Of a stretch of 64,000 nt of DNA, positions 1-64,000 are shown piece after piece. Location of the stretch: the NCBI RefSeq assembly GCF_900090105.1, contig NZ_FMDM01000007.1:248001-312000 (forward strand), given 5' to 3'. Under the pieces are notes generated by a model. That model ran no database searches and was not told the origin of the DNA. It saw only the letters and a program-made list of their open reading frames with translations. Position 1 is the first letter of the stretch. Each line of letters begins with the position of its first letter. Position numbers and translations under genes: made by a program. The stretch comes from Micromonospora humi (GTDB lineage Bacteria > Actinomycetota > Actinomycetes > Mycobacteriales > Micromonosporaceae).

Positions 1-201
1 GGCGACCCGGCGCTGCGCGAGCGGTACGCGCGGGCCGCCGCCGCCCAACGCGACCAGGTGCGCCGCACCCTGCACCGGGCCGGCGCCACCCACCTGGCGC
101 TGCGCACCGACCGGGACTGGTGCGCGGACGTCGTCCGGCACGTGCACGAGCAGCGCCGGCTGGCCACCGCGCCGGCCGCGGCCCGGGGAGGTGCCGCGTG
201 A
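1..201 (+). CDS. DUF58 family protein, C-terminal fragment
   Basis: The frame is open from base 1 and ends at TGA 199-201, so only the last 66 codons are present. The visible part carries the LRTDRDW-type motif followed by a short helix, typical of the C-terminus of DUF58 proteins. These proteins usually sit in operons with a MoxR-type AAA+ ATPase and VWA membrane proteins (Bat/aerotolerance-like loci). The following VWA gene starts at GTG 198, overlapping this stop by four bases (GTGA), which supports co-translation. The start and the presumed moxR partner lie outside the window, and the biological role of this operon type in actinobacteria is not settled. Confidence 0.75.
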   Translation, partial: GDPALRERYARAAAAQRDQVRRTLHRAGATHLALRTDRDWCADVVRHVHEQRRLATAPAAARGGAA

Positions 202-1157
202 GCTGGCAGTCGCCCGCCCGGCTCTGGCTGCTGCTCGCGGTCGCCGCGCTGGTCGCCGGCTATCTGGTGGTGCAGCGCCGGCAGAGCCGGTACGCGGTCC
301 GCTTCACCAACCTGCGCCTGCTGGACCGGGTGGCCCCACGCCGGCCGGCCTGGCGGCGGCACGTCCCGGCGGGTCTCTTCCTCGGCATGCTGGCGTTGCT
401 GGTGGTCGGGTTCGCCCGGCCCGAGGCCGAGGTGCGGGTGCCCCGGGAGCGGGCCACCGTGATGGTCGCGGTGGACGTGTCCACCTCGATGCTCGCCGGT
501 GACGTGGACCCGGACCGGCTGACCGCGGCGAAGGAGGCCGGCCGGAAGTTCGTGGACGGGCTGCCGGACGAGTTCAACGTGGGGCTGGTGGCGTTCGCCG
601 GCAGCGCGGCGGTGCTGGTGCCGCCGAGCACCGACCGGGAGGCGTTGCACGAGGGGATCGAGCGGCTCGCCGAGGGGATCACCGGCGTGCAGGGCACCGC
701 GATCGGCGAGGCGATCAGCACCTCGCTGGGCGCGGTGAAGAGCCTGGACGCCACGGCCGCGAAGGACCCGCCGCCGGCCCGGATCATCATCCTCTCCGAC
801 GGCGCGAACACCTCCGGGATGGACCCGATGGAGGCGGCCGACCAGGCGGTGGCGGCCAAGGTCCCGGTGCACACCATCTCCTTCGGCACGCCCGGCGGCT
901 CGGTGGACCGGGGCGGCCGGGCGATCCAGGTGCCGGTGGACGGGCAGACGCTCAAAGCGGTCGCCGAGGAGACCGGCGGCGGCTTCCACGAGGCGTCCAC
1001 CAGCCGCGAGCTGAAGGACGTGTACGAGGACATCGGCACCTCGGTGGGCTACCGCACGCAACGGCAGGACATCTCCGCCCGCTTCATCGGCCTCGGGCTG
1101 GTCCTGGCCATGGGCGCCGCCGCCGGATCGCTGCGGTGGTTCTCCCGACTGCCCTGA
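198..1157 (+). CDS. VWA-domain membrane protein (BatA-like)
   Basis: Encodes 319 aa. I chose GTG 198 because it overlaps the upstream stop and has GGGGAGG a few bases before it; a longer reading back to 120 would run deep into the previous gene. Two N-terminal membrane helices (about 8-24 and 57-73) precede a von Willebrand A domain with an intact MIDAS, D93-V-S95-T-S97 and later LSDGAN. A last hydrophobic stretch lies near 294-312. This layout matches BatA-like proteins encoded beside DUF58 and MoxR genes, where the VWA domain is thought to bind metal-dependent partners in envelope or chaperone-like functions. The substrate is unknown. Confidence 0.85.
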   Translation: MSWQSPARLWLLLAVAALVAGYLVVQRRQSRYAVRFTNLRLLDRVAPRRPAWRRHVPAGLFLGMLALLVVGFARPEAEVRVPRERATVMVAVDVSTSMLAGDVDPDRLTAAKEAGRKFVDGLPDEFNVGLVAFAGSAAVLVPPSTDREALHEGIERLAEGITGVQGTAIGEAISTSLGAVKSLDATAAKDPPPARIIILSDGANTSGMDPMEAADQAVAAKVPVHTISFGTPGGSVDRGGRAIQVPVDGQTLKAVAEETGGGFHEASTSRELKDVYEDIGTSVGYRTQRQDISARFIGLGLVLAMGAAAGSLRWFSRLP

Positions 1158-1203
1158 CCGCGCTTTGCGAGGCGGACGACGCACGACACGTGAGGAGCCA
1201 GGC

Positions 1204-2067
1204 ATGGCAGTGCAGACCGGACTCGGTGAGCCCCGCGGCCCGTGGTTCGTCTCGCCCGAGCTGGACCCGGACGGGCGCGGCGGCTGGTCCGACGTACCCG
1301 GATCCGGCGGGCCGGCGGGGCGGCGGAGCTGGCACGGTCGGTTGCTGAGCGCGGCGGCGGTGGTGGCGCTCTCCACCGTCTCCGGCGCGGCGGCCGGCAC
1401 CTGGGCGGCCGACCGGGACGCGCCGGGCCCGTCGGCGGCGTCCGCCGCCCCGGTGCCGGCCGAGCTGGTCACCGCCGCCGGCAAGACGGTGCCCGGGGTG
1501 GTCTCGGTGATGGTCGGGGGGAGGTCCGGCGCCGGGGCGTCCGGCTCCGGCTTCGCCATCGACAACGAGCAGCACATCGTCACCAACGACCACATCCTGG
1601 CCCGCGGCGGCTCCGGGCCGGTGACGGTGGAGACCTCGGACGGGCGCCGCCTCGCCGCCGAGGTGGTGGGTCGGGCGCCGGACAGCGACCTGGCGGTGCT
1701 CAAGGTGCCCGCGTCGGCCGGGCTGCCACCGCTGCCGCTGGCCAGGGCGAACGCGACCCGGGTGGGCGAGCCGGTGCTGGCGGTCGGCTCGCCGCTCGGG
1801 CTCTCCGGCACGGTCACCGCCGGTATCGTCAGCGCGCTCAACCGGCAGGTGCGGATCGGCAACGGCCGGCACACCGCGGTGCAGACCGACGCCTCCATCA
1901 ACCCGGGCAATTCCGGCGGGCCGCTGGTGAACGCGCGCGGCGAGGTGGTCGGGGTGAACACCGCCATCGCCACCATCGACGGGAACGGCTCGATCGGCAT
2001 CGGCTTCGCCATTCCGATCGACCAGGTGCAGCAGACCGCCGACACGATCATCGGCAAGGGGGGCTGA
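1204..2067 (+). CDS. Membrane-anchored S1C trypsin-like serine protease (HtrA-like, no PDZ)
   Basis: Encodes 287 aa from ATG 1204, which has GAGGAG seven bases upstream. A cytoplasmic N-terminus of about 45 residues leads to one membrane segment (about 46-68), then a trypsin-like fold. The catalytic triad is readable: His130 in TNDHIL, Asp162 in DSDLAVLKV, Ser237 in GNSGGPL. The chain ends right after the protease domain, so the PDZ domain usual in DegP/HtrA is missing; PDZ-less S1C proteases are common in actinobacteria. It probably acts outside the membrane on misfolded or specific envelope proteins. It follows the VWA gene by 46 bp and may share its transcript. Confidence 0.9.
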   Translation: MAVQTGLGEPRGPWFVSPELDPDGRGGWSDVPGSGGPAGRRSWHGRLLSAAAVVALSTVSGAAAGTWAADRDAPGPSAASAAPVPAELVTAAGKTVPGVVSVMVGGRSGAGASGSGFAIDNEQHIVTNDHILARGGSGPVTVETSDGRRLAAEVVGRAPDSDLAVLKVPASAGLPPLPLARANATRVGEPVLAVGSPLGLSGTVTAGIVSALNRQVRIGNGRHTAVQTDASINPGNSGGPLVNARGEVVGVNTAIATIDGNGSIGIGFAIPIDQVQQTADTIIGKGG

Positions 2068-2156
2068 GCTGCGCGGACGGCCCGAAAACTGTCGGATATC
2101 CGGCGTGGGAGCATCGGACCATGGAAATATTACGCTGAGTATGAATACTGGCGGAG

Positions 2157-2453
2157 GTGGAGCAAGCTGTCATCGCGGCCCTCCTCCTGGTGGGCCTGGT
2201 CATCGGCGCCGGAGTCGGCGCGGCGTACGCCCGTGCCCAGCGCGGCTGGAAGGACTATCAGACGGTCCGGACCAGCGTGCCGGGCGCGCGGCGCAACGCG
2301 TGGTCGGCGATCCGCGCGGTGGCCGTCAAGGCCGCCGTGATCGCCCTGCTGCTGGTCGGCGCCGCCGCGTACGCGGCGTCCGGCTCGGACGAGGAGCGGG
2401 CCGGCCCCGCCCCGACGGTGACCCCGAGCCCGAGCCACCGCCCGGGGCGCTAG
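2157..2453 (+). CDS. Small two-TM membrane protein of unknown function
   Basis: Encodes 98 aa with hydrophobic stretches at about 4-23 and 55-76, a basic loop between them, and a polar Pro/Ser tail. The only canonical in-frame start is GTG 2157, which overlaps the best Shine-Dalgarno-like GGAGG (2153-2157); initiation is therefore uncertain. I recognise no family. Its stop codon TAG (2451-2453) forms the first three bases of the likely -10 box of the next gene. Confidence 0.55.
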   Translation: MEQAVIAALLLVGLVIGAGVGAAYARAQRGWKDYQTVRTSVPGARRNAWSAIRAVAVKAAVIALLLVGAAAYAASGSDEERAGPAPTVTPSPSHRPGR

Positions 2454-2456
2454 CCT
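2451..2456 (+). promoter_or_regulatory. -10 box TAGCCT for leaderless arfB
   Basis: TAGCCT lies at -12 to -7 relative to GTG 2463, the spacing expected when transcription starts at the start codon. It overlaps the stop codon of the upstream small membrane protein. Confidence 0.55.
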
Positions 2457-2462
2457 CGGGGC

Positions 2463-2888
2463 GTGGACGACGGACTGCGGGTGACCGACCGGCTCGTGGT
2501 GCCGGCCGCCGAGCTGCGGGAGCGGTTCTCCCGGTCCTCCGGGCCCGGTGGGCAGGGCGTCAACACCACCGACTCCCGGGTGGAGCTGAGCTTCGACCTG
2601 GCCGGTTCGCCGAGCGTGCCGGAGGCGCTGCGGGAACGCGCCCTCGGTCGGCTCGCCGGCCGGCTGGTCGACGGCGTGCTGACGGTGGCGGCCAGCGAGC
2701 ACCGCGCGCAACTGGCCAACCGGGAGGCCGCCCGGGAGCGGATGGCGGCGCTGCTGCGCGAGGCGGTCGCCCCGCCACCGAAGGCGCGTCGACCGACCCG
2801 CCCGTCGCGGGGCGCGAAGGAGCGCCGGCTGGCCGACAAGAAGCGGCAGTCGCAGCGCAAGCGGGATCGGGGCCGTCCGGAGGATTGA
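2463..2888 (+). CDS. arfB: Peptidyl-tRNA hydrolase ArfB (YaeJ-like ribosome rescue factor)
   Basis: Encodes 141 aa, the usual ArfB length. The release-factor catalytic motif GPGGQGVNT places GGQ at residues 29-31, and the C-terminus is a strongly basic tail (roughly 112-141). In ArfB this tail enters the empty mRNA channel of stalled ribosomes while GGQ hydrolyses peptidyl-tRNA. No codon-recognition domain is present, which separates it from RF1/RF2. It starts at GTG 2463 with no Shine-Dalgarno but with a TANNNT -10 box 7 bases upstream, so it is probably leaderless. Confidence 0.92.
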   Translation: MDDGLRVTDRLVVPAAELRERFSRSSGPGGQGVNTTDSRVELSFDLAGSPSVPEALRERALGRLAGRLVDGVLTVAASEHRAQLANREAARERMAALLREAVAPPPKARRPTRPSRGAKERRLADKKRQSQRKRDRGRPED

Positions 2889-2900
2889 GCCAAGGGCTTC

Positions 2901-2910
2901 GAAGCGCTTC
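2901..2910. promoter_or_regulatory. Palindromic operator candidate, LacI-family type
   Basis: GAAGCGCTTC is a perfect 10-bp palindrome with the central CG typical of LacI-family operators. It lies 63 bp before the secreted esterase gene. Actinobacterial CAZyme genes are often controlled by such sites. No regulator gene is adjacent. Confidence 0.45.
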
Positions 2911-2973
2911 AATGCGTACGGGAGCGTCAGGGCCGTCACCGACCGATCGTCACGTGACAGGAGTCCCCCACGC

Positions 2974-4137
2974 ATGTCCCGAAACCGCCTGCGCGCCGCA
3001 CTGACCGCGGTCACCGCACTGCTTTTCCTGCTCACCCTCGGCCCGGCTCTCGTCTCCACCGCCCCACCCGCCGTCGCGGCCGCCGCCCCGGTCCGCGTCA
3101 TGCCGCTCGGTGACTCCATCACCGGCTCGCCCGGCTGCTGGCGCGCCGTGCTCTGGAACCGCCTCCAGTCCACCGGCTACACCGACGTCGACTTCGTCGG
3201 CACCCTCGGCCCGCAGGGCTGCGGCGTCACCTACGACGGCGACAACGAGGGCCACGGCGGCTACCTGGCGACGAACATCGCCAACCAGAACCTGCTCCCC
3301 GGCTGGCTCGCCGCCACCCACCCCGACGTGGTGCTGATGCACCTCGGCACCAACGACGTGTGGAGCAACATCGCGCCGGCCACGATCCTGGCCGCGTACT
3401 CGAAGCTGGTGGACCAGATGCGGACCGCCAACCCGGCCACCACCGTGCTGGTCGCGAAGATCATCCCGATGAATCCGTCCAGCTGCCCGGAGTGCGGGCA
3501 GCGGACGATCGCGCTCAACGCCGCCGTCGACGGCTGGGCGGCCGGGAAGACCACCGCCGCCTCGCCGATCGTGGTGGTGGACCAGTGGACCGGCTTCAAC
3601 ACCGCCACCGACACCTACGACGGGGTGCACCCGAACGCCGCCGGCGACCAGAAGATGTCCGACCGGTGGTATCCGGCGCTGACCGCCGCGCTGCGCCGGA
3701 CCACCCCGACGCCCAGCCCGACGCCGACGCCCACGCCGACCTCGACGCCGACCGGCTCACCGACGCCGACGCCCACCGGCTCGACGACCGGGCCGCCGCA
3801 CCCGGCCGACAGCCCGTCGCCGACGCCGACCGTCGGTGGCTGCGTCGCCACCTGGCGCACCGTCGGGCAGTGGCCGGGCGGCTTCCAGGCCGAGATCACG
3901 GTCCGCAACAACGGCGCCGTGCCGATCCCGTACTGGGTGGTCCGGTTCTCGCTCACCGGCGGCCAACGGATCACCCAATCCTGGAGCGCCCAGCTCGCGC
4001 AGGGCGGAACCGCGGTCACCGCGCGCAGCGCGACCTGGAACGGCGCGCTGGCCCCGGGTGCCGAGGCGACGTTCGGCTTCCTGGCCGATGGCGCGGTCCC
4101 GAATCCGGTGCCGCTGCCGGCCTGCGCCCTTGGCTGA
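2974..4137 (+). CDS. Secreted SGNH/CE3-like esterase with C-terminal CBM2
   Basis: Encodes 387 aa from ATG 2974 (ACAGGAG upstream). Order: Sec signal peptide (about 1-37), SGNH hydrolase domain (about 39-241) with GDS at 46-48, GTND at 125-128 and Asp216/His219 in DGVHPN, then a Thr/Pro-rich linker (about 244-288), then a family 2 carbohydrate-binding module closed by Cys291 and Cys384. The wording around the Ser block (VMPLGDSITGS) and NEGHGG resembles CE3 acetyl-xylan esterases. A role in removing acetyl groups from plant polysaccharide while bound to cellulose or xylan fits the module. Substrate is inferred. A LacI-type palindrome upstream suggests sugar-responsive control. Confidence 0.87.
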   Translation: MSRNRLRAALTAVTALLFLLTLGPALVSTAPPAVAAAAPVRVMPLGDSITGSPGCWRAVLWNRLQSTGYTDVDFVGTLGPQGCGVTYDGDNEGHGGYLATNIANQNLLPGWLAATHPDVVLMHLGTNDVWSNIAPATILAAYSKLVDQMRTANPATTVLVAKIIPMNPSSCPECGQRTIALNAAVDGWAAGKTTAASPIVVVDQWTGFNTATDTYDGVHPNAAGDQKMSDRWYPALTAALRRTTPTPSPTPTPTPTSTPTGSPTPTPTGSTTGPPHPADSPSPTPTVGGCVATWRTVGQWPGGFQAEITVRNNGAVPIPYWVVRFSLTGGQRITQSWSAQLAQGGTAVTARSATWNGALAPGAEATFGFLADGAVPNPVPLPACALG

Positions 4138-4143
4138 GGGCAG

Positions 4144-4188
4144 GCCTCCGGTTCGCCGATCCGGCTCGCCGATCCGGCGGGCGGAGGC
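4144..4188. terminator. Hairpin with internal 13-bp tandem repeat
   Basis: GCCTCCG (4144-4150) pairs with CGGAGGC (4182-4188) just after the esterase stop. Its loop holds two tandem copies of TCGCCGATCCGGC (4153-4165, 4166-4178). Confidence 0.4.
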
Positions 4189-4249
4189 GGCCGGGCCCAT
4201 CGGTCGTCACGTGGCGTGACGGCGGGAAGAGGGGCACCACTTTTCCGCG

Positions 4250-4287
4250 GTATGCCTCCTGGTCATAATTATGACCAGGAGGCATAC
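4250..4287. repeat. 38-bp perfect palindrome, AT-centred (copy 1)
   Basis: Two 19-base arms with no loop meet at CATAATTATG. It sits between the convergent esterase and glycosylase-like genes. A second member with the same core and arm scheme is at 44757-44796. It could act as a bidirectional terminator, a dimer-binding site or a small mobile palindrome. Confidence 0.8.
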
Positions 4288-4385
4288 GGGTCGGGAGCGC
4301 GAATCTCCCGCCACTCGACACGCCCGGCGGCACCTCGACGTCGGCTCGGCGCGCGGGCCGCACCGCGCCCGCCGGACGAGCGGTC

Positions 4386-5267
4386 TCAGGCCGGCGCGGC
4401 GCGGTCCAGCGCGGCGAGCAGACGGGCCCGCAGGCGGGCGGCCCGCTCGGCGAAACCGCGCTGGGCGGTGGCGTACTCCGCCCGGCCCTCCGGGGTCTCC
4501 ACCCGCACCGGCGGGTGGCCCAGGTCGGCCAGGTCGTACGGGCTGGCCCGCATGTCCAGCTCGCGGATCTCCCGGGCCAGCGCGAACGCGTCCGCCACCA
4601 GCTCCGACGGCACCAGCGGGGAGAGCTTGTAGGACCACTTGTAGAGATCCATGTTGGCGTGCAGGCAGCCGGGCTGCTCCAGCGCGTGCTGGCTCTCCCG
4701 GCTCGGCTGCAGCACGTTGAGCGGCCGGGCCGGCGCGGTGAAGAACCGGAACGCGTCGAAGTGGCTGCACCGGACGCCGCGTTCCTCGACCACCGCCGCC
4801 GTCGCCGCCGGGCTCAGCCGCAGCGGCCAGGCGTTGTGCCGCACCTGCTCCTGGGTCTGCCGGTAGACCATCGCCCACTCGTGCATGCCGAAGCAGCCGA
4901 AGTGCGCCGGCCGCCCGGCGGTCGCCGCCAGCAGCGCACGGATCCAGGCGATCGACTCGGCGCGACGCGCGCGTACCCGCTCGGTGTCGAGGGTGAGCCC
5001 GGCGGCGCTCGCGGTGTAGTCCGCGCCGAAACCGGCCGGGTCGGCGTCGCGCAACACCACGCCCGCGCCCGGATGCCAGCGGCGCAGCTGGGCCGGGCGG
5101 TGCGAGTAGTAGGTGAAGAGGAAGTCCGCCACCGGGTGCTTCACCCCGGCGCGACGGCGGGCCAGGTGCGGCGCCAGCCAGGCGTCGACCCGCTCCTCGT
5201 GGTCGCGCCGGCGGGCGTGCCAGTCGGCCGCGTCGAGCACGGCGGCGGGGGCGAGGGCGGCGGTCAC
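4386..5267 (-). CDS. Conserved actinobacterial protein, often labelled 3-methyladenine DNA glycosylase
   Basis: Encodes 293 aa. The protein has strongly conserved-looking blocks (HPVADFLFTYYSHRP, CFGMHEWAMVYRQ, CLHANMDLYKW, LDMRASPYDL) that I associate with an actinobacterial family annotated as 3-methyladenine DNA glycosylase. I see none of the motifs of the Tag or AlkA glycosylases, so the enzymatic label is weakly grounded. GTG 5267 is supported by TACCCT at -12 to -7 with no Shine-Dalgarno, suggesting a leaderless mRNA. It is convergent with the esterase and divergent from nothing close; it is probably monocistronic. Confidence 0.7.
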   Translation of the reverse strand: MTAALAPAAVLDAADWHARRRDHEERVDAWLAPHLARRRAGVKHPVADFLFTYYSHRPAQLRRWHPGAGVVLRDADPAGFGADYTASAAGLTLDTERVRARRAESIAWIRALLAATAGRPAHFGCFGMHEWAMVYRQTQEQVRHNAWPLRLSPAATAAVVEERGVRCSHFDAFRFFTAPARPLNVLQPSRESQHALEQPGCLHANMDLYKWSYKLSPLVPSELVADAFALAREIRELDMRASPYDLADLGHPPVRVETPEGRAEYATAQRGFAERAARLRARLLAALDRAAPA

Positions 5268-5273
5268 CGACCC

Positions 5274-5279
5274 AGGGTA
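5274..5279 (-). promoter_or_regulatory. -10 box TACCCT, leaderless
   Basis: Read on the minus strand, TACCCT lies at -12 to -7 of GTG 5267. Confidence 0.5.
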
Positions 5280-5300
5280 CGACCGCCGCCCGGCCCCTCG

Positions 5301-6758
5301 TCAGTCCACGTCCACCCGCACGCCGGCGGAGAACACGCCGCTGCGCAGCTCCAACTGCTTCGGCGGCTGCGCCCCGTGCACGGTGAACACCAGCGGCAGC
5401 AGGACCCGCCGCCCGGCGGCCACCGGTTGGGCGAACACGTCCCGGCCGAGGTTCGCCACCCGGGTGGCGTTCTCGTCCGCGGCCACCCAGTTGCCGCTGG
5501 GCAGGTACGCGCGCTGCAACTGCCCGTGCCAGGTCTGCTGCTCCGAGGTGACGTTGCGCACGCCCACCGTGGCCAGGCAGGGCTGCCCGCCGCCCGGGGC
5601 CGCCGGCACCACACCCGCGCCGCAGCTCATCCGGTAGACGGTGAACTCGAACGCGGTCTCCCGCAGCGGCACCCCCAGCCCGCCGTTGACCGTGCTGCCC
5701 ACCCACGCGCCGCTGGTCGGCTGCTTGGTGGTGTCCATCGCGGCGACCCGCTGCGTGGCGGTCCACGCCGCCGCGCCGACCACGCCGGCCAGCACCGCCG
5801 CCGCCACGCCGACCGCCAGCCAGACCGGCGGCCGGCGACGCCGGGAGGCGGGCGTGGGGAGTGCCGGCCGCGGGTAGATCGTGCCCCGGTCGTCCGGGCC
5901 GCCCACCCCGGCGGCGACCGGCGTCCCGCCGGCACCCGACGGACCTTGCCGGCCGGTCCCGGCAGCGCCCGTCGGACCGGTCGGACCCGCGCCGGCCCGG
6001 GCCACACCCGCCGGCGCGCTGCGGGCGCGCTGCCGGCGGCGTCGCGCCGCCCACCAGAGCACCCCGCCGGCGACCACCAGCACCGCGGCGAACGCGGCCA
6101 GCAGCACCGGCGGGCGGCGCCAGGCCGGTGCCGCCGTCGCCTGCGCCGCCGGGGCGGTGGCGGTGCCCACCCAGGTCGCCGTGGCGCAGTCGTACGGCCG
6201 GGTGCCGTCGGTGCCGTAGACGCAGGTGGGTGCGGTCACCGAGCGGCCCGGTCCGGTCACCGCGAGCGCGGTGTGCAGCGCGGTGGTGCTCCGCGCCGGC
6301 AGCCGCAGCCGCCAGGTGACCTCGCCGGCGGTCGCCCCGACCGGGCCGGTGGCCTGCCCGCCGCCGGTCACCGTGGTGGCCCGGGAACCGCTCGGCAGCT
6401 CCTGCCGCACCATCGTCTCGACCGGTGCCGTACCGGCGTTGCGGACCTCGATCCGGTAACCCGGAGCCGGAGTGCCGGCCGCGCCGACGGCCACGCTGAC
6501 CGGTGGCATCGTCGGCTGGACCGGCGCCGGTCCGGTGGTCGGCACCGCCGGGGGCACCGCCGGCACGCCGGTCGGGATCGGGGTGGCCGCCGTGGCCGGC
6601 CGGGCGGGTGCGGCGACCGCGGCCGGCGGCGGGGCGGGCCGGGTGGCCGCAGCCTCCGCCCGGGGCGCCGCCGGGGGCAGCGCGGGCACGGCGGCGATGA
6701 CGCCGAGGCAGTTCACGAGCACTGCCAGGGTCCTGTGGTGTCGTCTCGATGCAGGCAT
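5301..6758 (-). CDS. Two-TM envelope protein with collagen-like linker and DUF4352-like C-terminus
   Basis: Encodes 485 aa from ATG 6758, which has GGAGG nine bases upstream on the minus strand. Order: signal peptide or TM (about 8-36), Pro/Ala-rich stretch, a beta-rich domain (about 85-205) resembling CARDB/DUF11-type repeats, a TM helix (about 217-240), a basic patch, a short collagen-like Gly-Pro-rich linker (about 258-285), a second TM (about 313-333), then a C-terminal outside domain (about 350-485) that looks like a DUF4352/telokin-like Ig fold with two Cys. No enzyme motif is visible. It may be a structural or sensing envelope protein; function unknown. Confidence 0.65.
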   Translation of the reverse strand: MPASRRHHRTLAVLVNCLGVIAAVPALPPAAPRAEAAATRPAPPPAAVAAPARPATAATPIPTGVPAVPPAVPTTGPAPVQPTMPPVSVAVGAAGTPAPGYRIEVRNAGTAPVETMVRQELPSGSRATTVTGGGQATGPVGATAGEVTWRLRLPARSTTALHTALAVTGPGRSVTAPTCVYGTDGTRPYDCATATWVGTATAPAAQATAAPAWRRPPVLLAAFAAVLVVAGGVLWWAARRRRQRARSAPAGVARAGAGPTGPTGAAGTGRQGPSGAGGTPVAAGVGGPDDRGTIYPRPALPTPASRRRRPPVWLAVGVAAAVLAGVVGAAAWTATQRVAAMDTTKQPTSGAWVGSTVNGGLGVPLRETAFEFTVYRMSCGAGVVPAAPGGGQPCLATVGVRNVTSEQQTWHGQLQRAYLPSGNWVAADENATRVANLGRDVFAQPVAAGRRVLLPLVFTVHGAQPPKQLELRSGVFSAGVRVDVD

Positions 6759-6918
6759 ACCAACGAACCTCCGGAACCGAAGCTATGGGCCGGGGGCCGT
6801 CGGGCGGGTACGAAGGCGGCATTCCCGCCCCGGCCGGCGGGATCCGGCGTACCCTGGCGCGCTCGACCGCGAGCGGCGTCACCTGCCGGTGTCCGGCGGA
6901 CGGTCCGGCGGACCGGGA

Positions 6919-6924
6919 TAGATT
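6919..6924 (+). promoter_or_regulatory. -10 box TAGATT, leaderless
   Basis: TAGATT at -12 to -7 of GTG 6931. Confidence 0.6.
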
Positions 6925-6930
6925 GGCCGG

Positions 6931-7734
6931 GTGCGTATCGCTCGTTTCGCTCATGCCAAGGGAATGTCGTTCGGGGTCGTCGAGGGCGAGATGGAGGCCG
7001 GGCCGCAGGGCCTGACCATCGCCGAGATCGAGGGCCACCCGTTCGGGCAGATCCAGTTCTCCGGCGCCCGGTGGGCGCTCTCCGACGTCCGGCTGCTGTC
7101 ACCGATCCTGCCCAGCAAGGTGGTGTGCGTCGGCCGCAACTACGCCGAGCACGCCGCCGAACACGGCAGTGAGGTGCCGAAGGAGCCGCTGCTCTTCCTC
7201 AAGCCGTCCACCTCGGTGATCGGCCCGCGCGACGCCATCCGCCTGCCGATCTTCTCCAAGCAGGTCGAGCACGAGGCGGAACTCGCCGTGGTGATCGGCG
7301 CCCCCGGCGCCCGGCGCGCCGACCGGGCCGCCGCCGAGCGGGCCATCTTCGGCTACACCTGCGCCAACGACGTCACGGCGCGTGACCTCCAGCGCTCCGA
7401 CGGGCAGTGGACCCGGGCCAAGGGCTTCGACTCGTTCTGCCCGATCGGTCCGTGGATCACCACCGGGCTGGACGTCCGCGACCTGGAGATCCGCTGCGAG
7501 GTGGGGCGTGATCCGGAGGAGATGGAGGTGCGTCAGCTCGGCCGGACGAAGGACATGGTGTTCGACGTGCCCGGCCTGGTGTCGTACGTCTCGCACGTGA
7601 TGACGCTGCTGCCCGGCGACGTGGTGCTCACCGGCACCCCGGCGGGGGTTAGTCCGCTCACCGAGGGGGATACGGTCACCGTGCGGATCGAGGGGATCGG
7701 GGAGCTGAGCAACCCGGTGGTCCCGGTCGCCTGA
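6931..7734 (+). CDS. Fumarylacetoacetate hydrolase (FAH) family protein
   Basis: Encodes 267 aa. The C-terminal two thirds match the FAH fold: CVGRNYAEHAAE opens the catalytic domain, and the metal ligands are in EHEAELAVVIG and YTCANDVTARDLQ. LTGTPAGVSP is a further family block. Members are Mg2+/Mn2+-dependent C-C hydrolases or decarboxylases (for example acylpyruvate hydrolases, oxaloacetate decarboxylases); the substrate cannot be read from sequence. GTG 6931 appears leaderless. In other actinobacteria I know, gltX commonly follows a gene of this kind before tRNA-Gln/Glu; here the tRNAs follow directly. Confidence 0.9.
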   Translation: MRIARFAHAKGMSFGVVEGEMEAGPQGLTIAEIEGHPFGQIQFSGARWALSDVRLLSPILPSKVVCVGRNYAEHAAEHGSEVPKEPLLFLKPSTSVIGPRDAIRLPIFSKQVEHEAELAVVIGAPGARRADRAAAERAIFGYTCANDVTARDLQRSDGQWTRAKGFDSFCPIGPWITTGLDVRDLEIRCEVGRDPEEMEVRQLGRTKDMVFDVPGLVSYVSHVMTLLPGDVVLTGTPAGVSPLTEGDTVTVRIEGIGELSNPVVPVA

Positions 7735-7786
7735 TCCGGCGCCGATGCCTCGTTTCCGCAGCTCACGTGCGGTTCGGGGGGTTGGA

Positions 7787-7816
7787 TTTGGCCTGTCGGC
7801 ACCGGGAGGGTAAAGT
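7787..7816 (+). promoter_or_regulatory. Promoter of the tRNA-Gln unit
   Basis: TTTGGC (7787-7792), an 18-bp spacer and TAAAGT (7811-7816) precede tRNA-Gln, giving a predicted start near 7823. Confidence 0.5.
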
Positions 7817-7842
7817 TCATTCCCGGCGCCGCAAGGGGCCAA

Positions 7843-7914
7843 TGGGGTATGGGGTAATTGGCAGCCCGACTGATTCTGGTTCAGTTAGTCTAGGTTCGAG
7901 TCCTGGTACCCCAG
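7843..7914 (+). tRNA. tRNA-Gln (anticodon CTG)
   Basis: Acceptor TGGGGTA pairs with TACCCCA (7907-7913) and G7914 is the discriminator. The anticodon stem ACTGA/TCAGT encloses the loop TTCTGGT, giving anticodon CTG for CAG codons. The T-arm GGTTCGAGTCC is intact. CCA is not encoded. Confidence 0.95.
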
Positions 7915-7952
7915 CGCAGCCGCGGGTTCGCGAGAATCCCGGCCGCTGGATT

Positions 7953-7972
7953 CCGGCAGTTGCCGCTGCCGG
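7953..7972. other. Hairpin between tRNA-Gln and tRNA-Glu
   Basis: CCGGCAG (7953-7959) pairs with CTGCCGG (7966-7972). It may be a processing or attenuation structure. Confidence 0.3.
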
Positions 7973-7989
7973 AGTGCACGAAAAGTTCT

Positions 7990-8062
7990 GGCCCCGTCGT
8001 CTAGTGGCCCAGGACGCCGCCCTCTCAAGGCGGTAGCGCCGGTTCGAATCCGGTCGGGGCTA
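7990..8062 (+). tRNA. tRNA-Glu (anticodon CTC), copy 1
   Basis: A 73-nt cloverleaf with acceptor GGCCCCG/CGGGGCT (first pair G-U), anticodon stem CCGCC/GGCGG and loop CTCTCAA, giving CTC for GAG codons. A73 is the discriminator and CCA is not encoded. The sequence is identical to the copy at 8212. Confidence 0.96.
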
Positions 8063-8071
8063 CAGCACCGT

Positions 8072-8100
8072 CAGCCCGTCCCGTTACTCGGGGCGGGCTG
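8072..8100 (+). terminator. Terminator after tRNA-Glu copy 1
   Basis: CAGCCCGTCCC pairs with GGGGCGGGCTG (one G-U pair) around a 7-nt loop, followed by TTCTGCTGTT. Confidence 0.7.
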
Positions 8101-8161
8101 TTCTGCTGTTCGGCCCTCGTGCGGGGGTGACCCCCCTCGGCGGCGCCGGACGTGGTGCCGC

Positions 8162-8167
8162 TAGACT
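8162..8167 (+). promoter_or_regulatory. -10 box TAGACT before tRNA-Glu copy 2
   Basis: TAGACT lies about 45 bp before the second tRNA-Glu and after the previous terminator, so the second copy probably has its own promoter. No good -35 is visible. Confidence 0.4.
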
Positions 8168-8211
8168 ACTGCCGCACCGCCCGCGCGGGTGGTGAAGCAG
8201 GAAAAGTGCCT

Positions 8212-8284
8212 GGCCCCGTCGTCTAGTGGCCCAGGACGCCGCCCTCTCAAGGCGGTAGCGCCGGTTCGAATCCGGTCGGGGCTA
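8212..8284 (+). tRNA. tRNA-Glu (anticodon CTC), copy 2
   Basis: All 73 bases match copy 1 at 7990. The flanks differ, apart from a few bases immediately 5'. The identity suggests recent duplication or gene conversion. Confidence 0.96.
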
Positions 8285-8290
8285 CGTTTC

Positions 8291-8325
8291 GAACGGCCCG
8301 TCTCGCGGAGCGAGACGGGCCGTTC
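8291..8325. terminator. Strong bidirectional terminator
   Basis: A perfect 15-bp stem (GAACGGCCCGTCTCG and its complement) with loop CGGAG separates tRNA-Glu copy 2 from the end of the convergent IclR-family gene. Confidence 0.8.
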
Positions 8326-8340
8326 GCCGTTCCGGGTGGG

Positions 8341-9039
8341 TCAGAGGCCGGAGAGGCGTTGGCCGGCGCGGACGACGGCCATGGCGTGGCGTTCGCCGGG
8401 GCGGCGGCCGAGCCGCTCGATCGGGCCGGAGATGCTGACCGCCGCGATCACCCGGCCCGTCCGGTCCCGGATCGGCGCCGAGACGCTCGCCACACCGGCC
8501 TCCCGCTCGGCCACGCTCTGCGCCCAGCCACGCCGGCGCACCTCGGCCAGGGTGCGGCCGGTGAATTTGGCGCGCGGCAGCAGCGGCATGACCGCCTCCG
8601 GCGGCTCCCAGGCGAGCAGGATCTGCGCCGCCGAGCCGGCGGTCATCGGTAGCACCGAACCGACCGGGACGGTGTCCCGCAGGCCGCTGGCGCGCTCGGC
8701 GGCGGCCACGCAGATCCGCTCGTCGGCGCGGCGCAGGTAGAGCTGGGCGCTCTCCCCGGTGGCGTCGCGCAGCGCGGCGAGCAGCGGCTCGGCCGCGGTG
8801 AGCAGCACGTCGGGGGCCGCGTTGGCCAGCTCGCCCAGGCGTGGGCCCGGGCGCCACCGGCCCTGCGTGTCCCGGACGAGCATCCGGTGGATCTCCAGCG
8901 CCTGTGCCAGCCGGTGCGCGGTGGCCCGGGGCAGCTTGGTGCGTTCAACGAGTTCGGCCAGGCTGGCGCCGTCGACACAGGCGGCCAGGATGACCACCGC
9001 CTTGTCGAGAACGCCGACACCGCTCATACTGTGTCCCAC
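8341..9039 (-). CDS. ndgR: IclR-family regulator NdgR/LtbR-like
   Basis: Encodes 232 aa: an N-terminal winged helix (about 8-60, with LPRATAHRLAQALE as recognition helix) and an IclR effector domain (about 75-230). The wording, including TGESAQLYLRR, SGLRDTVPVGS, GSAAQILLAW and SVSGPIERL, matches NdgR of Streptomyces and LtbR of Corynebacterium, which regulate leuCD and other amino-acid genes. It diverges from leuC across 37 bp, as in those genera. GTG 9039 fits a leaderless mRNA because TAAATT lies at -13 to -8; an ATG at 9027 is an alternative start. Confidence 0.9.
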   Translation of the reverse strand: MGHSMSGVGVLDKAVVILAACVDGASLAELVERTKLPRATAHRLAQALEIHRMLVRDTQGRWRPGPRLGELANAAPDVLLTAAEPLLAALRDATGESAQLYLRRADERICVAAAERASGLRDTVPVGSVLPMTAGSAAQILLAWEPPEAVMPLLPRAKFTGRTLAEVRRRGWAQSVAEREAGVASVSAPIRDRTGRVIAAVSISGPIERLGRRPGERHAMAVVRAGQRLSGL

Positions 9040-9076
9040 AAGCCGAAATTTACCTCCCAGAATTTAGGATGTCCAG
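9040..9076. promoter_or_regulatory. Bidirectional ndgR/leuC promoter and candidate NdgR operator
   Basis: The 37 bp between the two starts hold both -10 boxes: TAAATT on the minus strand (9047-9052) for ndgR and TAGGAT (9065-9070) for leuC, each at leaderless spacing. AATTTA occurs as a direct repeat at 9047-9052 and 9061-9066, overlapping both -10 boxes. One bound regulator could therefore block both genes. Confidence 0.65.
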
Positions 9077-10519
9077 ATGGTGGGAGTCACTCGACCGAGG
9101 ACCCTGGCCGAGAAGGTCTGGGACGCGCACGTGGTCCGCTCCGCCGCCGGCGAGCCGGACCTGCTCTTCATCGACCTGCACCTGCTGCACGAGGTGACCA
9201 GCCCGCAGGCGTTCGACGGGCTCCGCCTGGCCGGGCGCGGGGTCCGCCGGACCGACCTGACGATCGCGACCGAGGACCACAACACCCCGACCGGGTACGA
9301 CGACCCGGCCTTCCGCGCCCGACGCGGCGACCTGCTCACCATCGCGGACCCCACCTCCCGCACCCAGATCGAGACGCTGCGCCGCAACTGCGCCGAGTTC
9401 GGCGTACGGCTGCACCCGCTGGGCGACGAGAACCAGGGCATCGTGCACGTCATCGGCCCGCAGCTCGGTCTCACCCAGCCCGGCATGACGATCGTCTGCG
9501 GCGACTCGCACACCGCCACCCACGGCGCGTTCGGCGCGCTCGCCTTCGGCATCGGCACCAGCGAGGTCGAGCACGTGCTCGCCACCCAGACGCTGCCGCA
9601 GGCCCGGCCGCGGACCATGGCGGTGAACGTGGTCGGCGAACTGGCGCCCGGCGTCACCGCCAAGGACCTGGTGCTCGCGCTGATCGCCCAGGTGGGCACC
9701 GGTGGCGGGCGCGGCCACATCGTGGAGTACCGGGGCGAGGCGATCCGCGAACTCTCCATGGAGGGGCGGATGACGATCGCGAACATGTCCATCGAGTGGG
9801 GCGCCAAGGCCGGCATGATCGCCCCGGACGAGACCACGTTCGCGTACCTCAAGGGGCGGCCCCACGCGCCCCAGGGGGCCGACTGGGACGCGGCCCTCGA
9901 GCACTGGCGGACGCTGCCCACCGACGAGGGCGCGACGTTCGACACCGAGGTGACACTGGACGCGAGCCGGATCACCCCGTTCGTCACCTGGGGCACCAAT
10001 CCCGGTCAGGGCGCGCCGCTGGGCGCGACCGTCCCGGATCCGGAGGACTTCGTCACCGAGCCGGAGCGGGTCGCCGCCCGGCGGGCGTTGGAATACATGG
10101 ACCTCACCCCCGGCCTGCCCCTGCGCGACCTCGCCGTGGACGTGGTCTTCGTCGGCTCCTGCACCAACGGCCGGCTGGAGGACCTGCGGGCCGCCGCCGA
10201 CGTGCTGCGCGGGCGCCGGGTCGCCGACGGCGTACGCATGCTCGTGGTCCCCGGCTCCGCCGCGGTCCGGGAGGCGGCCGAGATCGAGGGGCTGGACCAG
10301 GTCTTCACCGACGCGGGCGCCGAGTGGCGGTTCGCCGGCTGCTCGATGTGCCTCGGGATGAACCCCGACACGCTGAAGCCGGGGGAGCGTTCCGCCTCCA
10401 CGTCCAACCGCAACTTCGAGGGCCGCCAGGGCCGGGGCGGGCGCACCCACCTGGTGTCCCCGCCGGTCGCCGCCGCCACCGCCGTGGTCGGCCGGCTCGC
10501 CGCCCCCGCCGACCTGTAG
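9077..10519 (+). CDS. leuC: 3-isopropylmalate dehydratase large subunit
   Basis: Encodes 480 aa, the normal LeuC length. It isomerises 2-isopropylmalate to 3-isopropylmalate in leucine synthesis together with LeuD. The three cysteine ligands of the [4Fe-4S] cluster are visible: Cys362 in GSCTNGR and Cys422/Cys425 in AGCSMCLG. Substrate and aconitase-family blocks such as [13 protein letters not shown] are intact. ATG 9077 has TAGGAT at -12 to -7 and no good Shine-Dalgarno, so the mRNA is probably leaderless. leuD follows after 15 bp and the divergent ndgR product is the likely regulator. Confidence 0.97.
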
Positions 10520-10534
10520 AAGGGCAGCCGAGAG

Positions 10535-11122
10535 ATGGACAAGTTCACCGCACACACCGGCACCGCCGTGCCGCTGCGCCGGTCCAACGTGGACACCGAC
10601 CAGATCATCCCCGCCGTGTACCTCAAGCGGGTGACCCGGACCGGCTTCGCCGACGGGCTCTTCAACGCGTGGCGGGAGGACCCGGCATTCGTGCTCAACA
10701 ACCCCGCTTATTCGGGAGCGTCGATTCTTGTCGCCGGCCCCGAGTTCGGCACCGGCTCGTCCCGCGAGCACGCCGTCTGGGCGCTGCGGGACTGGGGCTT
10801 CCGGGCGGTGATCTCACCCCGGTTCGGTGACATCTTCCGGGGCAACGCCCTCAAGGAAGGACTCCTTCCGGTGGAGTTGGAATTGAAGGCCGTTGAGGAA
10901 CTGTGGGATCTGGTGGAATCCGAGCCGACCACCGCCATCACGGTCGACCTCACCGCCCGTGAGGTCCACGCCGGGGACGCCACCTGGGCATTCCCGCTGG
11001 ACGACCACAGCCGGTGGCGGCTGATGGAGGGCTTGGACGACATTGGACTCACCCTCCGCCACGAGCCCGAGATCGGCGCGTACGAGGCCGGCCGGCCGGC
11101 CTTCCTGCCCTCGATCGCCTGA
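10535..11122 (+). CDS. leuD: 3-isopropylmalate dehydratase small subunit
   Basis: Encodes 195 aa. LeuD supplies the swivelling domain that completes the LeuC active site. Typical blocks are [14 protein letters not shown] at the N-terminus and [17 protein letters not shown], whose GSSREH element contacts substrate. ATG 10535 is preceded by GAGAG and lies 15 bp after leuC, so the two are co-transcribed. A strong hairpin at 11136-11168 ends the operon. Confidence 0.97.
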
Positions 11123-11135
11123 CCTCAGAGCCCTT

Positions 11136-11168
11136 TTCGCCCCCACCGGCCCGACCGGTGGGGGCGAA
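11136..11168 (+). terminator. leuCD terminator
   Basis: A perfect 14-bp stem (TTCGCCCCCACCGG and complement) with loop CCCGA, 13 bp after the leuD stop. Confidence 0.8.
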
Positions 11169-11282
11169 TCCGTTACGACACAAGGGCTTTTTTCCACCGA
11201 ATGTTTGTGTCCAGGCAGCACAGGGCATACGGTGCGCGCAGAATGGCTCGCGTCGAGTCAGTTGCACAATCGGGAGGAAGTC

Positions 11283-11909
11283 GTGAACAAGGCCGAGCTC
11301 ATCGAGGCGCTCGCCGTTCGCCTGGGGGACCGGAAGACGGCGACGGCCGCGCTCGACGCGGTACTCGCTGAGGTCCAGGCGGCGGTCACCAAGGGCGAGA
11401 AGGTGGCGATCACCGGTTTCGGAGCGTTCGAGAAGCGCGTCCGTGGGGCCCGAACAGCCCGTAACCCGCGGACCGGCGAGGCGGTGAAGGTCAAGAAGAC
11501 CTCCGTCCCGACCTTCCGGGCGGGTGCGGGCTTCAAGGAGATGGTGGCCAGCGGGAAGGTTCCGAAGGACACCAGCGCCGCGAAGAAGACCGCAGGCGCC
11601 GCCAAGACCACGGCGGCGAAGAAGACCACGGCGGCGAAGACCACCGGGGCCGCCAAGAAGACCACGGCGGCGAAGGCCACCAAGACCGCCGCGGCGAGCA
11701 AGAAGGCCGCGCCGGCCAAGAAGGCCGCCGCGACCAAGACGACCGCGGCGGCGAAGAAGACGACCGCGGCGAAGTCCGCCACGGCGAAGAAGACCACCGC
11801 GGCCAAGAAGACGACCGCGGCGAAGTCCGCCACGGCGAAGAAGACCACGGCGGCGAAGAAGGCGCCCGCGAAGAAGGCTCCGGCCAAGAAGGCCGCCAGC
11901 CGGCGCTGA
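11283..11909 (+). CDS. hup: HU-family nucleoid protein with histone H1-like Lys/Ala tail
   Basis: Encodes 208 aa from GTG 11283, with GGGAGG about six bases upstream; a longer open frame extends upstream but lacks support. Residues 1-90 form an HU fold (VNKAELIEALA, GFGAFEKRVRGARTARNP with the DNA-intercalating arm, FRAGAGFKEMV). Residues about 95-208 are almost entirely Lys, Ala and Thr with KKTTAAK-type repeats, like mycobacterial HupB and Streptomyces HupS. The tail binds and compacts GC-rich DNA. The position next to leuCD is the conserved actinobacterial one. Confidence 0.95.
   Translation: MNKAELIEALAVRLGDRKTATAALDAVLAEVQAAVTKGEKVAITGFGAFEKRVRGARTARNPRTGEAVKVKKTSVPTFRAGAGFKEMVASGKVPKDTSAAKKTAGAAKTTAAKKTTAAKTTGAAKKTTAAKATKTAAASKKAAPAKKAAATKTTAAAKKTTAAKSATAKKTTAAKKTTAAKSATAKKTTAAKKAPAKKAPAKKAASRR
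11761..11848 (+). repeat. Direct repeat inside the hup tail
   Basis: At least 37 bases starting CGACCGCGGCGAAGTCC recur identically at 11761 and 11812, a 51-bp (17-codon) offset. The repeat stays in frame and could change tail length by recombination or slippage. Confidence 0.8.
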
Positions 11910-11922
11910 CCGGACGGCCCGC

Positions 11923-11958
11923 ACGAGGGCGCCCACCGTTCGCGGTGGGCGCCCTCGT
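11923..11958. terminator. hup terminator with TTCG tetraloop
   Basis: A 16-bp perfect stem closing on C(TTCG)G, an exceptionally stable RNA tetraloop, placed 14 bp after the hup stop. Confidence 0.85.
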
Positions 11959-12042
11959 TCGTGGGTACGCGTTGACCGCCCGCCGCACCGCCCCGCAGAA
12001 TCGCCGTGCCGAAACCCCCGTCGGTCACGAGAAGAGGCGCCC

Positions 12043-14118
12043 GTGCGGCACCGTCACCTCTCCACCCTCACGCTCGCCCTGGGCGTCGCGGTTCTGCTGG
12101 ACGTGCTGCGGGTCTGGCTCCCGTCGGTCATCACCCTCTTCGGCCGGGCCGCCGAGACCCCCGCCGAACTGCTCGGCGCGTTCGCGCTCGGCTGGTTCGT
12201 GCTCGCACTCGGCGCGCCGGCACTGGTGCGCCGCCTCGGCGCCCGCCCGGTCGGCCTGGCCGCGGCCGGCGTGCTCGCCGCCGTCCGGCTGGCGCTGACC
12301 GCCGCACCCGGTGGCCCCACCCAGCTCTGGCTCGCCTGCGCCGGGCTGCTCGCCGGCCTGGTCTGGCTCGCGTCCGTCGCGGCGTCGGTCGACCGGCCGG
12401 TCCCCGGGCTGGCGCTCGGCCTCGCCGGTAACGCGGTCGGGCACGCGCTGCTGGGCACCGAGGACCTGGTCTGGCGCGGCGGAACGCTCGGCTGGACCCT
12501 GAGCGCGGCGCTGGTGGCCGCGTTCCTGGTCGCGGCGGTCGCGGACCGGCCGGGGGGACCGGCCGCGCCCCCGGCGGTGGCGGACCGGCCCGCACAGCCG
12601 ATCGCGCCCTCGACGGATCCCGCGCCGGCTGATCCCGCGCCGGTTGATTCCGCGCCGGTTGATTCCGCGCCGGTTGATTCCGCGCCGGCGGATGCCGCGC
12701 CGGTTTCGCCGGTCGGCTCGGCGCCGTCCGCCGAGGTCGCCGGGTCGGTGCCGTCGCCGATATCGGCGGGCGGGCGCCGGGCGTGGCTGCTGTGCGGCCC
12801 GGCACTGCTGCTGGCGAACCAGATCGCGCTCGCCCCGGCGGTGTGGTCCGCCGCCGCCGGCGTCGGCCCGTCCGGCTTCCCCGGGCTCGCCCGCCCCGGC
12901 GGCGGGACGGTGCTGGGGGCGTACGCGGTCGGGTTGTTCCTCGGGGGCGCGCTGTACCGGCCGCCGGTCCGCCTCGCCCGGGTGGTCTGGCCGGTGGCGT
13001 TGTTCGCCGGGGCGGTGCTGTTCGCCGCCGGGCGGCTCGGGCCGGCGTACCTCGTCACCGCCGCCGGTCTCGGTGGTTGCCTGGCGCTGACCGACACGGA
13101 CGAGCCGGGCCGCGGCGGCGTGGACGGGCGGGCGGCGGCGCGGCGCGGTCGCGCGGCCGTCGCCGGCATGCTCGTGTTCGCGGTGGCCACGATCGTCTAC
13201 TACGCCGCCTACGACCTGGGGTACCCCAACGGGTGGGTGCCGGTCGCCACGGCCGTCCTCGTGGTCCTGGTGGCGCTCGGCGCGCCGTCCTGGTCGGCGC
13301 CGACGCTGTCCGATCCGGTGCGGAACTGGCTTCTCGTCAGCCTGGCGGGGCTGACCGGGCTCGGCATGCAGTCGCATGTCCCGTCGACGACCCCGCCGAT
13401 CGCCGGCCGGCCGTCGGCGGTACGCGTCACCACCTACAACATCCGGATGGGCTTCGGGCTCGACGGCCGGCTCGACCTGGACGCGGTGGCCCGGCAGCTG
13501 CGCGGGTCGGACGTGGTGCTGCTCAGCGAGGTCGACCGGGGCTGGTGGCTCAACGGTGGCCACGACACGCTGGCGCTGCTGGCCGGGCGGTTGCGGATGC
13601 CGTACGTCTTCGCGCCCGCCGCGGACCCGGTCTGGGGCGACGCGGTGCTCAGCCGGTTCCCGGCGCGTTCCGGCCGGACCCGGCCGCTGGCCGCGCACGG
13701 CGCGCCGACCGGCGCGCAGGCCCTCGGCGTCACGCTCGACCTCGGCGGCCGGGACCTGGCCGTGGTCGCCACCCACCTGCAGCCGCCGCCCGGCCGCGAC
13801 CCGGTGGAGCAGGCCCGCGAGGTGGCCGAGTTCGCCGCCGGGTACGCGGCCGGCCGGCCGCTGGTGCTCGGCGGCGACCTGAACACCGAGCCGGGCGCAC
13901 CGGCGTTCGCCGAGTTCGCCCGCGTCGGCCTGGTGGACGCGCTGGCTGCGGCCCGACCGCTGCGCACCAGCCCGGCCGACGACCCACGCACCGAGATCGA
14001 CCACGTCTTCGTCTCGCCGGGGCTGACCGCCGCCGAGGTGCGTGCCCCGCGCACCGAGGCCAGCGACCACCTCCCGGTGCGGTTGACCGTGGCGCTGCCC
14101 GACCCGCCTTCGCGTTAG
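12043..14118 (+). CDS. Polytopic membrane protein with C-terminal endonuclease/exonuclease/phosphatase domain
   Basis: Encodes 691 aa from GTG 12043 (AGAAGAGG upstream). The first 450 residues hold about ten hydrophobic segments, interrupted by a Pro/Ala/Asp repeat region (about 192-221). Residues 463-691 form an EEP (DNase I-like) domain with the metal and catalytic blocks TYNIRMG, LLSEVDRG, GGDLNTEP, IDHVFVS and SDHLPV. Such domains hydrolyse phosphodiesters or phosphomonoesters, including lipid headgroups; with a membrane partner a lipid or envelope substrate is possible but not shown. The stop codon TAG falls on the edge of a large repeat hairpin. Confidence 0.8.
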   Translation: MRHRHLSTLTLALGVAVLLDVLRVWLPSVITLFGRAAETPAELLGAFALGWFVLALGAPALVRRLGARPVGLAAAGVLAAVRLALTAAPGGPTQLWLACAGLLAGLVWLASVAASVDRPVPGLALGLAGNAVGHALLGTEDLVWRGGTLGWTLSAALVAAFLVAAVADRPGGPAAPPAVADRPAQPIAPSTDPAPADPAPVDSAPVDSAPVDSAPADAAPVSPVGSAPSAEVAGSVPSPISAGGRRAWLLCGPALLLANQIALAPAVWSAAAGVGPSGFPGLARPGGGTVLGAYAVGLFLGGALYRPPVRLARVVWPVALFAGAVLFAAGRLGPAYLVTAAGLGGCLALTDTDEPGRGGVDGRAAARRGRAAVAGMLVFAVATIVYYAAYDLGYPNGWVPVATAVLVVLVALGAPSWSAPTLSDPVRNWLLVSLAGLTGLGMQSHVPSTTPPIAGRPSAVRVTTYNIRMGFGLDGRLDLDAVARQLRGSDVVLLSEVDRGWWLNGGHDTLALLAGRLRMPYVFAPAADPVWGDAVLSRFPARSGRTRPLAAHGAPTGAQALGVTLDLGGRDLAVVATHLQPPPGRDPVEQAREVAEFAAGYAAGRPLVLGGDLNTEPGAPAFAEFARVGLVDALAAARPLRTSPADDPRTEIDHVFVSPGLTAAEVRAPRTEASDHLPVRLTVALPDPPSR
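12616..12705 (+). repeat. 15-bp tandem repeat, six units
   Basis: Units of GATNCCGCGCCGGNN encode D-x-A-P-x in the linker of the membrane EEP protein. The third and fourth units are identical. Confidence 0.85.
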
Positions 14119-14197
14119 GCGGGGCCCCCGCTTAACCGCGCCGGTTAAGCGGGGGCCCCGCCTATACCGAAAGCGTTAAGCGGGGCCCCCGCCTTAC
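14118..14197. repeat. GTTAAGCGGGGG repeat element A with 45-bp hairpin
   Basis: 14118-14162 is a hairpin with a perfect 21-bp stem and CGC loop. It is built from one inverted and one direct GTTAAGCGGGGGCCCC half-unit, and a third half-unit follows at 14175-14197. It separates two convergent genes and surely terminates both. The upstream gene's TAG and the downstream gene's TAA (minus strand) lie at its two edges. Confidence 0.85.
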
Positions 14198-15075
14198 AAG
14201 CGGTCGGGGGGGAGGAGGCGGTCGCCGGCGAAGGCGAGCAGCCAGCCGCCGCCCTTGGCGGTGACGAAGTCGCCCGGCCCGCCGGTGAGCCTCTCCAGCG
14301 CACCCGGGATCACCTTGCCCTGGCTGCACACCGCGACCGGCTCGGCGGCGGCGGCCACCGCGGCCAGCCGGGCCGCGGTGGCCAGCACGCACTCCTCGGC
14401 GAGCTGGCCCGGCTTCGGCTCGTCCAGGTCGCCGCAGACCTCGATCGGCAGGTCCAACCGGGCCGCCGACGGATCCAGCGTCTGCACGCACCGGCGGGCC
14501 GAGGCGGAGAGGAGGCGCACCGGCCGGACCAGCGTCACCAGCGGGACCAGCGCCCGCGCCTGGGCCCGGCCCTCGGCGTCCAGCGGCCGGCCGGTGTCCG
14601 GCCCGCTCCAGGTGCCCCGTTTCCCGGCGTGCGCGTGTCGGACCAGCAGCACCGTCGCGGTGACCGGTGGCAGCGCCGCGAACGCGCCGATCACCTCGGC
14701 GTCGTGCGGATAGCTGACCTGGCGGGCCGCGGCGTCGACCGGGAACCAGGCCACCTCGTCCACCTCGGTGCCGGGTTGGAAGCCGCCGCTGCCGACCGCC
14801 CGCATCGACCACCAGTCGACCGCCTTGGCCCGGCCCTCGCTGCGGTAGCGGACCGTGGGCAGGCGCACCTGCGGCACCGCCCGGACGTCGGTCTCCTCGG
14901 CGACCTCCCGCACCGCGGCGGCGAGCGGGTGCTCGCCGGCGTCCAGCTTGCCCTTGGGCAGCGACCAGTCGCCGTAGCGGGGACGGTGCACCAGGCACAC
15001 CTCGACGCCGGCCGGGCCCGGTCGCCAGACCACGCCGCCCGCCGCCCGGATCCGCACCGGCTCGTCGTCGCTCAT
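14194..15075 (-). CDS. mutT1: NUDIX hydrolase with histidine phosphatase domain (MutT1-like)
   Basis: Encodes 293 aa from ATG 15075; a GTG or other start up to 15108 would add only a few residues. The N-terminal NUDIX domain has the box GKLDAGEHPLAAAVREVAEE, and the C-terminal half is a histidine phosphatase with LVRHAHAGKRG. This two-domain build and the place between hup and ppk are those of mycobacterial MutT1, which degrades 8-oxo-(d)GTP and diadenosine polyphosphates. The stop TAA lies within a repeat element. ppk ends 40 bp upstream of this start on the same strand, so they are probably co-transcribed. Confidence 0.9.
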   Translation of the reverse strand: MSDDEPVRIRAAGGVVWRPGPAGVEVCLVHRPRYGDWSLPKGKLDAGEHPLAAAVREVAEETDVRAVPQVRLPTVRYRSEGRAKAVDWWSMRAVGSGGFQPGTEVDEVAWFPVDAAARQVSYPHDAEVIGAFAALPPVTATVLLVRHAHAGKRGTWSGPDTGRPLDAEGRAQARALVPLVTLVRPVRLLSASARRCVQTLDPSAARLDLPIEVCGDLDEPKPGQLAEECVLATAARLAAVAAAAEPVAVCSQGKVIPGALERLTGGPGDFVTAKGGGWLLAFAGDRLLPPDRL

Positions 15076-15115
15076 CGGATCACCGTATGCCCGCCCGCCG
15101 CTCGGCACGGCCTGC

Positions 15116-17419
<2,304 letters not shown>

Positions 17420-17470
17420 CTCATGATTCCCTGACGAGGGTGAACGGAAAATGAACTCCGGCCAGGTTGT

Positions 17471-18316
17471 TCAGGCCATCGTCGGCAAGGTCACCCGGAC
17501 GACCTCGCCGGCGGCGTCCCGTTCCACCCGCAGGCGCTGCCCGAGCCGCAGCAGCCGCAGCCCGGACGCGTCGAACGCGCGCGCCGGGAACGCCAGCTCG
17601 GTGCCGTCGTCGAGCAGCAGCACCCCGCTGCGGGTCGACGCGTCGTAGGTGGCCACCGTGCCCTGCATGCCAGCACCGTACCGGACCGGGTCGCCGGTTG
17701 AGGCCAGCAGCGCGCCCGTGCGCGGGCCCACCCCGAGCCGGGCGGCGGCGGACAGGTCGGCCGCGGTGTCCACGTCCCGGCGCAGGCTGGGCCAGTCGCC
17801 GGAAAGCGGCAGCGCCCCGCTCGCCGCGTGCGCGCCGGCCGAGCCGGGGCCGAAGCGCGGCGCCAGCGGCACCCCGGCCGGCGCGGCCAGCAGCACCGTG
17901 CCACCGCCCGGGGCGTCGGCCACGAACCCGCGTACCCCCTCGGTCGCCCGCAGCGCCGCGGCCAGCTCGCCCGGGCGCAGCGCGGGCAGGTCGGCGGTGA
18001 CGCCGGCCACCGCGGCGCGCGGCCCGGCCGCCGTCGCGCCGTGCCGGAAGGCGGCGTTGAGGCCGGCGCCCGCGTCGGCGGTGACGGCGGCGCCCGCCGC
18101 GGTCACCGTCGCGGCGACCCGGGGGTCGTCGGTGACCACCAGCACCCGGCCGACCGCCGGGCAGGCCAGCGCCGCGCGTACCGTGTCGGCCGACAGCGCC
18201 AGCGCCAGCTCCTCGTGGGGTACGCCGGGCAGCGCGCCCCGCAGGCGGCTCTTCGCCGCCGCGAGTCGCTTCACCGGCATCACCACGGTCCAGCTGGGCT
18301 CAGGCACACCGACCAT
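17471..18316 (-). CDS. cofC: CofC/FbiD guanylyltransferase fused to a cold-shock-like domain
   Basis: Encodes 281 aa from ATG 18316 (GGCAGG directly before it). Residues about 9-205 form a CofC nucleotidyltransferase ([38 protein letters not shown]), which activates 2-phospholactate or phosphoenolpyruvate with GTP in coenzyme F420 synthesis. Residues 217-281 (from Met217) resemble a cold-shock/OB fold ([20 protein letters not shown], then [15 protein letters not shown]). CofC is normally about 210 aa, so this is a fusion or two genes that have merged in frame. The position by ppk matches mycobacterial fbiD. Confidence 0.85.
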
Positions 18317-18410
18317 CCTGCCAGCGCCCGGCGGTACCCTCACTGGCCGGACCGGGGGCGAGCAGGCATGATTCTTCCCCGGGGCGCGTGGGGCGGAACG
18401 AGGAGGCACT

Positions 18411-19136
18411 GTGGCACCGCGGAGGCTGGGATTCTGGCAACGGTTCGCCGTGGTGCTGGTGAAGCCGGTGTTGACCGTCTGGACCCGGCGCACCTGGCGG
18501 GGCATGGAGCACCTGCGGCGCGACGGCGGCATCATCATCGTGCCCAACCACATCTCGCACGCGGACCCGCTGGTCTCCGCGCACTTCATCTACGACGCCG
18601 GGCGGTGGCCGCAGTTCCTCGGCAAGGCCAGTGTCTTCAAGGTGCCGGTGATCGGCTGGATCCTGCACCGGTGCCGGCAGATCCCGGTCGAGCGGGGCAG
18701 CGTCGAGGCGGTCAAGTCGCTGGACAAGCTGATCGCCGCGCTGGACGAGGGAGGCGCCGTGGTGATCTACCCGGAGGGGACCACCACCCGGGAGCCGGAG
18801 CTGTGGCCGATGAAGGGCAAGACCGGCGCGGCCCGGCTGGCGCTGGCCACCGGCGCCCCGGTGATCCCGGTGGCCATGATCGGCCCGGAGCGGATGTTCG
18901 ACCCGCGTACCGCCCGGATCGGGCTGCGCCCGCGTACCCCGGTGACGGTGGTCGCCGGGCCGCCGGTCGACCTGGGCCGGTGGGCCGGCGCCACGCCGAC
19001 CCGGGCGATCCTGGAGGAGATGACGGACACCATCATGCTGCGGATCCGGGACCTGGTCGCGGAGATCCGCGGCGGCACGCCACCGCCGCTCTGGCAGCGC
19101 CCGGCCCGCACCGGCGCGCCGGAGGTCTCCGAATGA
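18411..19136 (+). CDS. plsC: 1-acyl-sn-glycerol-3-phosphate acyltransferase
   Basis: Encodes 241 aa from GTG 18411 with AGGAGG six bases upstream. Acyltransferase motif [10 protein letters not shown] (HX4D), the VERGS block and motif [10 protein letters not shown] are intact. It converts lysophosphatidate to phosphatidate at the inner membrane face. Its TGA overlaps the ATG of gpsA, so glycerol-3-phosphate supply and its acylation are encoded in one operon. Confidence 0.92.
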
Positions 19137-20140
19137 GCGGGCACGTCGCGGTGCTGGGCGCCGGGTCGTGGGGGACCGCGTTCGCCAAGATCCTCGCCGA
19201 CGCCGGCCGGGACGTGACGGTCCTGGCCCGCCGGCCCGCGGTGGCCGAGGCGATCCGCGACGGGCGGCACAACCCGGAGTACCTGCCGGACGTGCGCCTG
19301 CCCGAGCGGGTCACCGCCACCGGCGACGCCGCCGAGGCGATCGAGGGCGCCGAGGTGGTGGTGCTCTCGGTGCCCTCGCAGACGCTGCGCGGCAACCTCG
19401 CCGAGTGGACCCCGCACCTCGCGCCCGACGCCACGCTGGTGTCCCTGATGAAGGGCATCGAGCTGGGCACCACCAAGCGGATGAGTCAGGTGATCATGGA
19501 GACCGCCGGGGTGCCGGCCGACCGGGTGGTCGTCGTCTCCGGGCCCAACCTGGCCCCGGAGATCGCCGCCGAGCAGCCGGCCGCCACCGTGGTCGCCGGC
19601 ACCGACAGCCGGCGTACGGCACTGGTCCAGGCGTCGATCCGGACGCCCTACTTCCGCCCGTACACCAACGACGACGTGATCGGCTGCGAGCTGGGCGGGG
19701 CGGTCAAGAACGTGATCGCGCTGTCGTACGGCATCGCCACCGCGATGGGCTTCGGCGACAACACCCGGGCCATGCTGATGACCCGGGGCCTGGCCGAGAC
19801 CGCCCGCCTCGGCGTGGCGCTGGGCGCCGACCCGATCACCTTCGCCGGGCTGGCCGGCATGGGCGACCTGGTCGCCTCCTGCTCCTCGCCGCTGGCCCGC
19901 AACCGCACGTTCGGCGAGCACCTGGGCCGGGGCGAGACGCTGGAGCAGGCCCAGGCGGCCACCCGGCAGACCGCCGAGGGCGTGAAGAGTTGCCTGGCCA
20001 TCCGGGACCTGGCCCGGGCGCACGGGGTGGAGATGCCGATCACCGAGCAGATCGAGCGGATCTGCCACGAGGGGATGGATCCCCGGCTGGCCGTGGACGC
20101 GCTGATGAGCCGCACCGCCAAGCCGGAGTCCTACGAGTGA
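19133..20140 (+). CDS. gpsA: NAD(P)H-dependent glycerol-3-phosphate dehydrogenase
   Basis: Encodes 335 aa. The start ATG 19133 overlaps the plsC stop (ATGA). The N-terminal Rossmann motif is [14 protein letters not shown]; the catalytic Lys lies in [16 protein letters not shown], and [14 protein letters not shown] and SRNRTFG-type C-terminal blocks follow. It reduces dihydroxyacetone phosphate to sn-glycerol-3-phosphate for phospholipid synthesis. It sits in the plsC-gpsA-PLP enzyme operon. Confidence 0.97.
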
Positions 20141-21255
20141 GCGCGGGCTGGGGGGACGGCACCCGCAGCGTGCGCGCCGGGCTCCCGGACGCCGTACCCG
20201 GGCAGCCGTTCCTGCCCGGCCCGGTCTTCGCCGCGCCCTACCACCTCGACCCGTGGCGCGGCCCGGCGGCGGCGCCCGACGGGTACGGGCGGCCGGACAA
20301 CCCCACCCGCCGGCTCCTGGAGGCGGCGATCGGCGAGCTGGAGGGCGGCGACTGCCGGGTCTTCGCCAGCGGCCAGGCGGCCATCACCGGGCTGCTGCTG
20401 ACCGTGCTGCGACCCGGCGACACCGTGCTGCTCCCCGCCGACGGCTACTTCCCGGTGCGCGCGTTCGCCACCGACACCCTGGAGCGGATCGGGGTGCGCG
20501 TCGGTCTGGTGCCGACCGCCGGGCCGTACCCGTCGTTCGAGGGCGTGCGGCTGGTGCTGCTGGAGACGCCGGCGAACCCGGGCCTCGACGTCGCCGACGT
20601 GCCGGCGCTGGCCGCGGCGGCGCACGCCGCCGGCGCGTTGTTGGCGGTGGACAACACCACCGCCACCCCGCTCGGGCAGCGTCCGCTGGACCTCGGCGCG
20701 GACGTGGTGGTCGCCTCCGGGACGAAGGCGCTCACCGGCCACTCGGACCTGCTGCTCGGCTACGTGGCGACGCGCGACGACGCGCTGCGGGACGCGGTGA
20801 CCGGTTGGCGGACCACCACCGGCGGGGTGCCCGGCGCGTTCGACTGCTGGCTGGCCCACCGTTCGCTGGCCACCGTCGACCTGCGGCTGGCCCGGCAGGC
20901 CGCCAACGCCGAGGCGCTGGCCGGGCTGCTCGCCGGTCGGCCGGACGTCGCGGGCCTGCGCTGGCCCGGGCGGCCGGCGGACCCGGCGTACCCGGTGGCG
21001 TCGGCGCAGATGCGCCGGATGCCCGGCGTGCTCTCCTTCGACCTGGGTGACGCCGACCGGGTGGCCCGGTTCCTCGACGCGTCCCGCCTGGTGGCCGCCG
21101 CCACCTCGTTCGGCGGCCTGCACACCACTGCCGACCGGCGGGCCCAGTGGGGCGACGACACCGCACCCGGCTTCGTCAGGCTCTCCTGCGGCATCGAGGA
21201 CCCCGCCGACCTGGTCGCCGACGTGGCCGCGGCACTGGACGCCGCCACGGGCTGA
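20137..21255 (+). CDS. PLP-dependent Cys/Met metabolism enzyme (cystathionine gamma-lyase/synthase family)
   Basis: Encodes 372 aa from GTG 20137, which overlaps the gpsA stop (GTGA). The PLP lysine is Lys197 in [25 protein letters not shown] supplies the phosphate-binding region and ETPANPGL the cofactor-ring contact. The fold is that of the Cys/Met metabolism PLP family, which includes cystathionine gamma-synthase, gamma-lyase and methionine gamma-lyase. The sequence alone does not decide among them, though gamma-lyase is the usual label in this neighbourhood. Confidence 0.88.
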
Positions 21256-21275
21256 CGGCGGGCCGGGCGCTGGGC

Positions 21276-21281
21276 TATCGT
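21276..21281 (+). promoter_or_regulatory. -10 box TATCGT of the prmC-like gene
   Basis: TATCGT predicts a start near 21288, leaving a leader of about 140 nt before ATG 21428. Confidence 0.45.
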
Positions 21282-21320
21282 GACGGCAGCCACGGCCCGT
21301 GCGGCCCCGACACCGAGGAG

Positions 21321-21383
21321 GTGAGTCCGATCCACCAGCAGAGGACCGGCGCTCCCTCCGAGTCCGTGTCGCCCCGGGGCTGA
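21321..21383 (+). CDS. Possible 20-aa leader ORF
   Basis: GTG 21321 is preceded by CGAGGAG and runs 20 codons to TGA 21381-21383, ending 44 bp before the methyltransferase start. The product is Ser/Pro/Gln-rich with no obvious stalling run. It could control translation of the downstream gene. Confidence 0.35.
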   Translation: MSPIHQQRTGAPSESVSPRG

Positions 21384-21427
21384 GGCGACGCCGGGGGCGC
21401 CGACGAGCGTTCCCCGAAAGGCTTGCC

Positions 21428-22219
21428 ATGGCATCCACCGTGTTCACTCCCGACCGTTCCGCCCTCGTCCACCGGCTGCGCGCCGCCGGCTGTGTCTTCG
21501 CCGAGGACGAGGCGGAGCTGCTGATCGCCGCCGCCGACTCGGCGCGGGCGCTGGCCCGGCTGGTCGACCGCCGCGTCGCCGGCCTCCCGCTGGAGCACCT
21601 GCTCGGCTGGGCCGAGTTCTGCGGGCGGCGGGTCGCCGTCCACCCGGGCGTGTTCGTGCCGCGCGGGCGTACCGCGTTGCTGGTCGCCGCCGCGGCGGCG
21701 GTCGCCGGGCCGGCGCCGGCGGTGCTCGACCTGTGCTGCGGCTCCGGCGCCGCCGCGCTGGTGCTGCACGACCGGCTGGCGCCCCGGTGGCTGGGCGCCG
21801 CCGACGTCGACCCGGTCGCGGTGGCCTGCGCCCGGCGCAACCTCGACCCGCTGGGCGTGCCGGTCTACCAGGGCGATCTGTTCGACCCGGTGCCGGCCCG
21901 CTGGCGTGGCCGGCTGGACCTGGTGGTGGCGAACGCCCCCTACGTGCCGAGTGACGCGGTGGCGACGTTGCCGGTCGAGGCACGGGTGCACGAGGCCGCG
22001 GTGGCGCTGGACGGTGGCGCGGACGGGCTGGCGGTGCTGCGCCGGGTCGCCGCCGGCGCGGCCGAGTGGCTGGCGCCGGGCGGGCACCTCGCGGTCGAGG
22101 TGAGCGCCGAGCAGGCCCCGGCGCTCTGCGCGGCGGTGACCGCCGTCGGGCTCGACCCGAGCGTGGTGCGCGACGAGGAGTGGGAGGCGACCGCCGTGAC
22201 CGCGCGCCGTCCAGGCTGA
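21428..22219 (+). CDS. PrmC-like protein N5-glutamine methyltransferase
   Basis: Encodes 263 aa from ATG 21428 (GAAAGG upstream). An N-terminal helical domain (about 1-80, with LEHLLGWAEFCGRRV) precedes a class I SAM-dependent fold with VLDLCCGSGAAALVL. The catalytic NPPY motif of PrmC is NAPY here, as in a family related to but distinct from the release-factor methyltransferase. A protein glutamine target is inferred. The true release-factor enzyme is usually beside prfA, not in this neighbourhood. Confidence 0.82.
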   Translation: MASTVFTPDRSALVHRLRAAGCVFAEDEAELLIAAADSARALARLVDRRVAGLPLEHLLGWAEFCGRRVAVHPGVFVPRGRTALLVAAAAAVAGPAPAVLDLCCGSGAAALVLHDRLAPRWLGAADVDPVAVACARRNLDPLGVPVYQGDLFDPVPARWRGRLDLVVANAPYVPSDAVATLPVEARVHEAAVALDGGADGLAVLRRVAAGAAEWLAPGGHLAVEVSAEQAPALCAAVTAVGLDPSVVRDEEWEATAVTARRPG

Positions 22220-22286
22220 CGTCGGCGTGGCGGGTGGCCGCGCCGAGAACTAACCTCGGGTCAGGCTCGACGGGGAGGCGGTGGCG

Positions 22287-23321
22287 GTGGGCAGCGCAGG
22301 GGTGCCGGTGGTGGTGGGGCTGGACAACGGCGGCACGAGCAACAACGCCACCGTGCTGACCGTCGACGGCCGTTTCCTGGTGGACGGGCTGCTGGAGATC
22401 CCGAGCGAGGTCGGCGCCGGGCCGGAGGCGGCGATCGAGGCCCTCGCGCGGGCGCTCGACGGCGTGCTGGCGCACACCGGGGTGCCGCGCGAGCTGGTGC
22501 GCGCGGTCGGGCTGGACACGCCCGGTCCGGCCAGCGCCACCGGGGTGATCTCGTCGCGCGGGTCGACCAACTTCGCCCAGCCGGCGTGGCGCGGCTACGA
22601 CGTGCGCGGCGCGCTCGAGCGACGGCTCGGCCTGCCGGTGGTCTACGCCAACGACGGCAACGCCGCCGCCCTCTACGCCCATCACGTGCACTTCGGCGCG
22701 GACGCGATGGCCCGCTCGTCGGTGTCCGCGATCGTCGGCACCGGCCTGGGCGGGGGCGTGGTGCAGAGCGGTCGGGTGGTCGGTGGTGCGGCCGGCATGG
22801 CCGGCGAGTTCGGGCACGTGCACATCCCGCTGGACGGGCTGCTGGAGCCGGGTCAGCCGGCGCCGGTCTGCGCCTGCGGTTTCACCGGTGACGCGGAGAG
22901 CGTCGCCTCGCTCACCGCGATCCGGCGCAACCTGCTGCCGTACTGGCTGTCCCGGTATCCGGAGCACCCGCTGGCCGCGGAGGAGCCCGCCCGGGCCGCG
23001 AAGCTGCTACGCGAGCACGGCGAGCGGGGCGACCCGCTGGCCCGCCAGGTTTTCGGCCAGCAGGCCCGGGCGCTGGGGCGGCTGTTCACCATCGCGGCCA
23101 ACTTCACCGACCCGCACGCGTACTTCGTCGGCGGCGGCGTGGTGGAGGCGGCGCCGGAGTTCCGCGACTGGTTCCTCGCCACGGTCGCCGCGCACACGGT
23201 GCTCCGCGACGAGCAGCGTGCCGTGGCGACGTTCGCCCTGGTGCCCGACCGTGACATGGCCGGCGCCCGGGGCGTCGCCATCGCCGCCCTGGAGGCGGTG
23301 AAAGGCGGGACCCCCGCTTAA
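22287..23321 (+). CDS. ROK-family sugar kinase-like protein
   Basis: Encodes 344 aa from GTG 22287, which has GGGGAGG at an 8-base spacing; GTG 22281 is too close to it. The ATPase phosphate motif is GLDNGGTSNNATVL, the catalytic Asp lies in ANDGNAAALY, and GTGLGGGVV is the second phosphate loop. The ROK zinc motif CxCGxxGCxE is degenerate, reading CACGFTGDAES, so the last Cys is lost. No DNA-binding domain is present, so a kinase rather than a repressor is likely; the substrate is unknown. The last five residues and the stop are encoded by a repeat element. Confidence 0.83.
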   Translation: MGSAGVPVVVGLDNGGTSNNATVLTVDGRFLVDGLLEIPSEVGAGPEAAIEALARALDGVLAHTGVPRELVRAVGLDTPGPASATGVISSRGSTNFAQPAWRGYDVRGALERRLGLPVVYANDGNAAALYAHHVHFGADAMARSSVSAIVGTGLGGGVVQSGRVVGGAAGMAGEFGHVHIPLDGLLEPGQPAPVCACGFTGDAESVASLTAIRRNLLPYWLSRYPEHPLAAEEPARAAKLLREHGERGDPLARQVFGQQARALGRLFTIAANFTDPHAYFVGGGVVEAAPEFRDWFLATVAAHTVLRDEQRAVATFALVPDRDMAGARGVAIAALEAVKGGTPA

Positions 23322-23354
23322 CACCTTTCGCATAGGAGGGGGCCCCGCTTAACA
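23304..23354. repeat. GTTAAGCGGGGG repeat element B
   Basis: On the minus strand two direct GTTAAGCGGGG(G) half-units stand about 30 bp apart, joined by a CCTATGCGAAAGG-like bridge. The first half-unit supplies the ROK stop codon TAA 23319-23321. The element separates the ROK gene from the convergent DUF397 gene. Confidence 0.8.
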
Positions 23355-23370
23355 GGCGCGGCGCGTGCCG

Positions 23371-23571
23371 TCAGGCGCGCGGGGGCGCGGTGGTGAAGGC
23401 GGCCCAGGCGGCCGGCGGGAAGACCAGCACCGGGCCGGCCGGGTCCTTGGAGTCGCGCACCGCGACCGACTCCGGCAGCGGCGCCATCTCCACGCATGCG
23501 CCTTCGTCGCCGCTGTGGCTGCTCTTGCGCCAGCCGGTCGGCGTGGGGTGGGGCCGGTTCGTGCCGTTCAT
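23371..23571 (-). CDS. DUF397 domain protein
   Basis: Encodes 66 aa with the DUF397 pattern WRKSSHSGDEGACVEMA and VAVRDSKDPAGPVLVF. ATG 23571 is chosen because AGAGGTG stands six bases upstream; that Shine-Dalgarno overlaps the stop of the XRE gene, so translation is coupled. DUF397 proteins pair with XRE/DUF5753 regulators (as in bldB/whiJ/abaA-like loci) in large numbers in actinobacteria and may bind the regulator to modulate development or toxin-antitoxin-like behaviour. Confidence 0.88.
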   Translation of the reverse strand: MNGTNRPHPTPTGWRKSSHSGDEGACVEMAPLPESVAVRDSKDPAGPVLVFPPAAWAAFTTAPPRA

Positions 23572-23575
23572 GCGG

Positions 23576-24421
23576 TCACCTCTCATTCAGCAGACGGAGG
23601 AGCTGGTCCCGACTGGCCGCCGGGCTCAGCGCCACGGTCCGCAGGTGCTCCATGATCTTGGTGCAGGTACGCAGGTCGCCCGGCCGGTCCAGCACCATCT
23701 GACCGGCGACGGTCTCCACCGAGGCGATGATCGGGTCCTCGGGGTCGGCGAACTCCAGGATGTGCAGCGATCCCCGGGTGCCCCGGTGGTAGCCGGCGGC
23801 CAGCGGGATCACCTGCACGGTGATGTTCGGGAGCTCGGACATCTTCAGCAGGTGGTGGAGCTGGTCGGCCATCACCGAGTGGCCGCCGACGGGCCGCAGC
23901 AACGCGCCCTCGTCGATGATGGCGTCGAGGATCGGCGGGTCCTCCCCGGAGATGCGTTGCTGACGGTCCAGCCGGAGCTGCACGCGTTGCTCGACCTGTT
24001 CGTCGCTGAGCGTGTGCGGGCCACCGCGCATCACTCCGCGGATGTAGTCGGCGGTCTGGAGCAGGCCCGGCACCACCGACGGCTCGAAGTTGGCAATGCC
24101 GGTGGCCTCGGCCTCCAGCGCGATGAAGTCGATGGTGCGGCGGTCCAGCAGGTAGGAGTAGGACACCCACCAGCCGGGCTTGCGGGCGTCCTTGGCCAGT
24201 TGCACCGCCGCTTCGATCTCGTCGGGTCCCACGCCGTAGCTGGTCAGCAGCGCGCGCACGGTGGCCGGGCTGATCAGCGTCTGGGCGTTCTCGTAGCGGG
24301 ACAGGGTGCTCCGGGTGCTGTTGATCTCATCGGCCGCGGTCTCCAGGGTGAGGCCGGCGGCCTCCCGGTGGGTCCGTAGCGCGATGCCGAGCCGTCGGGC
24401 CCGCGCGGTCTTCGACGCCAT
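23576..24421 (-). CDS. XRE-family regulator with DUF5753 domain
   Basis: Encodes 281 aa from ATG 24421. An N-terminal helix-turn-helix (about 8-65, LGIALRTHREAAGLTLETAA and RSTLSRYENAQ) is followed by a DUF5753 domain (about 95-275, from EAEATGIANFEPSVVPGLLQT). This is the usual partner of DUF397 and the two are adjacent and coupled here. No clear Shine-Dalgarno precedes the start. Many genomes of this group carry dozens of such pairs. Confidence 0.9.
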   Translation of the reverse strand: MASKTARARRLGIALRTHREAAGLTLETAADEINSTRSTLSRYENAQTLISPATVRALLTSYGVGPDEIEAAVQLAKDARKPGWWVSYSYLLDRRTIDFIALEAEATGIANFEPSVVPGLLQTADYIRGVMRGGPHTLSDEQVEQRVQLRLDRQQRISGEDPPILDAIIDEGALLRPVGGHSVMADQLHHLLKMSELPNITVQVIPLAAGYHRGTRGSLHILEFADPEDPIIASVETVAGQMVLDRPGDLRTCTKIMEHLRTVALSPAASRDQLLRLLNER

Positions 24422-24654
24422 GCATCGATGGTCGCACATCCGGTGGGAGAATGGGCATGAGAGAAAGCCGATGAGAGTTGCATTCACGCCTGTCCACCTG
24501 TCAATCTGTGACAGCGTCCTCACCGCCGGTTGTCGTGGCGACGGTGGTGGTGAGTGACCGGAGGGGATGGGGCGCGCGGCGATCGGGTTTTACTCCCCCA
24601 CGACCCGATCGTCGCGTGCCCGTACCGGTCCACCAGGCGGGGAGGGGTTACGCG

Positions 24655-24702
24655 ATGACGGTGACGGCCTGCCACCCCGGCGACGGGGGTGGCCGGAGAT
24701 GA
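24655..24702 (+). CDS. 15-aa ORF coupled to the next gene
   Basis: ATG 24655 has GGAGGGG seven bases upstream and runs 15 codons to TGA 24700-24702, which overlaps ATG 24699 of the next ORF (ATGA). The peptide is Gly-rich at its end. It may be a leader that delivers ribosomes to the downstream start, which lacks its own well-spaced Shine-Dalgarno. Confidence 0.45.
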   Translation: MTVTACHPGDGGGRR

Positions 24703-24923
24703 CCCGGTTCCTGGTGGTCCTCACCGACGTGCGACCGGTCAACGGTCACGAGCGCGACGAACGCACCACCCCCGAGCGCCGCCGGCAGGTGGTCGGCGCG
24801 AGCAGCCGAGAGGCGGCCGAGCGGATCGCCGGCGCGTTCATGGCGCTGGGCATGGTCCGCGCCGGCCGCCAGCGGGTCAAGGTGATCGCGGTCGGCCGTC
24901 GGCCCCGGCATCCGGCCTCCTGA
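24699..24923 (+). CDS. Small protein of unknown function (74 aa)
   Basis: The 74-aa product is basic in its second half and may form a beta-alpha-alpha-beta unit (MTRFLVVLTDV at the start, VKVIAVGRR near the end). I recognise no family. GGAG lies immediately before the ATG, too close to act well, so initiation probably depends on the overlapping 15-aa ORF. It is followed by a hairpin at 24935-24966. Confidence 0.5.
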   Translation: MTRFLVVLTDVRPVNGHERDERTTPERRRQVVGASSREAAERIAGAFMALGMVRAGRQRVKVIAVGRRPRHPAS

Positions 24924-24934
24924 ACCACACCGGG

Positions 24935-24966
24935 CCCGACCCCTGGACGCGGCGACCGGGGTCGGG
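24935..24966 (+). terminator. Hairpin after the 74-aa ORF
   Basis: CCCGACCCC (24935-24943) pairs with GGGGTCGGG (24958-24966). Confidence 0.5.
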
Positions 24967-25009
24967 GAGCCGGGCGGCCGGTGGCAGGTCCCGCCGCCGG
25001 TCGCCCGGG

Positions 25010-25039
25010 CCGCCGTCCCGGGTGCGGTCGGGACGGCGG
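25010..25039. terminator. Second hairpin upstream of ddl
   Basis: CCGCCGTCCC and GGGACGGCGG form a perfect 10-bp stem with a 10-nt loop. The rest of 24924-25158 has no gene that I can support. Confidence 0.45.
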
Positions 25040-25158
25040 CGTACCGGGTGGCCGAGGGCCGATACCGAGTCGTTACTCCCCGTATAAGTTGTCTTGACCG
25101 TTTGCCATGCGGCACCGCGTCTCCCCGGGTATCGGCCACCGCTCCCGACGACGCACAG

Positions 25159-25164
25159 TAAGGT
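25159..25164 (+). promoter_or_regulatory. -10 box TAAGGT for the ddl transcript
   Basis: TAAGGT lies at -13 to -8 of GTG 25172, so transcription probably begins at the leader ORF. Confidence 0.55.
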
Positions 25165-25171
25165 CAACCGG

Positions 25172-25222
25172 GTGAGCGCCACCGGCGTGCACGGCCAGCC
25201 GCAGCCGCGAACGATGAGGTGA
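25172..25222 (+). CDS. Leaderless 16-aa ORF upstream of ddl
   Basis: GTG 25172 begins a 16-codon frame ending at TGA 25220-25222, two bases before the ddl ATG 25225. The -10 box is at leaderless spacing. The arrangement would couple ddl translation to that of this peptide. Confidence 0.45.
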
Positions 25223-25224
25223 CC

Positions 25225-26328
25225 ATGACCACCCCAGGCAAGACCCGTGTGGCGATCGTCTTCGGCGGCCGCAGCCCCGAACACGGCATCTCCTGCGTCA
25301 GCGCCGGCAGCGTGCTGGCCGCCCTCGACCCGGACGAGTTCGAGGTCGTCCCGGTCGGCATCACCCGGCAGGGGCAGTGGGTGCTCGCCAGCGGCGACCC
25401 GGCGCAGCTCGCCATCGCCGACCGCAAGCTGCCCGAGATCACCGCCGGCTCCGGCGCCGAACTGGTGCTGCGCGCCGACCCGGCCGCCGGTGGCCTGATG
25501 GTGCTCGACCCGGCCCAGGGCCCGGTGGCGCTGGCCGACGTGGACGTGGTCTTCCCGGTGCTGCACGGCGCGTACGGCGAGGACGGCACCATCCAGGGCA
25601 TGCTGGAGATGGCGGACATCCCCTACGTCGGTGCGAACGTGTTCGCGTCCGCCGCCGCCATGGACAAGGAGTTCACCAAGAAGCTCTGCGCGGCCGAGGG
25701 CATCCCGGTCGGCCCGTACGCGGTGCTGCGCGCCGGCATGTCGCTCACCGAGGAGGACAAGGAGCGCCTCGGGCTGCCGGTCTTCGTCAAGCCGTCCCGG
25801 GCCGGCTCGTCGTTCGGCATCACCAAGGTCGACGACTGGGCGCAGCTCGACGCCGCCCTGGCCACCGCGCGGGAGATCGACAGCAAGGTGCTGGTCGAGG
25901 GCGCCGTGGTGGGCCGCGAGATCGAGTGCGGCGTGCTGGAGGGCGAGGCCGGCGGCGCGCCCGAGGCGTCGGTGCTCGCCGAGGTGCGGATGATCGGCGA
26001 CCGCGACTGGTACGACTTCGAGGCCAAGTACATCTTCGCCGACGAGGTGACCGAGTACGACGTCCCGGCCGGCCTGCCCGACGCGGTGACCCGGCAGGTG
26101 CGCGACTACGCCACCCGCGCCTTCACCGCGCTGGACTGCTCCGGGCTGGCCCGGGTCGACTTCTTCGTCACCCCGGAGCTGGACGTCTATCTCAACGAGA
26201 TCAACACGATGCCGGGCTTCACCCCGACGTCGATGTTCCCGCGCATGTGGGCGGCGAGCGGGCTGGAATACCCGAAGCTGGTCAACCGCCTGATCCGCAC
26301 CGCCCTGCAGCGCCGCGCCGGCCGCTGA
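25225..26328 (+). CDS. ddl: D-alanine--D-alanine ligase
   Basis: Encodes 367 aa from ATG 25225 (GAGG five bases upstream). It joins two D-Ala for peptidoglycan precursors. N-terminal [19 protein letters not shown], the ATP-grasp blocks [14 protein letters not shown] and [15 protein letters not shown], and the metal/product block [17 protein letters not shown] are intact. The omega-loop region reads [10 protein letters not shown], with the Tyr typical of D-Ala-D-Ala rather than D-Ala-D-Lac ligases. Its 3' end is part of a hairpin shared with the convergent DUF3515 gene. Confidence 0.96.
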
Positions 26329-26338
26329 CGGCCGGCGC
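26315..26338. terminator. Bidirectional hairpin embedded in the ddl stop
   Basis: GCGCCGGCC and GGCCGGCGC form a perfect 9-bp stem whose 6-nt loop contains the ddl TGA. The convergent gene ends at 26344. Confidence 0.6.
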
Positions 26339-26343
26339 CGGTC

Positions 26344-26931
26344 TCACCCGGAGCAGCCCGAGGGGACCTGCTTCGCCGAGGGCACCGCGCTGACGATCGC
26401 GTCCGAGATCGGGGTGACCCACTGCAACGGCTGCTCGTACGCCTTCGGCACCCGGACCCGGACCGGGGTCTCCCGGTCGACGGTGGTCAACACCGTCGCG
26501 TCGGCCTCCTGCACCGAGTGCCAGCAGACCTTGTTGACGGTCCACACCTCGTCGGTCGGTTGCACCAGCGGCGCGCTCCCGCCGCAGGCCACGGTGAGCG
26601 CCGGGTCGCCGTAGGCGGCGTTCTGCTCGGGGCCCGCGGTGACCGGACGCTGCCGCAGGTCACGCACGCTGTCGGGCAGCTGCGACACCAGCGCGCGGCA
26701 GAGGACGGCCGGCCGCTGGGCCAGTGCCGGGGCGGGCAGCTCGACCGGTGCGCTCGACTGCGCCCGGGGGCTGGTCGAGGCGTTCTGCGTGGCCTCCGGC
26801 GACTCGGGGGCCAGCTTGGCGAACGTGAAGGCGGCCACCGCCAGGGTCACCGGCACCGCCACCACTGTCGCCCAGAGCGCGGCACGGCGGGTGCTGCCGT
26901 CCCGGCGCGGGGTGTCGTCCGTCTCGTCCAC
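26344..26931 (-). CDS. DUF3515 membrane protein
   Basis: Encodes 195 aa: about 17 cytoplasmic residues, one TM (about 18-39), and an outside domain with three to four Cys (CRALVSQLPDSVRDL, VACGGSAP, VCWHSV, VPSGCSG). This matches DUF3515, the family of mycobacterial Rv2980, which also sits between ddl and thiL. GTG 26931 follows the stop of the Lrp-type gene with no gap, so the two are translationally coupled. Function is unknown; a link to cell-envelope growth is only suggested by the neighbourhood. Confidence 0.85.
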   Translation of the reverse strand: MDETDDTPRRDGSTRRAALWATVVAVPVTLAVAAFTFAKLAPESPEATQNASTSPRAQSSAPVELPAPALAQRPAVLCRALVSQLPDSVRDLRQRPVTAGPEQNAAYGDPALTVACGGSAPLVQPTDEVWTVNKVCWHSVQEADATVLTTVDRETPVRVRVPKAYEQPLQWVTPISDAIVSAVPSAKQVPSGCSG

Positions 26932-27165
26932 TTACAGTCGCACCACCGAACACGTGAGGGTGCGGGTGATGCCGGGCACCATCTGCACCTTGCTGACGAT
27001 GAGTTTGCCCAGCTCGTCGACGGTGTTCGCCTCGGTGAGCACGACCACGTCGTAGGGCCCGGTGACGGCGTCGACCCGAACCACGCCGGCAAGGTCCGCG
27101 ATCAGACCGGCCACGTCACGCGCCCGACCGACCTCGGTCTGGATGAGGATGTACGCCTGTACCAC
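26932..27165 (-). CDS. Lrp/AsnC ligand-binding (RAM) domain protein
   Basis: Encodes 77 aa from GTG 27165, with GGAGG six bases upstream. The whole protein is the alpha-beta RAM domain (VQAYILIQTEVGRARDV, VVRVDAVTGPYDVVVLTEA) and there is no DNA-binding part. Stand-alone RAM proteins can bind amino acids and may associate with full-length Lrp regulators. It is coupled to the DUF3515 gene. Confidence 0.88.
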   Translation of the reverse strand: MVQAYILIQTEVGRARDVAGLIADLAGVVRVDAVTGPYDVVVLTEANTVDELGKLIVSKVQMVPGITRTLTCSVVRL

Positions 27166-27332
27166 GACTCGACCTCCGTCCGTCGCCGCCTGGGGCGGCC
27201 CGAAGGGTGAAACTACCGCACCGGGCGAGGGTGATCCCTATCGGTCGCCAGGTGGACGCGGTGAGCGAGCACACGTCGGTACGGGGACAGGGGTGGGACG
27301 TGCGGGACGACGGAGCGGGACGAGGGGACGGC

Positions 27333-28271
27333 ATGACGGTCGCGGGTGTCGGGGAGTTCGGGCTGATCGACCGGGTGACCGCCCGGCTGTCGTACGGGGA
27401 GAGCTGCCTGCTCGGCCCCGGCGACGACGCCGCGCTGGTGGCGGCGCCGGACCGGCGGGTGGTCGCCTCCACCGACGTGCTGGTCGAGGGGCGGCACTTC
27501 CGCCGGGACTGGTCGTCGGCGCGGGACGTGGGTCACCGGGCGGCGGCGGCCAACCTGGCCGACGTCGCCGCCATGGGGGCCACCCCGACCGCGCTGCTGG
27601 TCGCGCTCTGCATGCCCGCCGAGCTGGATCCGGCCTGGGCCGAGGAGTTGGCCGACGGGCTGGGCGCGGAGGCGGCCGGGATCGGCGCGAGTGTGGTCGG
27701 CGGCGACATGTCGGCCAGCCCGACGCTGACCGTCGCGGTGACCGCGCTCGGCGACCTGGCCGGCCGGGCACCGGTGGTCCGGTCCGGGGCCCGGCCGGGG
27801 GACGTGGTGGCACTGGCCGGGCGGACGGGCTGGGCGGCGGCCGGCTACACCGTGCTGTCTCGGGGCTTCCGCACGCCCCGCCTGCTGGTCGAGGCGTTCC
27901 GCCGGCCCGAGGTGCCGTACGCCGCCGGGCCGGCCGCCGCGGCGGCCGGCGCCACCGCCATGATCGACGTGTCGGACGGGCTGCTCGCCGACCTCGGGCA
28001 CGTGGCGAGGGCCAGCGGGGCGGCGATCGACCTGCACCGGGACGCGTTCGAGGTGCCCCGGCAGATGCGCGACGCGGCGCAGGCGCTCGGCGTCGACCCG
28101 TACACCTGGATCCTGGCCGGCGGCGACGACCACGCCCTGGCGGCGACGTTCCCGGCGGGCGCGGCGCTGCCGGACGGCTGGCGGCCGGTCGGGCGGGTGA
28201 CCGACGGCGCCGGCGTCACCGTCGACGGCGCCGGCTACGACGGCCCGCCCGGCTGGGACCACTTCCGGTAG
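27333..28271 (+). CDS. thiL: Thiamine-monophosphate kinase
   Basis: Encodes 312 aa from ATG 27333 (GAGGGG upstream); GTG starts further up are possible but less supported. It phosphorylates thiamine monophosphate to the diphosphate coenzyme. The PurM/ThiL fold shows GPGDDAALV, STDVLVEGRHF, NLADVAAMGATP, GGDMSASP, MIDVSDGLLADLGH and GGDDHALAA. The position after ddl and DUF3515 is the conserved actinobacterial one. Confidence 0.94.
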   Translation: MTVAGVGEFGLIDRVTARLSYGESCLLGPGDDAALVAAPDRRVVASTDVLVEGRHFRRDWSSARDVGHRAAAANLADVAAMGATPTALLVALCMPAELDPAWAEELADGLGAEAAGIGASVVGGDMSASPTLTVAVTALGDLAGRAPVVRSGARPGDVVALAGRTGWAAAGYTVLSRGFRTPRLLVEAFRRPEVPYAAGPAAAAAGATAMIDVSDGLLADLGHVARASGAAIDLHRDAFEVPRQMRDAAQALGVDPYTWILAGGDDHALAATFPAGAALPDGWRPVGRVTDGAGVTVDGAGYDGPPGWDHFR

Positions 28272-28338
28272 CCGGTGCGCGGCAGTGATCTGCGTCCGAC
28301 CTCGGGGGCGGGGAACGGCCCGGCGCCGGGGCCGGTCG

Positions 28339-28344
28339 TAACCT
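28339..28344 (+). promoter_or_regulatory. -10 box TAACCT, leaderless
   Basis: TAACCT at -12 to -7 of GTG 28351. Confidence 0.6.
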
Positions 28345-28350
28345 GAGCCG

Positions 28351-28818
28351 GTGAGCGAGATCGAGATCCTCCCGCGGCGCTTCGACGCCCCGGAGTCGCA
28401 GGCGTTGATCCGGGCGGCGCTCGCCGACCTGGGCGCGCGGTACGGCGGCAGCGGCGACGAGACGCCCGTCGACGCGGCCGAGTTCGTCCCGCCGGCCGGC
28501 GCGTTCCTGGTCGCCTACCTGGACGGGCGGCCGGTGGGCTGCGGCGGCTGGCGCAGCCACGGCGAGGACGGGGACGCGGCCGAGCTGAAGCGGATGTACA
28601 CCGACCCGGCCGCCCGGGGCCGGGGCGTGGCCCGTTCCGTGCTCGCCGCTGTCGAACGGTCCGCGCGCGACGCCGGCCGCAAGCGGATCGTGCTGGAGTG
28701 CGGCGACAAGCAGCCCGAGGCGATCGCCCTGTACACGACGTCCGGCTACGAGCGGATCCCAAACTTCGGCTACTACCGGGACGCGCCGGGCTGCCTGTCG
28801 TTCGGTCGTACCCTCTGA
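28351..28818 (+). CDS. GNAT family N-acetyltransferase
   Basis: Encodes 155 aa. Acetyl-CoA-binding motif A is MYTDPAARGRGVARSVLAA (R/Q-x-x-G-x-G/A), followed by the C-terminal ALYTTSGYERIPNFGYY block. The acceptor substrate cannot be told. It is probably a leaderless single gene. Its stop and that of the convergent ATP-grasp gene are three bases apart and share a small hairpin (28818-28833). Confidence 0.87.
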   Translation: MSEIEILPRRFDAPESQALIRAALADLGARYGGSGDETPVDAAEFVPPAGAFLVAYLDGRPVGCGGWRSHGEDGDAAELKRMYTDPAARGRGVARSVLAAVERSARDAGRKRIVLECGDKQPEAIALYTTSGYERIPNFGYYRDAPGCLSFGRTL

Positions 28819-28821
28819 CCG

Positions 28822-30078
28822 TCAGCCGACGGTGATGCGGATCTCCCCGGCGGCCCGGCGGGCGGCGACCGCCGCCTCGTCCGGGGTGGCGCCCCAGGCC
28901 ATCAGGTGCCCGCTGCGGTGCGCCGAGGAGAGCAGCTCCGGCACGGTCTGCCCGACCTTCGTCTCGACCTGCACGTCGAGCACCCCCGGCACCCGCAGCG
29001 CGGCCCGTCGGCCGTCCACCGCGGTGACCCGGCCGGGCGGGGCGACCAGGAACTCGATGGCCGCCGCGCCGGTCGGCCGCTGCGGCAGCGCCGGGCGTTC
29101 GCCGCACAGCACCCGCAGGTACGCCTCGATGACGTCCCGCTCGTAGGCGATCGAGATGAGCGCGGTGATCATGTCGCCGGGCATCCGGGCCGCGCACTCC
29201 ACGAGCGTCGGCACGCCGTCGACCAGGATCCACTCGCTGTGCAGCATGCCGCTGCGGAAGCCGGCCGCCTCGGCGAGGCGGACCGCCGCGGACCGCAACG
29301 CGTCGTGCTCGGCCGCGGGCAGCGCGGACGGCACGGTGTGCCCGGTCTCCACCGGGTACCGGCCGCCGGCGACCCGCTTGTCGGTGACGTTCGCGAAGAG
29401 CACCTCGCCGTCGGCGACCAGCAGTTCCACGCTGTGCTCGGAACCGACCAGCAGCTCCTCGACCAGCACGCCGGTGGGCAGGCCGCGCTCGGTGGCCTCG
29501 GCCGGCTCGGGCGGGGTGGCGCTGGCCGCCCAGCGGGCCGGCAGCTCGGCCGGGTCGGTGATCAGCTGCACGCCGAGGCTGCCCGAGCGTCGGGTCGGCT
29601 TGAGCACGCACCGGCCGCCGTGCGCCCGGGCGAACGCGACCGCCCGGTCCGGGTCGTCGACCAGCTCGTAGGCGGGGTTGGCCAGGCCGATCTCGTCGGC
29701 GAGCAGGCGCATCCGGTGCTTGTCGGAGAAGACGTCCGCGGCGGTCGCGCCGGCGCCGGGCAGGCCGAGCCGCTCGGCCAGCCGGGCGGTGGCGCTCACC
29801 GCGTACTCCAGGCCGGGCAGGACCAGCCGCGCGCCGGCCAGGCCGGGTTCGCGGGCGACCAGGTCGTCGACGTCCAGGCCGGTCTGGTATTCCGCCGCCA
29901 CCAGCCGGCCGATCAGCGGCAGCTCGGCGGCGAACCGGGTCAGCTCGCGGCGGCGGATCACGTCCGGCTCCTCGACCAGCACCACGCTGCCGGCCGGCAG
30001 CTCCTGGTCGAACCAGCGCAGTGAGCCGAACGACCCGCCGACCACCACCAGTTGCTCGCGACCCAGATCGAGGTGCAC
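28822..30078 (-). CDS. ATP-grasp carboxylate-amine ligase-like protein
   Basis: Encodes 418 aa if started at GTG 30078, where GGGGAGGA stands eight bases upstream. An open frame to GTG 30198 would add 40 residues but has no ribosome site and runs into the rpmB terminator. The ATP-grasp fold shows SDKHRMRLLADEIG, GGRCVLKPTRRSGSLGVQL, LVEELLVGSEHSVELLV and VECAARMPGDMI. These are close to L-amino-acid ligase/BtrJ-type enzymes that make peptide or amide bonds. No carrier protein or partner enzyme is adjacent, so the product is unknown. Confidence 0.83.
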   Translation of the reverse strand: MHLDLGREQLVVVGGSFGSLRWFDQELPAGSVVLVEEPDVIRRRELTRFAAELPLIGRLVAAEYQTGLDVDDLVAREPGLAGARLVLPGLEYAVSATARLAERLGLPGAGATAADVFSDKHRMRLLADEIGLANPAYELVDDPDRAVAFARAHGGRCVLKPTRRSGSLGVQLITDPAELPARWAASATPPEPAEATERGLPTGVLVEELLVGSEHSVELLVADGEVLFANVTDKRVAGGRYPVETGHTVPSALPAAEHDALRSAAVRLAEAAGFRSGMLHSEWILVDGVPTLVECAARMPGDMITALISIAYERDVIEAYLRVLCGERPALPQRPTGAAAIEFLVAPPGRVTAVDGRRAALRVPGVLDVQVETKVGQTVPELLSSAHRSGHLMAWGATPDEAAVAARRAAGEIRITVG

Positions 30079-30205
30079 CGGTCGTTCCTCCCCACGGCTC
30101 GCGCCGGAACCGGACGGCCGACGCAGCAGCACCCTAACCGGCGGACGCCAGCCGGTCGCCGTACGGTCGGTCAGCCGTCGACGCGGGTCGGTGGACACGA
30201 CAGAA

Positions 30206-30232
30206 GCCGGCGGCCCCGAGGGGGCCGCCGGC
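30206..30232 (-). terminator. rpmB terminator
   Basis: GCCGGCGGCCCC and its complement form a perfect 12-bp stem with loop GAG, 29 bp after the rpmB stop. Confidence 0.75.
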
Positions 30233-30261
30233 GACCGACGATGTCCGGTGGTGCTGCCGGG

Positions 30262-30453
30262 TCAGGCCCGCGCGACCTTGCCGGCCTTGATGCACGAGGT
30301 GCAGACCTGGAGCTTCTTGGTGGTGCCGCCACCGGCCGGGGTACGCACCGACTGGATGTTCGGGTTCCAGCGGCGGTTGGTCTTCTTCTTGGACCAGGGC
30401 ACGTTGTGGCCGAAGCCCGGCCCCTTGCCACAGACGTCGCACACGCTAGCCAC
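30262..30453 (-). CDS. rpmB: 50S ribosomal protein L28 (zinc-binding type)
   Basis: Encodes 63 aa from GTG 30453 with CAGGAG eight bases upstream. The pattern CDVCGKGPGFGHNVPWSKKK and CTSCIKAGKVARA has the two CxxC pairs of the zinc ribbon, so this is the C+ paralogue. Genomes of this group often also carry a zinc-free L28 under Zur control. It is monocistronic and divergent from the FakA-like gene. Confidence 0.95.
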   Translation of the reverse strand: MASVCDVCGKGPGFGHNVPWSKKKTNRRWNPNIQSVRTPAGGGTTKKLQVCTSCIKAGKVARA

Positions 30454-30659
30454 GGGATACTCCTGGGATTGAAACGTTCATGAGGTCGCCGCCAGGCGCA
30501 GCCCGGGCAACCTGGTCAGGTTACCCGATGCCGGTCCGTACGCCCAACCGGCCCCGCGCCGAGCCCGCCCAGCGTACCGACCGGCCGGGCCGGACCGCCG
30601 CGCCGGTCGGACACGCCGGGCGGAGGCGGACGACCCCGGCGCGTGTCGGCGCGCGCCAG

Positions 30660-30665
30660 TAGGCT
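30660..30665 (+). promoter_or_regulatory. -10 box TAGGCT, leaderless
   Basis: TAGGCT at -13 to -8 of GTG 30673. Confidence 0.55.
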
Positions 30666-30672
30666 TCCCGAC

Positions 30673-32283
30673 GTGCTGGACACCCTCGACGCGGCCGCGG
30701 TGCGCCGCTGGTGCACGAGCGGGCTGGCCGCCCTCCGGCGGCACCAGGGCGAGATCGACGGCCTGAACGTCTATCCGGTGCCCGACGGCGACACCGGCAC
30801 CAACCTGGTGCTCACGTTCACCTCGGCGCAGCAGGCCCTGGCGATGGACCTGGGCACCCTGCCCGACGACGGGCACACCCCGCACGGGCACGCGCTGCGG
30901 TTGATGGCCCAGGGCGCGCTGCTCGGCGCGCGGGGCAACTCCGGCGTGATCCTCTCGCAGATCCTGCGCGGCCTCGCCGACCGGCTCGGCACCGCGCCGG
31001 CCGTCCGGGGCCGGCAGCTCGCCGCCGCGCTGACCGACGCCACCACCGCCGCCTACGCGGCGGTCGCCCGACCGGTCGAGGGCACCCTGCTCAGCGTGGT
31101 CGCCGCCGCGGCCGGCGCGGCCCGGCGGGCGGACAGCGACGACCTGCGCGCGGTGGCCCGGGCCGCCGCCGAGGCGGCCGCCCGGGCGCTGGCCCGCACC
31201 CCGGAGCAACTTCCCGAGCTGGCCCGCGCCGGGGTGGTCGACGCCGGCGGGCGCGGGCTGTGCCTGCTGCTCGACGCGCTGGTCGAGGTGGTCACCGGGG
31301 AGAGCCCGGAGCAGCCGGCGCCCGCGCCGCCCGCGCTCCGCCGGCCCGGGACCGCCGTTCGGGAGACCGGCTCCGAGGCGTACGCCTACGAGGTGCAATA
31401 CCTGCTCGACGCCACCGACGAGGCGGTGGCCCGGCTGCGCGACGAGCTGGCGGCGCTCGGCGACTCGCTGGCGGTGGTCGGTGACGGCGCCGGCACCTGG
31501 AACGTGCACGTGCACGTCGACGACGTCGGCGCGGCCGTCGAGGCGGGCGTGGTCGCCGGCCGGCCGCACCGGATCGCGGTGACCCGCTTCGCCGACCAGG
31601 CCGCCCCGGCGACCGAGCGGGCGGCGCGCCCCGAGGGCCGGGCGGCCGTGGTGGTGGCGACCGGCGCCGGCATCGCCGAGCTGTTCGCCGCCGAGGGCGC
31701 CGTGGTGGTCCCCGCCAACCCGTCCACCGGCGAGCTGCTCGACGCGGTCCGGGCCACCGGCGCGGCCCGGGTGGTGGTGCTGCCGAACGACCCGAACACG
31801 CAGTCGGTGGCGAGCGCCGCGGCGAAGGAGGCGCACGGCCTCGGGGTGAAGGTGAGCGTGGTGCCCACCCGATCCCCGGTGCAGGCGCTCGCGGCGTTGG
31901 CCGTGCGCGACCCGAAGCGACGCTTCGAGGACGACGTCATCGCGATGGCCGAGGCGGCCGGCGCCTGCCGCTACGCCGAGGTCTGCCACGCCGGTCGGGA
32001 GGCGCTCACCGTCGCCGGCCCGTGCCGCCCGGGTGACGTGCTGGCCCTGGTGGAGGGCGAGGTGCACCTGATCGGGCAGGATCTGACCGACACCTGCACC
32101 GCCGTGGTCGACCGGATGCTCGGCGGCGGCGGCGAGCTGGTCACGTTGCTCTGCGGGGCGGACGCCCCGGCCGGGCTGGCCGACCGGGTGCGTGCCCACG
32201 TCGAGCGGTCCTGGCCGTTCGTCGAGGTGCAGGCCTACGAGGGCGGCCAGCCGCACTACCCGCTCCTGCTGGGGGTCGAATGA
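30673..32283 (+). CDS. DAK2-domain protein, FakA-like fatty acid kinase
   Basis: Encodes 536 aa from GTG 30673, which fits a leaderless start. Residues about 15-200 are a DhaL/DAK2 domain with the Mg-ATP ligands in PVPDGDTGTN (Asp38, Asp40) and ARGNSGVILSQILRG. The C-terminal half (about 240-536) matches the YloV/FakA-type region (ATGAGIAELFAAEGA, NDPNTQSVASAAA). FakA phosphorylates fatty acids bound to FakB/DegV proteins; no degV gene is in this window. Its stop overlaps the recG start (ATGA). Confidence 0.88.
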   Translation: MLDTLDAAAVRRWCTSGLAALRRHQGEIDGLNVYPVPDGDTGTNLVLTFTSAQQALAMDLGTLPDDGHTPHGHALRLMAQGALLGARGNSGVILSQILRGLADRLGTAPAVRGRQLAAALTDATTAAYAAVARPVEGTLLSVVAAAAGAARRADSDDLRAVARAAAEAAARALARTPEQLPELARAGVVDAGGRGLCLLLDALVEVVTGESPEQPAPAPPALRRPGTAVRETGSEAYAYEVQYLLDATDEAVARLRDELAALGDSLAVVGDGAGTWNVHVHVDDVGAAVEAGVVAGRPHRIAVTRFADQAAPATERAARPEGRAAVVVATGAGIAELFAAEGAVVVPANPSTGELLDAVRATGAARVVVLPNDPNTQSVASAAAKEAHGLGVKVSVVPTRSPVQALAALAVRDPKRRFEDDVIAMAEAAGACRYAEVCHAGREALTVAGPCRPGDVLALVEGEVHLIGQDLTDTCTAVVDRMLGGGGELVTLLCGADAPAGLADRVRAHVERSWPFVEVQAYEGGQPHYPLLLGVE

Positions 32284-34481
32284 CGAGCGAGCCGTCGACG
32301 GTGGACACGCCGCTGAAGAAGCTGGTGGGCGAGAAGACCGCCAAGGCCCTGGCCGGCCACCTCGACCTGCACACCGCCGGCGATCTGATCTACCACTTCC
32401 CGCGCCGCTACGACGAGCGCGGCGAGCACACCGACATCCGCTCGCTGGACGTGGGGGAGCAGGTCACCGTGCTGGCCCAGGTGCAGCGCACCGCCGTCCG
32501 CCCGATGCGGCAGCGGCGCGGCAACCTGCTGGAGGTCACCGTCGGCGACGGCTCCGGCGGTGTGCTCACCTGCACCTTCTTCGGCAACCAGGCGTGGCGG
32601 GAGCGGGAGCTGCGCCCGGGCCGGTGGGGGTTGTTCGCCGGCAAGGTGACCGAGTTCCGGGGCAAGCGGCAGCTCAACGGCCCGGAATACGTCCTGCTCG
32701 GCGAGGGTGGCGACGGCGAGGCGGCGGCCAACGAGGAGGTCGAGGAGTTCGCCGGCGCGCTGATCCCGGTCTACCCGGCCGCCGCCGCGGTGCCGACCTG
32801 GGTGATCGCCCGCTGCGTCCGGGTGGTGTTGGACACGTTCACCCCGCCGGACGATCCGCTGCCGGCCGCCGTGCGGGCCACCCGCAACCTGGCCGGCATC
32901 GGCGACGCGTTGCGCGAGATCCACCGGCCGACCAGCAAGGAGGCGCTCTACCGGGCGCGCCGCCGGCTCAAGTGGGACGAGGCGTTCGCGGTGCAGCTCA
33001 CCCTGGTGCAGCGCAAGCACCGGGCGGCGGCGTGGCCGGCGCGATCCCGGCCGGCGAAGGCCGGCGGCCTGCTGGACGCGTTCGACGCCCGACTGCCCTA
33101 CGAGCTGACGTCCGGCCAGCAGGTGGTGGGGCGGGAGATCGCCGCCGACCTGGCCACCGCCCACCCGATGCACCGGCTGTTGCAGGGCGAGGTGGGTTCC
33201 GGCAAGACGGTCGTGGCGCTGCGCGCCATGCTCCAGGTGGTGGACGCCGGCGGTCAGGCCGCGCTGCTCGCCCCGACCGAGGTGCTCGCCGCCCAGCACC
33301 ACCGCGGCATCCTCGACCTGCTCGGCCCCCTCGGCCGGGCCGGTGAGCTGGGCGCCGCCGACGACGCGACCCGGGTGGAGCTGGTCACCGGCTCGCTGGG
33401 CGCGGCGGCCCGGCGGCGCGCGCTGGCCGAGGTGGCCGAGGGGCGCGCCGGCATCGTGCTCGGCACGCACGCCCTGCTCTACGAGGGCGTCGACTTCGCC
33501 GACCTGGGCCTGGTCGTGGTCGACGAGCAGCACCGGTTCGGCGTCGAGCAGCGGGACGCCTTGCGCGCCAAGGCCGACCAGCCGCCGCACGTGCTGGTGA
33601 TGACCGCCACCCCGATCCCGCGCACGGTCGCCATGACCGTCTACGGCGACCTGGAGACCTCCACGCTGTCCCAGTTGCCGCAGGGCCGTTCGCCGATCGC
33701 CTCGCACGTCGTTCCGGCCGCCGACAAGCCGGCCTTCCTCGACCGGGCCTGGCGCCGGCTGCGCGAGGAGGTCGGCAAGGGCCACCAGGCGTACGTGGTC
33801 TGCCCGCGGATCGGTGAGGGCCCGGTGTCCGACGAGGAGCCGCCGCGGGAGGACGACAACGGCCGCCGGCCGCCGCTCGCGGTGACCGAGGTGGCCCCGC
33901 TGCTCGCCGAGGGGCCGCTGCACGGGCTGCGGATCGGGGTGCTGCACGGGCGGCTGCCGGCCGACGAGAAGGACGCGGTGATGCGCGCCTACGCCGCCGG
34001 CGAGCTGGACGTGCTGGTGGCGACCACCGTGGTGGAGGTGGGCGTCAACGTGCCCAACGCCACCGTGATGATCGTGCTGGACGCCGACCGGTTCGGTGTC
34101 TCCCAGCTGCACCAGTTGCGCGGGCGGGTGGGCCGGGGTTCGGCAGCCGGCCTCTGCCTGCTGGTCACCGAGGCGGCCGAGGGCTCGTCCGCCCGCGAGC
34201 GGCTGGACGCGGTGGCCTCCACCACCGACGGGTTCAAGCTGGCGGAACTCGACCTGGAGCAGCGCCGGGAGGGCGACGTGCTGGGCGCCAGCCAGTCCGG
34301 CCGGCGTTCGCACCTGCGGCTGCTGTCGCTGAGACGCGACACCGACCTGATCCGGGACGCCCGGGCCGAGGCGATCACCCTGGTCGAGGAGGATCCGGAG
34401 CTGGCCCACCATCCGGCGCTGGCGGCCTCGGTCGCCGCGCTGGTCGACGAGGAGCGCGCCGAATATCTGGAGAAGGGCTGA
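32280..34481 (+). CDS. recG: ATP-dependent DNA helicase RecG
   Basis: Encodes 733 aa. It remodels stalled replication forks and Holliday junctions. The N-terminal wedge/OB domain is seen around FPRRYDERGEHTDI; helicase motifs are Walker A GEVGSGKT, the DEQH box VVVDEQHRFGVEQRD, motif III MTATPIPRT and motif VI HQLRGRVGRGSAAG. The length is normal. ATG 32280 overlaps the FakA-like stop, and this dak2-recG pair is a common actinobacterial arrangement. Confidence 0.97.
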   Translation: MTSEPSTVDTPLKKLVGEKTAKALAGHLDLHTAGDLIYHFPRRYDERGEHTDIRSLDVGEQVTVLAQVQRTAVRPMRQRRGNLLEVTVGDGSGGVLTCTFFGNQAWRERELRPGRWGLFAGKVTEFRGKRQLNGPEYVLLGEGGDGEAAANEEVEEFAGALIPVYPAAAAVPTWVIARCVRVVLDTFTPPDDPLPAAVRATRNLAGIGDALREIHRPTSKEALYRARRRLKWDEAFAVQLTLVQRKHRAAAWPARSRPAKAGGLLDAFDARLPYELTSGQQVVGREIAADLATAHPMHRLLQGEVGSGKTVVALRAMLQVVDAGGQAALLAPTEVLAAQHHRGILDLLGPLGRAGELGAADDATRVELVTGSLGAAARRRALAEVAEGRAGIVLGTHALLYEGVDFADLGLVVVDEQHRFGVEQRDALRAKADQPPHVLVMTATPIPRTVAMTVYGDLETSTLSQLPQGRSPIASHVVPAADKPAFLDRAWRRLREEVGKGHQAYVVCPRIGEGPVSDEEPPREDDNGRRPPLAVTEVAPLLAEGPLHGLRIGVLHGRLPADEKDAVMRAYAAGELDVLVATTVVEVGVNVPNATVMIVLDADRFGVSQLHQLRGRVGRGSAAGLCLLVTEAAEGSSARERLDAVASTTDGFKLAELDLEQRREGDVLGASQSGRRSHLRLLSLRRDTDLIRDARAEAITLVEEDPELAHHPALAASVAALVDEERAEYLEKG

Positions 34482-34493
34482 GTCGGGCTCGGC

Positions 34494-34499
34494 TAGGCT
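34494..34499 (+). promoter_or_regulatory. -10 box TAGGCT, leaderless
   Basis: TAGGCT at -13 to -8 of ATG 34507. Confidence 0.55.
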
Positions 34500-34506
34500 C
34501 CGGCAG

Positions 34507-35445
34507 ATGTCGATCTTTTCTCACGATCGCGGGGTGCTGCTGCTGGCTCGGGGCGACGAGGTCCTGGTGGACCGGGTCACCGGCGCCGCCGACGAGTCCA
34601 CCGGGGCGCCCTGCACCCCGGCCACCCGGTTCCAGATCGCCTCGATCAGCAAGCAGATGGCGGCCGTCGCGGTGCTGCTGCTCGCCGAGCGGGGCGTCCT
34701 GCGCCTGACCGACCCGGTGGTGCGCTGGCTGCCCGACCCGCCGTCGACGTGGTCCGGCATCACGCTGCACCACCTGCTCACCCACACCTCGGGTCTCGGT
34801 CACTGGGAGGAGCACCCGGCGATCGATCTCGCCGCGCCGACCGAGCCGGACGCCCTGCTCGCCGCGTTCGCCGACGTGCCGCCGCTGTTCCGGCCCGGCG
34901 CGGGGTGGCACTACAGCAGTCCCGGCTACGTGCTGCTGGCCCGGACGGTCGAGCGGGCGACCGGCCGGCCGTACGCCGAGTTCCTCGCCGAGGAGGTCTT
35001 CGCGCCGCTCGGCATGACCGGCAGCTTCGCCGGGTCGGGCGACGGACGGCCGGACGTGGCGGTCGGGCACGAGGGCGGCCGACCGGTGCCGTCGTGGGAC
35101 CTGGCGACCGTGAGCATGGGCGCCGGTGACGTCTGGTGCACCGGGGCGGACCTGCTCACCTGGCTGGACGTACCGCGCCGGGGGAGGCTGCTCGCCCCGG
35201 CTTCGGTGGCCGCGATGACCGCGCCGCACGCGCCGACCGGCAAGCCCGGCGAGGCGTACGGCTACGGGTTCTTCGTCGGCCCGCTGGCCGGCCGGCGGGC
35301 GGTGCACCACTCCGGGGACAACGGCGGCTACAAGGCGTTCGCCGCCTGGCTGCCCGACACCGACCACCGCCTGGTGCTGCTGACCAACCAGGCCGAGATC
35401 GATCCGGTGGCTGTCACGTCCGTGCTCGACTCCGACCGGGTGTGA
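34507..35445 (+). CDS. Beta-lactamase-fold serine hydrolase (class C/esterase-like)
   Basis: Encodes 312 aa. The nucleophile motif SxxK is SISK inside FQIASISKQMAA (Ser47 or nearby), the second motif is YSSPGY and the third is HSGDNGGY. This is the beta-lactamase/D-aminopeptidase/EstB superfamily. No signal peptide is visible, so a cytoplasmic peptidase or esterase is more likely than antibiotic resistance. It appears to have its own leaderless promoter right after recG and ends at a bidirectional terminator. Confidence 0.85.
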   Translation: MSIFSHDRGVLLLARGDEVLVDRVTGAADESTGAPCTPATRFQIASISKQMAAVAVLLLAERGVLRLTDPVVRWLPDPPSTWSGITLHHLLTHTSGLGHWEEHPAIDLAAPTEPDALLAAFADVPPLFRPGAGWHYSSPGYVLLARTVERATGRPYAEFLAEEVFAPLGMTGSFAGSGDGRPDVAVGHEGGRPVPSWDLATVSMGAGDVWCTGADLLTWLDVPRRGRLLAPASVAAMTAPHAPTGKPGEAYGYGFFVGPLAGRRAVHHSGDNGGYKAFAAWLPDTDHRLVLLTNQAEIDPVAVTSVLDSDRV

Positions 35446-35500
35446 TCCACACCAGGTGGTGTGACCCCGCCACCTCGGCGTGCGGGAGTGGACCACGCGG

Positions 35501-35536
35501 CGAGGGCGCGCCGACCGGGTGGTCGACGCGCCCTCG
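35501..35536. terminator. Bidirectional terminator
   Basis: CGAGGGCGCG and CGCGCCCTCG pair, with an inner CGACC/GGTCG stem and loop GGGT, between the convergent hydrolase and LPxTG genes. Confidence 0.75.
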
Positions 35537-35551
35537 GGCGATCGGAACGGA

Positions 35552-36499
35552 TCAGGCGGTGAAGCTGATCCGGCGGCGACGGGCCACCACGTAGAGCACC
35601 GCGCCGGCGCCCAGCAGCAGCACGGCACCACCGGCGATGGCGCCCGCAGCGGGGCCGGTCACCGGCAGGCCGCCACCCTGGCCGGAGCAGTCCTTCGGCT
35701 GGGTGTACGGGATGGTCTCGGAGTCCTCGACGACGTCGTACTTCACGGTGACCTTGAGACCCTGGTAGGCGTCGAACTCGACCGAGGTGGTCTTGCCCGG
35801 CTCGGAGACCAGCTTCTTGGTGACGCCCTTCTCCGTGGTCAGCGTGGCGGTGAAGGGGACGCCCTTCGCCGGGTTCTCCACGGTGAAGGTCATCGATTCG
35901 CAGTCCTGGTCCAGCTTGAAGATCGGCTCAGCCGGGGCGGACGGGGTCGCCGACGGGCTCGGCGGGGTGGACGCGGACGGCGTCGGGGTGGGCGCCGGCG
36001 GCTCGGTCGGCTCGGGCGTCGCGCTGGCGCTCGGGGTCGGCGTCGGGGAACTCGGCGACGGCGACGGGCTCTCCTCGACCTCGCAGTTCCGGCTGGGCTG
36101 GGCCACCACGGTGCGCTCACCGTCGTGCGACTGCCGGCCCCGCTCCCAGTGCGCCCCGACGGTCAGCTTCAGCTCGGGGATCTCACCGGTGAACGTGTGG
36201 GTCTGGGTGCCGGTCAACGGCCCCTCGCTCTGCTTCTTCAGCTCCGCGCCCACGGACAGGCCGCCGGTGATGTCGCCGGGCACGGTGGACTCGAGCTTGG
36301 TGATCCGGCCGGAGATGTCGCGCTCGCTGCTGATCACCGACCAGGTGACGGTGACCTTGCCGTCCTTGGTGGCGCAGTAGCTGCCGGAGGGCTCGGGGTG
36401 GTGGGCGGCGGCCGGGGCGGCGACGGTGGCCACGCCGGCGAGGCCGATCAGCGCACCGGCGGTGAGGACGGCGGCACGCCGGAGGTGGAGACGGTTCAC
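35552..36499 (-). CDS. LPxTG-anchored surface protein
   Basis: Encodes 315 aa from GTG 36499 with AGGAGAAG upstream. Order: signal peptide (about 1-31, ending AAPAAAHH), a beta-rich Cys-containing domain (about 35-148), a Pro/Ser/Thr linker (about 149-195), a second beta domain (about 197-265), then LPVTG, a hydrophobic helix and the basic tail RRRR. The end is a complete sortase sorting signal, so the protein should be linked to peptidoglycan. Neither domain is a known enzyme. The linker makes it look like a wall-spanning stalk. A sortase gene is not in the window. Confidence 0.85.
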   Translation of the reverse strand: MNRLHLRRAAVLTAGALIGLAGVATVAAPAAAHHPEPSGSYCATKDGKVTVTWSVISSERDISGRITKLESTVPGDITGGLSVGAELKKQSEGPLTGTQTHTFTGEIPELKLTVGAHWERGRQSHDGERTVVAQPSRNCEVEESPSPSPSSPTPTPSASATPEPTEPPAPTPTPSASTPPSPSATPSAPAEPIFKLDQDCESMTFTVENPAKGVPFTATLTTEKGVTKKLVSEPGKTTSVEFDAYQGLKVTVKYDVVEDSETIPYTQPKDCSGQGGGLPVTGPAAGAIAGGAVLLLGAGAVLYVVARRRRISFTA

Positions 36500-36578
36500 G
36501 TCTTCTCCTGAGGGGGGAGGATGGGAGAGGAGTGCGGCGGACGGACCGGAGTCGCGCGTCCGCACGGCAACCGGGCAG

Positions 36579-36584
36579 ACCCTA
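36579..36584 (-). promoter_or_regulatory. -10 box TAGGGT of the LPxTG gene
   Basis: On the minus strand, TAGGGT predicts a start near 36572 and a leader of about 73 nt. Confidence 0.4.
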
Positions 36585-36717
36585 GCGAGATCGACACCGC
36601 GGGCGTTACCGCGATCTACGGGTCGTAAAGGGTCCGTTATGAATCCGAGATCATTGATGTACGCGCGGTCACCGATCGTCGCTGCGGGTGGTGTGCCGAC
36701 CGCTTCCTCCGGTCGCG

Positions 36718-36723
36718 TAGCGT
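36718..36723 (+). promoter_or_regulatory. -10 box TAGCGT for the rsmD-coaD transcript
   Basis: TAGCGT lies at -12 to -7 of ATG 36730, the start of a six-codon ORF. Confidence 0.5.
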
Positions 36724-36729
36724 CGGGGC

Positions 36730-36750
36730 ATGCGCAGGGGACGACGGTGA
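36730..36750 (+). CDS. Leaderless six-codon ORF coupled to rsmD
   Basis: ATG 36730 encodes MRRGRR and stops at TGA 36748-36750, overlapping the rsmD GTG 36747 (GTGA). Its Arg/Gly-rich codons include AGG and GGA, which are rare in this genome type and could slow ribosomes at the rsmD start. Confidence 0.4.
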
Positions 36751-37310
36751 CCCGGATCGTGGCCGGCACGCTCGGTGGGCGGCGGATCGCCGCGCCGCCC
36801 GGCGCCGGCACCCGACCGACCTCGGACCGGGTGCGGGAGGCGCTGTTCAGCGCCGTGCAGGCCGACCTCGACCTGGCCGGGGCACGCTTCGCCGATCTCT
36901 ACGCCGGCTCCGGCGCGGTCGGTCTGGAGGCGCTGTCCCGGGGCGCCGCCCACGTGCTGCTGGTCGAGTCGGACGCCCGGGCCGCCCGGGTGGTCCGGGA
37001 GAACATCGCCGCGCTGCGGGCCGCCCCGGCCGCCCGCCTGGTCACCGGCAAGGTGGGCAGCGTCCTGGCGGCCGGGCCGGACGGCGGGCCGTACGACGTG
37101 GTCTTCGCCGATCCGCCCTACGCGGTGCCGGACGCGGAGATCACCGCGATGCTGGCCGCGCTGGTCGACGGCGGCTGGCTCGCCCCGGACGCCCTGGTGG
37201 TCGTGGAGCGGTCCAGCCGCACCGGACCGGTCGGCTGGGTGGAGGGCGTCACCGGGGAGCGCAGTCGGCGCTACGGCGAGACCACGCTTTGGTACGGTCG
37301 CCGATCATGA
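36747..37310 (+). CDS. rsmD: 16S rRNA (guanine966-N2)-methyltransferase RsmD
   Basis: Encodes 187 aa from GTG 36747 (AGGGG upstream). The N-terminus [12 protein letters not shown] and [13 protein letters not shown], the SAM loop [17 protein letters not shown] and the catalytic DPPY ([10 protein letters not shown]) are those of RsmD. It methylates G966 of 16S rRNA during 30S assembly. Its TGA overlaps the coaD ATG, an arrangement conserved in many bacteria. Confidence 0.94.
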
Positions 37311-37783
37311 GACGTGCGGTCTGCCCGGGCTCGTTCGACCCGGTCACCAACGGTCACCTCGACATCATCGGCCGGGCGAGCCGACTCTTCGACGAGGTGA
37401 TCGTCGGTGTGTTGATCAACCAGTCGAAGCAGGGGTTGTTCAGCGTCGAGGAGCGCATCAAGATGCTCCGCGAGGTGACCGCCTCGTACGACAACGTCCG
37501 GGTGGAGTCGTTCCGCGGCCTGCTCGTCGACTTCTGCCGGGACCAGCAGGCGAGCGTGCTGATCAAGGGCCTGCGCGCGGTCAGCGACTTCGACTACGAG
37601 TTGCAGATGGCCCAGATGAACGTCGGTCTGGCCGGCGTGGAGACGCTCTTCATGCCGACCAACCCGCTCTATTCGTTCCTCTCCTCCAGCCTGGTCAAGG
37701 ACGTGGCCAAGTGGGGCGGCGACATCTCCGCCCACGTCCCCGACCTGGTCCGCGAGCAGCTCGTCACCCGCCTCCGCCCCTGA
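37307..37783 (+). CDS. coaD: Phosphopantetheine adenylyltransferase
   Basis: Encodes 158 aa, the usual length. It transfers AMP to 4'-phosphopantetheine in coenzyme A synthesis. The nucleotidyltransferase motif is [31 protein letters not shown] and [13 protein letters not shown] complete the site. ATG 37307 overlaps the rsmD stop (ATGA). Confidence 0.97.
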
Positions 37784-37802
37784 CCCGCCCCGACCCGCCC
37801 GC

Positions 37803-37871
37803 CGATCTTGCACTTGCGGCCCGCCGTTCGTCCGTTCCGACCGGAATGCCGGGGCGGAAAGTGCAAGATCG
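37803..37871. repeat. Inverted repeat with 13-bp arms and structured loop
   Basis: CGATCTTGCACTT (37803-37815) pairs with AAGTGCAAGATCG (37859-37871) across a 43-nt GC-rich loop that contains TTCCG/CGGAA. It follows coaD by 19 bp. Related CGATCTTGC words occur at 49514-49566. It could terminate coaD or be a repeated intergenic element. Confidence 0.7.
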
Positions 37872-38019
37872 ACGAGAGTGGGTGGGGGCGGGGGCGACGC
37901 GCCGGGCGGGGGCGGGTAGGGCGGGAGTGGGCGGGGCGCGACATGATGGGGGTTGGCGCCGAAAATGGGCGCAGGCCGCATCATGGAGGGCGGCCGACGA
38001 AGACAGGAGTGAGGCGCCG

Positions 38020-38517
38020 GTGGACCCGCTCGATCGCATCGACGAACTGATCGCCATGGTGGAGCAGGCCCGCTCCGTCCCGATGTCGCGCAACAACTGC
38101 ATGGTCGACCGCGGCGAGATGATCGCGGCGCTCGACGAGATGCGTGCCGAGCTCCCGGCGGACCTGCGCCGCGCCGCCGCGCTGCTGGAGGAGCGGGACA
38201 AGATCATGGAGGCCGGCAAGCGCGAGGCCGACCGGATCATCAGCGAGGGTGAGGCGGAACACGCCCGGCTGGTCTCGGTGAACGAGATCACCGTCTCGGC
38301 CGAGCACGAGGGCGCCCGGATCATCGCCGAGGCGCGCGCCGAGGCGCAGCGCCTCCGCGAGGAGGTGGACGACTACGTCGACACCGCGCTCGCCAACTTC
38401 GAGCAGTTCCTGACCCGGGCGCTGGCCTCGATAGAGCGCGGCCGGGACAAGATGCACGCGCTGCGCGAGATCGGCACCTTCGCTGGGGACGAGGCCGAGC
38501 GCCCGCTACCCTTCTGA
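38020..38517 (+). CDS. Coiled-coil DivIVA-like protein
   Basis: Encodes 165 aa from GTG 38020. The N-terminus DPLDRIDELIAMVEQARSVPMSRNNCMVDR is followed by a long charged helix (about 40-155) rich in Glu, Arg and Ala with heptad character. A protein of this type lies between coaD and DUF177-rpmF in Streptomyces too, where it is called a cell-division initiation or ATP-synthase-b-like protein. A role at the growing pole or septum is inferred. It has AGGAG about ten bases before the start. Confidence 0.78.
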   Translation: MDPLDRIDELIAMVEQARSVPMSRNNCMVDRGEMIAALDEMRAELPADLRRAAALLEERDKIMEAGKREADRIISEGEAEHARLVSVNEITVSAEHEGARIIAEARAEAQRLREEVDDYVDTALANFEQFLTRALASIERGRDKMHALREIGTFAGDEAERPLPF

Positions 38518-38605
38518 GCGGCGCACGGGCCGGTCGCCGACAGCCGGCTGCCGCCGGGCCCGGGGCGGGCACGCCCCCGGTTCGACGGTCCGCCCCCCTG
38601 CCAGG

Positions 38606-38611
38606 TAACCT
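38606..38611 (+). promoter_or_regulatory. -10 box TAACCT of the DUF177-rpmF operon
   Basis: TAACCT predicts a start near 38618, giving a leader of about 27 nt with GGAG before ATG 38645. Confidence 0.5.
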
Positions 38612-38644
38612 TTTTTGTCGGCCTCTCACGGCCGGAGTCTGACT

Positions 38645-39208
38645 ATGCCCAAACATTCGCCTCGCCAACTCGACCCCAGGGCGCCGCTGGTCCTCGACAC
38701 GAGGGACCTGCCGCGTCGCCCTGGCGCGTTGCGTGAGCTCCGGCGGGTCGTGACGGCACCGGCGGACCTCGGTGTGGAGTTGATCAGCGTGCCGGAGGGC
38801 GCGGACCTCGACCTCGACCTGAGGTTGCAGTCGGTGTCCGAGGGTGTGCTCGTCTCCGGGACCGTCGCCGGTCCCGTCAAGGGCGAGTGCGGCCGTTGCC
38901 TGCGCGAGATCGACGACTCGGTGGTCGTCAACGTCCAGGAGCTGTACGCGTACGAGGACAGCACCACGGACGAGACGACCGACGAGGACGAGGTGGGCCG
39001 GATGCAGGGCGATCTGATCGACCTGGAACCGGCGTTGCGGGACGCGGTGGTGCTCGCGCTGCCGACCAACCCGCTCTGCCGGGAGGACTGCCCAGGCCTG
39101 TGCCCCGAGTGTGGGGTGCACTGGGACGATCTGCCGGCCGACCACAGTCACCAGCAGATCGACCCGCGTTGGGCGGGCCTGTCGCAACTGAACCGTACAG
39201 AGGAGTAG
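38645..39208 (+). CDS. DUF177/YceD family protein
   Basis: Encodes 187 aa from ATG 38645. It shows the DUF177 layout: N-terminal APLVLDTRDLPRRPGALREL, a GECGRCLREI motif in the middle, and a C-terminal zinc-knuckle-like cluster CREDCPGLCPECG. YceD proteins precede rpmF almost universally; plant and E. coli members are linked to 23S rRNA or 50S assembly. Its TAG lies inside the Shine-Dalgarno of rpmF. Confidence 0.92.
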   Translation: MPKHSPRQLDPRAPLVLDTRDLPRRPGALRELRRVVTAPADLGVELISVPEGADLDLDLRLQSVSEGVLVSGTVAGPVKGECGRCLREIDDSVVVNVQELYAYEDSTTDETTDEDEVGRMQGDLIDLEPALRDAVVLALPTNPLCREDCPGLCPECGVHWDDLPADHSHQQIDPRWAGLSQLNRTEE

Positions 39209-39213
39209 GAACC

Positions 39214-39387
39214 GTGGCCGTCCCCAAGCGCAAGATGTCGCGCAGCAACACCCGCGCCCGCCGGGCGAACTGGAAGGCCTCGGTGGTGGCGACCGTTGCC
39301 TGCCCGCAGTGCAAGTCGCCGAAGCTGCCGCACGCCGCCTGCTCCGTCTGCGGCACGTACAACGGCCGCCAGGTCCTCGAGGTCTGA
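39214..39387 (+). CDS. rpmF: 50S ribosomal protein L32
   Basis: Encodes 57 aa from GTG 39214 with GAGGAGTAGGA upstream. AVPKRKMSRSNTRARRANWK is the standard N-terminus and the zinc ribbon CPQCKSPKLPHAACSVCG has both CxxC pairs. It is five bases after DUF177 and 12 bp before plsX. Confidence 0.97.
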   Translation: MAVPKRKMSRSNTRARRANWKASVVATVACPQCKSPKLPHAACSVCGTYNGRQVLEV

Positions 39388-39399
39388 CCTGGACGCCGA

Positions 39400-40479
39400 G
39401 TGACGCCCCCGACCACTTCTCGGGTGGCGCGCGCACCACGGCTGAAGCCCGGTGCCCCGGCTCCCTCCGCCGCCGGCCGTTCCCCGGCCGGCCGGCCGTC
39501 GGAGCCGGGCACCGCGCGGATCGCCGTCGACCTCCTCGGCGGGGACGATGCTCCCGCCGTCGTGGTTGACGGCGCTCTGCGGGCGGTGCGCACCGATCCT
39601 GACCTGCGCCTGCTGCTCGTCGGTCCGACCGAGGTCGCCGACGGGCTGCTCGGTGCGCTCGACCCGACGCAGCGTGCCCGGGTCACGGTCCGCCCGGTGC
39701 GGGCCGCCGTCGGCATGGCCGACCATCCGACCGCCGCCCGCGGCGAGAGCACGGTCCGCACGGCCGTGCAGGCCGTCCAGGACGGCTTCGCCGACGCCGT
39801 GGTCTCCGCCGGCTCGACCGGCGCCACCGTCACCGCCGCCGCGCTCGGCCTGGGCCGCTGGCCCGGGGTACGCCGACCCGCGCTGGTCGCCACGCTGCCC
39901 GCGGTCGACGGGCCGGTGGTGCTGCTGGACGTCGGCGGCACCCTGGAGCCCGGCCCGGCCACGCTGGCCCGGCACGCCGTCCTCGGCGCCGCCTACGCGG
40001 CCGTGGCCCACGCCGTCGCCGCGCCCCGGGTGGGGCTGCTCTCCGTCGGCCACGAGGCGGGCAAGGGCGACCGGTTGCGCCGGGCCGCCGACCCCGCCCT
40101 CGCCGCCGTGCCGCTGCCCTGCGGCGCCCGGTACGTCGGCCTGGTCGAGGGGTACGACATCTCCCTCGGCACCCGGGTCGACGTGGTGGTGACCGACGGA
40201 TTCACCGGCAACGTCCTGCTGAAGGCCATCGAGGGCGCGTACGCCATGGCCGGTGGGCCGCCGGCGAACGGCGGCGCGCCCCGCGCGGCGGCCCTGCTCG
40301 GGGTGGCCGGCACCGTGGTGGTGTGCCACGGCGCCGCCGGCCCGGACGACGTCGCCTCGGGCATCGCCCTGGCCGCCCACCTGTGGCGTCGTGACGCCGC
40401 CGGTACGGTCCGTGCCCTGCTCGCCGAGATCCCGCACGATCCCGCACCTGACCGCAACGACACCGAGGTAGCACCATGA
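39400..40479 (+). CDS. plsX: Phosphate acyltransferase PlsX
   Basis: Encodes 359 aa from GTG 39400. After a Pro/Ala-rich N-terminal extension of about 38 residues the PlsX fold begins at [16 protein letters not shown], with [12 protein letters not shown] and [14 protein letters not shown] as family blocks. It makes acyl-phosphate from acyl-ACP for phospholipid synthesis. The place between rpmF and rnc is widely conserved. It ends with an ATGA overlap with rnc. Confidence 0.93.
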
Positions 40480-41300
40480 CCAACGAGAAGCGGCGGCGTG
40501 CTCCCGTCAGCCACCTGGAGGCGGCCTTCGGCGTGTCGCTCGACCCGGAGCTGCTGGAGCGCGCGCTGACCCACCGCTCGTACGCGTACGAGAACGGCGG
40601 CCTGCCCACCAACGAGCGGCTGGAGTTCCTGGGCGACTCGGTGCTCGGCGTGGTGATCACCACCGCGCTCTTCCACAACCACCCCGACCTGCCCGAGGGG
40701 CAGCTCGCGAAGCTGCGGGCCAGCGTGGTCAACATGCGCGCGCTGGCCGACGTGGCGCGCGGGCTCGGCCCGGACGGGCTCGGCGCCTACCTGCTGCTGG
40801 GCAAGGGCGAGGAGGCCACCGGCGGCCGGGACAAGGCGAGCATCCTCGCCGACACGTTGGAGGCGCTGCTCGGCGCCATCTACCTCCAGTACGGGCTGGA
40901 CACCGCGGCCATCGTGATCCACCGGCTCTTCGACCCGCTGATGGCGGAGTCGGCCGGCCGGGGCGCGGCGCTGGACTGGAAGACCAGCCTCCAGGAGTTG
41001 ACCGCGGCGTTGGGTCTGGGCGTGCCGGAATACCGGATCGAGGGCACCGGCCCGGACCACCTGAAGACGTTCACCGCCTGGGTGGTGGTGGCCGGCAACC
41101 GGTACGGCGGCGCGGAGGGGCGCAGCAAGAAGGAGGCCGAGCAACGGGCCGCCGAGTCGGCCTGGCGGATGCTGACCGAGCAGGCGGAGGCGACCGCGCG
41201 GGCGGAGGCCGAGGCGCGGGCGGAGGCCGAGGCCGAGGCGCGGGCCGAGTCCGGGGCGGTCGACCCGGAGGACGCCGAGGCGGGCGCCGGCCGTGCCTGA
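40476..41300 (+). CDS. rnc: Ribonuclease III
   Basis: Encodes 274 aa. The RNase III signature [15 protein letters not shown] and the second metal cluster around [18 protein letters not shown] are present, followed by a double-stranded RNA-binding domain (about 165-230). The last 40 residues are an Ala/Glu/Arg repeat ([18 protein letters not shown]) that extends the usual length. It processes rRNA and structured mRNA. It overlaps plsX by four bases and mutM by eight. Confidence 0.96.
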
Positions 41301-42150
41301 GCTGCCCGAGGTGGAGACCGTCCGGCAGGGGCTGGCCCAGTGGGTCGTCGGCCGGCGGATCACCACCGTCGAGGTGCGCCACCCGCGGGCGGTACGCCGG
41401 CACGCGCCGGGCGGGGCGCACTTCGCCGACGTGCTGGCCGGCCGGACCGTCACCGGCGTACGCCGCCGGGGCAAGTACCTGTGGCTGCCGCTGGACAGCG
41501 GGGACGCGGTGATCGGCCACCTCGGCATGTCCGGCCAGCTGCTGCTGCAACCGGCGGACGCGGCGGACGAGCTGCACCTGCGGGTCCGCTTCCGGTTCGC
41601 CGACGACGGTCCGGAGCTGCGCTTCGTCGACCAGCGCACGTTCGGCGGGTTGTCGGTCTCCGCCGGTGGGGCGGAGCTGCCGGCCGAGATCGCGCACATC
41701 GCCCGGGACCCGATGGATCCGGAGTTCTCCGACGACGGGTTCGTGGCCGCGCTGCGCCGCCGGCGTACCGAGATCAAGCGGGCGTTGCTGGACCAGACGT
41801 TGATCTCCGGGGTGGGCAACATCTATGCCGACGAGGCGCTCTGGCGGGCGCGGTTGCACGGCGCCCGGCCGACCGACGCGCTGACCGGTCCGGCGGCGCT
41901 GCGGCTGCTCGGCCACGTACGCGACGTGCTGGGCGAGGCGATCAAGCAGGGCGGCACCAGCTTCGACGAGCTGTACGTCAACGTCAACGGCGAGAGCGGC
42001 TACTTCGACCGGTCGCTCAACGCGTACGGCCGGGAGGGGGAGCCCTGCCCGCGCTGCGGCGCGCCGATCCGGCGCGAGGCGTTCATGAACCGGTCCTCCT
42101 ACAGTTGCCCGCGCTGCCAGCCGCGCCCTCGGGGCAGCCTCCGGGGATGA
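41293..42150 (+). CDS. mutM: Formamidopyrimidine-DNA glycosylase
   Basis: Encodes 285 aa from GTG 41293. The mature N-terminus [13 protein letters not shown] carries the catalytic Pro2 and Glu3. The helix-two-turn-helix and [20 protein letters not shown] block, and the C-terminal zinc finger [19 protein letters not shown] with a second CPRC, are intact. It removes 8-oxoguanine and formamidopyrimidines. Together with mutT1 in this window it forms part of the oxidised-guanine defence. Confidence 0.96.
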
Positions 42151-42335
42151 CCCGGAGCCGCTTCGGGGTTGCGCCGGTGTGCTGCGCCGGAGGGTCCCCG
42201 GCGGCGCGCCGGAGCGTACCCTGAAATGCCCTTTTTCCGATGATCGGTGCGGCCGGTTCCGGCCGCCCGGGTAGGGCCTGCCTCATCGGGGAGGAGCCGG
42301 GGCCGTTCCCCGATGTCCGGGCCGCGTCCGGTGCC

Positions 42336-42370
42336 TAGCGTCGGCAGACGTCGGCACGGGGCCGACGTCT
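42336..42370 (+). promoter_or_regulatory. Promoter and 25-bp inverted-repeat operator of the MMPL gene
   Basis: -10 box TAGCGT (42336-42341) is followed at once by AGACGTCGGC/GCCGACGTCT (42346-42370), a perfect 10-bp dyad with a 5-bp spacer. The predicted start near 42348 lies inside it, the position of a repressor site such as a TetR-family operator. Confidence 0.55.
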
Positions 42371-42387
42371 GGAGGGGGAACCCGGAT

Positions 42388-44601
42388 ATGGGCAGGCGAC
42401 CGGTGACCGTGCGGCTGGCACGGTGGAGTGCGGAGCATCCCTGGCGGGCCATCGCGCTGTGGGTGGTGTTCGTCGCGGTGTGCTTCGTCGGCGGCAACGC
42501 CGCCGGGCTGAACGAGGCCACCGACGCGGATCAGGCGATCGGCGAGTTCGGGCGGGCCGAGCTGATCGTCGACGGTGGTGACTTCCACGATCCGGCCACC
42601 GAGAACGTGCTGATCACCGCGCGGTCGGGGGCGCTGGACCCGGCCGCGGCGAAGGCCGTCGCGCAGGACGCCGCGGGCCGGCTGCGGCAGGTCGAGGGCG
42701 TCGCGTCGGTGGGTACGCCGATGCCGTCGCGGGACGGGACGGCGCTGCTGCTGCCGATCACCATGGCCGGCGACCCGGAGACCGCCTCCGACCGGGTGCA
42801 GCCGCTGCGGGACGCCACCGCCCAGGTGCAGGAGGCGCACCCGGAGCTGCGGGTGGAGCAGGTCGGTGGCCCGTCGATCGACAAGGCGCTGGACGACACG
42901 CTCGGCAAGGACTTCAAGCGGGCCGAGCTGCTCAGCCTCCCGGTGACGCTGGCGATCCTGATCATCGCGTTCGGGGCGCTGATCGCGGCCGGCGTGCCGG
43001 TGCTGCTCGCGCTCTCCTCGGTGGCGGCCGCGATGGGCCTCTCCACGCTCGCCTCGCACCTGGTGCCGGCGACCGACACCACGGCCAGCGTCATCCTGCT
43101 GATCGGCATGGCGGTGGGCGTGGACTACTCGCTGTTCTACGTGCGGCGCGAGCGCGAGGAACGGGCCAAGGGCCGCTCCGGCCTCGACGCGGTGGAGATC
43201 GCGGCGGAGACCTCCGGGCACGCCGTGGTGGTCTCCGGCACCGCCGTGATCATCTCGATGGGCGGCCTGCTGCTCGCCCAGGACGCCATCTTCTCGTCGC
43301 TGGCCGTCGGCTCGATCCTGGTGGTCGCGGTGGCGGTGATCGGCTCGCTGACCGTGCTGCCGGCGTTGCTCGCCAAGCTGGGCCGCTGGGTGGACCGGCC
43401 CCGGGTGCCGCTGCTGTGGCGGCTCACCGCCCCGCGCGGCGGGCGGCCGGCGCGGCCCCGGTTCTGGCCGGCCGTGCTGCGGCCCGCGCTGCGCGCACCG
43501 GTGGCCACGCTGCTGATCTCGGTCGCGTTGCTGCTCGCGCTGGCCGCGCCCGCGCTGGGCATGAAGCTCAAGTTCCCCGGCGCCGAGGACGTGCCGCGCA
43601 CCACGCCGGCCATGCAGGCGTACGACCGGCTCACCGCGGCCTTCCCGAGCAACGGCACCAACCACACGGTGGCCGTGCGGGCGCCGGCGGACCAGGCCGA
43701 CCGGGTGCGGGCCGCGCTCACCGGCCTGGCCGGCCGGGCGGCCACCGACCCGCTCTTCGCGCCGGCCGAGGGGGACGGCCCGGAGATCAGGGTGTCGGCC
43801 GACCGGCGGGTGTCCGTGCTGGACGTGGCCACCCCGTACGCGAGCCGTTCCGACGAGGCCTCCCGGTCCCTGCACGAGCTGCGCCGGGACCTGGTGCCGG
43901 CCGCGCTGGACGGCATCCCGGGTGTGGAGTACGCAGTCGGCGGCGGGGTGGCCGCCAGCGAGGACTACGCCGACCACATCTGGGCGAAACTGCCGGTGGT
44001 CGCCGCGTTCGTGCTGGCGTTGACGTTCCTGGTGATGGCCTGGACGTTCCGGTCGGTGGTGGTGGCGCTCACCTCCATCCTGCTCAACCTGCTCTCCGCC
44101 GGCGCCGCGTACGGCCTGCTGGTGCTGGTCTTCCAGAGCCACTGGGCGGAGGGGTTGCTCGGCTTCACCTCGATGGACGCGATCGTCACCTGGCTGCCGC
44201 TGTTCCTGTTCGTGGTGCTGTTCGGGCTCTCCATGGACTACCACGTGTTCGTGGTCAGCCGGATCCGCGAGGCGGTCGACCGCGGCATGCCCAACCGGGA
44301 GGCGGTGGCGGAGGGGATCACGTCCTCGGCCGGCGTGGTGACCAGCGCGGCGATCGTGATGGTCGGGGTCTTCTCGATCTTCGCCACGCTCAGCATGATC
44401 GACTTCAAGCAGCTCGGCATCGGCCTGGCGGCGGCGATCCTGCTGGACGCCACCATCATCCGGGCGGTGGTGCTCCCGTCGGTGATGACGCTGCTGGGCG
44501 ACGCGAACTGGTGGGCCCCGCGCTTCCTGCGCCGTCGACCGGCCACCCCGACGGTCGAGCCGCCGCCCGCGCCGTCGCCGGAGTTGGTCGGCGCCCGCTG
44601 A
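42388..44601 (+). CDS. MMPL-family RND transporter
   Basis: Encodes 737 aa from ATG 42388 with GGAGGGGG upstream. It has the two-repeat MMPL layout: TM1, a large outside loop (about 40-190), five TMs (about 195-335), TM7 near 380-405, a second outside loop (about 410-560), and five more TMs (about 565-710). The GMAVGVDYSLFYVRR and FGLSMDYHVFVVSRIRE blocks carry the conserved Asp-Tyr pairs of proton relay. MMPL proteins export lipids or other hydrophobic molecules. No lipid-synthesis gene is adjacent, so the cargo is unknown. Confidence 0.92.
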   Translation: MGRRPVTVRLARWSAEHPWRAIALWVVFVAVCFVGGNAAGLNEATDADQAIGEFGRAELIVDGGDFHDPATENVLITARSGALDPAAAKAVAQDAAGRLRQVEGVASVGTPMPSRDGTALLLPITMAGDPETASDRVQPLRDATAQVQEAHPELRVEQVGGPSIDKALDDTLGKDFKRAELLSLPVTLAILIIAFGALIAAGVPVLLALSSVAAAMGLSTLASHLVPATDTTASVILLIGMAVGVDYSLFYVRREREERAKGRSGLDAVEIAAETSGHAVVVSGTAVIISMGGLLLAQDAIFSSLAVGSILVVAVAVIGSLTVLPALLAKLGRWVDRPRVPLLWRLTAPRGGRPARPRFWPAVLRPALRAPVATLLISVALLLALAAPALGMKLKFPGAEDVPRTTPAMQAYDRLTAAFPSNGTNHTVAVRAPADQADRVRAALTGLAGRAATDPLFAPAEGDGPEIRVSADRRVSVLDVATPYASRSDEASRSLHELRRDLVPAALDGIPGVEYAVGGGVAASEDYADHIWAKLPVVAAFVLALTFLVMAWTFRSVVVALTSILLNLLSAGAAYGLLVLVFQSHWAEGLLGFTSMDAIVTWLPLFLFVVLFGLSMDYHVFVVSRIREAVDRGMPNREAVAEGITSSAGVVTSAAIVMVGVFSIFATLSMIDFKQLGIGLAAAILLDATIIRAVVLPSVMTLLGDANWWAPRFLRRRPATPTVEPPPAPSPELVGAR

Positions 44602-44610
44602 CCCGGCGCG

Positions 44611-44650
44611 TCGGACCGCCCCGGCCCGCTTCGGCCGGGGCGTAGTCCGA
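44611..44650 (+). terminator. MMPL gene terminator
   Basis: CGCCCCGGCC pairs with GGCCGGGGCG (loop CGCTTC-like), extended by TCGGAC/GTCCGA after a 2-nt bulge, starting 9 bp after the stop. Confidence 0.75.
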
Positions 44651-44756
44651 CCGCCGGGCCTCGGCCCGGCCCCGGCTCGCCCTCGGCCTCGGCCGGTCCG
44701 GGGTTGACTTTCCGGCCTGGCTGTGCTGGTCGCCGAGGAGACGTCCGCTCAGACGG

Positions 44757-44796
44757 GCTATACCTGAGAGGCATAATTATGCCTCTCAGGTATAGC
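44757..44796. repeat. 40-bp perfect palindrome, AT-centred (copy 2)
   Basis: Two 20-base arms with no loop, centred on CATAATTATG as at 4250-4287. It lies in the 423-bp gap 44602-45024, which otherwise holds a GC-rich terminator and no gene I can support. Confidence 0.8.
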
Positions 44797-45024
44797 GAGC
44801 TGAAGGCATCTGTCCCGGGAGCGGGTCACGGACAGTAGTCGCCGGCCGGTGTGCTCGCCGGGACGGGAGCGACCGGGACCGCCGACCGTCCGAGGGGTGG
44901 TCGGGGCCGGAAGCCGGCAGGATTAACGCGCCTGGTGGCGGGGCATCTGGGCCGCCATGGATGAAGAGCTCTCGCCGGAGGCGCTTACGACCGCTCCGGC
45001 TCTCCCCACAGGCCGGAGCGCGTC

Positions 45025-46530
45025 ATGAGCGCCGACGTGCAGACCGGCACCGTACGGACCAACGTGCCGGCCCGCCTCGACCGGCTGCCGTGGTCCCGCT
45101 GGCACTGGATGATCGTGATCGGTCTCGGCACGGTCTGGATCCTCGACGGCCTCGAGGTGACCATCGTCGGCAACCTGTCCGGCAAGCTGGCCGAGCCGGG
45201 CAGCGGTCTGGACATCACCCAGAGCCAGGTCACCGGCCTGGCCGCCGCGCTCTACGTGGCCGGCGCCTGCACCGGCGCGCTCTTCTTCGGCTGGCTCACC
45301 GACCGGTTCGGCCGCAAGAAGCTCTTCCTGCTGACCCTCGGCCTCTACCTGGTGGCCACCGCGCTGACCGCGCTCTCGTTCGACACCTGGTGGTTCTTCC
45401 TCTTCCGGTTCCTCACCGGCATGGGCATCGGCGGTGAGTACGCGGCCATCAACTCGGCCATCGACGAGCTGATCCCGGCCCGCCACCGCGGCCGGATCGA
45501 CATCATCATCAACGGCACCTTCTGGCTCGGTGCGGCGATCGGCGCGCTGCTGACCGTGCCGCTGCTCAACGGCCTGCCGACCAACCTCGGCTGGCGGGTG
45601 GCGTTCGGCCTGGGCGCGGTGCTCGGCGTGGTGATCCTGCTGGTCCGGCGGCACGTGCCGGAGAGTCCACGCTGGCTGTTCATCCACGGGCGGGCGGACG
45701 AGGCGAACCGCCTCGTCGACTCGGTCGAGAGCGAGGTCGAACGGGAGACCGGCAAGGACCTCGCCGAGGCCGACAACTACATCGAGATCCGGCAGCGGAA
45801 GAGCACCAACTTCCTGGAGATCGCGAAGACGCTGTTCCGCCGCTATCCGAAGCGCGCGACGCTGGGTTTCTCGCTCTTCATCGGCCAGGCGTTCCTCTAC
45901 AACGCGATCACCTTCGGCTTCGCCCAGATCCTGCAGACCTTCTTCGACGTCCCGCCCGGCAACAGCGGATACTTCTTCGCGGTCATCGCGGTCGGCAACC
46001 TGTTCGGCCCGCTGCTGCTCGGCCGGCTCTTCGACACGGTCGGCCGGGTGCCGATGATCGCCGGCTCGTACATCGGCTCGGGCGTGCTGCTGCTCGGCAC
46101 CGCCTGGCTCTTCCACGCCGGCGTGCTCACCGCGGTGACCATGACCGCGTGCTGGTGCGTGGTCCTCTTCTTCGCCTCCGCCGGCGCCAGCGCGGCGTAC
46201 CTGACGGTCAGCGAGATCTTCCCGATGGAGACCCGGGCCATGGCCATCGCGTTCTTCTACGCGATCGGCACCGCCGCGGGCGGCATCACCGGCCCGCTGC
46301 TCTTCGCCAAGCTGGTCGGCAGCGGCCAGGTCGGCGATACCGTGCTCGCATTCGTGATCGGCGCCTCCATCATGATCATTGGCGGTCTGGTGGAGCTGGC
46401 GCTCGGCGTCAAGGCCGAGGGGAAGTCCCTGGAGGACCTGGCCACTCCGCTCAGCGCCGAACAGGCGGGCGTGCCGGCGCAACGTGGCGCGGACAGCTCG
46501 ACCTCGACCACCGGCGCGAGCGCCGGCTGA
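45025..46530 (+). CDS. MFS transporter (sugar-transporter type)
   Basis: Encodes 501 aa with 12 predicted TMs. The MFS signature between TM2 and TM3 is GWLTDRFGRKKLF, the RHRGR and PESPRWLFIHGR motifs of the sugar-porter group follow, and the second half repeats GRLFDTVGRVPMIAG. DGLEVTIVGNLSG in TM1 resembles the metabolite:H+ symporter subgroup (aromatic acid and sialic-acid-like carriers). Substrate unknown. ATG 45025 has GGAG about eight bases upstream. Confidence 0.9.
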   Translation: MSADVQTGTVRTNVPARLDRLPWSRWHWMIVIGLGTVWILDGLEVTIVGNLSGKLAEPGSGLDITQSQVTGLAAALYVAGACTGALFFGWLTDRFGRKKLFLLTLGLYLVATALTALSFDTWWFFLFRFLTGMGIGGEYAAINSAIDELIPARHRGRIDIIINGTFWLGAAIGALLTVPLLNGLPTNLGWRVAFGLGAVLGVVILLVRRHVPESPRWLFIHGRADEANRLVDSVESEVERETGKDLAEADNYIEIRQRKSTNFLEIAKTLFRRYPKRATLGFSLFIGQAFLYNAITFGFAQILQTFFDVPPGNSGYFFAVIAVGNLFGPLLLGRLFDTVGRVPMIAGSYIGSGVLLLGTAWLFHAGVLTAVTMTACWCVVLFFASAGASAAYLTVSEIFPMETRAMAIAFFYAIGTAAGGITGPLLFAKLVGSGQVGDTVLAFVIGASIMIIGGLVELALGVKAEGKSLEDLATPLSAEQAGVPAQRGADSSTSTTGASAG

Positions 46531-46537
46531 CCCTCCG

Positions 46538-46584
46538 ACGACGCGCCGCCTCCGCCCGTCCTCCGGGCCGGGGCGGCGCGTCGT
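46538..46584. terminator. Bidirectional terminator
   Basis: ACGACGCGCCGCC and GGCGGCGCGTCGT form a perfect 13-bp stem around a 21-nt loop, between the convergent MFS and GH114-like genes. Confidence 0.75.
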
Positions 46585-46585
46585 G

Positions 46586-47458
46586 TCACGGCAGCGGGCA
46601 GGGCTCCCGCCAGGCGTCCAGAGCCCGGTCCTTGCGGATCGAGGCGAAGCCGTAGCCGGTCGCGGTGACGCAGGACGCGGCCCGGTCACCGGTGTACTCG
46701 ACGTGGAAGACCGGCTTGTCGGCGTCGACGAACGGCAGCAGCTTGGCGCACTCGCGGCGGCGTACGCACTCCTGGTTGACCGCGAAGTCGAAGTCGGGGG
46801 CCAACGCGGCCACCTGCGCCACGTCGTCCACCAGGCCGGGGGAGAGGTCGAGCCGACGGGCCAGCCCGGCCAGCCGGCGGTTGAACAGCAACTGCTCGTC
46901 GAAGCCCAGCGGGAAGCCGGAGCGGTGCCGGTAGCCGTCCGCGTCGTCGAGCGCCACCGCGCCGAAGCCCTTGCCCCGGCAGAGCCGGAACCGGTCGGCC
47001 AGCACCGGCGCCAGCGCGTCCCAGCGCCGGAGGTCCAGGAACCGACTCCCCGGACGGCCCGGCACCGCCGCGCCGCGCAGCGCGGCCGGAAAGCGGGTGG
47101 CGTCCGCGTCGCCGGCCGCGTACGTGCCGACCCGGACCTGGCAGACCAGCCGGCGGCCCCGGGCGCGCAACGCGGCGGTCTCGGCGGAGGTGGTCCGCAC
47201 CGGATCGAGGAGGAAGACGTCCGCGTCCACTGACACGTCCACCGGGCCGGCGAGCTGCCACTGCCACGTCCAACGGCGGGCCGACGCGGCCGGCCAGGGG
47301 GTGGGCGCTCCGGGTGGCACGGTGACCCGCTCCCGGCACGCCGGGACGGGCGCGAGCAGCAGCGCGGTCAGCGCCAGCGCCACGCCCCGGCACGGCCCTC
47401 GTCGGCGGACGTGGGCCGGCCGGGAGCGCGGCACGGCACACGCCGGCCGGATCCGCAA
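46586..47458 (-). CDS. GH114-like glycosidase lipoprotein
   Basis: Encodes 290 aa. A basic n-region and hydrophobic stretch end in the lipobox LLAPVPAC (Cys about 41), so it is probably a lipoprotein. The rest resembles the GH114/TM1410 TIM barrel: WQWQLAGPVDVSVDADVFLLD, VCQVRVGTYAAGDAD, KGFGAVALDDADGYRHRSGF with acidic catalytic candidates, and VNQECVRRREC. GH114 members cleave alpha-1,4-polygalactosamine. The best-placed start is TTG 47458, with GGGGAG six bases upstream; GTG 47434 is an alternative without a ribosome site. Confidence 0.75.
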   Translation of the reverse strand: MRIRPACAVPRSRPAHVRRRGPCRGVALALTALLLAPVPACRERVTVPPGAPTPWPAASARRWTWQWQLAGPVDVSVDADVFLLDPVRTTSAETAALRARGRRLVCQVRVGTYAAGDADATRFPAALRGAAVPGRPGSRFLDLRRWDALAPVLADRFRLCRGKGFGAVALDDADGYRHRSGFPLGFDEQLLFNRRLAGLARRLDLSPGLVDDVAQVAALAPDFDFAVNQECVRRRECAKLLPFVDADKPVFHVEYTGDRAASCVTATGYGFASIRKDRALDAWREPCPLP

Positions 47459-47536
47459 TGACAGCTCCCCGGACGCGGGCGACCCGACGCCGCCCCCGCC
47501 CGGTCAACGAGCGCCGGCCCGGTCACGACGCGCCGG

Positions 47537-48835
47537 TCAGCGCGGCGTGCCGAAGTCCTGCGTCCAGTACGGCCCGTTGCTGCGCGCCACGCCCACCCCG
47601 ATCTGGGTGAACGAGCAGTTCAGGATGTTCGCCCGGTGTCCCTCGGAGTTCATCCAGGCGTCCATCACGGCGGCCGGGCTCTGCTGGTTCCAGGCGACGT
47701 TCTCGCCGTACGCCCGCCACGTGTAACCGACCCGGTCGAGCCGCTGGCCCACGTCGCTGCCGTCGCTGCCGTCGTGCGACATCTTCTTGTGGTCGGCCTG
47801 GTCCTGGCTGTGCCGCTGGGCGGCGAGCGTCAACTTGGAGTTGACGGTCAGCGCCTTGCAGCCGGCCTTCGCCCGCTCCTGGTTCACGATGTCGACGACC
47901 TGCTGGAGTTCCGAGCTGAGGCCGCTGCCGGAGGAGGTGGTCCGGGCGCCGGTGTTGCTCGGTGCGCTGCTGCGCTCCAGCTGCCGCGACGGGGCCTTGG
48001 TCCGGCTGGGCCGGGGCGTGGCCTTCTTCGTCGGGCTGGGCTTCACGGTGGTCGGCACGGCCGTCGGGCTGGCGGACGGGGGGACCAGCGCGTCGGCGGA
48101 CGGTTCGCTCCCGGTCTGCTCCGGCGCGTCCGGGGCGACGATTGCCGGCGCGTCGGCGGAGGTCCGCTCGGCCGGGCCGTCGCCACCGGGCAGCAGCACG
48201 GCACCGACTCCCAGGCTCACCACCAGCGTCGCGGCGGCGGCGGCGCCGCCGATCACCAGCGGGCGGGAGAGCCGTCGCCGCTGGCGGTGCCGGTTGTCGT
48301 CGGGCGGGGTGTCGGTCACCGGTTGCCAGGCCGCGGTGGGCTGTGCCCAGGCGCCGGCCGGCTGCTCCTCGCCGTTCCACCGGTCCCGCTGCTCGTCGCC
48401 GTTCCACCGGTCCCGGTCCGCCGGATAGGGGCCGGCCGGCGCGAACGGCGCAGGCGGGCCGTATCCGGTCTCGGCGGCACCGTGGCCGTGGTCCGACGCG
48501 GCGGCGTAACCCGGCTGCGCGGCGAGGTGCCCGGTCCGCTCGTCGGCGTATCCCGGCTGCTCGGTGGCGTACCCGGGCTGCTCGGTGACGTATCCGGGCC
48601 GCGCGGCGGGGTCGTACCCGGCCGGGCCGTGTCCAGGGCCGTCGACGTCGCCGTAACGGCCGGCGTCGAGGGTGGGCGGCAGGTGGCCGGCGGGCGGTTG
48701 GGCCGGTTCGTCCCCGAAGAGGTACGACGACCGCGGCTCGGGCCGGTCGCTGAGCCACGCCGGACCCTGGTCGGTCGGCTGCTCCGGGCGCCGGGAGGCG
48801 TCATCCGGGTCGATCGGGTCGGTCCAGCGGTACAC
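47537..48835 (-). CDS. Membrane-anchored CAP (SCP/PR-1) domain protein
   Basis: Encodes 432 aa from GTG 48835, preceded by GGAGGGGACAGG. About 190 disordered cytoplasmic residues with EQPGYATEQPGYADE and DRWNGDEQRDRWNGEEQ repeats lead to a TM (about 193-216), then a Ser/Thr/Pro/Lys linker (about 220-305) and a C-terminal CAP domain (about 310-432: VDIVNQERAKAGCKALTVNS, HSQDQADHKKMSHDG, YGENVAWNQQSPAAVMDAW, SEGHRANILN). The conserved His and Glu residues of CAP are present. Bacterial CAP proteins act at the cell surface and are often induced at sporulation or under stress; activity is not defined. Confidence 0.88.
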   Translation of the reverse strand: MYRWTDPIDPDDASRRPEQPTDQGPAWLSDRPEPRSSYLFGDEPAQPPAGHLPPTLDAGRYGDVDGPGHGPAGYDPAARPGYVTEQPGYATEQPGYADERTGHLAAQPGYAAASDHGHGAAETGYGPPAPFAPAGPYPADRDRWNGDEQRDRWNGEEQPAGAWAQPTAAWQPVTDTPPDDNRHRQRRRLSRPLVIGGAAAAATLVVSLGVGAVLLPGGDGPAERTSADAPAIVAPDAPEQTGSEPSADALVPPSASPTAVPTTVKPSPTKKATPRPSRTKAPSRQLERSSAPSNTGARTTSSGSGLSSELQQVVDIVNQERAKAGCKALTVNSKLTLAAQRHSQDQADHKKMSHDGSDGSDVGQRLDRVGYTWRAYGENVAWNQQSPAAVMDAWMNSEGHRANILNCSFTQIGVGVARSNGPYWTQDFGTPR

Positions 48836-49212
48836 GCCTGTCCCCTCCACGGGTCGGTTGCGGGCCGGGGTGACGCTACGGGTGCGCCCGAGCTGCGGCA
48901 ACGTGGCTAAGAAAGAGTTAAGGCGAAGCCGACCGCAAGGGTGAGGCGTTCACACATTCCTCAGGGCGTACAGTAAAGGCGTCCGGACAGAGCGTGTCCG
49001 CGCCTTGTGGCAGCCCCCCGGCGAGTGGCCCGGCCGACGTGGAGATGATCTACGGCCTGCGTCAACTTGACGAAGGAGGGGGGTTCGGCTCAATATGTAG
49101 GTGTCGCCAGTCGCGCCCAGTCATGCCCCGACACATCGGAGCATTGGCAGCCGCGAACATCATGGGCGCGCGTTGGCCGGCCTTTCCGGCAGCGCATATC
49201 GAGGAGTTCAGC
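48836..49212. other. 377-bp intergenic region with divergent promoters
   Basis: No gene is supported here. For the plus strand, TTGACG (49067-49072) and CAATAT (49091-49096) form a possible -35/-10 pair with an 18-bp spacer. A TACAGT box lies near 48968. The minus-strand promoter of the CAP gene probably lies in the less GC-rich stretch 48900-48930. Confidence 0.4.
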
Positions 49213-49407
49213 ATGGCGAAGGCCCTCTACGGCCACGTAGGTGCAGCGTCCGACCGGCGTCTGCTCGACGAGGCCACCCGACTGCGTGCCAGGGTTCAGG
49301 CACTGGAGTTCGAGATCACGCGTCTGCGCGCCGAGAACGATCGGCTCGCGGCGGCGGCGGCGGAGGCGGACGACCTCCTCCGGCTCGCCGAGCCCGCGCT
49401 GACCTGA
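49213..49407 (+). CDS. Small coiled-coil protein (64 aa)
   Basis: Encodes 64 aa from ATG 49213, with GAGGAG at good spacing; a longer open frame from 48994 lacks a ribosome site. Residues about 18-58 form a single heptad-rich helix (LLDEATRLRARVQALEFEIT, then RAENDRLAAAAAEADDLL), so it probably dimerises. No known family name comes to mind, but small proteins of this kind are common in actinobacteria. It is monocistronic and ended by a hairpin at 49448-49475. Confidence 0.7.
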   Translation: MAKALYGHVGAASDRRLLDEATRLRARVQALEFEITRLRAENDRLAAAAAEADDLLRLAEPALT

Positions 49408-49447
49408 GTTCCGGTCGTCGGAAAACTGAATCGCACCACACCGAAAA

Positions 49448-49475
49448 GCGCGCCGACACTTCAGTGCCGGCGCGC
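49448..49475 (+). terminator. Terminator of the small coiled-coil gene
   Basis: GCGCGCCG...CAC pairs with GTG...CGGCGCGC around TTCA, with one A-C mismatch. Confidence 0.65.
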
Positions 49476-49515
49476 AGCCATGTACGTACCCTTTTCGCCG
49501 TTGTTCGCAATTCTC

Positions 49516-49566
49516 GATCTTGCGGTGGCTCCGGGAAATTGCGTCCGGTAATTGTGATCTTGCGGT
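49516..49566 (+). repeat. GATCTTGCGGT direct repeat upstream of smc
   Basis: The 11-mer occurs at 49516-49526 and 49556-49566, 40 bp apart, in a stretch that is less GC-rich than the rest of the window. The wider gap 49408-49720 holds no gene I can support. Confidence 0.6.
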
Positions 49567-49651
49567 TTTCGCCCGACCGGGGCGGCGGATACGGAAAGCG
49601 GACAGCCCCCCGCCGGGTGGGTCGCGTGCCGGTGCGCTCCCGGTCGCGGGT

Positions 49652-49657
49652 TAGTCT
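49652..49657 (+). promoter_or_regulatory. -10 box TAGTCT of smc
   Basis: TAGTCT predicts a start near 49664, about 57 nt before GTG 49721. Confidence 0.45.
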
Positions 49658-49720
49658 GCGGGTTCACCAGGTCCGCGCAGCCGGCGACGGTACGGCGACC
49701 ACCGGACGAGGATCGAGAAG

Positions 49721-52700
49721 GTGCATCTCAAGAGCCTGACGGTGCGGGGCTTCAAGTCCTTCGCCTCCGCCACGACGCTGAAGCTGGAGCCGGGGATCAC
49801 CTGCGTGGTGGGCCCGAACGGCTCCGGCAAGTCCAACGTCGTCGACGCCATCGCCTGGGTGCTCGGCGAGCAGGGCGCCAAGGCGCTACGCGGCGGCAAG
49901 ATGGAGGACGTCATCTTCGCCGGCACCGCCGGGCGGGCGCCGCTGGGCCGGGCCGAGGTCACCCTCACCATCGACAACACCGACGGCGCGCTGCCGATCG
50001 AGTACACCGAGGTCTCCATCACCCGCCGGATGTTCCGCTCCGGCGAGAGCGAGTACGAGATCAACGGTGACTCCTGCCGCCTGCTCGACATCCAGGAGCT
50101 GCTCTCCGACTCCGGCATCGGCCGGGAGATGCACATCATCGTCGGGCAGGGCCGGCTCGACGGCATGCTGCACGCCAAGCCGGAGGACCGCCGGTCCTTC
50201 ATCGAGGAGGCGGCCGGCGTCCTCAAGCACCGCAAGCGCAAGGAGAAGGCGCTGCGGAAGCTCGACGCGATGCAGGTGAACCTCAACCGGCTGACCGACC
50301 TCACCGCCGAGCTGCGCCGCCAGCTCAAGCCGCTGGGCCGGCAGGCCGAGGTGGCCCGGCGCGCCGCCGCCATCCAGGCCAACCTGCGCGACGCCCGGCT
50401 CCGGCTGCTCGCCGACGACCTGCACACGCTGCGGACCACGCTCGACAGGGAGATCGCCGACGAGACCGCGCTGCGTGAGCGGCGTGAGCAGATCGAGGGC
50501 GAGCACGGCGAGGTGCAGGGCCGGCTCGGCGAGCTGGAGGCGGCCCTGGCCGAGGACGCCCCGCTGCTCGCGGCCGCCCAGGACACCTGGTACCGCCTCT
50601 CCGCGCTGCAGGAGCGGTTCCGCTCCATCGAGCAGCTCGCCCGGGAACGGCTGCGTCACCTCAGCGCCACCGGCGACGACGAGCGCCCCGGCCGCGACCC
50701 GGAGCAACTGGAGGCGGAGTCGCGGCGGGTCCGCGAGCAGGAGGAGGAGCTGCGCGCCGCGCTCACCGACGACCAGATCCGGCTCGCCGAGGCGGTCGAG
50801 CACCGGCAGGAGCTGGAACGGCAGCTCGCCGCCGCCGAACGGGAACTGGTGACCGCCGCCAAGGCCATCGCCGACCGGCGGGAGGGGCTGGCCCGGCTGA
50901 CCGGTCAGGTCAACTCCGCCCGGGCCCGCACCACGAGCGCGGGCGAGGAGATCGAACGGCTCGCCGCCGCGCACACCGACGCGCTCGGCCGGGCCGAGAA
51001 GGCGCAGGCCGACCTGGACGCGGTCGCCGAGCAGTCCACCGAGGCCGACCGGGACAACGCCGACCTGGACGCCCGGCACGCCGAGGCGGTGGCCGTGCAC
51101 GAGCAGGCCCAGGCGGCGGTGCGCAGCCTCACCGACGGTGAACGTGCCGCCGAGAAGGACGCCGCGACCTGGAAGGCCCGCGAGGAGGCGCTCGCGCTCG
51201 GCCTGCGTCGCAAGGACGGCGCCGGGGCGCTGCTGGCCCGCGCCGACCAGGTGCCCGGCCTGCTCGGCAGCCTGGCCGGGCTGCTCACCGTCGCCCCCGG
51301 CGACGAGGCGGCGCTCGCCGCCGCGTTGGGCGGGCTCGCCGACGCGGTGGCGGTCAGCGGCGTGGACGAGGCCGTCGAGGCGATGCGGCTGCTCAAGATC
51401 TCCGACGCCGGGCGGGCCGGCCTGCTGGTCGGCAGCCCCGCCGGGCCCGGCATGGACGGCACCGCCGACGCGCTGCGCCCGAAGCTGCCCGACGGCGCCC
51501 GCTGGGCGCCCGACCTGGTGGAGTGCGCCGCCGGCATCCGCCCCGCCGTGCACCGGGCGCTGCGCGACGTGGCGCTCGTCGACGACCTCGCCGCCGCGGC
51601 CGACCTGGTCGCCGCGAACCCGGAGCTGCGCGCGGTCACTCCCGACGGCGACGTGGTCGGGGCGTACGCGGCGGCCGGCGGGTCCGCCAAGGCGCCCAGC
51701 TTCATCGAGGTGCAGGCCGCCGTCGAGGAGGCCCGGACCAACCGGGCCACCGCCGAACGCGCCGCCGCCGAGCTGCGCGACCAGTTGACGCAGGCCCGCG
51801 AAGAGGTGACCGTCGCCAAGGAGGCGGTGCAGCACGCCGCCGCCGCCAAGCGGGAGGCGGAGAGCCACCGCAACGCCGCCGCCCGCCGGCTCGCCGAACT
51901 GGGCGCGGCGGCCCGCTCGGCCAAGGCCGAGACCGACCGGCTCGGTGAGTCGCGGTCCCGCGCCGAGGCGGCCCGGGAACGCGACCTGACGACGCTCGCC
52001 GAGTTGGAGGAGCGGCTGCGGCTGGCCGAGACGACTCCGATCGACGCCGAACCGTCCACCGAGGAACGTGACCAGCTCGCCGCGATGGTGCCGCAGGCCC
52101 GGCAGAACGAGATGGAGGTCCGGCTCGCGGTGCGTACCGCCGAGGAGCGGGTCGCCTCGATCGCCGGTCGGGCCGACTCGCTGGCCCGGCAGGCCACCGC
52201 CGAGCGGGCGGCGCGGGAGCGCGCCGCCGCCCGGCGCGCGGCCCGCACCCGGGGCGCGGAGATCGCGCGGGCCGTGGTCGGCGGCACCCGCGAGGCGCTC
52301 ACCCGACTCACCGTCTCCCTCGCCCGGGCCGAGGAGCACCGCGACGCCGTCGCCCGCGAACGCGCCGCCCGCGAGGCCGAGCTGTCCGAGGTACGCGGCG
52401 CGGCCAAGCGCCTCGCCGCCGAGCTGGAGCGACTCACCAGCCAGGTGCACCGGGACGAGGTGGCCCGCGCCGAGCAACGGCTGCGCATCGAGCAGTTGGA
52501 GGCCAAGGCCGCCGAGGACTTCGGGCTGGACGTGCCCACGCTGGTCGCCGAGTACGGCCCGGACCAACCGGTCCCGCCCACCGACGCCGACGTCGCGCTC
52601 GCCGAGTCCGACGGCCGGCCGGTGCCCGAGCCGGTCCGCTACGAGCGGCCGGTGCAGGAGAAGCGGGCCGCCAAGGCGGAGCGGGAGTTGACGCTGCTCG

Positions 52701-53320
52701 GCAAGGTGAACCCGCTCGCGCTGGAGGAGTTCGCCGCGCTGGAGGAACGCTTCAAGTTCCTCTCCGAGCAGCTGGAGGACCTGAAGGCCACCCGGCGTGA
52801 CCTGCTCACCGTGGTCAAGGACGTGGACGAGCGGATCCTGGAGGTCTTCGCCAGCGCGTTCGAGGACACGGCGCGGGAGTTCGAGCAGGTCTTCACCGTG
52901 CTCTTCCCCGGCGGCGAGGGGCGGCTCATCCTCACCGACCCGGAGGACCTGCTCACCACCGGCGTCGAGGTGGAGGCCCGGCCGCCGGGCAAGAAGATCA
53001 AGCGGCTGTCGCTGCTCTCCGGCGGCGAGCGGTCGTTGACCGCGGTGGCCATGCTGGTGGCGATCTTCCGCGCCCGGCCCAGCCCGTTCTACATCATGGA
53101 CGAGGTGGAGGCGGCGCTCGACGACGTCAACCTGGGCCGACTGATCACGTTGCTGGCACAGTTGCGGGAGAAGAGCCAACTGATCGTGATCACCCACCAG
53201 AAGCGGACCATGGAGATCGCCGACGCGCTCTACGGCGTGACCATGCGCAGCGGCGTGACCCAGGTGATCAGCCAGCGGCTCAACCGGGCCGAGGACGACG
53301 GGCAGGAGACAGACGAGTGA
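49721..53320 (+). CDS. smc: Chromosome segregation ATPase SMC
   Basis: Encodes 1199 aa, a normal bacterial SMC length. The N-terminal head has Walker [10 protein letters not shown] (about 33-41) and [20 protein letters not shown]; the C-terminal head has the signature [14 protein letters not shown] and Walker [13 protein letters not shown]. Between them are long coiled coils (about 165-500 and 665-1010) and a globular hinge (about 505-650). It loads with ScpAB and organises the nucleoid with ParB. GTG 49721 has GAGAAG just upstream. It overlaps the HAD gene (GTGA) rather than being followed by ftsY. Confidence 0.97.
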
Positions 53321-53937
53321 GTCGGGAACGCGCCACGGCGCTCCTGGTGGACTTCGACGGCGTGCTGCGCCGCTGGGACCCGGCGGTGGCCGCCGGCGTC
53401 GAGCGGGAGTACGGGCTCACCGAGGGTGTCCTCGGTGAGATCGCGATGTCCTGGGGGCTGCTCCAGCCGGTGCTCGTCGGACAGATGAGCCACGCCGCGT
53501 GGATGGCGAGCGTGGCCGACGCGCTCACCCCCTCGCTCGGCGACCCGGCCCGGGCCCGCGCGGCGGTCGACGAGTGGCAGCGCTACCGCGGCGAGGTCGA
53601 CCCGGACGTGCTGGCGTTCGTGCGCGAGGTGCGGGCGGCCGGCATCCGGGTCGGGCTGGGCACCAACGCCACCGACCTGCTCGACGCCGACCTGGCCGCG
53701 CTGGGCCTGACCGACGAGCTGGACGTGGTGGTCAACTCCTCGGTGGTCGGCGTGCACAAGCCGGCGAAGGAATACTTCCAGGCCGCCTGCGCGGCGCTGG
53801 ACACCCCGCCGGCCCGGGTGCTCTTCGTCGACGACCAGGACCGCGCGGTGGCCGGCGCCCGGGTCGCCGGGCTCTCCGCGCACCGCTGGAGCGGGCCGGC
53901 CGACCTGCGTTACCTGCGCGCGGCACTGGCCTACTGA
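53317..53937 (+). CDS. HAD-superfamily hydrolase
   Basis: Encodes 206 aa. Motif I is VDFDGVLRRW (nucleophile Asp and acid Asp), motif II GLGTNATD, motif III Lys in VVGVHKPAKEYF, and motif IV LFVDDQDRAVAGA. It is a typical subclass IA HAD phosphatase with a helical cap between motifs I and II. The substrate is unknown. It starts inside the smc stop codon and so is co-translated with it. Confidence 0.9.
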   Translation: MSRERATALLVDFDGVLRRWDPAVAAGVEREYGLTEGVLGEIAMSWGLLQPVLVGQMSHAAWMASVADALTPSLGDPARARAAVDEWQRYRGEVDPDVLAFVREVRAAGIRVGLGTNATDLLDADLAALGLTDELDVVVNSSVVGVHKPAKEYFQAACAALDTPPARVLFVDDQDRAVAGARVAGLSAHRWSGPADLRYLRAALAY

Positions 53938-53952
53938 GCCGGCCGCCCCGCG

Positions 53953-55302
53953 TCAGTCCGGCGCGGGGCTGGCCGGTGTGGCCCCGCGCAGGGCGTCGGT
54001 GAGCCGCCGCGCCAGGTCGTCCGGGAGCGTGCCCTCCCGCTTGAGCACCGTCATCACGTAGCCGCGCAGCACCAGGCTGAAGTTGACGTAGTGCGGCGAG
54101 ACCGGCCGGAGCCGGGCGCGGTCGACAGCGTCCCGCAACAGCGGCAGGTAGGGGTAGTTCTCCTTGATGATCGCGTCGCTGTAGACGACGGCCCGGGTGG
54201 CGGCGAAACCGCCCTTCTCGAAGAGCGTGCGCTGGCTCTCCTCCCCGGTCAGGTACTCGATCAGCGCCTGCGCGGCCCGGGGCTGCCTGCTCTGCCGGGC
54301 CACCGCCAGGTTCTGCCCGCCCAGCACGCTCGGCCCGGGCAGCGCCGTGACGCCGACCCTGGACGCGGCCGGCGACGCCGGCGCGGACGCGTCCGCACCG
54401 GTCAGCTTGCGGTACGCGACCGGCCAGTTGCGCATGAACGCGACCTCGCCCACCGCGAAGGCCTCCCGGCTCTGGTCCTCGTTCTGGTTGAGGGCGCCGC
54501 TCGACACCACGGACGCCCCGGTGGCCGACGGCGTCAGCGACCGGAGCGCGTCGGCCAGCCGCTTCGGGTCGACCGAGACCCTGCCCCGGTCGTCGACGCG
54601 CAGCTCGCCGCCGTGCGCCCAGAGCGCCTCCAACGCGTTGACGGTCAACCCCTCGTAGCCGGCGAGCTGGCTGGTGAAGCCCGCCTTGAGCCCGGAGGCC
54701 CGCCCGTCGAGCAGCCGGGTCGACTCGGCCTCGATCTTCGGCCAGTCGAACGGCGGCTTCAGCCCGAGGTCCCTGCGGTAGTAGAGCAGCCCGGCGTCGG
54801 TGTTGAACGGCAACGCCCACAACCGGCCCTGGTAGCGGCAGGTGCGCAGCGGCTTCTCCAGGAACGCCTCGTCCGGGGGATCGGCCAGTCGGCGCTCGTC
54901 GATCGGGCGCAGCAGGTTCTTCTCCGCGAACGCCGCCGTCCAGGTGACGTCGAGGTTGAACACGTCGATGTCCTGGTCGTTCTCGCGCTCACCGCGGTTG
55001 ATCATCTCCGCGTACTGGGCGTCCGCCGCCTCGTTCAGGCTGATCATCCGGGCCTGGTTGTGCGGGTTCGCCGCGTTCCAGAGCTTGAGCAGCGCCTGCC
55101 GCTGCTGGCCCTCGCTGTCGTCCCGGCCGGTGAGGACCACCAGGTCACCCGGTTCCAGGCCCTTCGGGCCGGCGACCTTCCACAGCAGGAGGGAGCACGA
55201 CGCGGCCACCAGCACGCCGCTGAGCAGGCCCAGCCCGAACGCCCGCCACCAGCGCCGCCGTTCCCTCCCCGGCGTCGGCCTGGCCCTCCGAGTCGATGGC
55301 AT
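53953..55302 (-). CDS. Membrane-anchored sugar-type solute-binding protein (orphan)
   Basis: Encodes 449 aa from ATG 55302, which shares its A with the TGA of the caspase-VWA gene. A basic N-terminus (RRARPTPGRERRRWWR) and a TM helix (about 21-41) anchor a type-1 extracellular solute-binding domain (about 55-430). Recognisable blocks are FNLDVTWTAAFAEKNLLRPI, LPFNTDAGLLYYRRDLG, VGEVAFMRNWPVAYRKL and RAAQALIEYLTGEESQR, close to maltose/trehalose-binding proteins. VAASC near residue 36 is a poor lipobox because hydrophobic residues continue after it. No permease or ATPase gene is adjacent, so it probably presents or senses ligand for the upstream gene product rather than feeding a transporter. 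Confidence 0.85.
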   Translation of the reverse strand: MPSTRRARPTPGRERRRWWRAFGLGLLSGVLVAASCSLLLWKVAGPKGLEPGDLVVLTGRDDSEGQQRQALLKLWNAANPHNQARMISLNEAADAQYAEMINRGERENDQDIDVFNLDVTWTAAFAEKNLLRPIDERRLADPPDEAFLEKPLRTCRYQGRLWALPFNTDAGLLYYRRDLGLKPPFDWPKIEAESTRLLDGRASGLKAGFTSQLAGYEGLTVNALEALWAHGGELRVDDRGRVSVDPKRLADALRSLTPSATGASVVSSGALNQNEDQSREAFAVGEVAFMRNWPVAYRKLTGADASAPASPAASRVGVTALPGPSVLGGQNLAVARQSRQPRAAQALIEYLTGEESQRTLFEKGGFAATRAVVYSDAIIKENYPYLPLLRDAVDRARLRPVSPHYVNFSLVLRGYVMTVLKREGTLPDDLARRLTDALRGATPASPAPD

Positions 55303-57893
55303 CAGTCCGCTCCCTTCCACAGCGCGGTGAACAGCCGGTCCAGCGTCGGATCGAGGCGGTCGGTCCGGGTGTCGTAGCAGTCGCCCCCGGTGCCCTGCGC
55401 GAGGCGGTCGAGCGGGGAGCCGGCGCAGTCCGCGTCCCCCACCGCGAGGACGTAGAGGCGTACGCCGGACAGCTCGGCCACGGTCGGTGGTGGCCGCCCG
55501 GAGGTGTCCTGGCCGTCGGTGACCACCACGAGCGCGCGCAGCGGGTCGCCGCCGCCGCCCCGGAGCTGGGCCACGCCCTGCCGGATGGTCTGGTGCAACG
55601 GAGTGTCGCCGGCCGGCCGGATCCGCGCCACGGCGGCGCGCAGGCTGCCGGCGACCGTCGCGCCGGGCGGACCGATCGGCACGATCGGTCGGGCGTTGGC
55701 GGCCACCGTGGAGAACGTGCGGAGGCCGAACTCGTCCCGCCCGCCCACCCGCTCCACAGCCCGCCCGACCCCGTCCACCGCCACCTCGAACCGGCTCCGG
55801 CGTCGATCCTCGCTCGGCTCGCGCATCGAGCCGGACGCGTCCAGCGCCACCAGGACCCGCCCCGGCCGGTGCGCGCGGCGGTAGACCTCGCGCACCCGGT
55901 CCTGCTCCCCGGCGACCAGCTCACGCAGGGGGCGGACCCGGGCGAACGGCCAGTCGAACAACGCGCCGTTGGCGCGGACCACGGGCGTGGTGGCGGTCAC
56001 GCCCGGCGGCCGCAGGCCGACCCGGAGCAACGCCTGCTGCCCCTCCTCCTCGTGGACCAGCCAGCGGGCGAAGGTGGACGCCGCCGCCCGTACGGCGGGG
56101 CTCTGCACCGCCGCCGGCCAGCGGAGCCGGGCGACCGTGAGGAAGAGCAGCGGAGAGTCGGACGGGTAGAACGCCTGCAGCCGTTCCGTCGCCGGTGGCG
56201 GCTGCTGGGCCGGACAGCCGGCGCCGAGCGGCCGGCCCTGGTTGTAACGCACCAACGCCTGCTCGGTGAGCACCACGGCGGGTATGCGAACCCCCGCGCC
56301 GCCGGTGGGGGCGGTGGCGCGCGTCCGCTGCCGGCAGAGCACGGCGAGGTCGTCGCCGATCGGGTACGAGCCGGCGTCCAACGCCTCGTCCACCCACCGC
56401 TCGACGTCCTGCCGCGCGGTCGACGCGGACGCCAGCCCCCGCTCGTCGCCGTAGAGCGCGTAGGTGGCCAGACGGGCGGGCGCCGACACGGCCGGATCCG
56501 CGCGGACCACGCCCTCGCCCCCGGAGATCACCGGTTGGGCCGTCGCGCCGGCGGCGTCTCGGAACAGCTCCCGCCACGTCCGCCCCATCCGGCGCGCCGC
56601 CTCGACCGCCCCGCCGGCGGCGACCTGCGCCTGCGGGACGCCGAGCACCAGCGGCGACGCGGCGATCTCGTTGACCTCGTCCACGACGCCCGCGCCGGCC
56701 GGGCCCAGCCGCGTCACGTCGACCGCCGACTCCGGCAGCCACAGGTCCGGGTGCGGCCCGACGTCCTGGAGGTAGCGGCGCCCCGGCGCGCCGGACGAGT
56801 CCCAGTCGGCGCCGATGCCGGCGCGGACGTCGTCGGCGGCCGCGGGATAGAGGTAGAGCCGGGCCAGCGGGCAGCCCCGGTGCTGCCGCGCGGACCACCG
56901 CTCGAACGCGTCCGCCACCTCGCGGTACGGCTCCAGCCCGGCGGCGGAGGTGGCCACCCGCACCTGCGGCGGCTGGAAGCAGTCGGCCCCGACGGCGGCA
57001 ACCGGGCCGGAGTAGCCGGCGGAGGCACACAGCAGCGCCCAGACCGCGAGGATCGGCACGACCACCCGCCGGGGCAGCGCGCCGCGGGTGGCGGGGCGCG
57101 ACGTCACGGCGGCGACCAGGCGCCTCCACCGGTGCAGCGGGCCGTCGTCCGGCGGTGGGGGCGCCTCCCGGCCCGCCCAGGCCACCCGGATCACGCCCTG
57201 CTTCCGGTGGACCGAGAGGGTGGGACGCTGCCGCCTGCTCACCTCGTGGACCCGCTCGTCGACATACCGGTAGAGCTCGTCGGTGTCGACGATCCCGTCG
57301 CCGTTGCGGTCCGCCCGCCCGGTGCGCAGCCCGTCGACCACCGCCCGGGTGAAGACGCCCTGACCGTCCCGCTCGAAGCTGAGTTCGGTGCCGGCGCAGG
57401 AGGTGATCACGACGTGCCCGCGCCCGCGGAACGGGCCGGTCAGGTCGGCGTCGTGCGCGCCCCGGGCCCGCTCGTCGCGGGCGAAGGCGCCGCTGTAGCA
57501 GCAGTCGAGCAGCACCACGATCTGCTTGGCCCGGCTGTCGGCCATCTCGTGCCGGATGTCGGCGGCGGACAGCGCGGTCGCCCGGATCAGGTGGCTGTCG
57601 TGCTCGGAGTCGCGGGCGGCGAAGAACAGGTCGCCCGCCGCGTCCTTCAGCCCGTGCGCCGAGATGTGCAGGAGCAGCAGGTCGTCGGGCTCGGTGTTGT
57701 GGAAGAAGACGGCGACGGCGCGACCCACGTCGTGGACCGTGCGGTTGCGCAGCACGCGTACGTCGTCGAAGGCGCCGATCGCCGGGTTCTCCAGCACCTC
57801 GCGGAGGGAGTCCGCGTCCGCCACGGTGCCGGGGAGGGAAGCGAACTGAGGATCCGCGTAGGCCTCGTTCGCGATGATCAGCGCTCGTCTCAT
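55302..57893 (-). CDS. Transmembrane caspase-like protease with outside SBP-like and VWA domains
   Basis: Encodes 863 aa from ATG 57893, which overlaps the EACC1-like stop (ATGA). Domains: a caspase-like peptidase (1 to about 240) with His80 in HISAHG and Cys132 in LLDCCYSG; inside it a consensus EF-hand loop (Asp195, Asn197, Asp199, Gly200, Glu206). Then a basic stretch, one TM (about 277-296), a solute-binding-like domain (about 309-640, QVRVATSAAGLEPYREVADAF) with several Cys, and a VWA domain (about 678-860) with MIDAS DASGS 685-689, Thr764 and Asp793. Positive charges before the TM predict the caspase inside and the other domains outside. This looks like a receptor that could relay an outside signal to a cytoplasmic protease. 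Confidence 0.88.
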   Translation of the reverse strand: MRRALIIANEAYADPQFASLPGTVADADSLREVLENPAIGAFDDVRVLRNRTVHDVGRAVAVFFHNTEPDDLLLLHISAHGLKDAAGDLFFAARDSEHDSHLIRATALSAADIRHEMADSRAKQIVVLLDCCYSGAFARDERARGAHDADLTGPFRGRGHVVITSCAGTELSFERDGQGVFTRAVVDGLRTGRADRNGDGIVDTDELYRYVDERVHEVSRRQRPTLSVHRKQGVIRVAWAGREAPPPPDDGPLHRWRRLVAAVTSRPATRGALPRRVVVPILAVWALLCASAGYSGPVAAVGADCFQPPQVRVATSAAGLEPYREVADAFERWSARQHRGCPLARLYLYPAAADDVRAGIGADWDSSGAPGRRYLQDVGPHPDLWLPESAVDVTRLGPAGAGVVDEVNEIAASPLVLGVPQAQVAAGGAVEAARRMGRTWRELFRDAAGATAQPVISGGEGVVRADPAVSAPARLATYALYGDERGLASASTARQDVERWVDEALDAGSYPIGDDLAVLCRQRTRATAPTGGAGVRIPAVVLTEQALVRYNQGRPLGAGCPAQQPPPATERLQAFYPSDSPLLFLTVARLRWPAAVQSPAVRAAASTFARWLVHEEEGQQALLRVGLRPPGVTATTPVVRANGALFDWPFARVRPLRELVAGEQDRVREVYRRAHRPGRVLVALDASGSMREPSEDRRRSRFEVAVDGVGRAVERVGGRDEFGLRTFSTVAANARPIVPIGPPGATVAGSLRAAVARIRPAGDTPLHQTIRQGVAQLRGGGGDPLRALVVVTDGQDTSGRPPPTVAELSGVRLYVLAVGDADCAGSPLDRLAQGTGGDCYDTRTDRLDPTLDRLFTALWKGAD

Positions 57894-58273
57894 CGTTCCG
57901 GTGGGAACACCCGGTCGACGAACGCCTCGATCAGCCGGCGCTGCTCGTCGGCGGTGGCGTCGTCGATGATCAGCTCGTGCTCGCCGATGCGCACCTCGAC
58001 CCGGCCTCGACCGCGCCGCCGCTGCCACTCGCCGACGACGCGGAGCACCCCGGCGACGAGGTCCGCCTGGGCGGCCAGGACGGCGAGCAGCGTGCCCAGT
58101 TCGGCGAGTTCGCCGGCCCGGGAGCCGTCCGGCGCGACCGTGGCCGACTCCGCCTGGCGGACCGAGCGGACGGCGTCGAGCTGGTGCAACTCCCGGCGCA
58201 GGCGGTGGGCGGCTTCCTCGGTCGTGTCGGCGTCGTCATCGAGGGTGACGAACCGACCCACCACTGTGTCCAT
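57890..58273 (-). CDS. EACC1-like effector-associated small protein
   Basis: Encodes 127 aa from ATG 58273. The layout, FVTLDDDADTTEEAAHRLRR, then a Gly/Leu-rich helical middle (ELAELGTLLAVLAAQADLVA) and VEVRIGEHELIIDD near the end, matches what I know of Effector-Associated Constant Component 1. EACC1 accompanies caspase, trypsin and other effectors in predicted actinobacterial conflict systems. It is probably a regulator or adaptor of the caspase encoded next. TAACGT at -13 to -8 and no Shine-Dalgarno indicate a leaderless operon start. Confidence 0.75.
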   Translation of the reverse strand: MDTVVGRFVTLDDDADTTEEAAHRLRRELHQLDAVRSVRQAESATVAPDGSRAGELAELGTLLAVLAAQADLVAGVLRVVGEWQRRRGRGRVEVRIGEHELIIDDATADEQRRLIEAFVDRVFPPER

Positions 58274-58280
58274 TGATCGA

Positions 58281-58286
58281 ACGTTA
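58281..58286 (-). promoter_or_regulatory. -10 box TAACGT of the EACC1-caspase operon
   Basis: On the minus strand TAACGT ends seven bases before ATG 58273. Confidence 0.6.
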
Positions 58287-58337
58287 TCAGCTCTCCGCCA
58301 ACCGGCCGGTAACATTCCGTACACAGTGGTGGCTCGA

Positions 58338-58373
58338 CCCGGTCGGGCGGGCCCCGTGTCCCGCCCGACCGGG
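58338..58373 (-). terminator. Terminator isolating the EACC1-caspase operon
   Basis: CCCGGTCGGGCGGG and its complement form a perfect 14-bp stem with an 8-nt loop, just after the stop of the upstream beta-propeller gene. Confidence 0.8.
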
Positions 58374-58380
58374 CGACGGC

Positions 58381-59316
58381 TCACCGCAGGCCGGGCACCT
58401 CGGCGACGGTGAACGGTGGGGCGGCCGGGTCGGCGAAGAGCTGGCTCTCCACCCAGAGCAGACGATCGGCGTCGCGGGCCACCGCGGTCGGCGACCGTCG
58501 GGTGCCGACCGGACCGGACCGGCCCACCACCCGGGCGGTGTGCCACCCCGCGTCGAGCCGGGCCACGTTCACCGCGAACCGGGTCACGCCGGCGGCGTCC
58601 GTCTGGTTGACCACCCCGTACAGCCGCCGGCCCTCCAGCAGCAGGCCGTCCGCACCCATCCGGCCACCGGTCACCTCGACCTCGGTCACGGCCCGGGCCG
58701 TCAGGTCGACCCGGAACAGGCGTTCACCGCCCTGCTCCGCCACCAGGGCGACCCGGCCCGACGGCTCGCTGACGACGCCGTTGAGGAACGTCGGCGCGGC
58801 CGGGAAGTCGCCCGGACGCACCCACGGGACGAGCGCGCCCACCCGCCCGCCGTCGAGCGCGGCGCGCCACAGCGTGCCGGTGGCGGAGTCGGTGACGTAG
58901 ACGGCGTCGCCGGTGACCACCAGGTCGTTCAGGGCCGCGCCGCCGGCCGCCGTCCGGCGGGCCAGCAGGGTGCCGTCCGGGCCGTACACGAAGAGCGTGC
59001 CGGTGAGCCAGCCGGCGACGAAGATCCGACCCTGGCGGTCGGTCCGGATGCCGGCGGCACTGGTCCGGCCGTCGGTGCCGGCGGCCAGGAACGGGCGCAG
59101 GGCCGCCCGCCGGGTGTCGCCCCGGTAAACCGCCCCGGTGGCCGAACTGGTGACGTACATGGTTCCGGCCGGGGTGACGGTGAGCCCTTCCGGGAACACG
59201 TCCGGTTCGGCGGAGACGACGTAGACGACGGGGCGGCCGGTGGTGGGGGCGGGTTCCGGCGCGCCGGCGGTCACCGCCGTCAGGACCACCGCCGCCGCCG
59301 CGAGAAGTGTCTTCAC
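58381..59316 (-). CDS. Secreted SMP-30/NHL-like beta-propeller protein
   Basis: Encodes 311 aa from GTG 59316. A Sec signal peptide (about 1-20, VKTLLAAAAVVLTAVTAGA) precedes repeated beta-propeller blades with motifs such as PEGLTVTPAGTMYVTSSATG, AAGIRTDRQGRIFVAG, LNDLVVTGDAVYVTDSATG and RMGADGLLLEGRRLYGVV. This is the SMP-30/gluconolactonase/strictosidine-synthase-like superfamily. Catalysis cannot be assigned. A terminator after it separates it from the caspase operon. Confidence 0.83.
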   Translation of the reverse strand: MKTLLAAAAVVLTAVTAGAPEPAPTTGRPVVYVVSAEPDVFPEGLTVTPAGTMYVTSSATGAVYRGDTRRAALRPFLAAGTDGRTSAAGIRTDRQGRIFVAGWLTGTLFVYGPDGTLLARRTAAGGAALNDLVVTGDAVYVTDSATGTLWRAALDGGRVGALVPWVRPGDFPAAPTFLNGVVSEPSGRVALVAEQGGERLFRVDLTARAVTEVEVTGGRMGADGLLLEGRRLYGVVNQTDAAGVTRFAVNVARLDAGWHTARVVGRSGPVGTRRSPTAVARDADRLLWVESQLFADPAAPPFTVAEVPGLR

Positions 59317-59381
59317 CCCACGGAGCGTCCGGCGGTGGCGACCCGACCGGAAGCCCCTTTCGGGCCGGGCCGAAAGGTGGC

Positions 59382-59387
59382 TACCGT
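59382..59387 (+). promoter_or_regulatory. -10 box TACCGT, leaderless
   Basis: TACCGT at -12 to -7 of GTG 59394. Confidence 0.6.
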
Positions 59388-59393
59388 TCGCCG

Positions 59394-60383
59394 GTGACCA
59401 CCCTGCGGCTCAACGCGACCGACCTGAGCCGGACCGTGCTGCACGCCGGCCCGGCGGTCCTGGTCGAGTTGGCGATGGCCGCGCAGCGGCTGGTCCTCGC
59501 CGACGTGCCGACCCACCTCACCGCATGGCGGGCCCGCACCCGGGCGGCGCTGCGCCCCGACATGCGGCCCTACCTCGACCTGTGCCGGACGCCGTACCTG
59601 CTGCCGGACTTCCTCACCCCGCCCCGCTTCGACGGCGACCTCGCCAGCCTGGTCGACCAGGTCGCCGGCACGCCGGACGAGGTGCTCGCCGCCGAGCTCG
59701 GCCCGCTGGTGGAGTCGGGCGCGCTGCCCGCCCGGGTGGCGCCGCTGGCCGCCGGGGAGGCCGCCGCCCGAGCCCAACTGCGTGCCGCGATGCTCGCCTT
59801 CCACGGCGTGGCGCTCGCTCCCTACTGGACGGAGGTCGAGACCGCGGTACGCGCCGACCGGGCGGTACGCGGCCACGTCCTGGCCGGTGGTGGCCTCGAC
59901 CGGGTGCTCCGCGACCTCAGCCCGTACCTGGCGTGGGCCGAGACGGGGGAGAGCTACGCGCTGTCGTACCGGTGCGCGGTCGCCGACGACATCGAGCTGA
60001 CCCCCGGCGGACGCGGGCTGACCCTCGTGCCGTGCCACCTCGCCCCGCAGCCGTTCCTGCTGGCCGACCCGACGGGCCCGCTGGTGCTGGTCTACCCGAT
60101 CCGGCCGGGCCCGGAGCACCTGCGATCCCGCGCGCCCCTGGCGGACCTGCTCGGGCGTACCCGGGCGGCGGTGCTCGCGGCGACCGCCGACGCCCCCGGC
60201 ACCTCCCAGCTCGCGCGCCGGGTCGGTGTCTCCGCCGCGACGGCCAGCGAGCACGCGGCGACCCTGCGGGCCGCCGGCCTGATCACCACCCGGCGGGCGG
60301 GCGCGTCGGTGCGGCACTGCCTCACCCCGCTGGGCGAGCAGTTGTTGCGGGCGGGCGGCCCGGCGGAGGCCGGACCGGGGTGA
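59394..60383 (+). CDS. ArsR-type winged-helix regulator with DUF5937-like N-terminus
   Basis: Encodes 329 aa. The C-terminal domain (about 260-325) is a winged helix, TSQLARRVGVSAATASEHAA then LRAAGLITTRRAGASVRHCLT. The first 200 residues are a helical domain of the kind found in actinobacterial ArsR-like proteins (DUF5937). No metal-binding Cys cluster is visible. It diverges from the beta-propeller gene by 77 bp, so that gene is a plausible target. GTG 59394 is probably leaderless. Confidence 0.85.
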   Translation: MTTLRLNATDLSRTVLHAGPAVLVELAMAAQRLVLADVPTHLTAWRARTRAALRPDMRPYLDLCRTPYLLPDFLTPPRFDGDLASLVDQVAGTPDEVLAAELGPLVESGALPARVAPLAAGEAAARAQLRAAMLAFHGVALAPYWTEVETAVRADRAVRGHVLAGGGLDRVLRDLSPYLAWAETGESYALSYRCAVADDIELTPGGRGLTLVPCHLAPQPFLLADPTGPLVLVYPIRPGPEHLRSRAPLADLLGRTRAAVLAATADAPGTSQLARRVGVSAATASEHAATLRAAGLITTRRAGASVRHCLTPLGEQLLRAGGPAEAGPG

Positions 60384-60417
60384 CCGGTGGCGGGGCCGTC
60401 ACCCGGCCCGGTCAGGA

Positions 60418-61899
60418 TCAGTGCGCCGCCGCTCCGCCGCCGGCGACCACCCGGTCCAGCAGGTTGGCGGTGGCCCGGGCCAGGCGGGCGTCGGCCACCG
60501 CCGGGTCGGCCAGCGCCCGGGTCCAGCCCAGCGAGCCGGCGGCGAACACCCAGGCCCCGGACGCGGCCCGGTAGAGCCGGCTCTGCTGCACCTGCGGCGT
60601 GCCCTGGTGCCGGTAGGGGGATTCGGCCAGCAGCGCCTGCTCCGTGGCCTCGGGGCCGGCGAAGCGGGCCATGCGTTGATCGGCCTCGCCCCACACCACC
60701 TCGGGGATCAGGTCGCCGTCCCGGACCCCGGCGCCGGCCCAGAACCAGTGCCCGGCGCCCCGCACCACGAGCGGGGCGTACCCGTCCACGGTGCTGACGT
60801 ACTGGGCTCCGATGAACTGCTGCTCGGCCTGGCCGGCCGTGCGCCACCTCGTGGTCGGCGGCATCGGCCCGGACGCCGGCCGGCTCTCCTTGGCGCACCG
60901 GACCAGGCGGTCGTCGCTGTCGTCCGCGCCGTAACGGATCCGCCAGTAGCAGTTGTTCGCGCCCAGGAAGACCAGGCTGGTGCCGGCGTCGCGGGCGCCG
61001 ACCACCGCCCGGCGCATCGGCGCCGACCAGTACTCGTCGTGGCCGGGGAAGACGACCGCGCGGAACCGGGCCGGATCCACCCGCCCGGTGTGCAGGTCCT
61101 CGCTCGTGGCGTACCCCAGGTCCAGGCTCAGCCCCTCCACCCAGCGGACGAAGCCGATGTCGTGGTCGGCCAGGGCCGGCAGGCCGCAACCGGAGTACGG
61201 GCGGTCGTGGCTGACGGCCCGGGCCCGGCGCTCCCCGCTGCGGTGCCCGGCGGCGTCGAAGCCGTAGTAGAGGCTGGCGCCGGTGCGCCCGTCCTCCGGC
61301 CACCGGTTGTAGGCCTGCCAGGTGCTGGTCGGCAGCACGACCAGCGCCCCGCCGCCGGCCACCGGCGGGCGCACCACGAACGGGATCCACTGGTGGTGGC
61401 CGGAGGCGCCGGCGAGCAGCGCGAGGTAGAGGCCGCTCACCCAGTCCGGCGGCACCGTCGGTCGCCACCCCGGGCGCCAGTCGCAGCGCACCGCTCCGGT
61501 CGCCGGATCCACGCGCGGCGGGCCCTGGGGAGCACCGTCCAGCCACGGGCTGACCGCCATCTGCCGCGCGCCCGCGCCCCGGTAGTGACCGAGCCGGAAG
61601 ACGGTGATCCGGTACTTCTGCGGTTGGGCGACCGAGACGTGGAACCGCAGTTCCGCGCCGGGGGCGACGCTCGTGGCGTGCGCGTAGCCGGCGATCTCGC
61701 CGCGCCCGTCCTGGGCGAACCGCAGCCCGGTCAGTCGGAAGTCGGCCGCGCCCGGCCTGGTGTTCTCGACCACGACAGCGCCGGCCGGGCGGCGCGTGGT
61801 CGCCCGGACCGGCGCGCTCGGATCACCCGGTCCGGTGCCCAGCGCCGTCGCCCCGAGCGCGCCGATGATGCCCAGCGCCCGCCGTCGAGTGTGCCCCAT
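60418..61899 (-). CDS. Tat-exported N,N-dimethylformamidase beta-subunit-like protein
   Basis: Encodes 493 aa from ATG 61899, chosen because it begins a Tat signal (TRRRALGIIGALGATALG); upstream starts would bury it. The body resembles the large-subunit domain of N,N-dimethylformamidase: GYAHATSVAPGAELRFHVS, VVLPTSTWQAYNRW, SGCGLPALADHDIGFV, VFPGHDEYWSAPMR and FLGANNCYWRIRY. Many secreted actinobacterial homologues exist with unknown substrates, so dimethylformamide is not implied. It is convergent with the ArsR-type gene, and no small amidase subunit is adjacent. The 205 bp before it hold no gene. Confidence 0.8.
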   Translation of the reverse strand: MGHTRRRALGIIGALGATALGTGPGDPSAPVRATTRRPAGAVVVENTRPGAADFRLTGLRFAQDGRGEIAGYAHATSVAPGAELRFHVSVAQPQKYRITVFRLGHYRGAGARQMAVSPWLDGAPQGPPRVDPATGAVRCDWRPGWRPTVPPDWVSGLYLALLAGASGHHQWIPFVVRPPVAGGGALVVLPTSTWQAYNRWPEDGRTGASLYYGFDAAGHRSGERRARAVSHDRPYSGCGLPALADHDIGFVRWVEGLSLDLGYATSEDLHTGRVDPARFRAVVFPGHDEYWSAPMRRAVVGARDAGTSLVFLGANNCYWRIRYGADDSDDRLVRCAKESRPASGPMPPTTRWRTAGQAEQQFIGAQYVSTVDGYAPLVVRGAGHWFWAGAGVRDGDLIPEVVWGEADQRMARFAGPEATEQALLAESPYRHQGTPQVQQSRLYRAASGAWVFAAGSLGWTRALADPAVADARLARATANLLDRVVAGGGAAAH

Positions 61900-62104
61900 C
61901 CCGGTCCCCGTCCACCTGGTCGCCCGTGCGCCCGACGGTTCCGGTGCCGCGGGTGCGGGCCCGGCGGGGCCGGGGTGATCGGAACCGGCCACGGCCGTTC
62001 AGCCGCTAGACGTACCGGGTCGGCGCGGCGTTGCCGGGAACGGTCACTTGTGGACGATCAGGTGTCGGGTGTCGGCCGTTCGGCCGAGCGGGTGGGTGGC
62101 CGGG

Positions 62105-62635
62105 TCAGGAGCCGGTGGCGCCGTCGATGCGCTCGCGGATCAGGTCGGCGTGGCCGTTGTGCCGGGCGTACTCCTCGATCATGTGCACGTACACCCACCG
62201 CAGGCTGATCTCGCGGGTGCCGCCGTCGCGCCGGGTGTGCGGGAACGTGTGCTCCAGCGGCAGGTCGGCCACCGCCAGGTCGGCCGCCTCGATCTCGGCG
62301 GTCAGGGTGGCCAACGCCTCGGCCGGGTCGGCGTCGGCGATGTCGTTGAGGTCGGCGTCCGGGTCGACGCTGTAGTCGTACATGTCGGGCAGGTCCAGGC
62401 CGGCGGCGTGGTGGCGGAACCACCAGCGCTCCACGTCGGCCATGTGCCGCACCAGGCCGAGCAGGGTCAGCCCGGAGGGCTCGACGCTGCGGGTGCGCAG
62501 TTGCTCGGCGGTCAGCCCGGCGCACTTGAGGCGCAGGGTGTCGCGGTGGTTGTCGAGCCAGCCTTGCAGCATGGCGCGCTCGTCGGCGATGAACGGCTCG
62601 TCGCGGCGGTCGACGTCGGGTGCTCTCCAGGTCAT
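62105..62635 (-). CDS. DinB/DUF664 family protein
   Basis: Encodes 176 aa: a four-helix bundle with the metal-binding His pattern of DinB proteins, GLVRHMADVERWWFRHH and VHMIEEYARHNGHADLIRE. Many members are thiol-dependent S-transferases (for example mycothiol or bacillithiol enzymes); function here is unknown. ATG 62635 has no Shine-Dalgarno; TAACAT at -14 to -9 could drive a near-leaderless mRNA, and part of that box comes from repeat element C. Confidence 0.88.
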   Translation of the reverse strand: MTWRAPDVDRRDEPFIADERAMLQGWLDNHRDTLRLKCAGLTAEQLRTRSVEPSGLTLLGLVRHMADVERWWFRHHAAGLDLPDMYDYSVDPDADLNDIADADPAEALATLTAEIEAADLAVADLPLEHTFPHTRRDGGTREISLRWVYVHMIEEYARHNGHADLIRERIDGATGS

Positions 62636-62644
62636 GATCGCAGA

Positions 62645-62697
62645 TGTTAAGCGGGGGCCCCTCTACCACGCGAGGCGTTAAGCGGGGGCCCTTCCTT
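62645..62697. repeat. GTTAAGCGGGGG repeat element C
   Basis: Two direct GTTAAGCGGGGGCCC half-units (62646 and about 62677) are joined by a CGCGAGGC bridge. The element lies between the universal-stress gene end and the DinB start. Confidence 0.8.
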
Positions 62698-62702
62698 GCA
62701 CC

Positions 62703-63191
62703 TCAGGGGACGACGACGACCGGCCAGCGGCCGGCGCGTACCAGGCGGGTGGCGACCGAGCCGACCAGCTTGTGGCCGGCCTGCTCGGAGGAGCCGACCA
62801 CGACCAGGTCGGCCCGGTGCTCGTCGGCGGCCCGGCCCAGCTCGGTGTACGCGTCGCCGCGCCGGCACAGGAACGTCACCGGCAGGTCCAGCTCCTCGGC
62901 CCCGCGCCGGCACTCCTGCCGCAACTCGTCGGCGAGTTCGTCGTGGGTCCGCTGCACCGCGCCGGCCACCACCCCGGACATGATCCCGCTGTAGGGGGCC
63001 GGCGAGCTGACGAAGACCGCCACCAGTCCGGCGCCCTGCCGACGGGCGAGCCCGGCCGCGTAGGCGGCGGCCCGCATCGAGGTGCGGCTGCCGTCCACGC
63101 CGACCAGCACCACCCGGGGCCCGTCGGTGCCCCGCTCGAAGGGCAGCGGCCGGGCCTGCGGGCCGTACCGCTCGCGTTCCGGTGCGCTCAT
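62703..63191 (-). CDS. Universal stress protein (UspA family)
   Basis: Encodes 162 aa, a single Usp domain. VVLVGVDGSRTSMRAAAYAA is the N-terminal ATP-site strand and GSSEQAGHKLVGSVATRLVR carries the G-x2-G-x9-G(S) nucleotide motif, so it probably binds ATP. ATG 63191 is two bases after the stop of the MFS gene, giving coupled translation with a drug-type exporter. Confidence 0.92.
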   Translation of the reverse strand: MSAPERERYGPQARPLPFERGTDGPRVVLVGVDGSRTSMRAAAYAAGLARRQGAGLVAVFVSSPAPYSGIMSGVVAGAVQRTHDELADELRQECRRGAEELDLPVTFLCRRGDAYTELGRAADEHRADLVVVGSSEQAGHKLVGSVATRLVRAGRWPVVVVP

Positions 63192-63193
63192 CG

Positions 63194-64000
63194 TCAGTCC
63201 CGCCCTCCGGTCCGGATCACCACCGCGTCGTTGCCGGCCGCGACCGTCGACTCCCGCTCGACCTCGGCGGAGACCGGTTCGCTGGTGGTGCGGCGCAGCG
63301 GCACCTCCCGGATCAGCACCACCGCGATCAGCGCGAGCAGCCCGAACGGGGCGGCGGCCAGGAAGATGTCGCCGGCGCCGTGCCCGTACGCGGACTCCAC
63401 CACGGCGCGGATCGGGGCGGGCAGGGCGTGCACGTCCGGCAGCGCGCCGCCGCCACCGGAGGCGGGGGCCGGGACGCCGATCCGGCTCAGTCCGTCGGAC
63501 AGGTAGCCGGTCACCCGGTGGCCGAGCAGCGCGCCGAGCGCGCTCACGCCGACCGCGCCGCCGAGGCTGCGGAAGAAGGCCACCACCGAGCTGGCCGCGC
63601 CCAGCTCGTGCGTGCCGACGGTGTTCTGCACGGCCAGCACCAGGTTCTGCATGGTCATGCCGAGACCGAGGCCGATCAGCGCCATGAAGATCGCGAGCCG
63701 CCAGTACGGGGTGTCGGCGCGCATGCTGCCCATCAGCGCGAAGCCGGCGGTGAGCAGCGTCGAGCCAGTGACCAGCCACCGCTTCCACCGGCCGGTGCTG
63801 GTGATGATCCGGCCGACCACCGTGGAGGCGACCAGCAGGCCGCCGATCATCGGCAGCGTCATCAGGCCGGCCATGGTGGGGCTCTCGCCGCGGCTGATCT
63901 GGAAGTACTGGCCGAGGAAGACCGAGGCGCCGAACATGCCGACGCCGACCGCGATGCTGGCCACCACGGCGAGCGTGATGGTGCGGTTGCGGAACAGCCG
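63194..64000 (-). CDS. MFS drug exporter, DHA2 (EmrB/QacA) family, C-terminal part
   Basis: The frame is open to the window edge, so the N-terminus is missing; 268 codons are present. The sequence from LFRNRTITLAVVASIAVGVG, with LGQYFQISRGESPTMAGLM and LGLGMTMQNLVLAVQN, matches the second half of 14-TM EmrB/QacA exporters. Seven or so TMs are visible before a charged C-terminal tail. It is coupled to the universal stress gene. Confidence 0.9.
   Translation of the reverse strand, partial: RLFRNRTITLAVVASIAVGVGMFGASVFLGQYFQISRGESPTMAGLMTLPMIGGLLVASTVVGRIITSTGRWKRWLVTGSTLLTAGFALMGSMRADTPYWRLAIFMALIGLGLGMTMQNLVLAVQNTVGTHELGAASSVVAFFRSLGGAVGVSALGALLGHRVTGYLSDGLSRIGVPAPASGGGGALPDVHALPAPIRAVVESAYGHGAGDIFLAAAPFGLLALIAVVLIREVPLRRTTSEPVSAEVERESTVAAGNDAVVIRTGGRD

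Follow-up and report, generated by a model that had tools for sequence, protein, structure and literature searches.

Why does the ddl gene of Micromonospora humi carry, between its promoter and its own start codon, a GTG that opens a frame of 16 codons and closes it two bases short of the gene? The question arises in the window, a 64,000-nucleotide stretch of the genome (NZ_FMDM01000007.1, positions 248,001 to 312,000 of the forward strand). An initial annotation of this DNA proposed that transcription starts on the tiny ORF, and that ribosomes finishing it are placed on the ddl site, a possible control point for a cell-wall enzyme. The elements on which it built (TAAGGT, GTG, 16 sense codons, TGA, the dinucleotide CC and ATG 25225) are all present when the sequence is read (Table 1). 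As an interpretation it holds up in one half: a leaderless transcript start is well supported by comparison with relatives, a selected coupling to ddl is not. We propose that GTG 25172 is, very probably, the retained start codon of a ddl gene that was ancestrally leaderless, and that the mini-ORF is incidental, because in most relatives sampled, outgroups included, the ddl start itself sits at the same offset from a similar -10 element.

The gene at issue is readily identified. The downstream protein matches both the Dala_Dala_lig_N and the Dala_Dala_lig_C families of Pfam; the program-made ORF list places the ddl start at the in-frame GTG 25219, and relatives use the codon equivalent to 25225. 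The stop codon of the mini-ORF is nothing other than the final three bases of the Shine-Dalgarno (SD) sequence GAGGTGA, which we take to be complementary to the 3′ end of 16S rRNA. The closest named relatives of the locus belong to Micromonospora, a genus understood here in the broad sense. Upstream of ddl the window carries an XRE-type regulator with a DUF5753 domain (23576-24523, minus strand); a different gene occupies that place in three loci of other genera (L157, L159 and L194), and its end, judged by eye, presumably belongs to a gpsA-like gene. A similar ddl upstream region, 83.8% identical, is found at NZ_CP045310.1:21499-21730 of Micromonospora terminaliae. That record, 24.9 kb long and carrying ddl, is listed as a non-mobilizable plasmid and is possibly an unplaced piece of the chromosome.

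Table 1. Features of the ddl locus, with coordinates in the window and the observation behind each assignment.
Feature	Position	Strand	Observation
Upstream block GTTACTCCCCGTATAA, conserved (GTTACGCACCGTATAT as consensus of the genus); possibly a regulator site	25072..25087		A25075, C25076, G25082 and T25083 the same in all 119 rows
Conserved block GGGTATCG, 24 bases upstream of the -10	25127..25134		GGGTAT 97-100% identical, 119 rows
Promoter core CGACGCACAGTAAGGTC around the -10	25149..25165	+	On the genus tree, three of the 17 sites show 4, 6 and 5 changes, the remaining 14 show 0-1 each
-10 element TAAGGT	25159..25164	+	114 TAAGGT, 4 TAGGGT, 1 TAGTGT among 119 genus rows
Predicted transcription start, G 6-8 nt past the -10	25170..25172	+	Predicted from -10 spacing and leaderless-type ddl genes
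GTG, probable relic of ancestral leaderless ddl start codon	25172..25174	+	Offset from -10 matches ddl's own start in leaderless-type relatives; ddl start in G009; in Micromonospora sp. NBS 11-29 also ddl start, in frame and three codons ahead
Mini-ORF, 16 codons, incidental	25172..25222	+	No coding constraint
Shine-Dalgarno sequence GAGGTGA of ddl	25216..25222	+	Genus-conserved; includes mini-ORF stop TGA 25220-25222
ddl, D-alanine--D-alanine ligase	25225..26328	+	Pfam PF01820 and PF07478; end from ORF list

Where does transcription begin? We searched 121 genomes of the genus, of which 119, M. humi included, gave a Ddl match at E ≤ 1e-60; two genomes without a ddl match (G010 and G014) were left out of all genus counts, and the 118 other upstream regions were fetched. 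Changes were counted on a genus tree built from ddl coding DNA with a quick IQ-TREE run (119 genus rows and two outgroups). The -10 element has the form TARKGT in 119 of 119 sequences, and both CACAGTAAGGTC and the core CACAGTA(A/G)(G/T)GTC are almost invariant. In 118 of the 119 genomes the ddl start lies 42-68 nt past this element. Given a near-invariant core, the same spacing at the ddl starts of related genera, and two Micromonospora genomes that start ddl at this very position, the transcript probably has its 5′ end at GTG 25172 or no more than two bases from it. The comparison thus backs the proposal that transcription starts on the tiny ORF, at a position predicted from these three observations. 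The M. humi genome itself offers some support. We read both strands of 464 kb, made up of the window and 20 stretches of 20 kb each. This sample contains 31 TARGGT hexamers, and 17 of them precede an ATG or GTG by 6-8 nt; shuffled sequence (a mononucleotide shuffle of one strand, doubled) gives 10 of 114. All but two of these 17 start codons, 15 in number, begin frames of 125 amino acids or more, the exceptions being a 21-codon frame and the present mini-ORF. The looser pattern TANNNT shows no excess of RTG at 6-8 nt in the same 464 kb (119 cases, 156 when shuffled), so that the within-genome support is limited to TARGGT.

The origin of the GTG becomes apparent outside the genus. From 100 genomes of other genera with a match, 40 loci were fetched, covering 32 genera of the family. 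A script found TANNNT 4-9 nt before an in-frame ddl start in 28 of the 40; with L189, whose hit lies 84 nt upstream, counted as leadered, the figure is 27 of 40 loci and 23 of 32 genera. As background, of 1582 start codons lying 200-600 bases further upstream, taken from the family loci and the named ones, 5 have TANNNT at such spacing. One locus of the family set, L157, has no TANNNT at its ddl start. A scan of named genomes contributed 80 loci, the best of 571 relatives. The leaderless architecture is seen in Phytohabitans, Catellatospora, Rugosimonospora, Asanoa, Planosporangium and Actinocatenispora, and also in Geodermatophilus, Pseudonocardia, Kutzneria, Rhodococcus and Mycobacterium; ddl starts 6-9 nt past TANNNT in the 23 genera, and does so too in the majority of outgroup loci, which came from Geodermatophilaceae, Pseudonocardiaceae and Mycobacterium. 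The ddl genes of three leaderless-type loci (L161, L183, L194) also open with GTGAGC. Both the promoter-proximal GTGAGC and the GTGACC of the ddl start resemble the ancestral start.

A wider tree, made by a quick method under LG+G4, comprises 114 rows with 107 distinct proteins; its root was set by 15 rows from Pseudonocardiales and Mycobacteriales that we selected. It holds 61 leaderless rows, 51 leadered rows and two of neither class (L252 and L266); L210 was counted as leadered and in frame by inspection. All 15 outgroup rows are leaderless, as are all 26 family rows outside one clade of 63 rows, and it is within this clade (95% SH-aLRT) that all 51 leadered rows fall. The clade also holds 12 leaderless rows (among them Phytohabitans, Asanoa, g10 and the two leader-loss genomes), intermixed with the others, many of them on weak branches. 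On this distribution the leaderless arrangement is likely the ancestral state of ddl, a direction that depends on the chosen outgroup and on quick trees, and the leader was likely gained within the family, either once with reversals or several times.

Two members of the genus appear to have travelled the road back. In G009 the promoter is joined directly to GTGAGCACCCCAGG, so that the promoter-proximal GTG is the ddl start. This exact pattern was met in one of 160 genus genomes, and at E ≤ 1e-60 the G009 genome contains just one Ddl match. The leader of Micromonospora sp. NBS 11-29 is cut down to GTGAGCGCC; the arrangement reads TAAGGT, seven nucleotides, GTGAGCGCC and ATGACC, with the GTG in frame. 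Both lie within leadered clades, and both are draft assemblies; the NBS 11-29 locus reads N at a position 110 bases before the start. These leader losses give strong hints, at the level of sequence, that the GTG is where transcription starts and that ddl can be sustained by leaderless initiation at this codon.

What sequence of events might have produced the present locus? We draw on what comparison has shown of the sequences, namely a conserved promoter, leaderless relatives, two leader losses and an absence of coding or frame constraint (see below). In the ancestor, the promoter would have set the first base of the transcript at or beside the ddl start codon, and ribosomes would have initiated on the 5′-terminal RTG with no SD. 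A leader bearing GAGGTGA may then, in the line leading to Micromonospora, have come between the promoter-proximal GTG and ddl, upon which translation of ddl would have shifted to the SD-led start some 50 bases downstream, with promoter, transcript start and GTG retained. The mini-ORF would be a chance reading of this leader, from the GTG to the TGA within the SD. In the cell of today, RNA polymerase most likely starts at 25170-25172, giving a message that begins at or no more than two bases from the GTG. Since a 5′-end RTG suffices for translation initiation in mycobacteria (PMC4633059), some ribosomes probably start at this codon, translate 16 codons and stop in the SD, while ddl would be translated mainly from its own SD. 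GTG 25172 is thus probably still used, weakly, and we infer that any effect of this initiation on ddl is minor at most and not under selection. Its persistence would be due mostly to the conservation of the promoter and the first transcribed bases and not to the frame that it opens.

How the first transcribed bases evolve bears directly on this last point. The sites of GGTGAGCGCC after the start codon have undergone 1-5 changes each, compared with 11-17 at sites just downstream. The 16-codon frame is common to 53 rows, without gaps, and in this group the leader as a whole has accumulated 27 changes in 48 sites against 133 in 49 third positions of ddl. Slow change in both leader and GGTGAGCGCC implies that something is conserved at the DNA or RNA level. 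Might the GTGAGCG block be kept only as promoter and initially transcribed sequence, with no ribosome starting there and the ORF a coincidence? The middle T of the GTG has changed five times on the genus tree and its direct neighbours once or twice, and the block is also conserved in a clade of 18 genomes that has lost the start codon; both points favour this reading. We nevertheless regard this explanation as somewhat unlikely: the codon must start Ddl in the two leader-loss genomes and among relatives of the leaderless type, and the sufficiency of a 5′-terminal RTG in mycobacteria likewise tells against an idle codon. The slow change of GGTGAGCGCC leaves room for a role of the start codon that is independent of frame, although the middle T is more changeable than the bases beside it. 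The relic RTG could be kept as a leaderless landing site for 70S ribosomes, one that still serves to feed, protect or pace a ddl message translated from its SD; we think it unlikely, and offer it as a speculation. If true, ddl would be a dual-mode gene poised between leaderless and SD-led translation and reverting upon deletion of its leader.

Is the frame itself under selection, as a coupled uORF would demand? In that reading terminating ribosomes are passed from a selected leaderless uORF to the ddl SD, and expression is set by termination and reinitiation. Leaderless small ORFs coupled through RTGA are indeed over-represented in mycobacteria (PMC4633059), 53 rows share the same 16-codon length, and in 78 of the 119 genomes the stop is found close to the ddl start (2-7 nt short of it in 59, overlapping it in 19); but the frame runs in phase into ddl in 15 genomes, stands in some other relation, stopping elsewhere, in four, and in one ddl is itself leaderless. 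The remaining 21 have neither GTG nor TTG after the -10. Where such a codon is present (98 of 119) it stands at 7 nt in 91, and parsimony counts four losses, three of them forced by well-supported branches. The classes of relation to ddl require 27 changes in all on the genus tree. Neither a stop held at the ddl start nor a conserved start codon, as expected of a selected coupled uORF, is therefore what the 119 genomes display. The initial annotation had itself named want of conservation of the small frame in relatives as grounds for giving up the coupling, and that is largely what we find: the start is lacking in 21 of 119 and the position of the stop drifts.

The codons are equally silent. 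In the 53 rows, substitutions by codon position number 12/8/7 in the mini-ORF, compared with 5/14/133 in ddl codons 2-50 of the same rows; variant codons of the mini-ORF comprise three synonymous and 12 nonsynonymous cases, with 22% synonymous expected at random. There is neither a codon-position bias nor a synonymous excess in the mini-ORF across these rows, so the 16-codon frame is conserved as DNA, not as codons. As codon positions change alike and the synonymous share is near random, the small frame is not selected as a peptide. Moreover, its closure next to ddl needs no special explanation. When leaders were shuffled with the GTG and the SD fixed, 89% remained open to the same TGA in the present frame, whereas after removal of one base or two from the leader the share ending near the ddl start was 4% or zero; these figures mean that about one frame in three is coupled by default. 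The open frame and its stop at ddl are no more than chance, with the SD supplying the stop. ddl also has a strong SD of its own. We consider a coupling maintained by selection quite improbable, and a conserved control point at this site is not supported by the comparison: the GTG is absent from 21 of the 119 genomes, its frame stands in no fixed relation to ddl, the codons carry no bias and the stop belongs to the SD.

Still less probable, and in our view very much so, is that the leaderless GTG yields a second, N-terminally extended isoform of Ddl, toggled by frame shifts in the leader. The 15 genus genomes with the GTG in frame with ddl (L071, L073 and L081 among them) would be its natural examples, but the small frame closes ahead of ddl in the window, and likewise in the 59 genomes whose stop immediately precedes the gene, and the in-frame state is scattered, requiring 11 changes on the genus tree. 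That the leader is a structured RNA, an attenuator or riboswitch in which the ORF is incidental, is very improbable. In its favour is the slow nucleotide-level evolution of the leader in the 53-row group; against it stand a mean folding z of -0.13 (median -0.26) over 118 leaders, almost no covariation among 73 distinct leaders, and the absence of any Rfam match at the gathering threshold within window positions 20000-30000.

With a retained start codon as the preferred explanation, how does the locus compare with systems already described? Mycobacteria are known to have leaderless small ORFs, some of which share an RTGA with the start of the following gene (Shell et al. 2015, PMC4633059). The Micromonospora ddl loci share with them a 5′-terminal RTG and a short frame ending near the start of the next gene, and include both the stop-in-leader and the RTGA-overlap classes. 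They differ in that the start codon can be traced to the former start of the downstream gene, in that the frame is unconserved, and in being known from sequence alone. With the peptide-dependent leader ORFs, such as the cysteine-rich leaderless uORF attenuators (PMC4633059), the present case has in common that a biosynthetic transcript opens with a short ORF; unlike them it has, by the codon test, no conserved peptide and, by eye, no run of pathway residues. Orthologs in Actinobacteria switch between TA-like-led and SD-led initiation (Zheng et al. 2011, PMC3160421), and ddl is likewise an ortholog set with TA-led and SD-led members. That study works with genome-wide substitution rates, and its distance, as reported there, states no direction. 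The single locus analysed here shows, given the outgroup, a direction, a leftover start codon and two reversals. In the literature covered by our searches, on ddlA, Rv2981c and the Streptomyces ligase in connection with leaderless starts, we found no paper on the ddl start, and a locus that shows old start codon, direction and reversals together seems to be new. It would provide a sequence-resolved case, in a cell-wall gene, of a leaderless ancestor, the gain of an SD leader, an old start left behind at the promoter and two reversals. Natural variants in named Micromonospora strains make the effect of each step measurable by reporters. More generally, some 'leaderless uORFs' may be leftover start codons and not regulators.

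Other ddl loci show variations of their own. Six Mycobacterium ddl genes (L265, L269, L270, L272, L273 and L274) have TAGCCT 9 nt before an in-frame GTG which, in four of the six, lies 10-12 codons before the aligned start; this suggests a leaderless Mycobacterium ddlA with a short extension. Loci of the Actinoplanes group (L226, L228-L230, L232, L236-L239 and L253) possess a ddl leader of different sequence, with the start 38-75 nt past the -10 and without a start codon at 5-8 nt (L239 has an ATG at 9), and this leader is perhaps an independent gain. As they lack an RTG, such leadered rows are uninformative on its retention.

Conservation also extends upstream of the promoter core. GTTACTCCCCGTATAA sits 85-100 bases 5′ of the predicted transcript start, and one of its halves resembles the half-site GTKAYS of MtrA. 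Published MtrA motifs read GtnAcC-n5-GTnAcn, or GTKAYS repeats 5 nt apart (PMC13189361, PMC10714768), and ddlA is reported to be among the peptidoglycan genes altered in an Actinoplanes mtrA mutant (PMC10714768). An MtrA site at 25072-25087 fits in at best one half-site, with a spacing one base short, and we keep it as a lead. CACAGTAAGGT has a single exact occurrence in the M. humi genome, and we discarded it as a recurring regulon site. The second block, GGGTATCG, lies at the same distance from the -10 in every row that was compared by eye. It does not look like a normal -35, and could be an activator site or the -10 of a second promoter.
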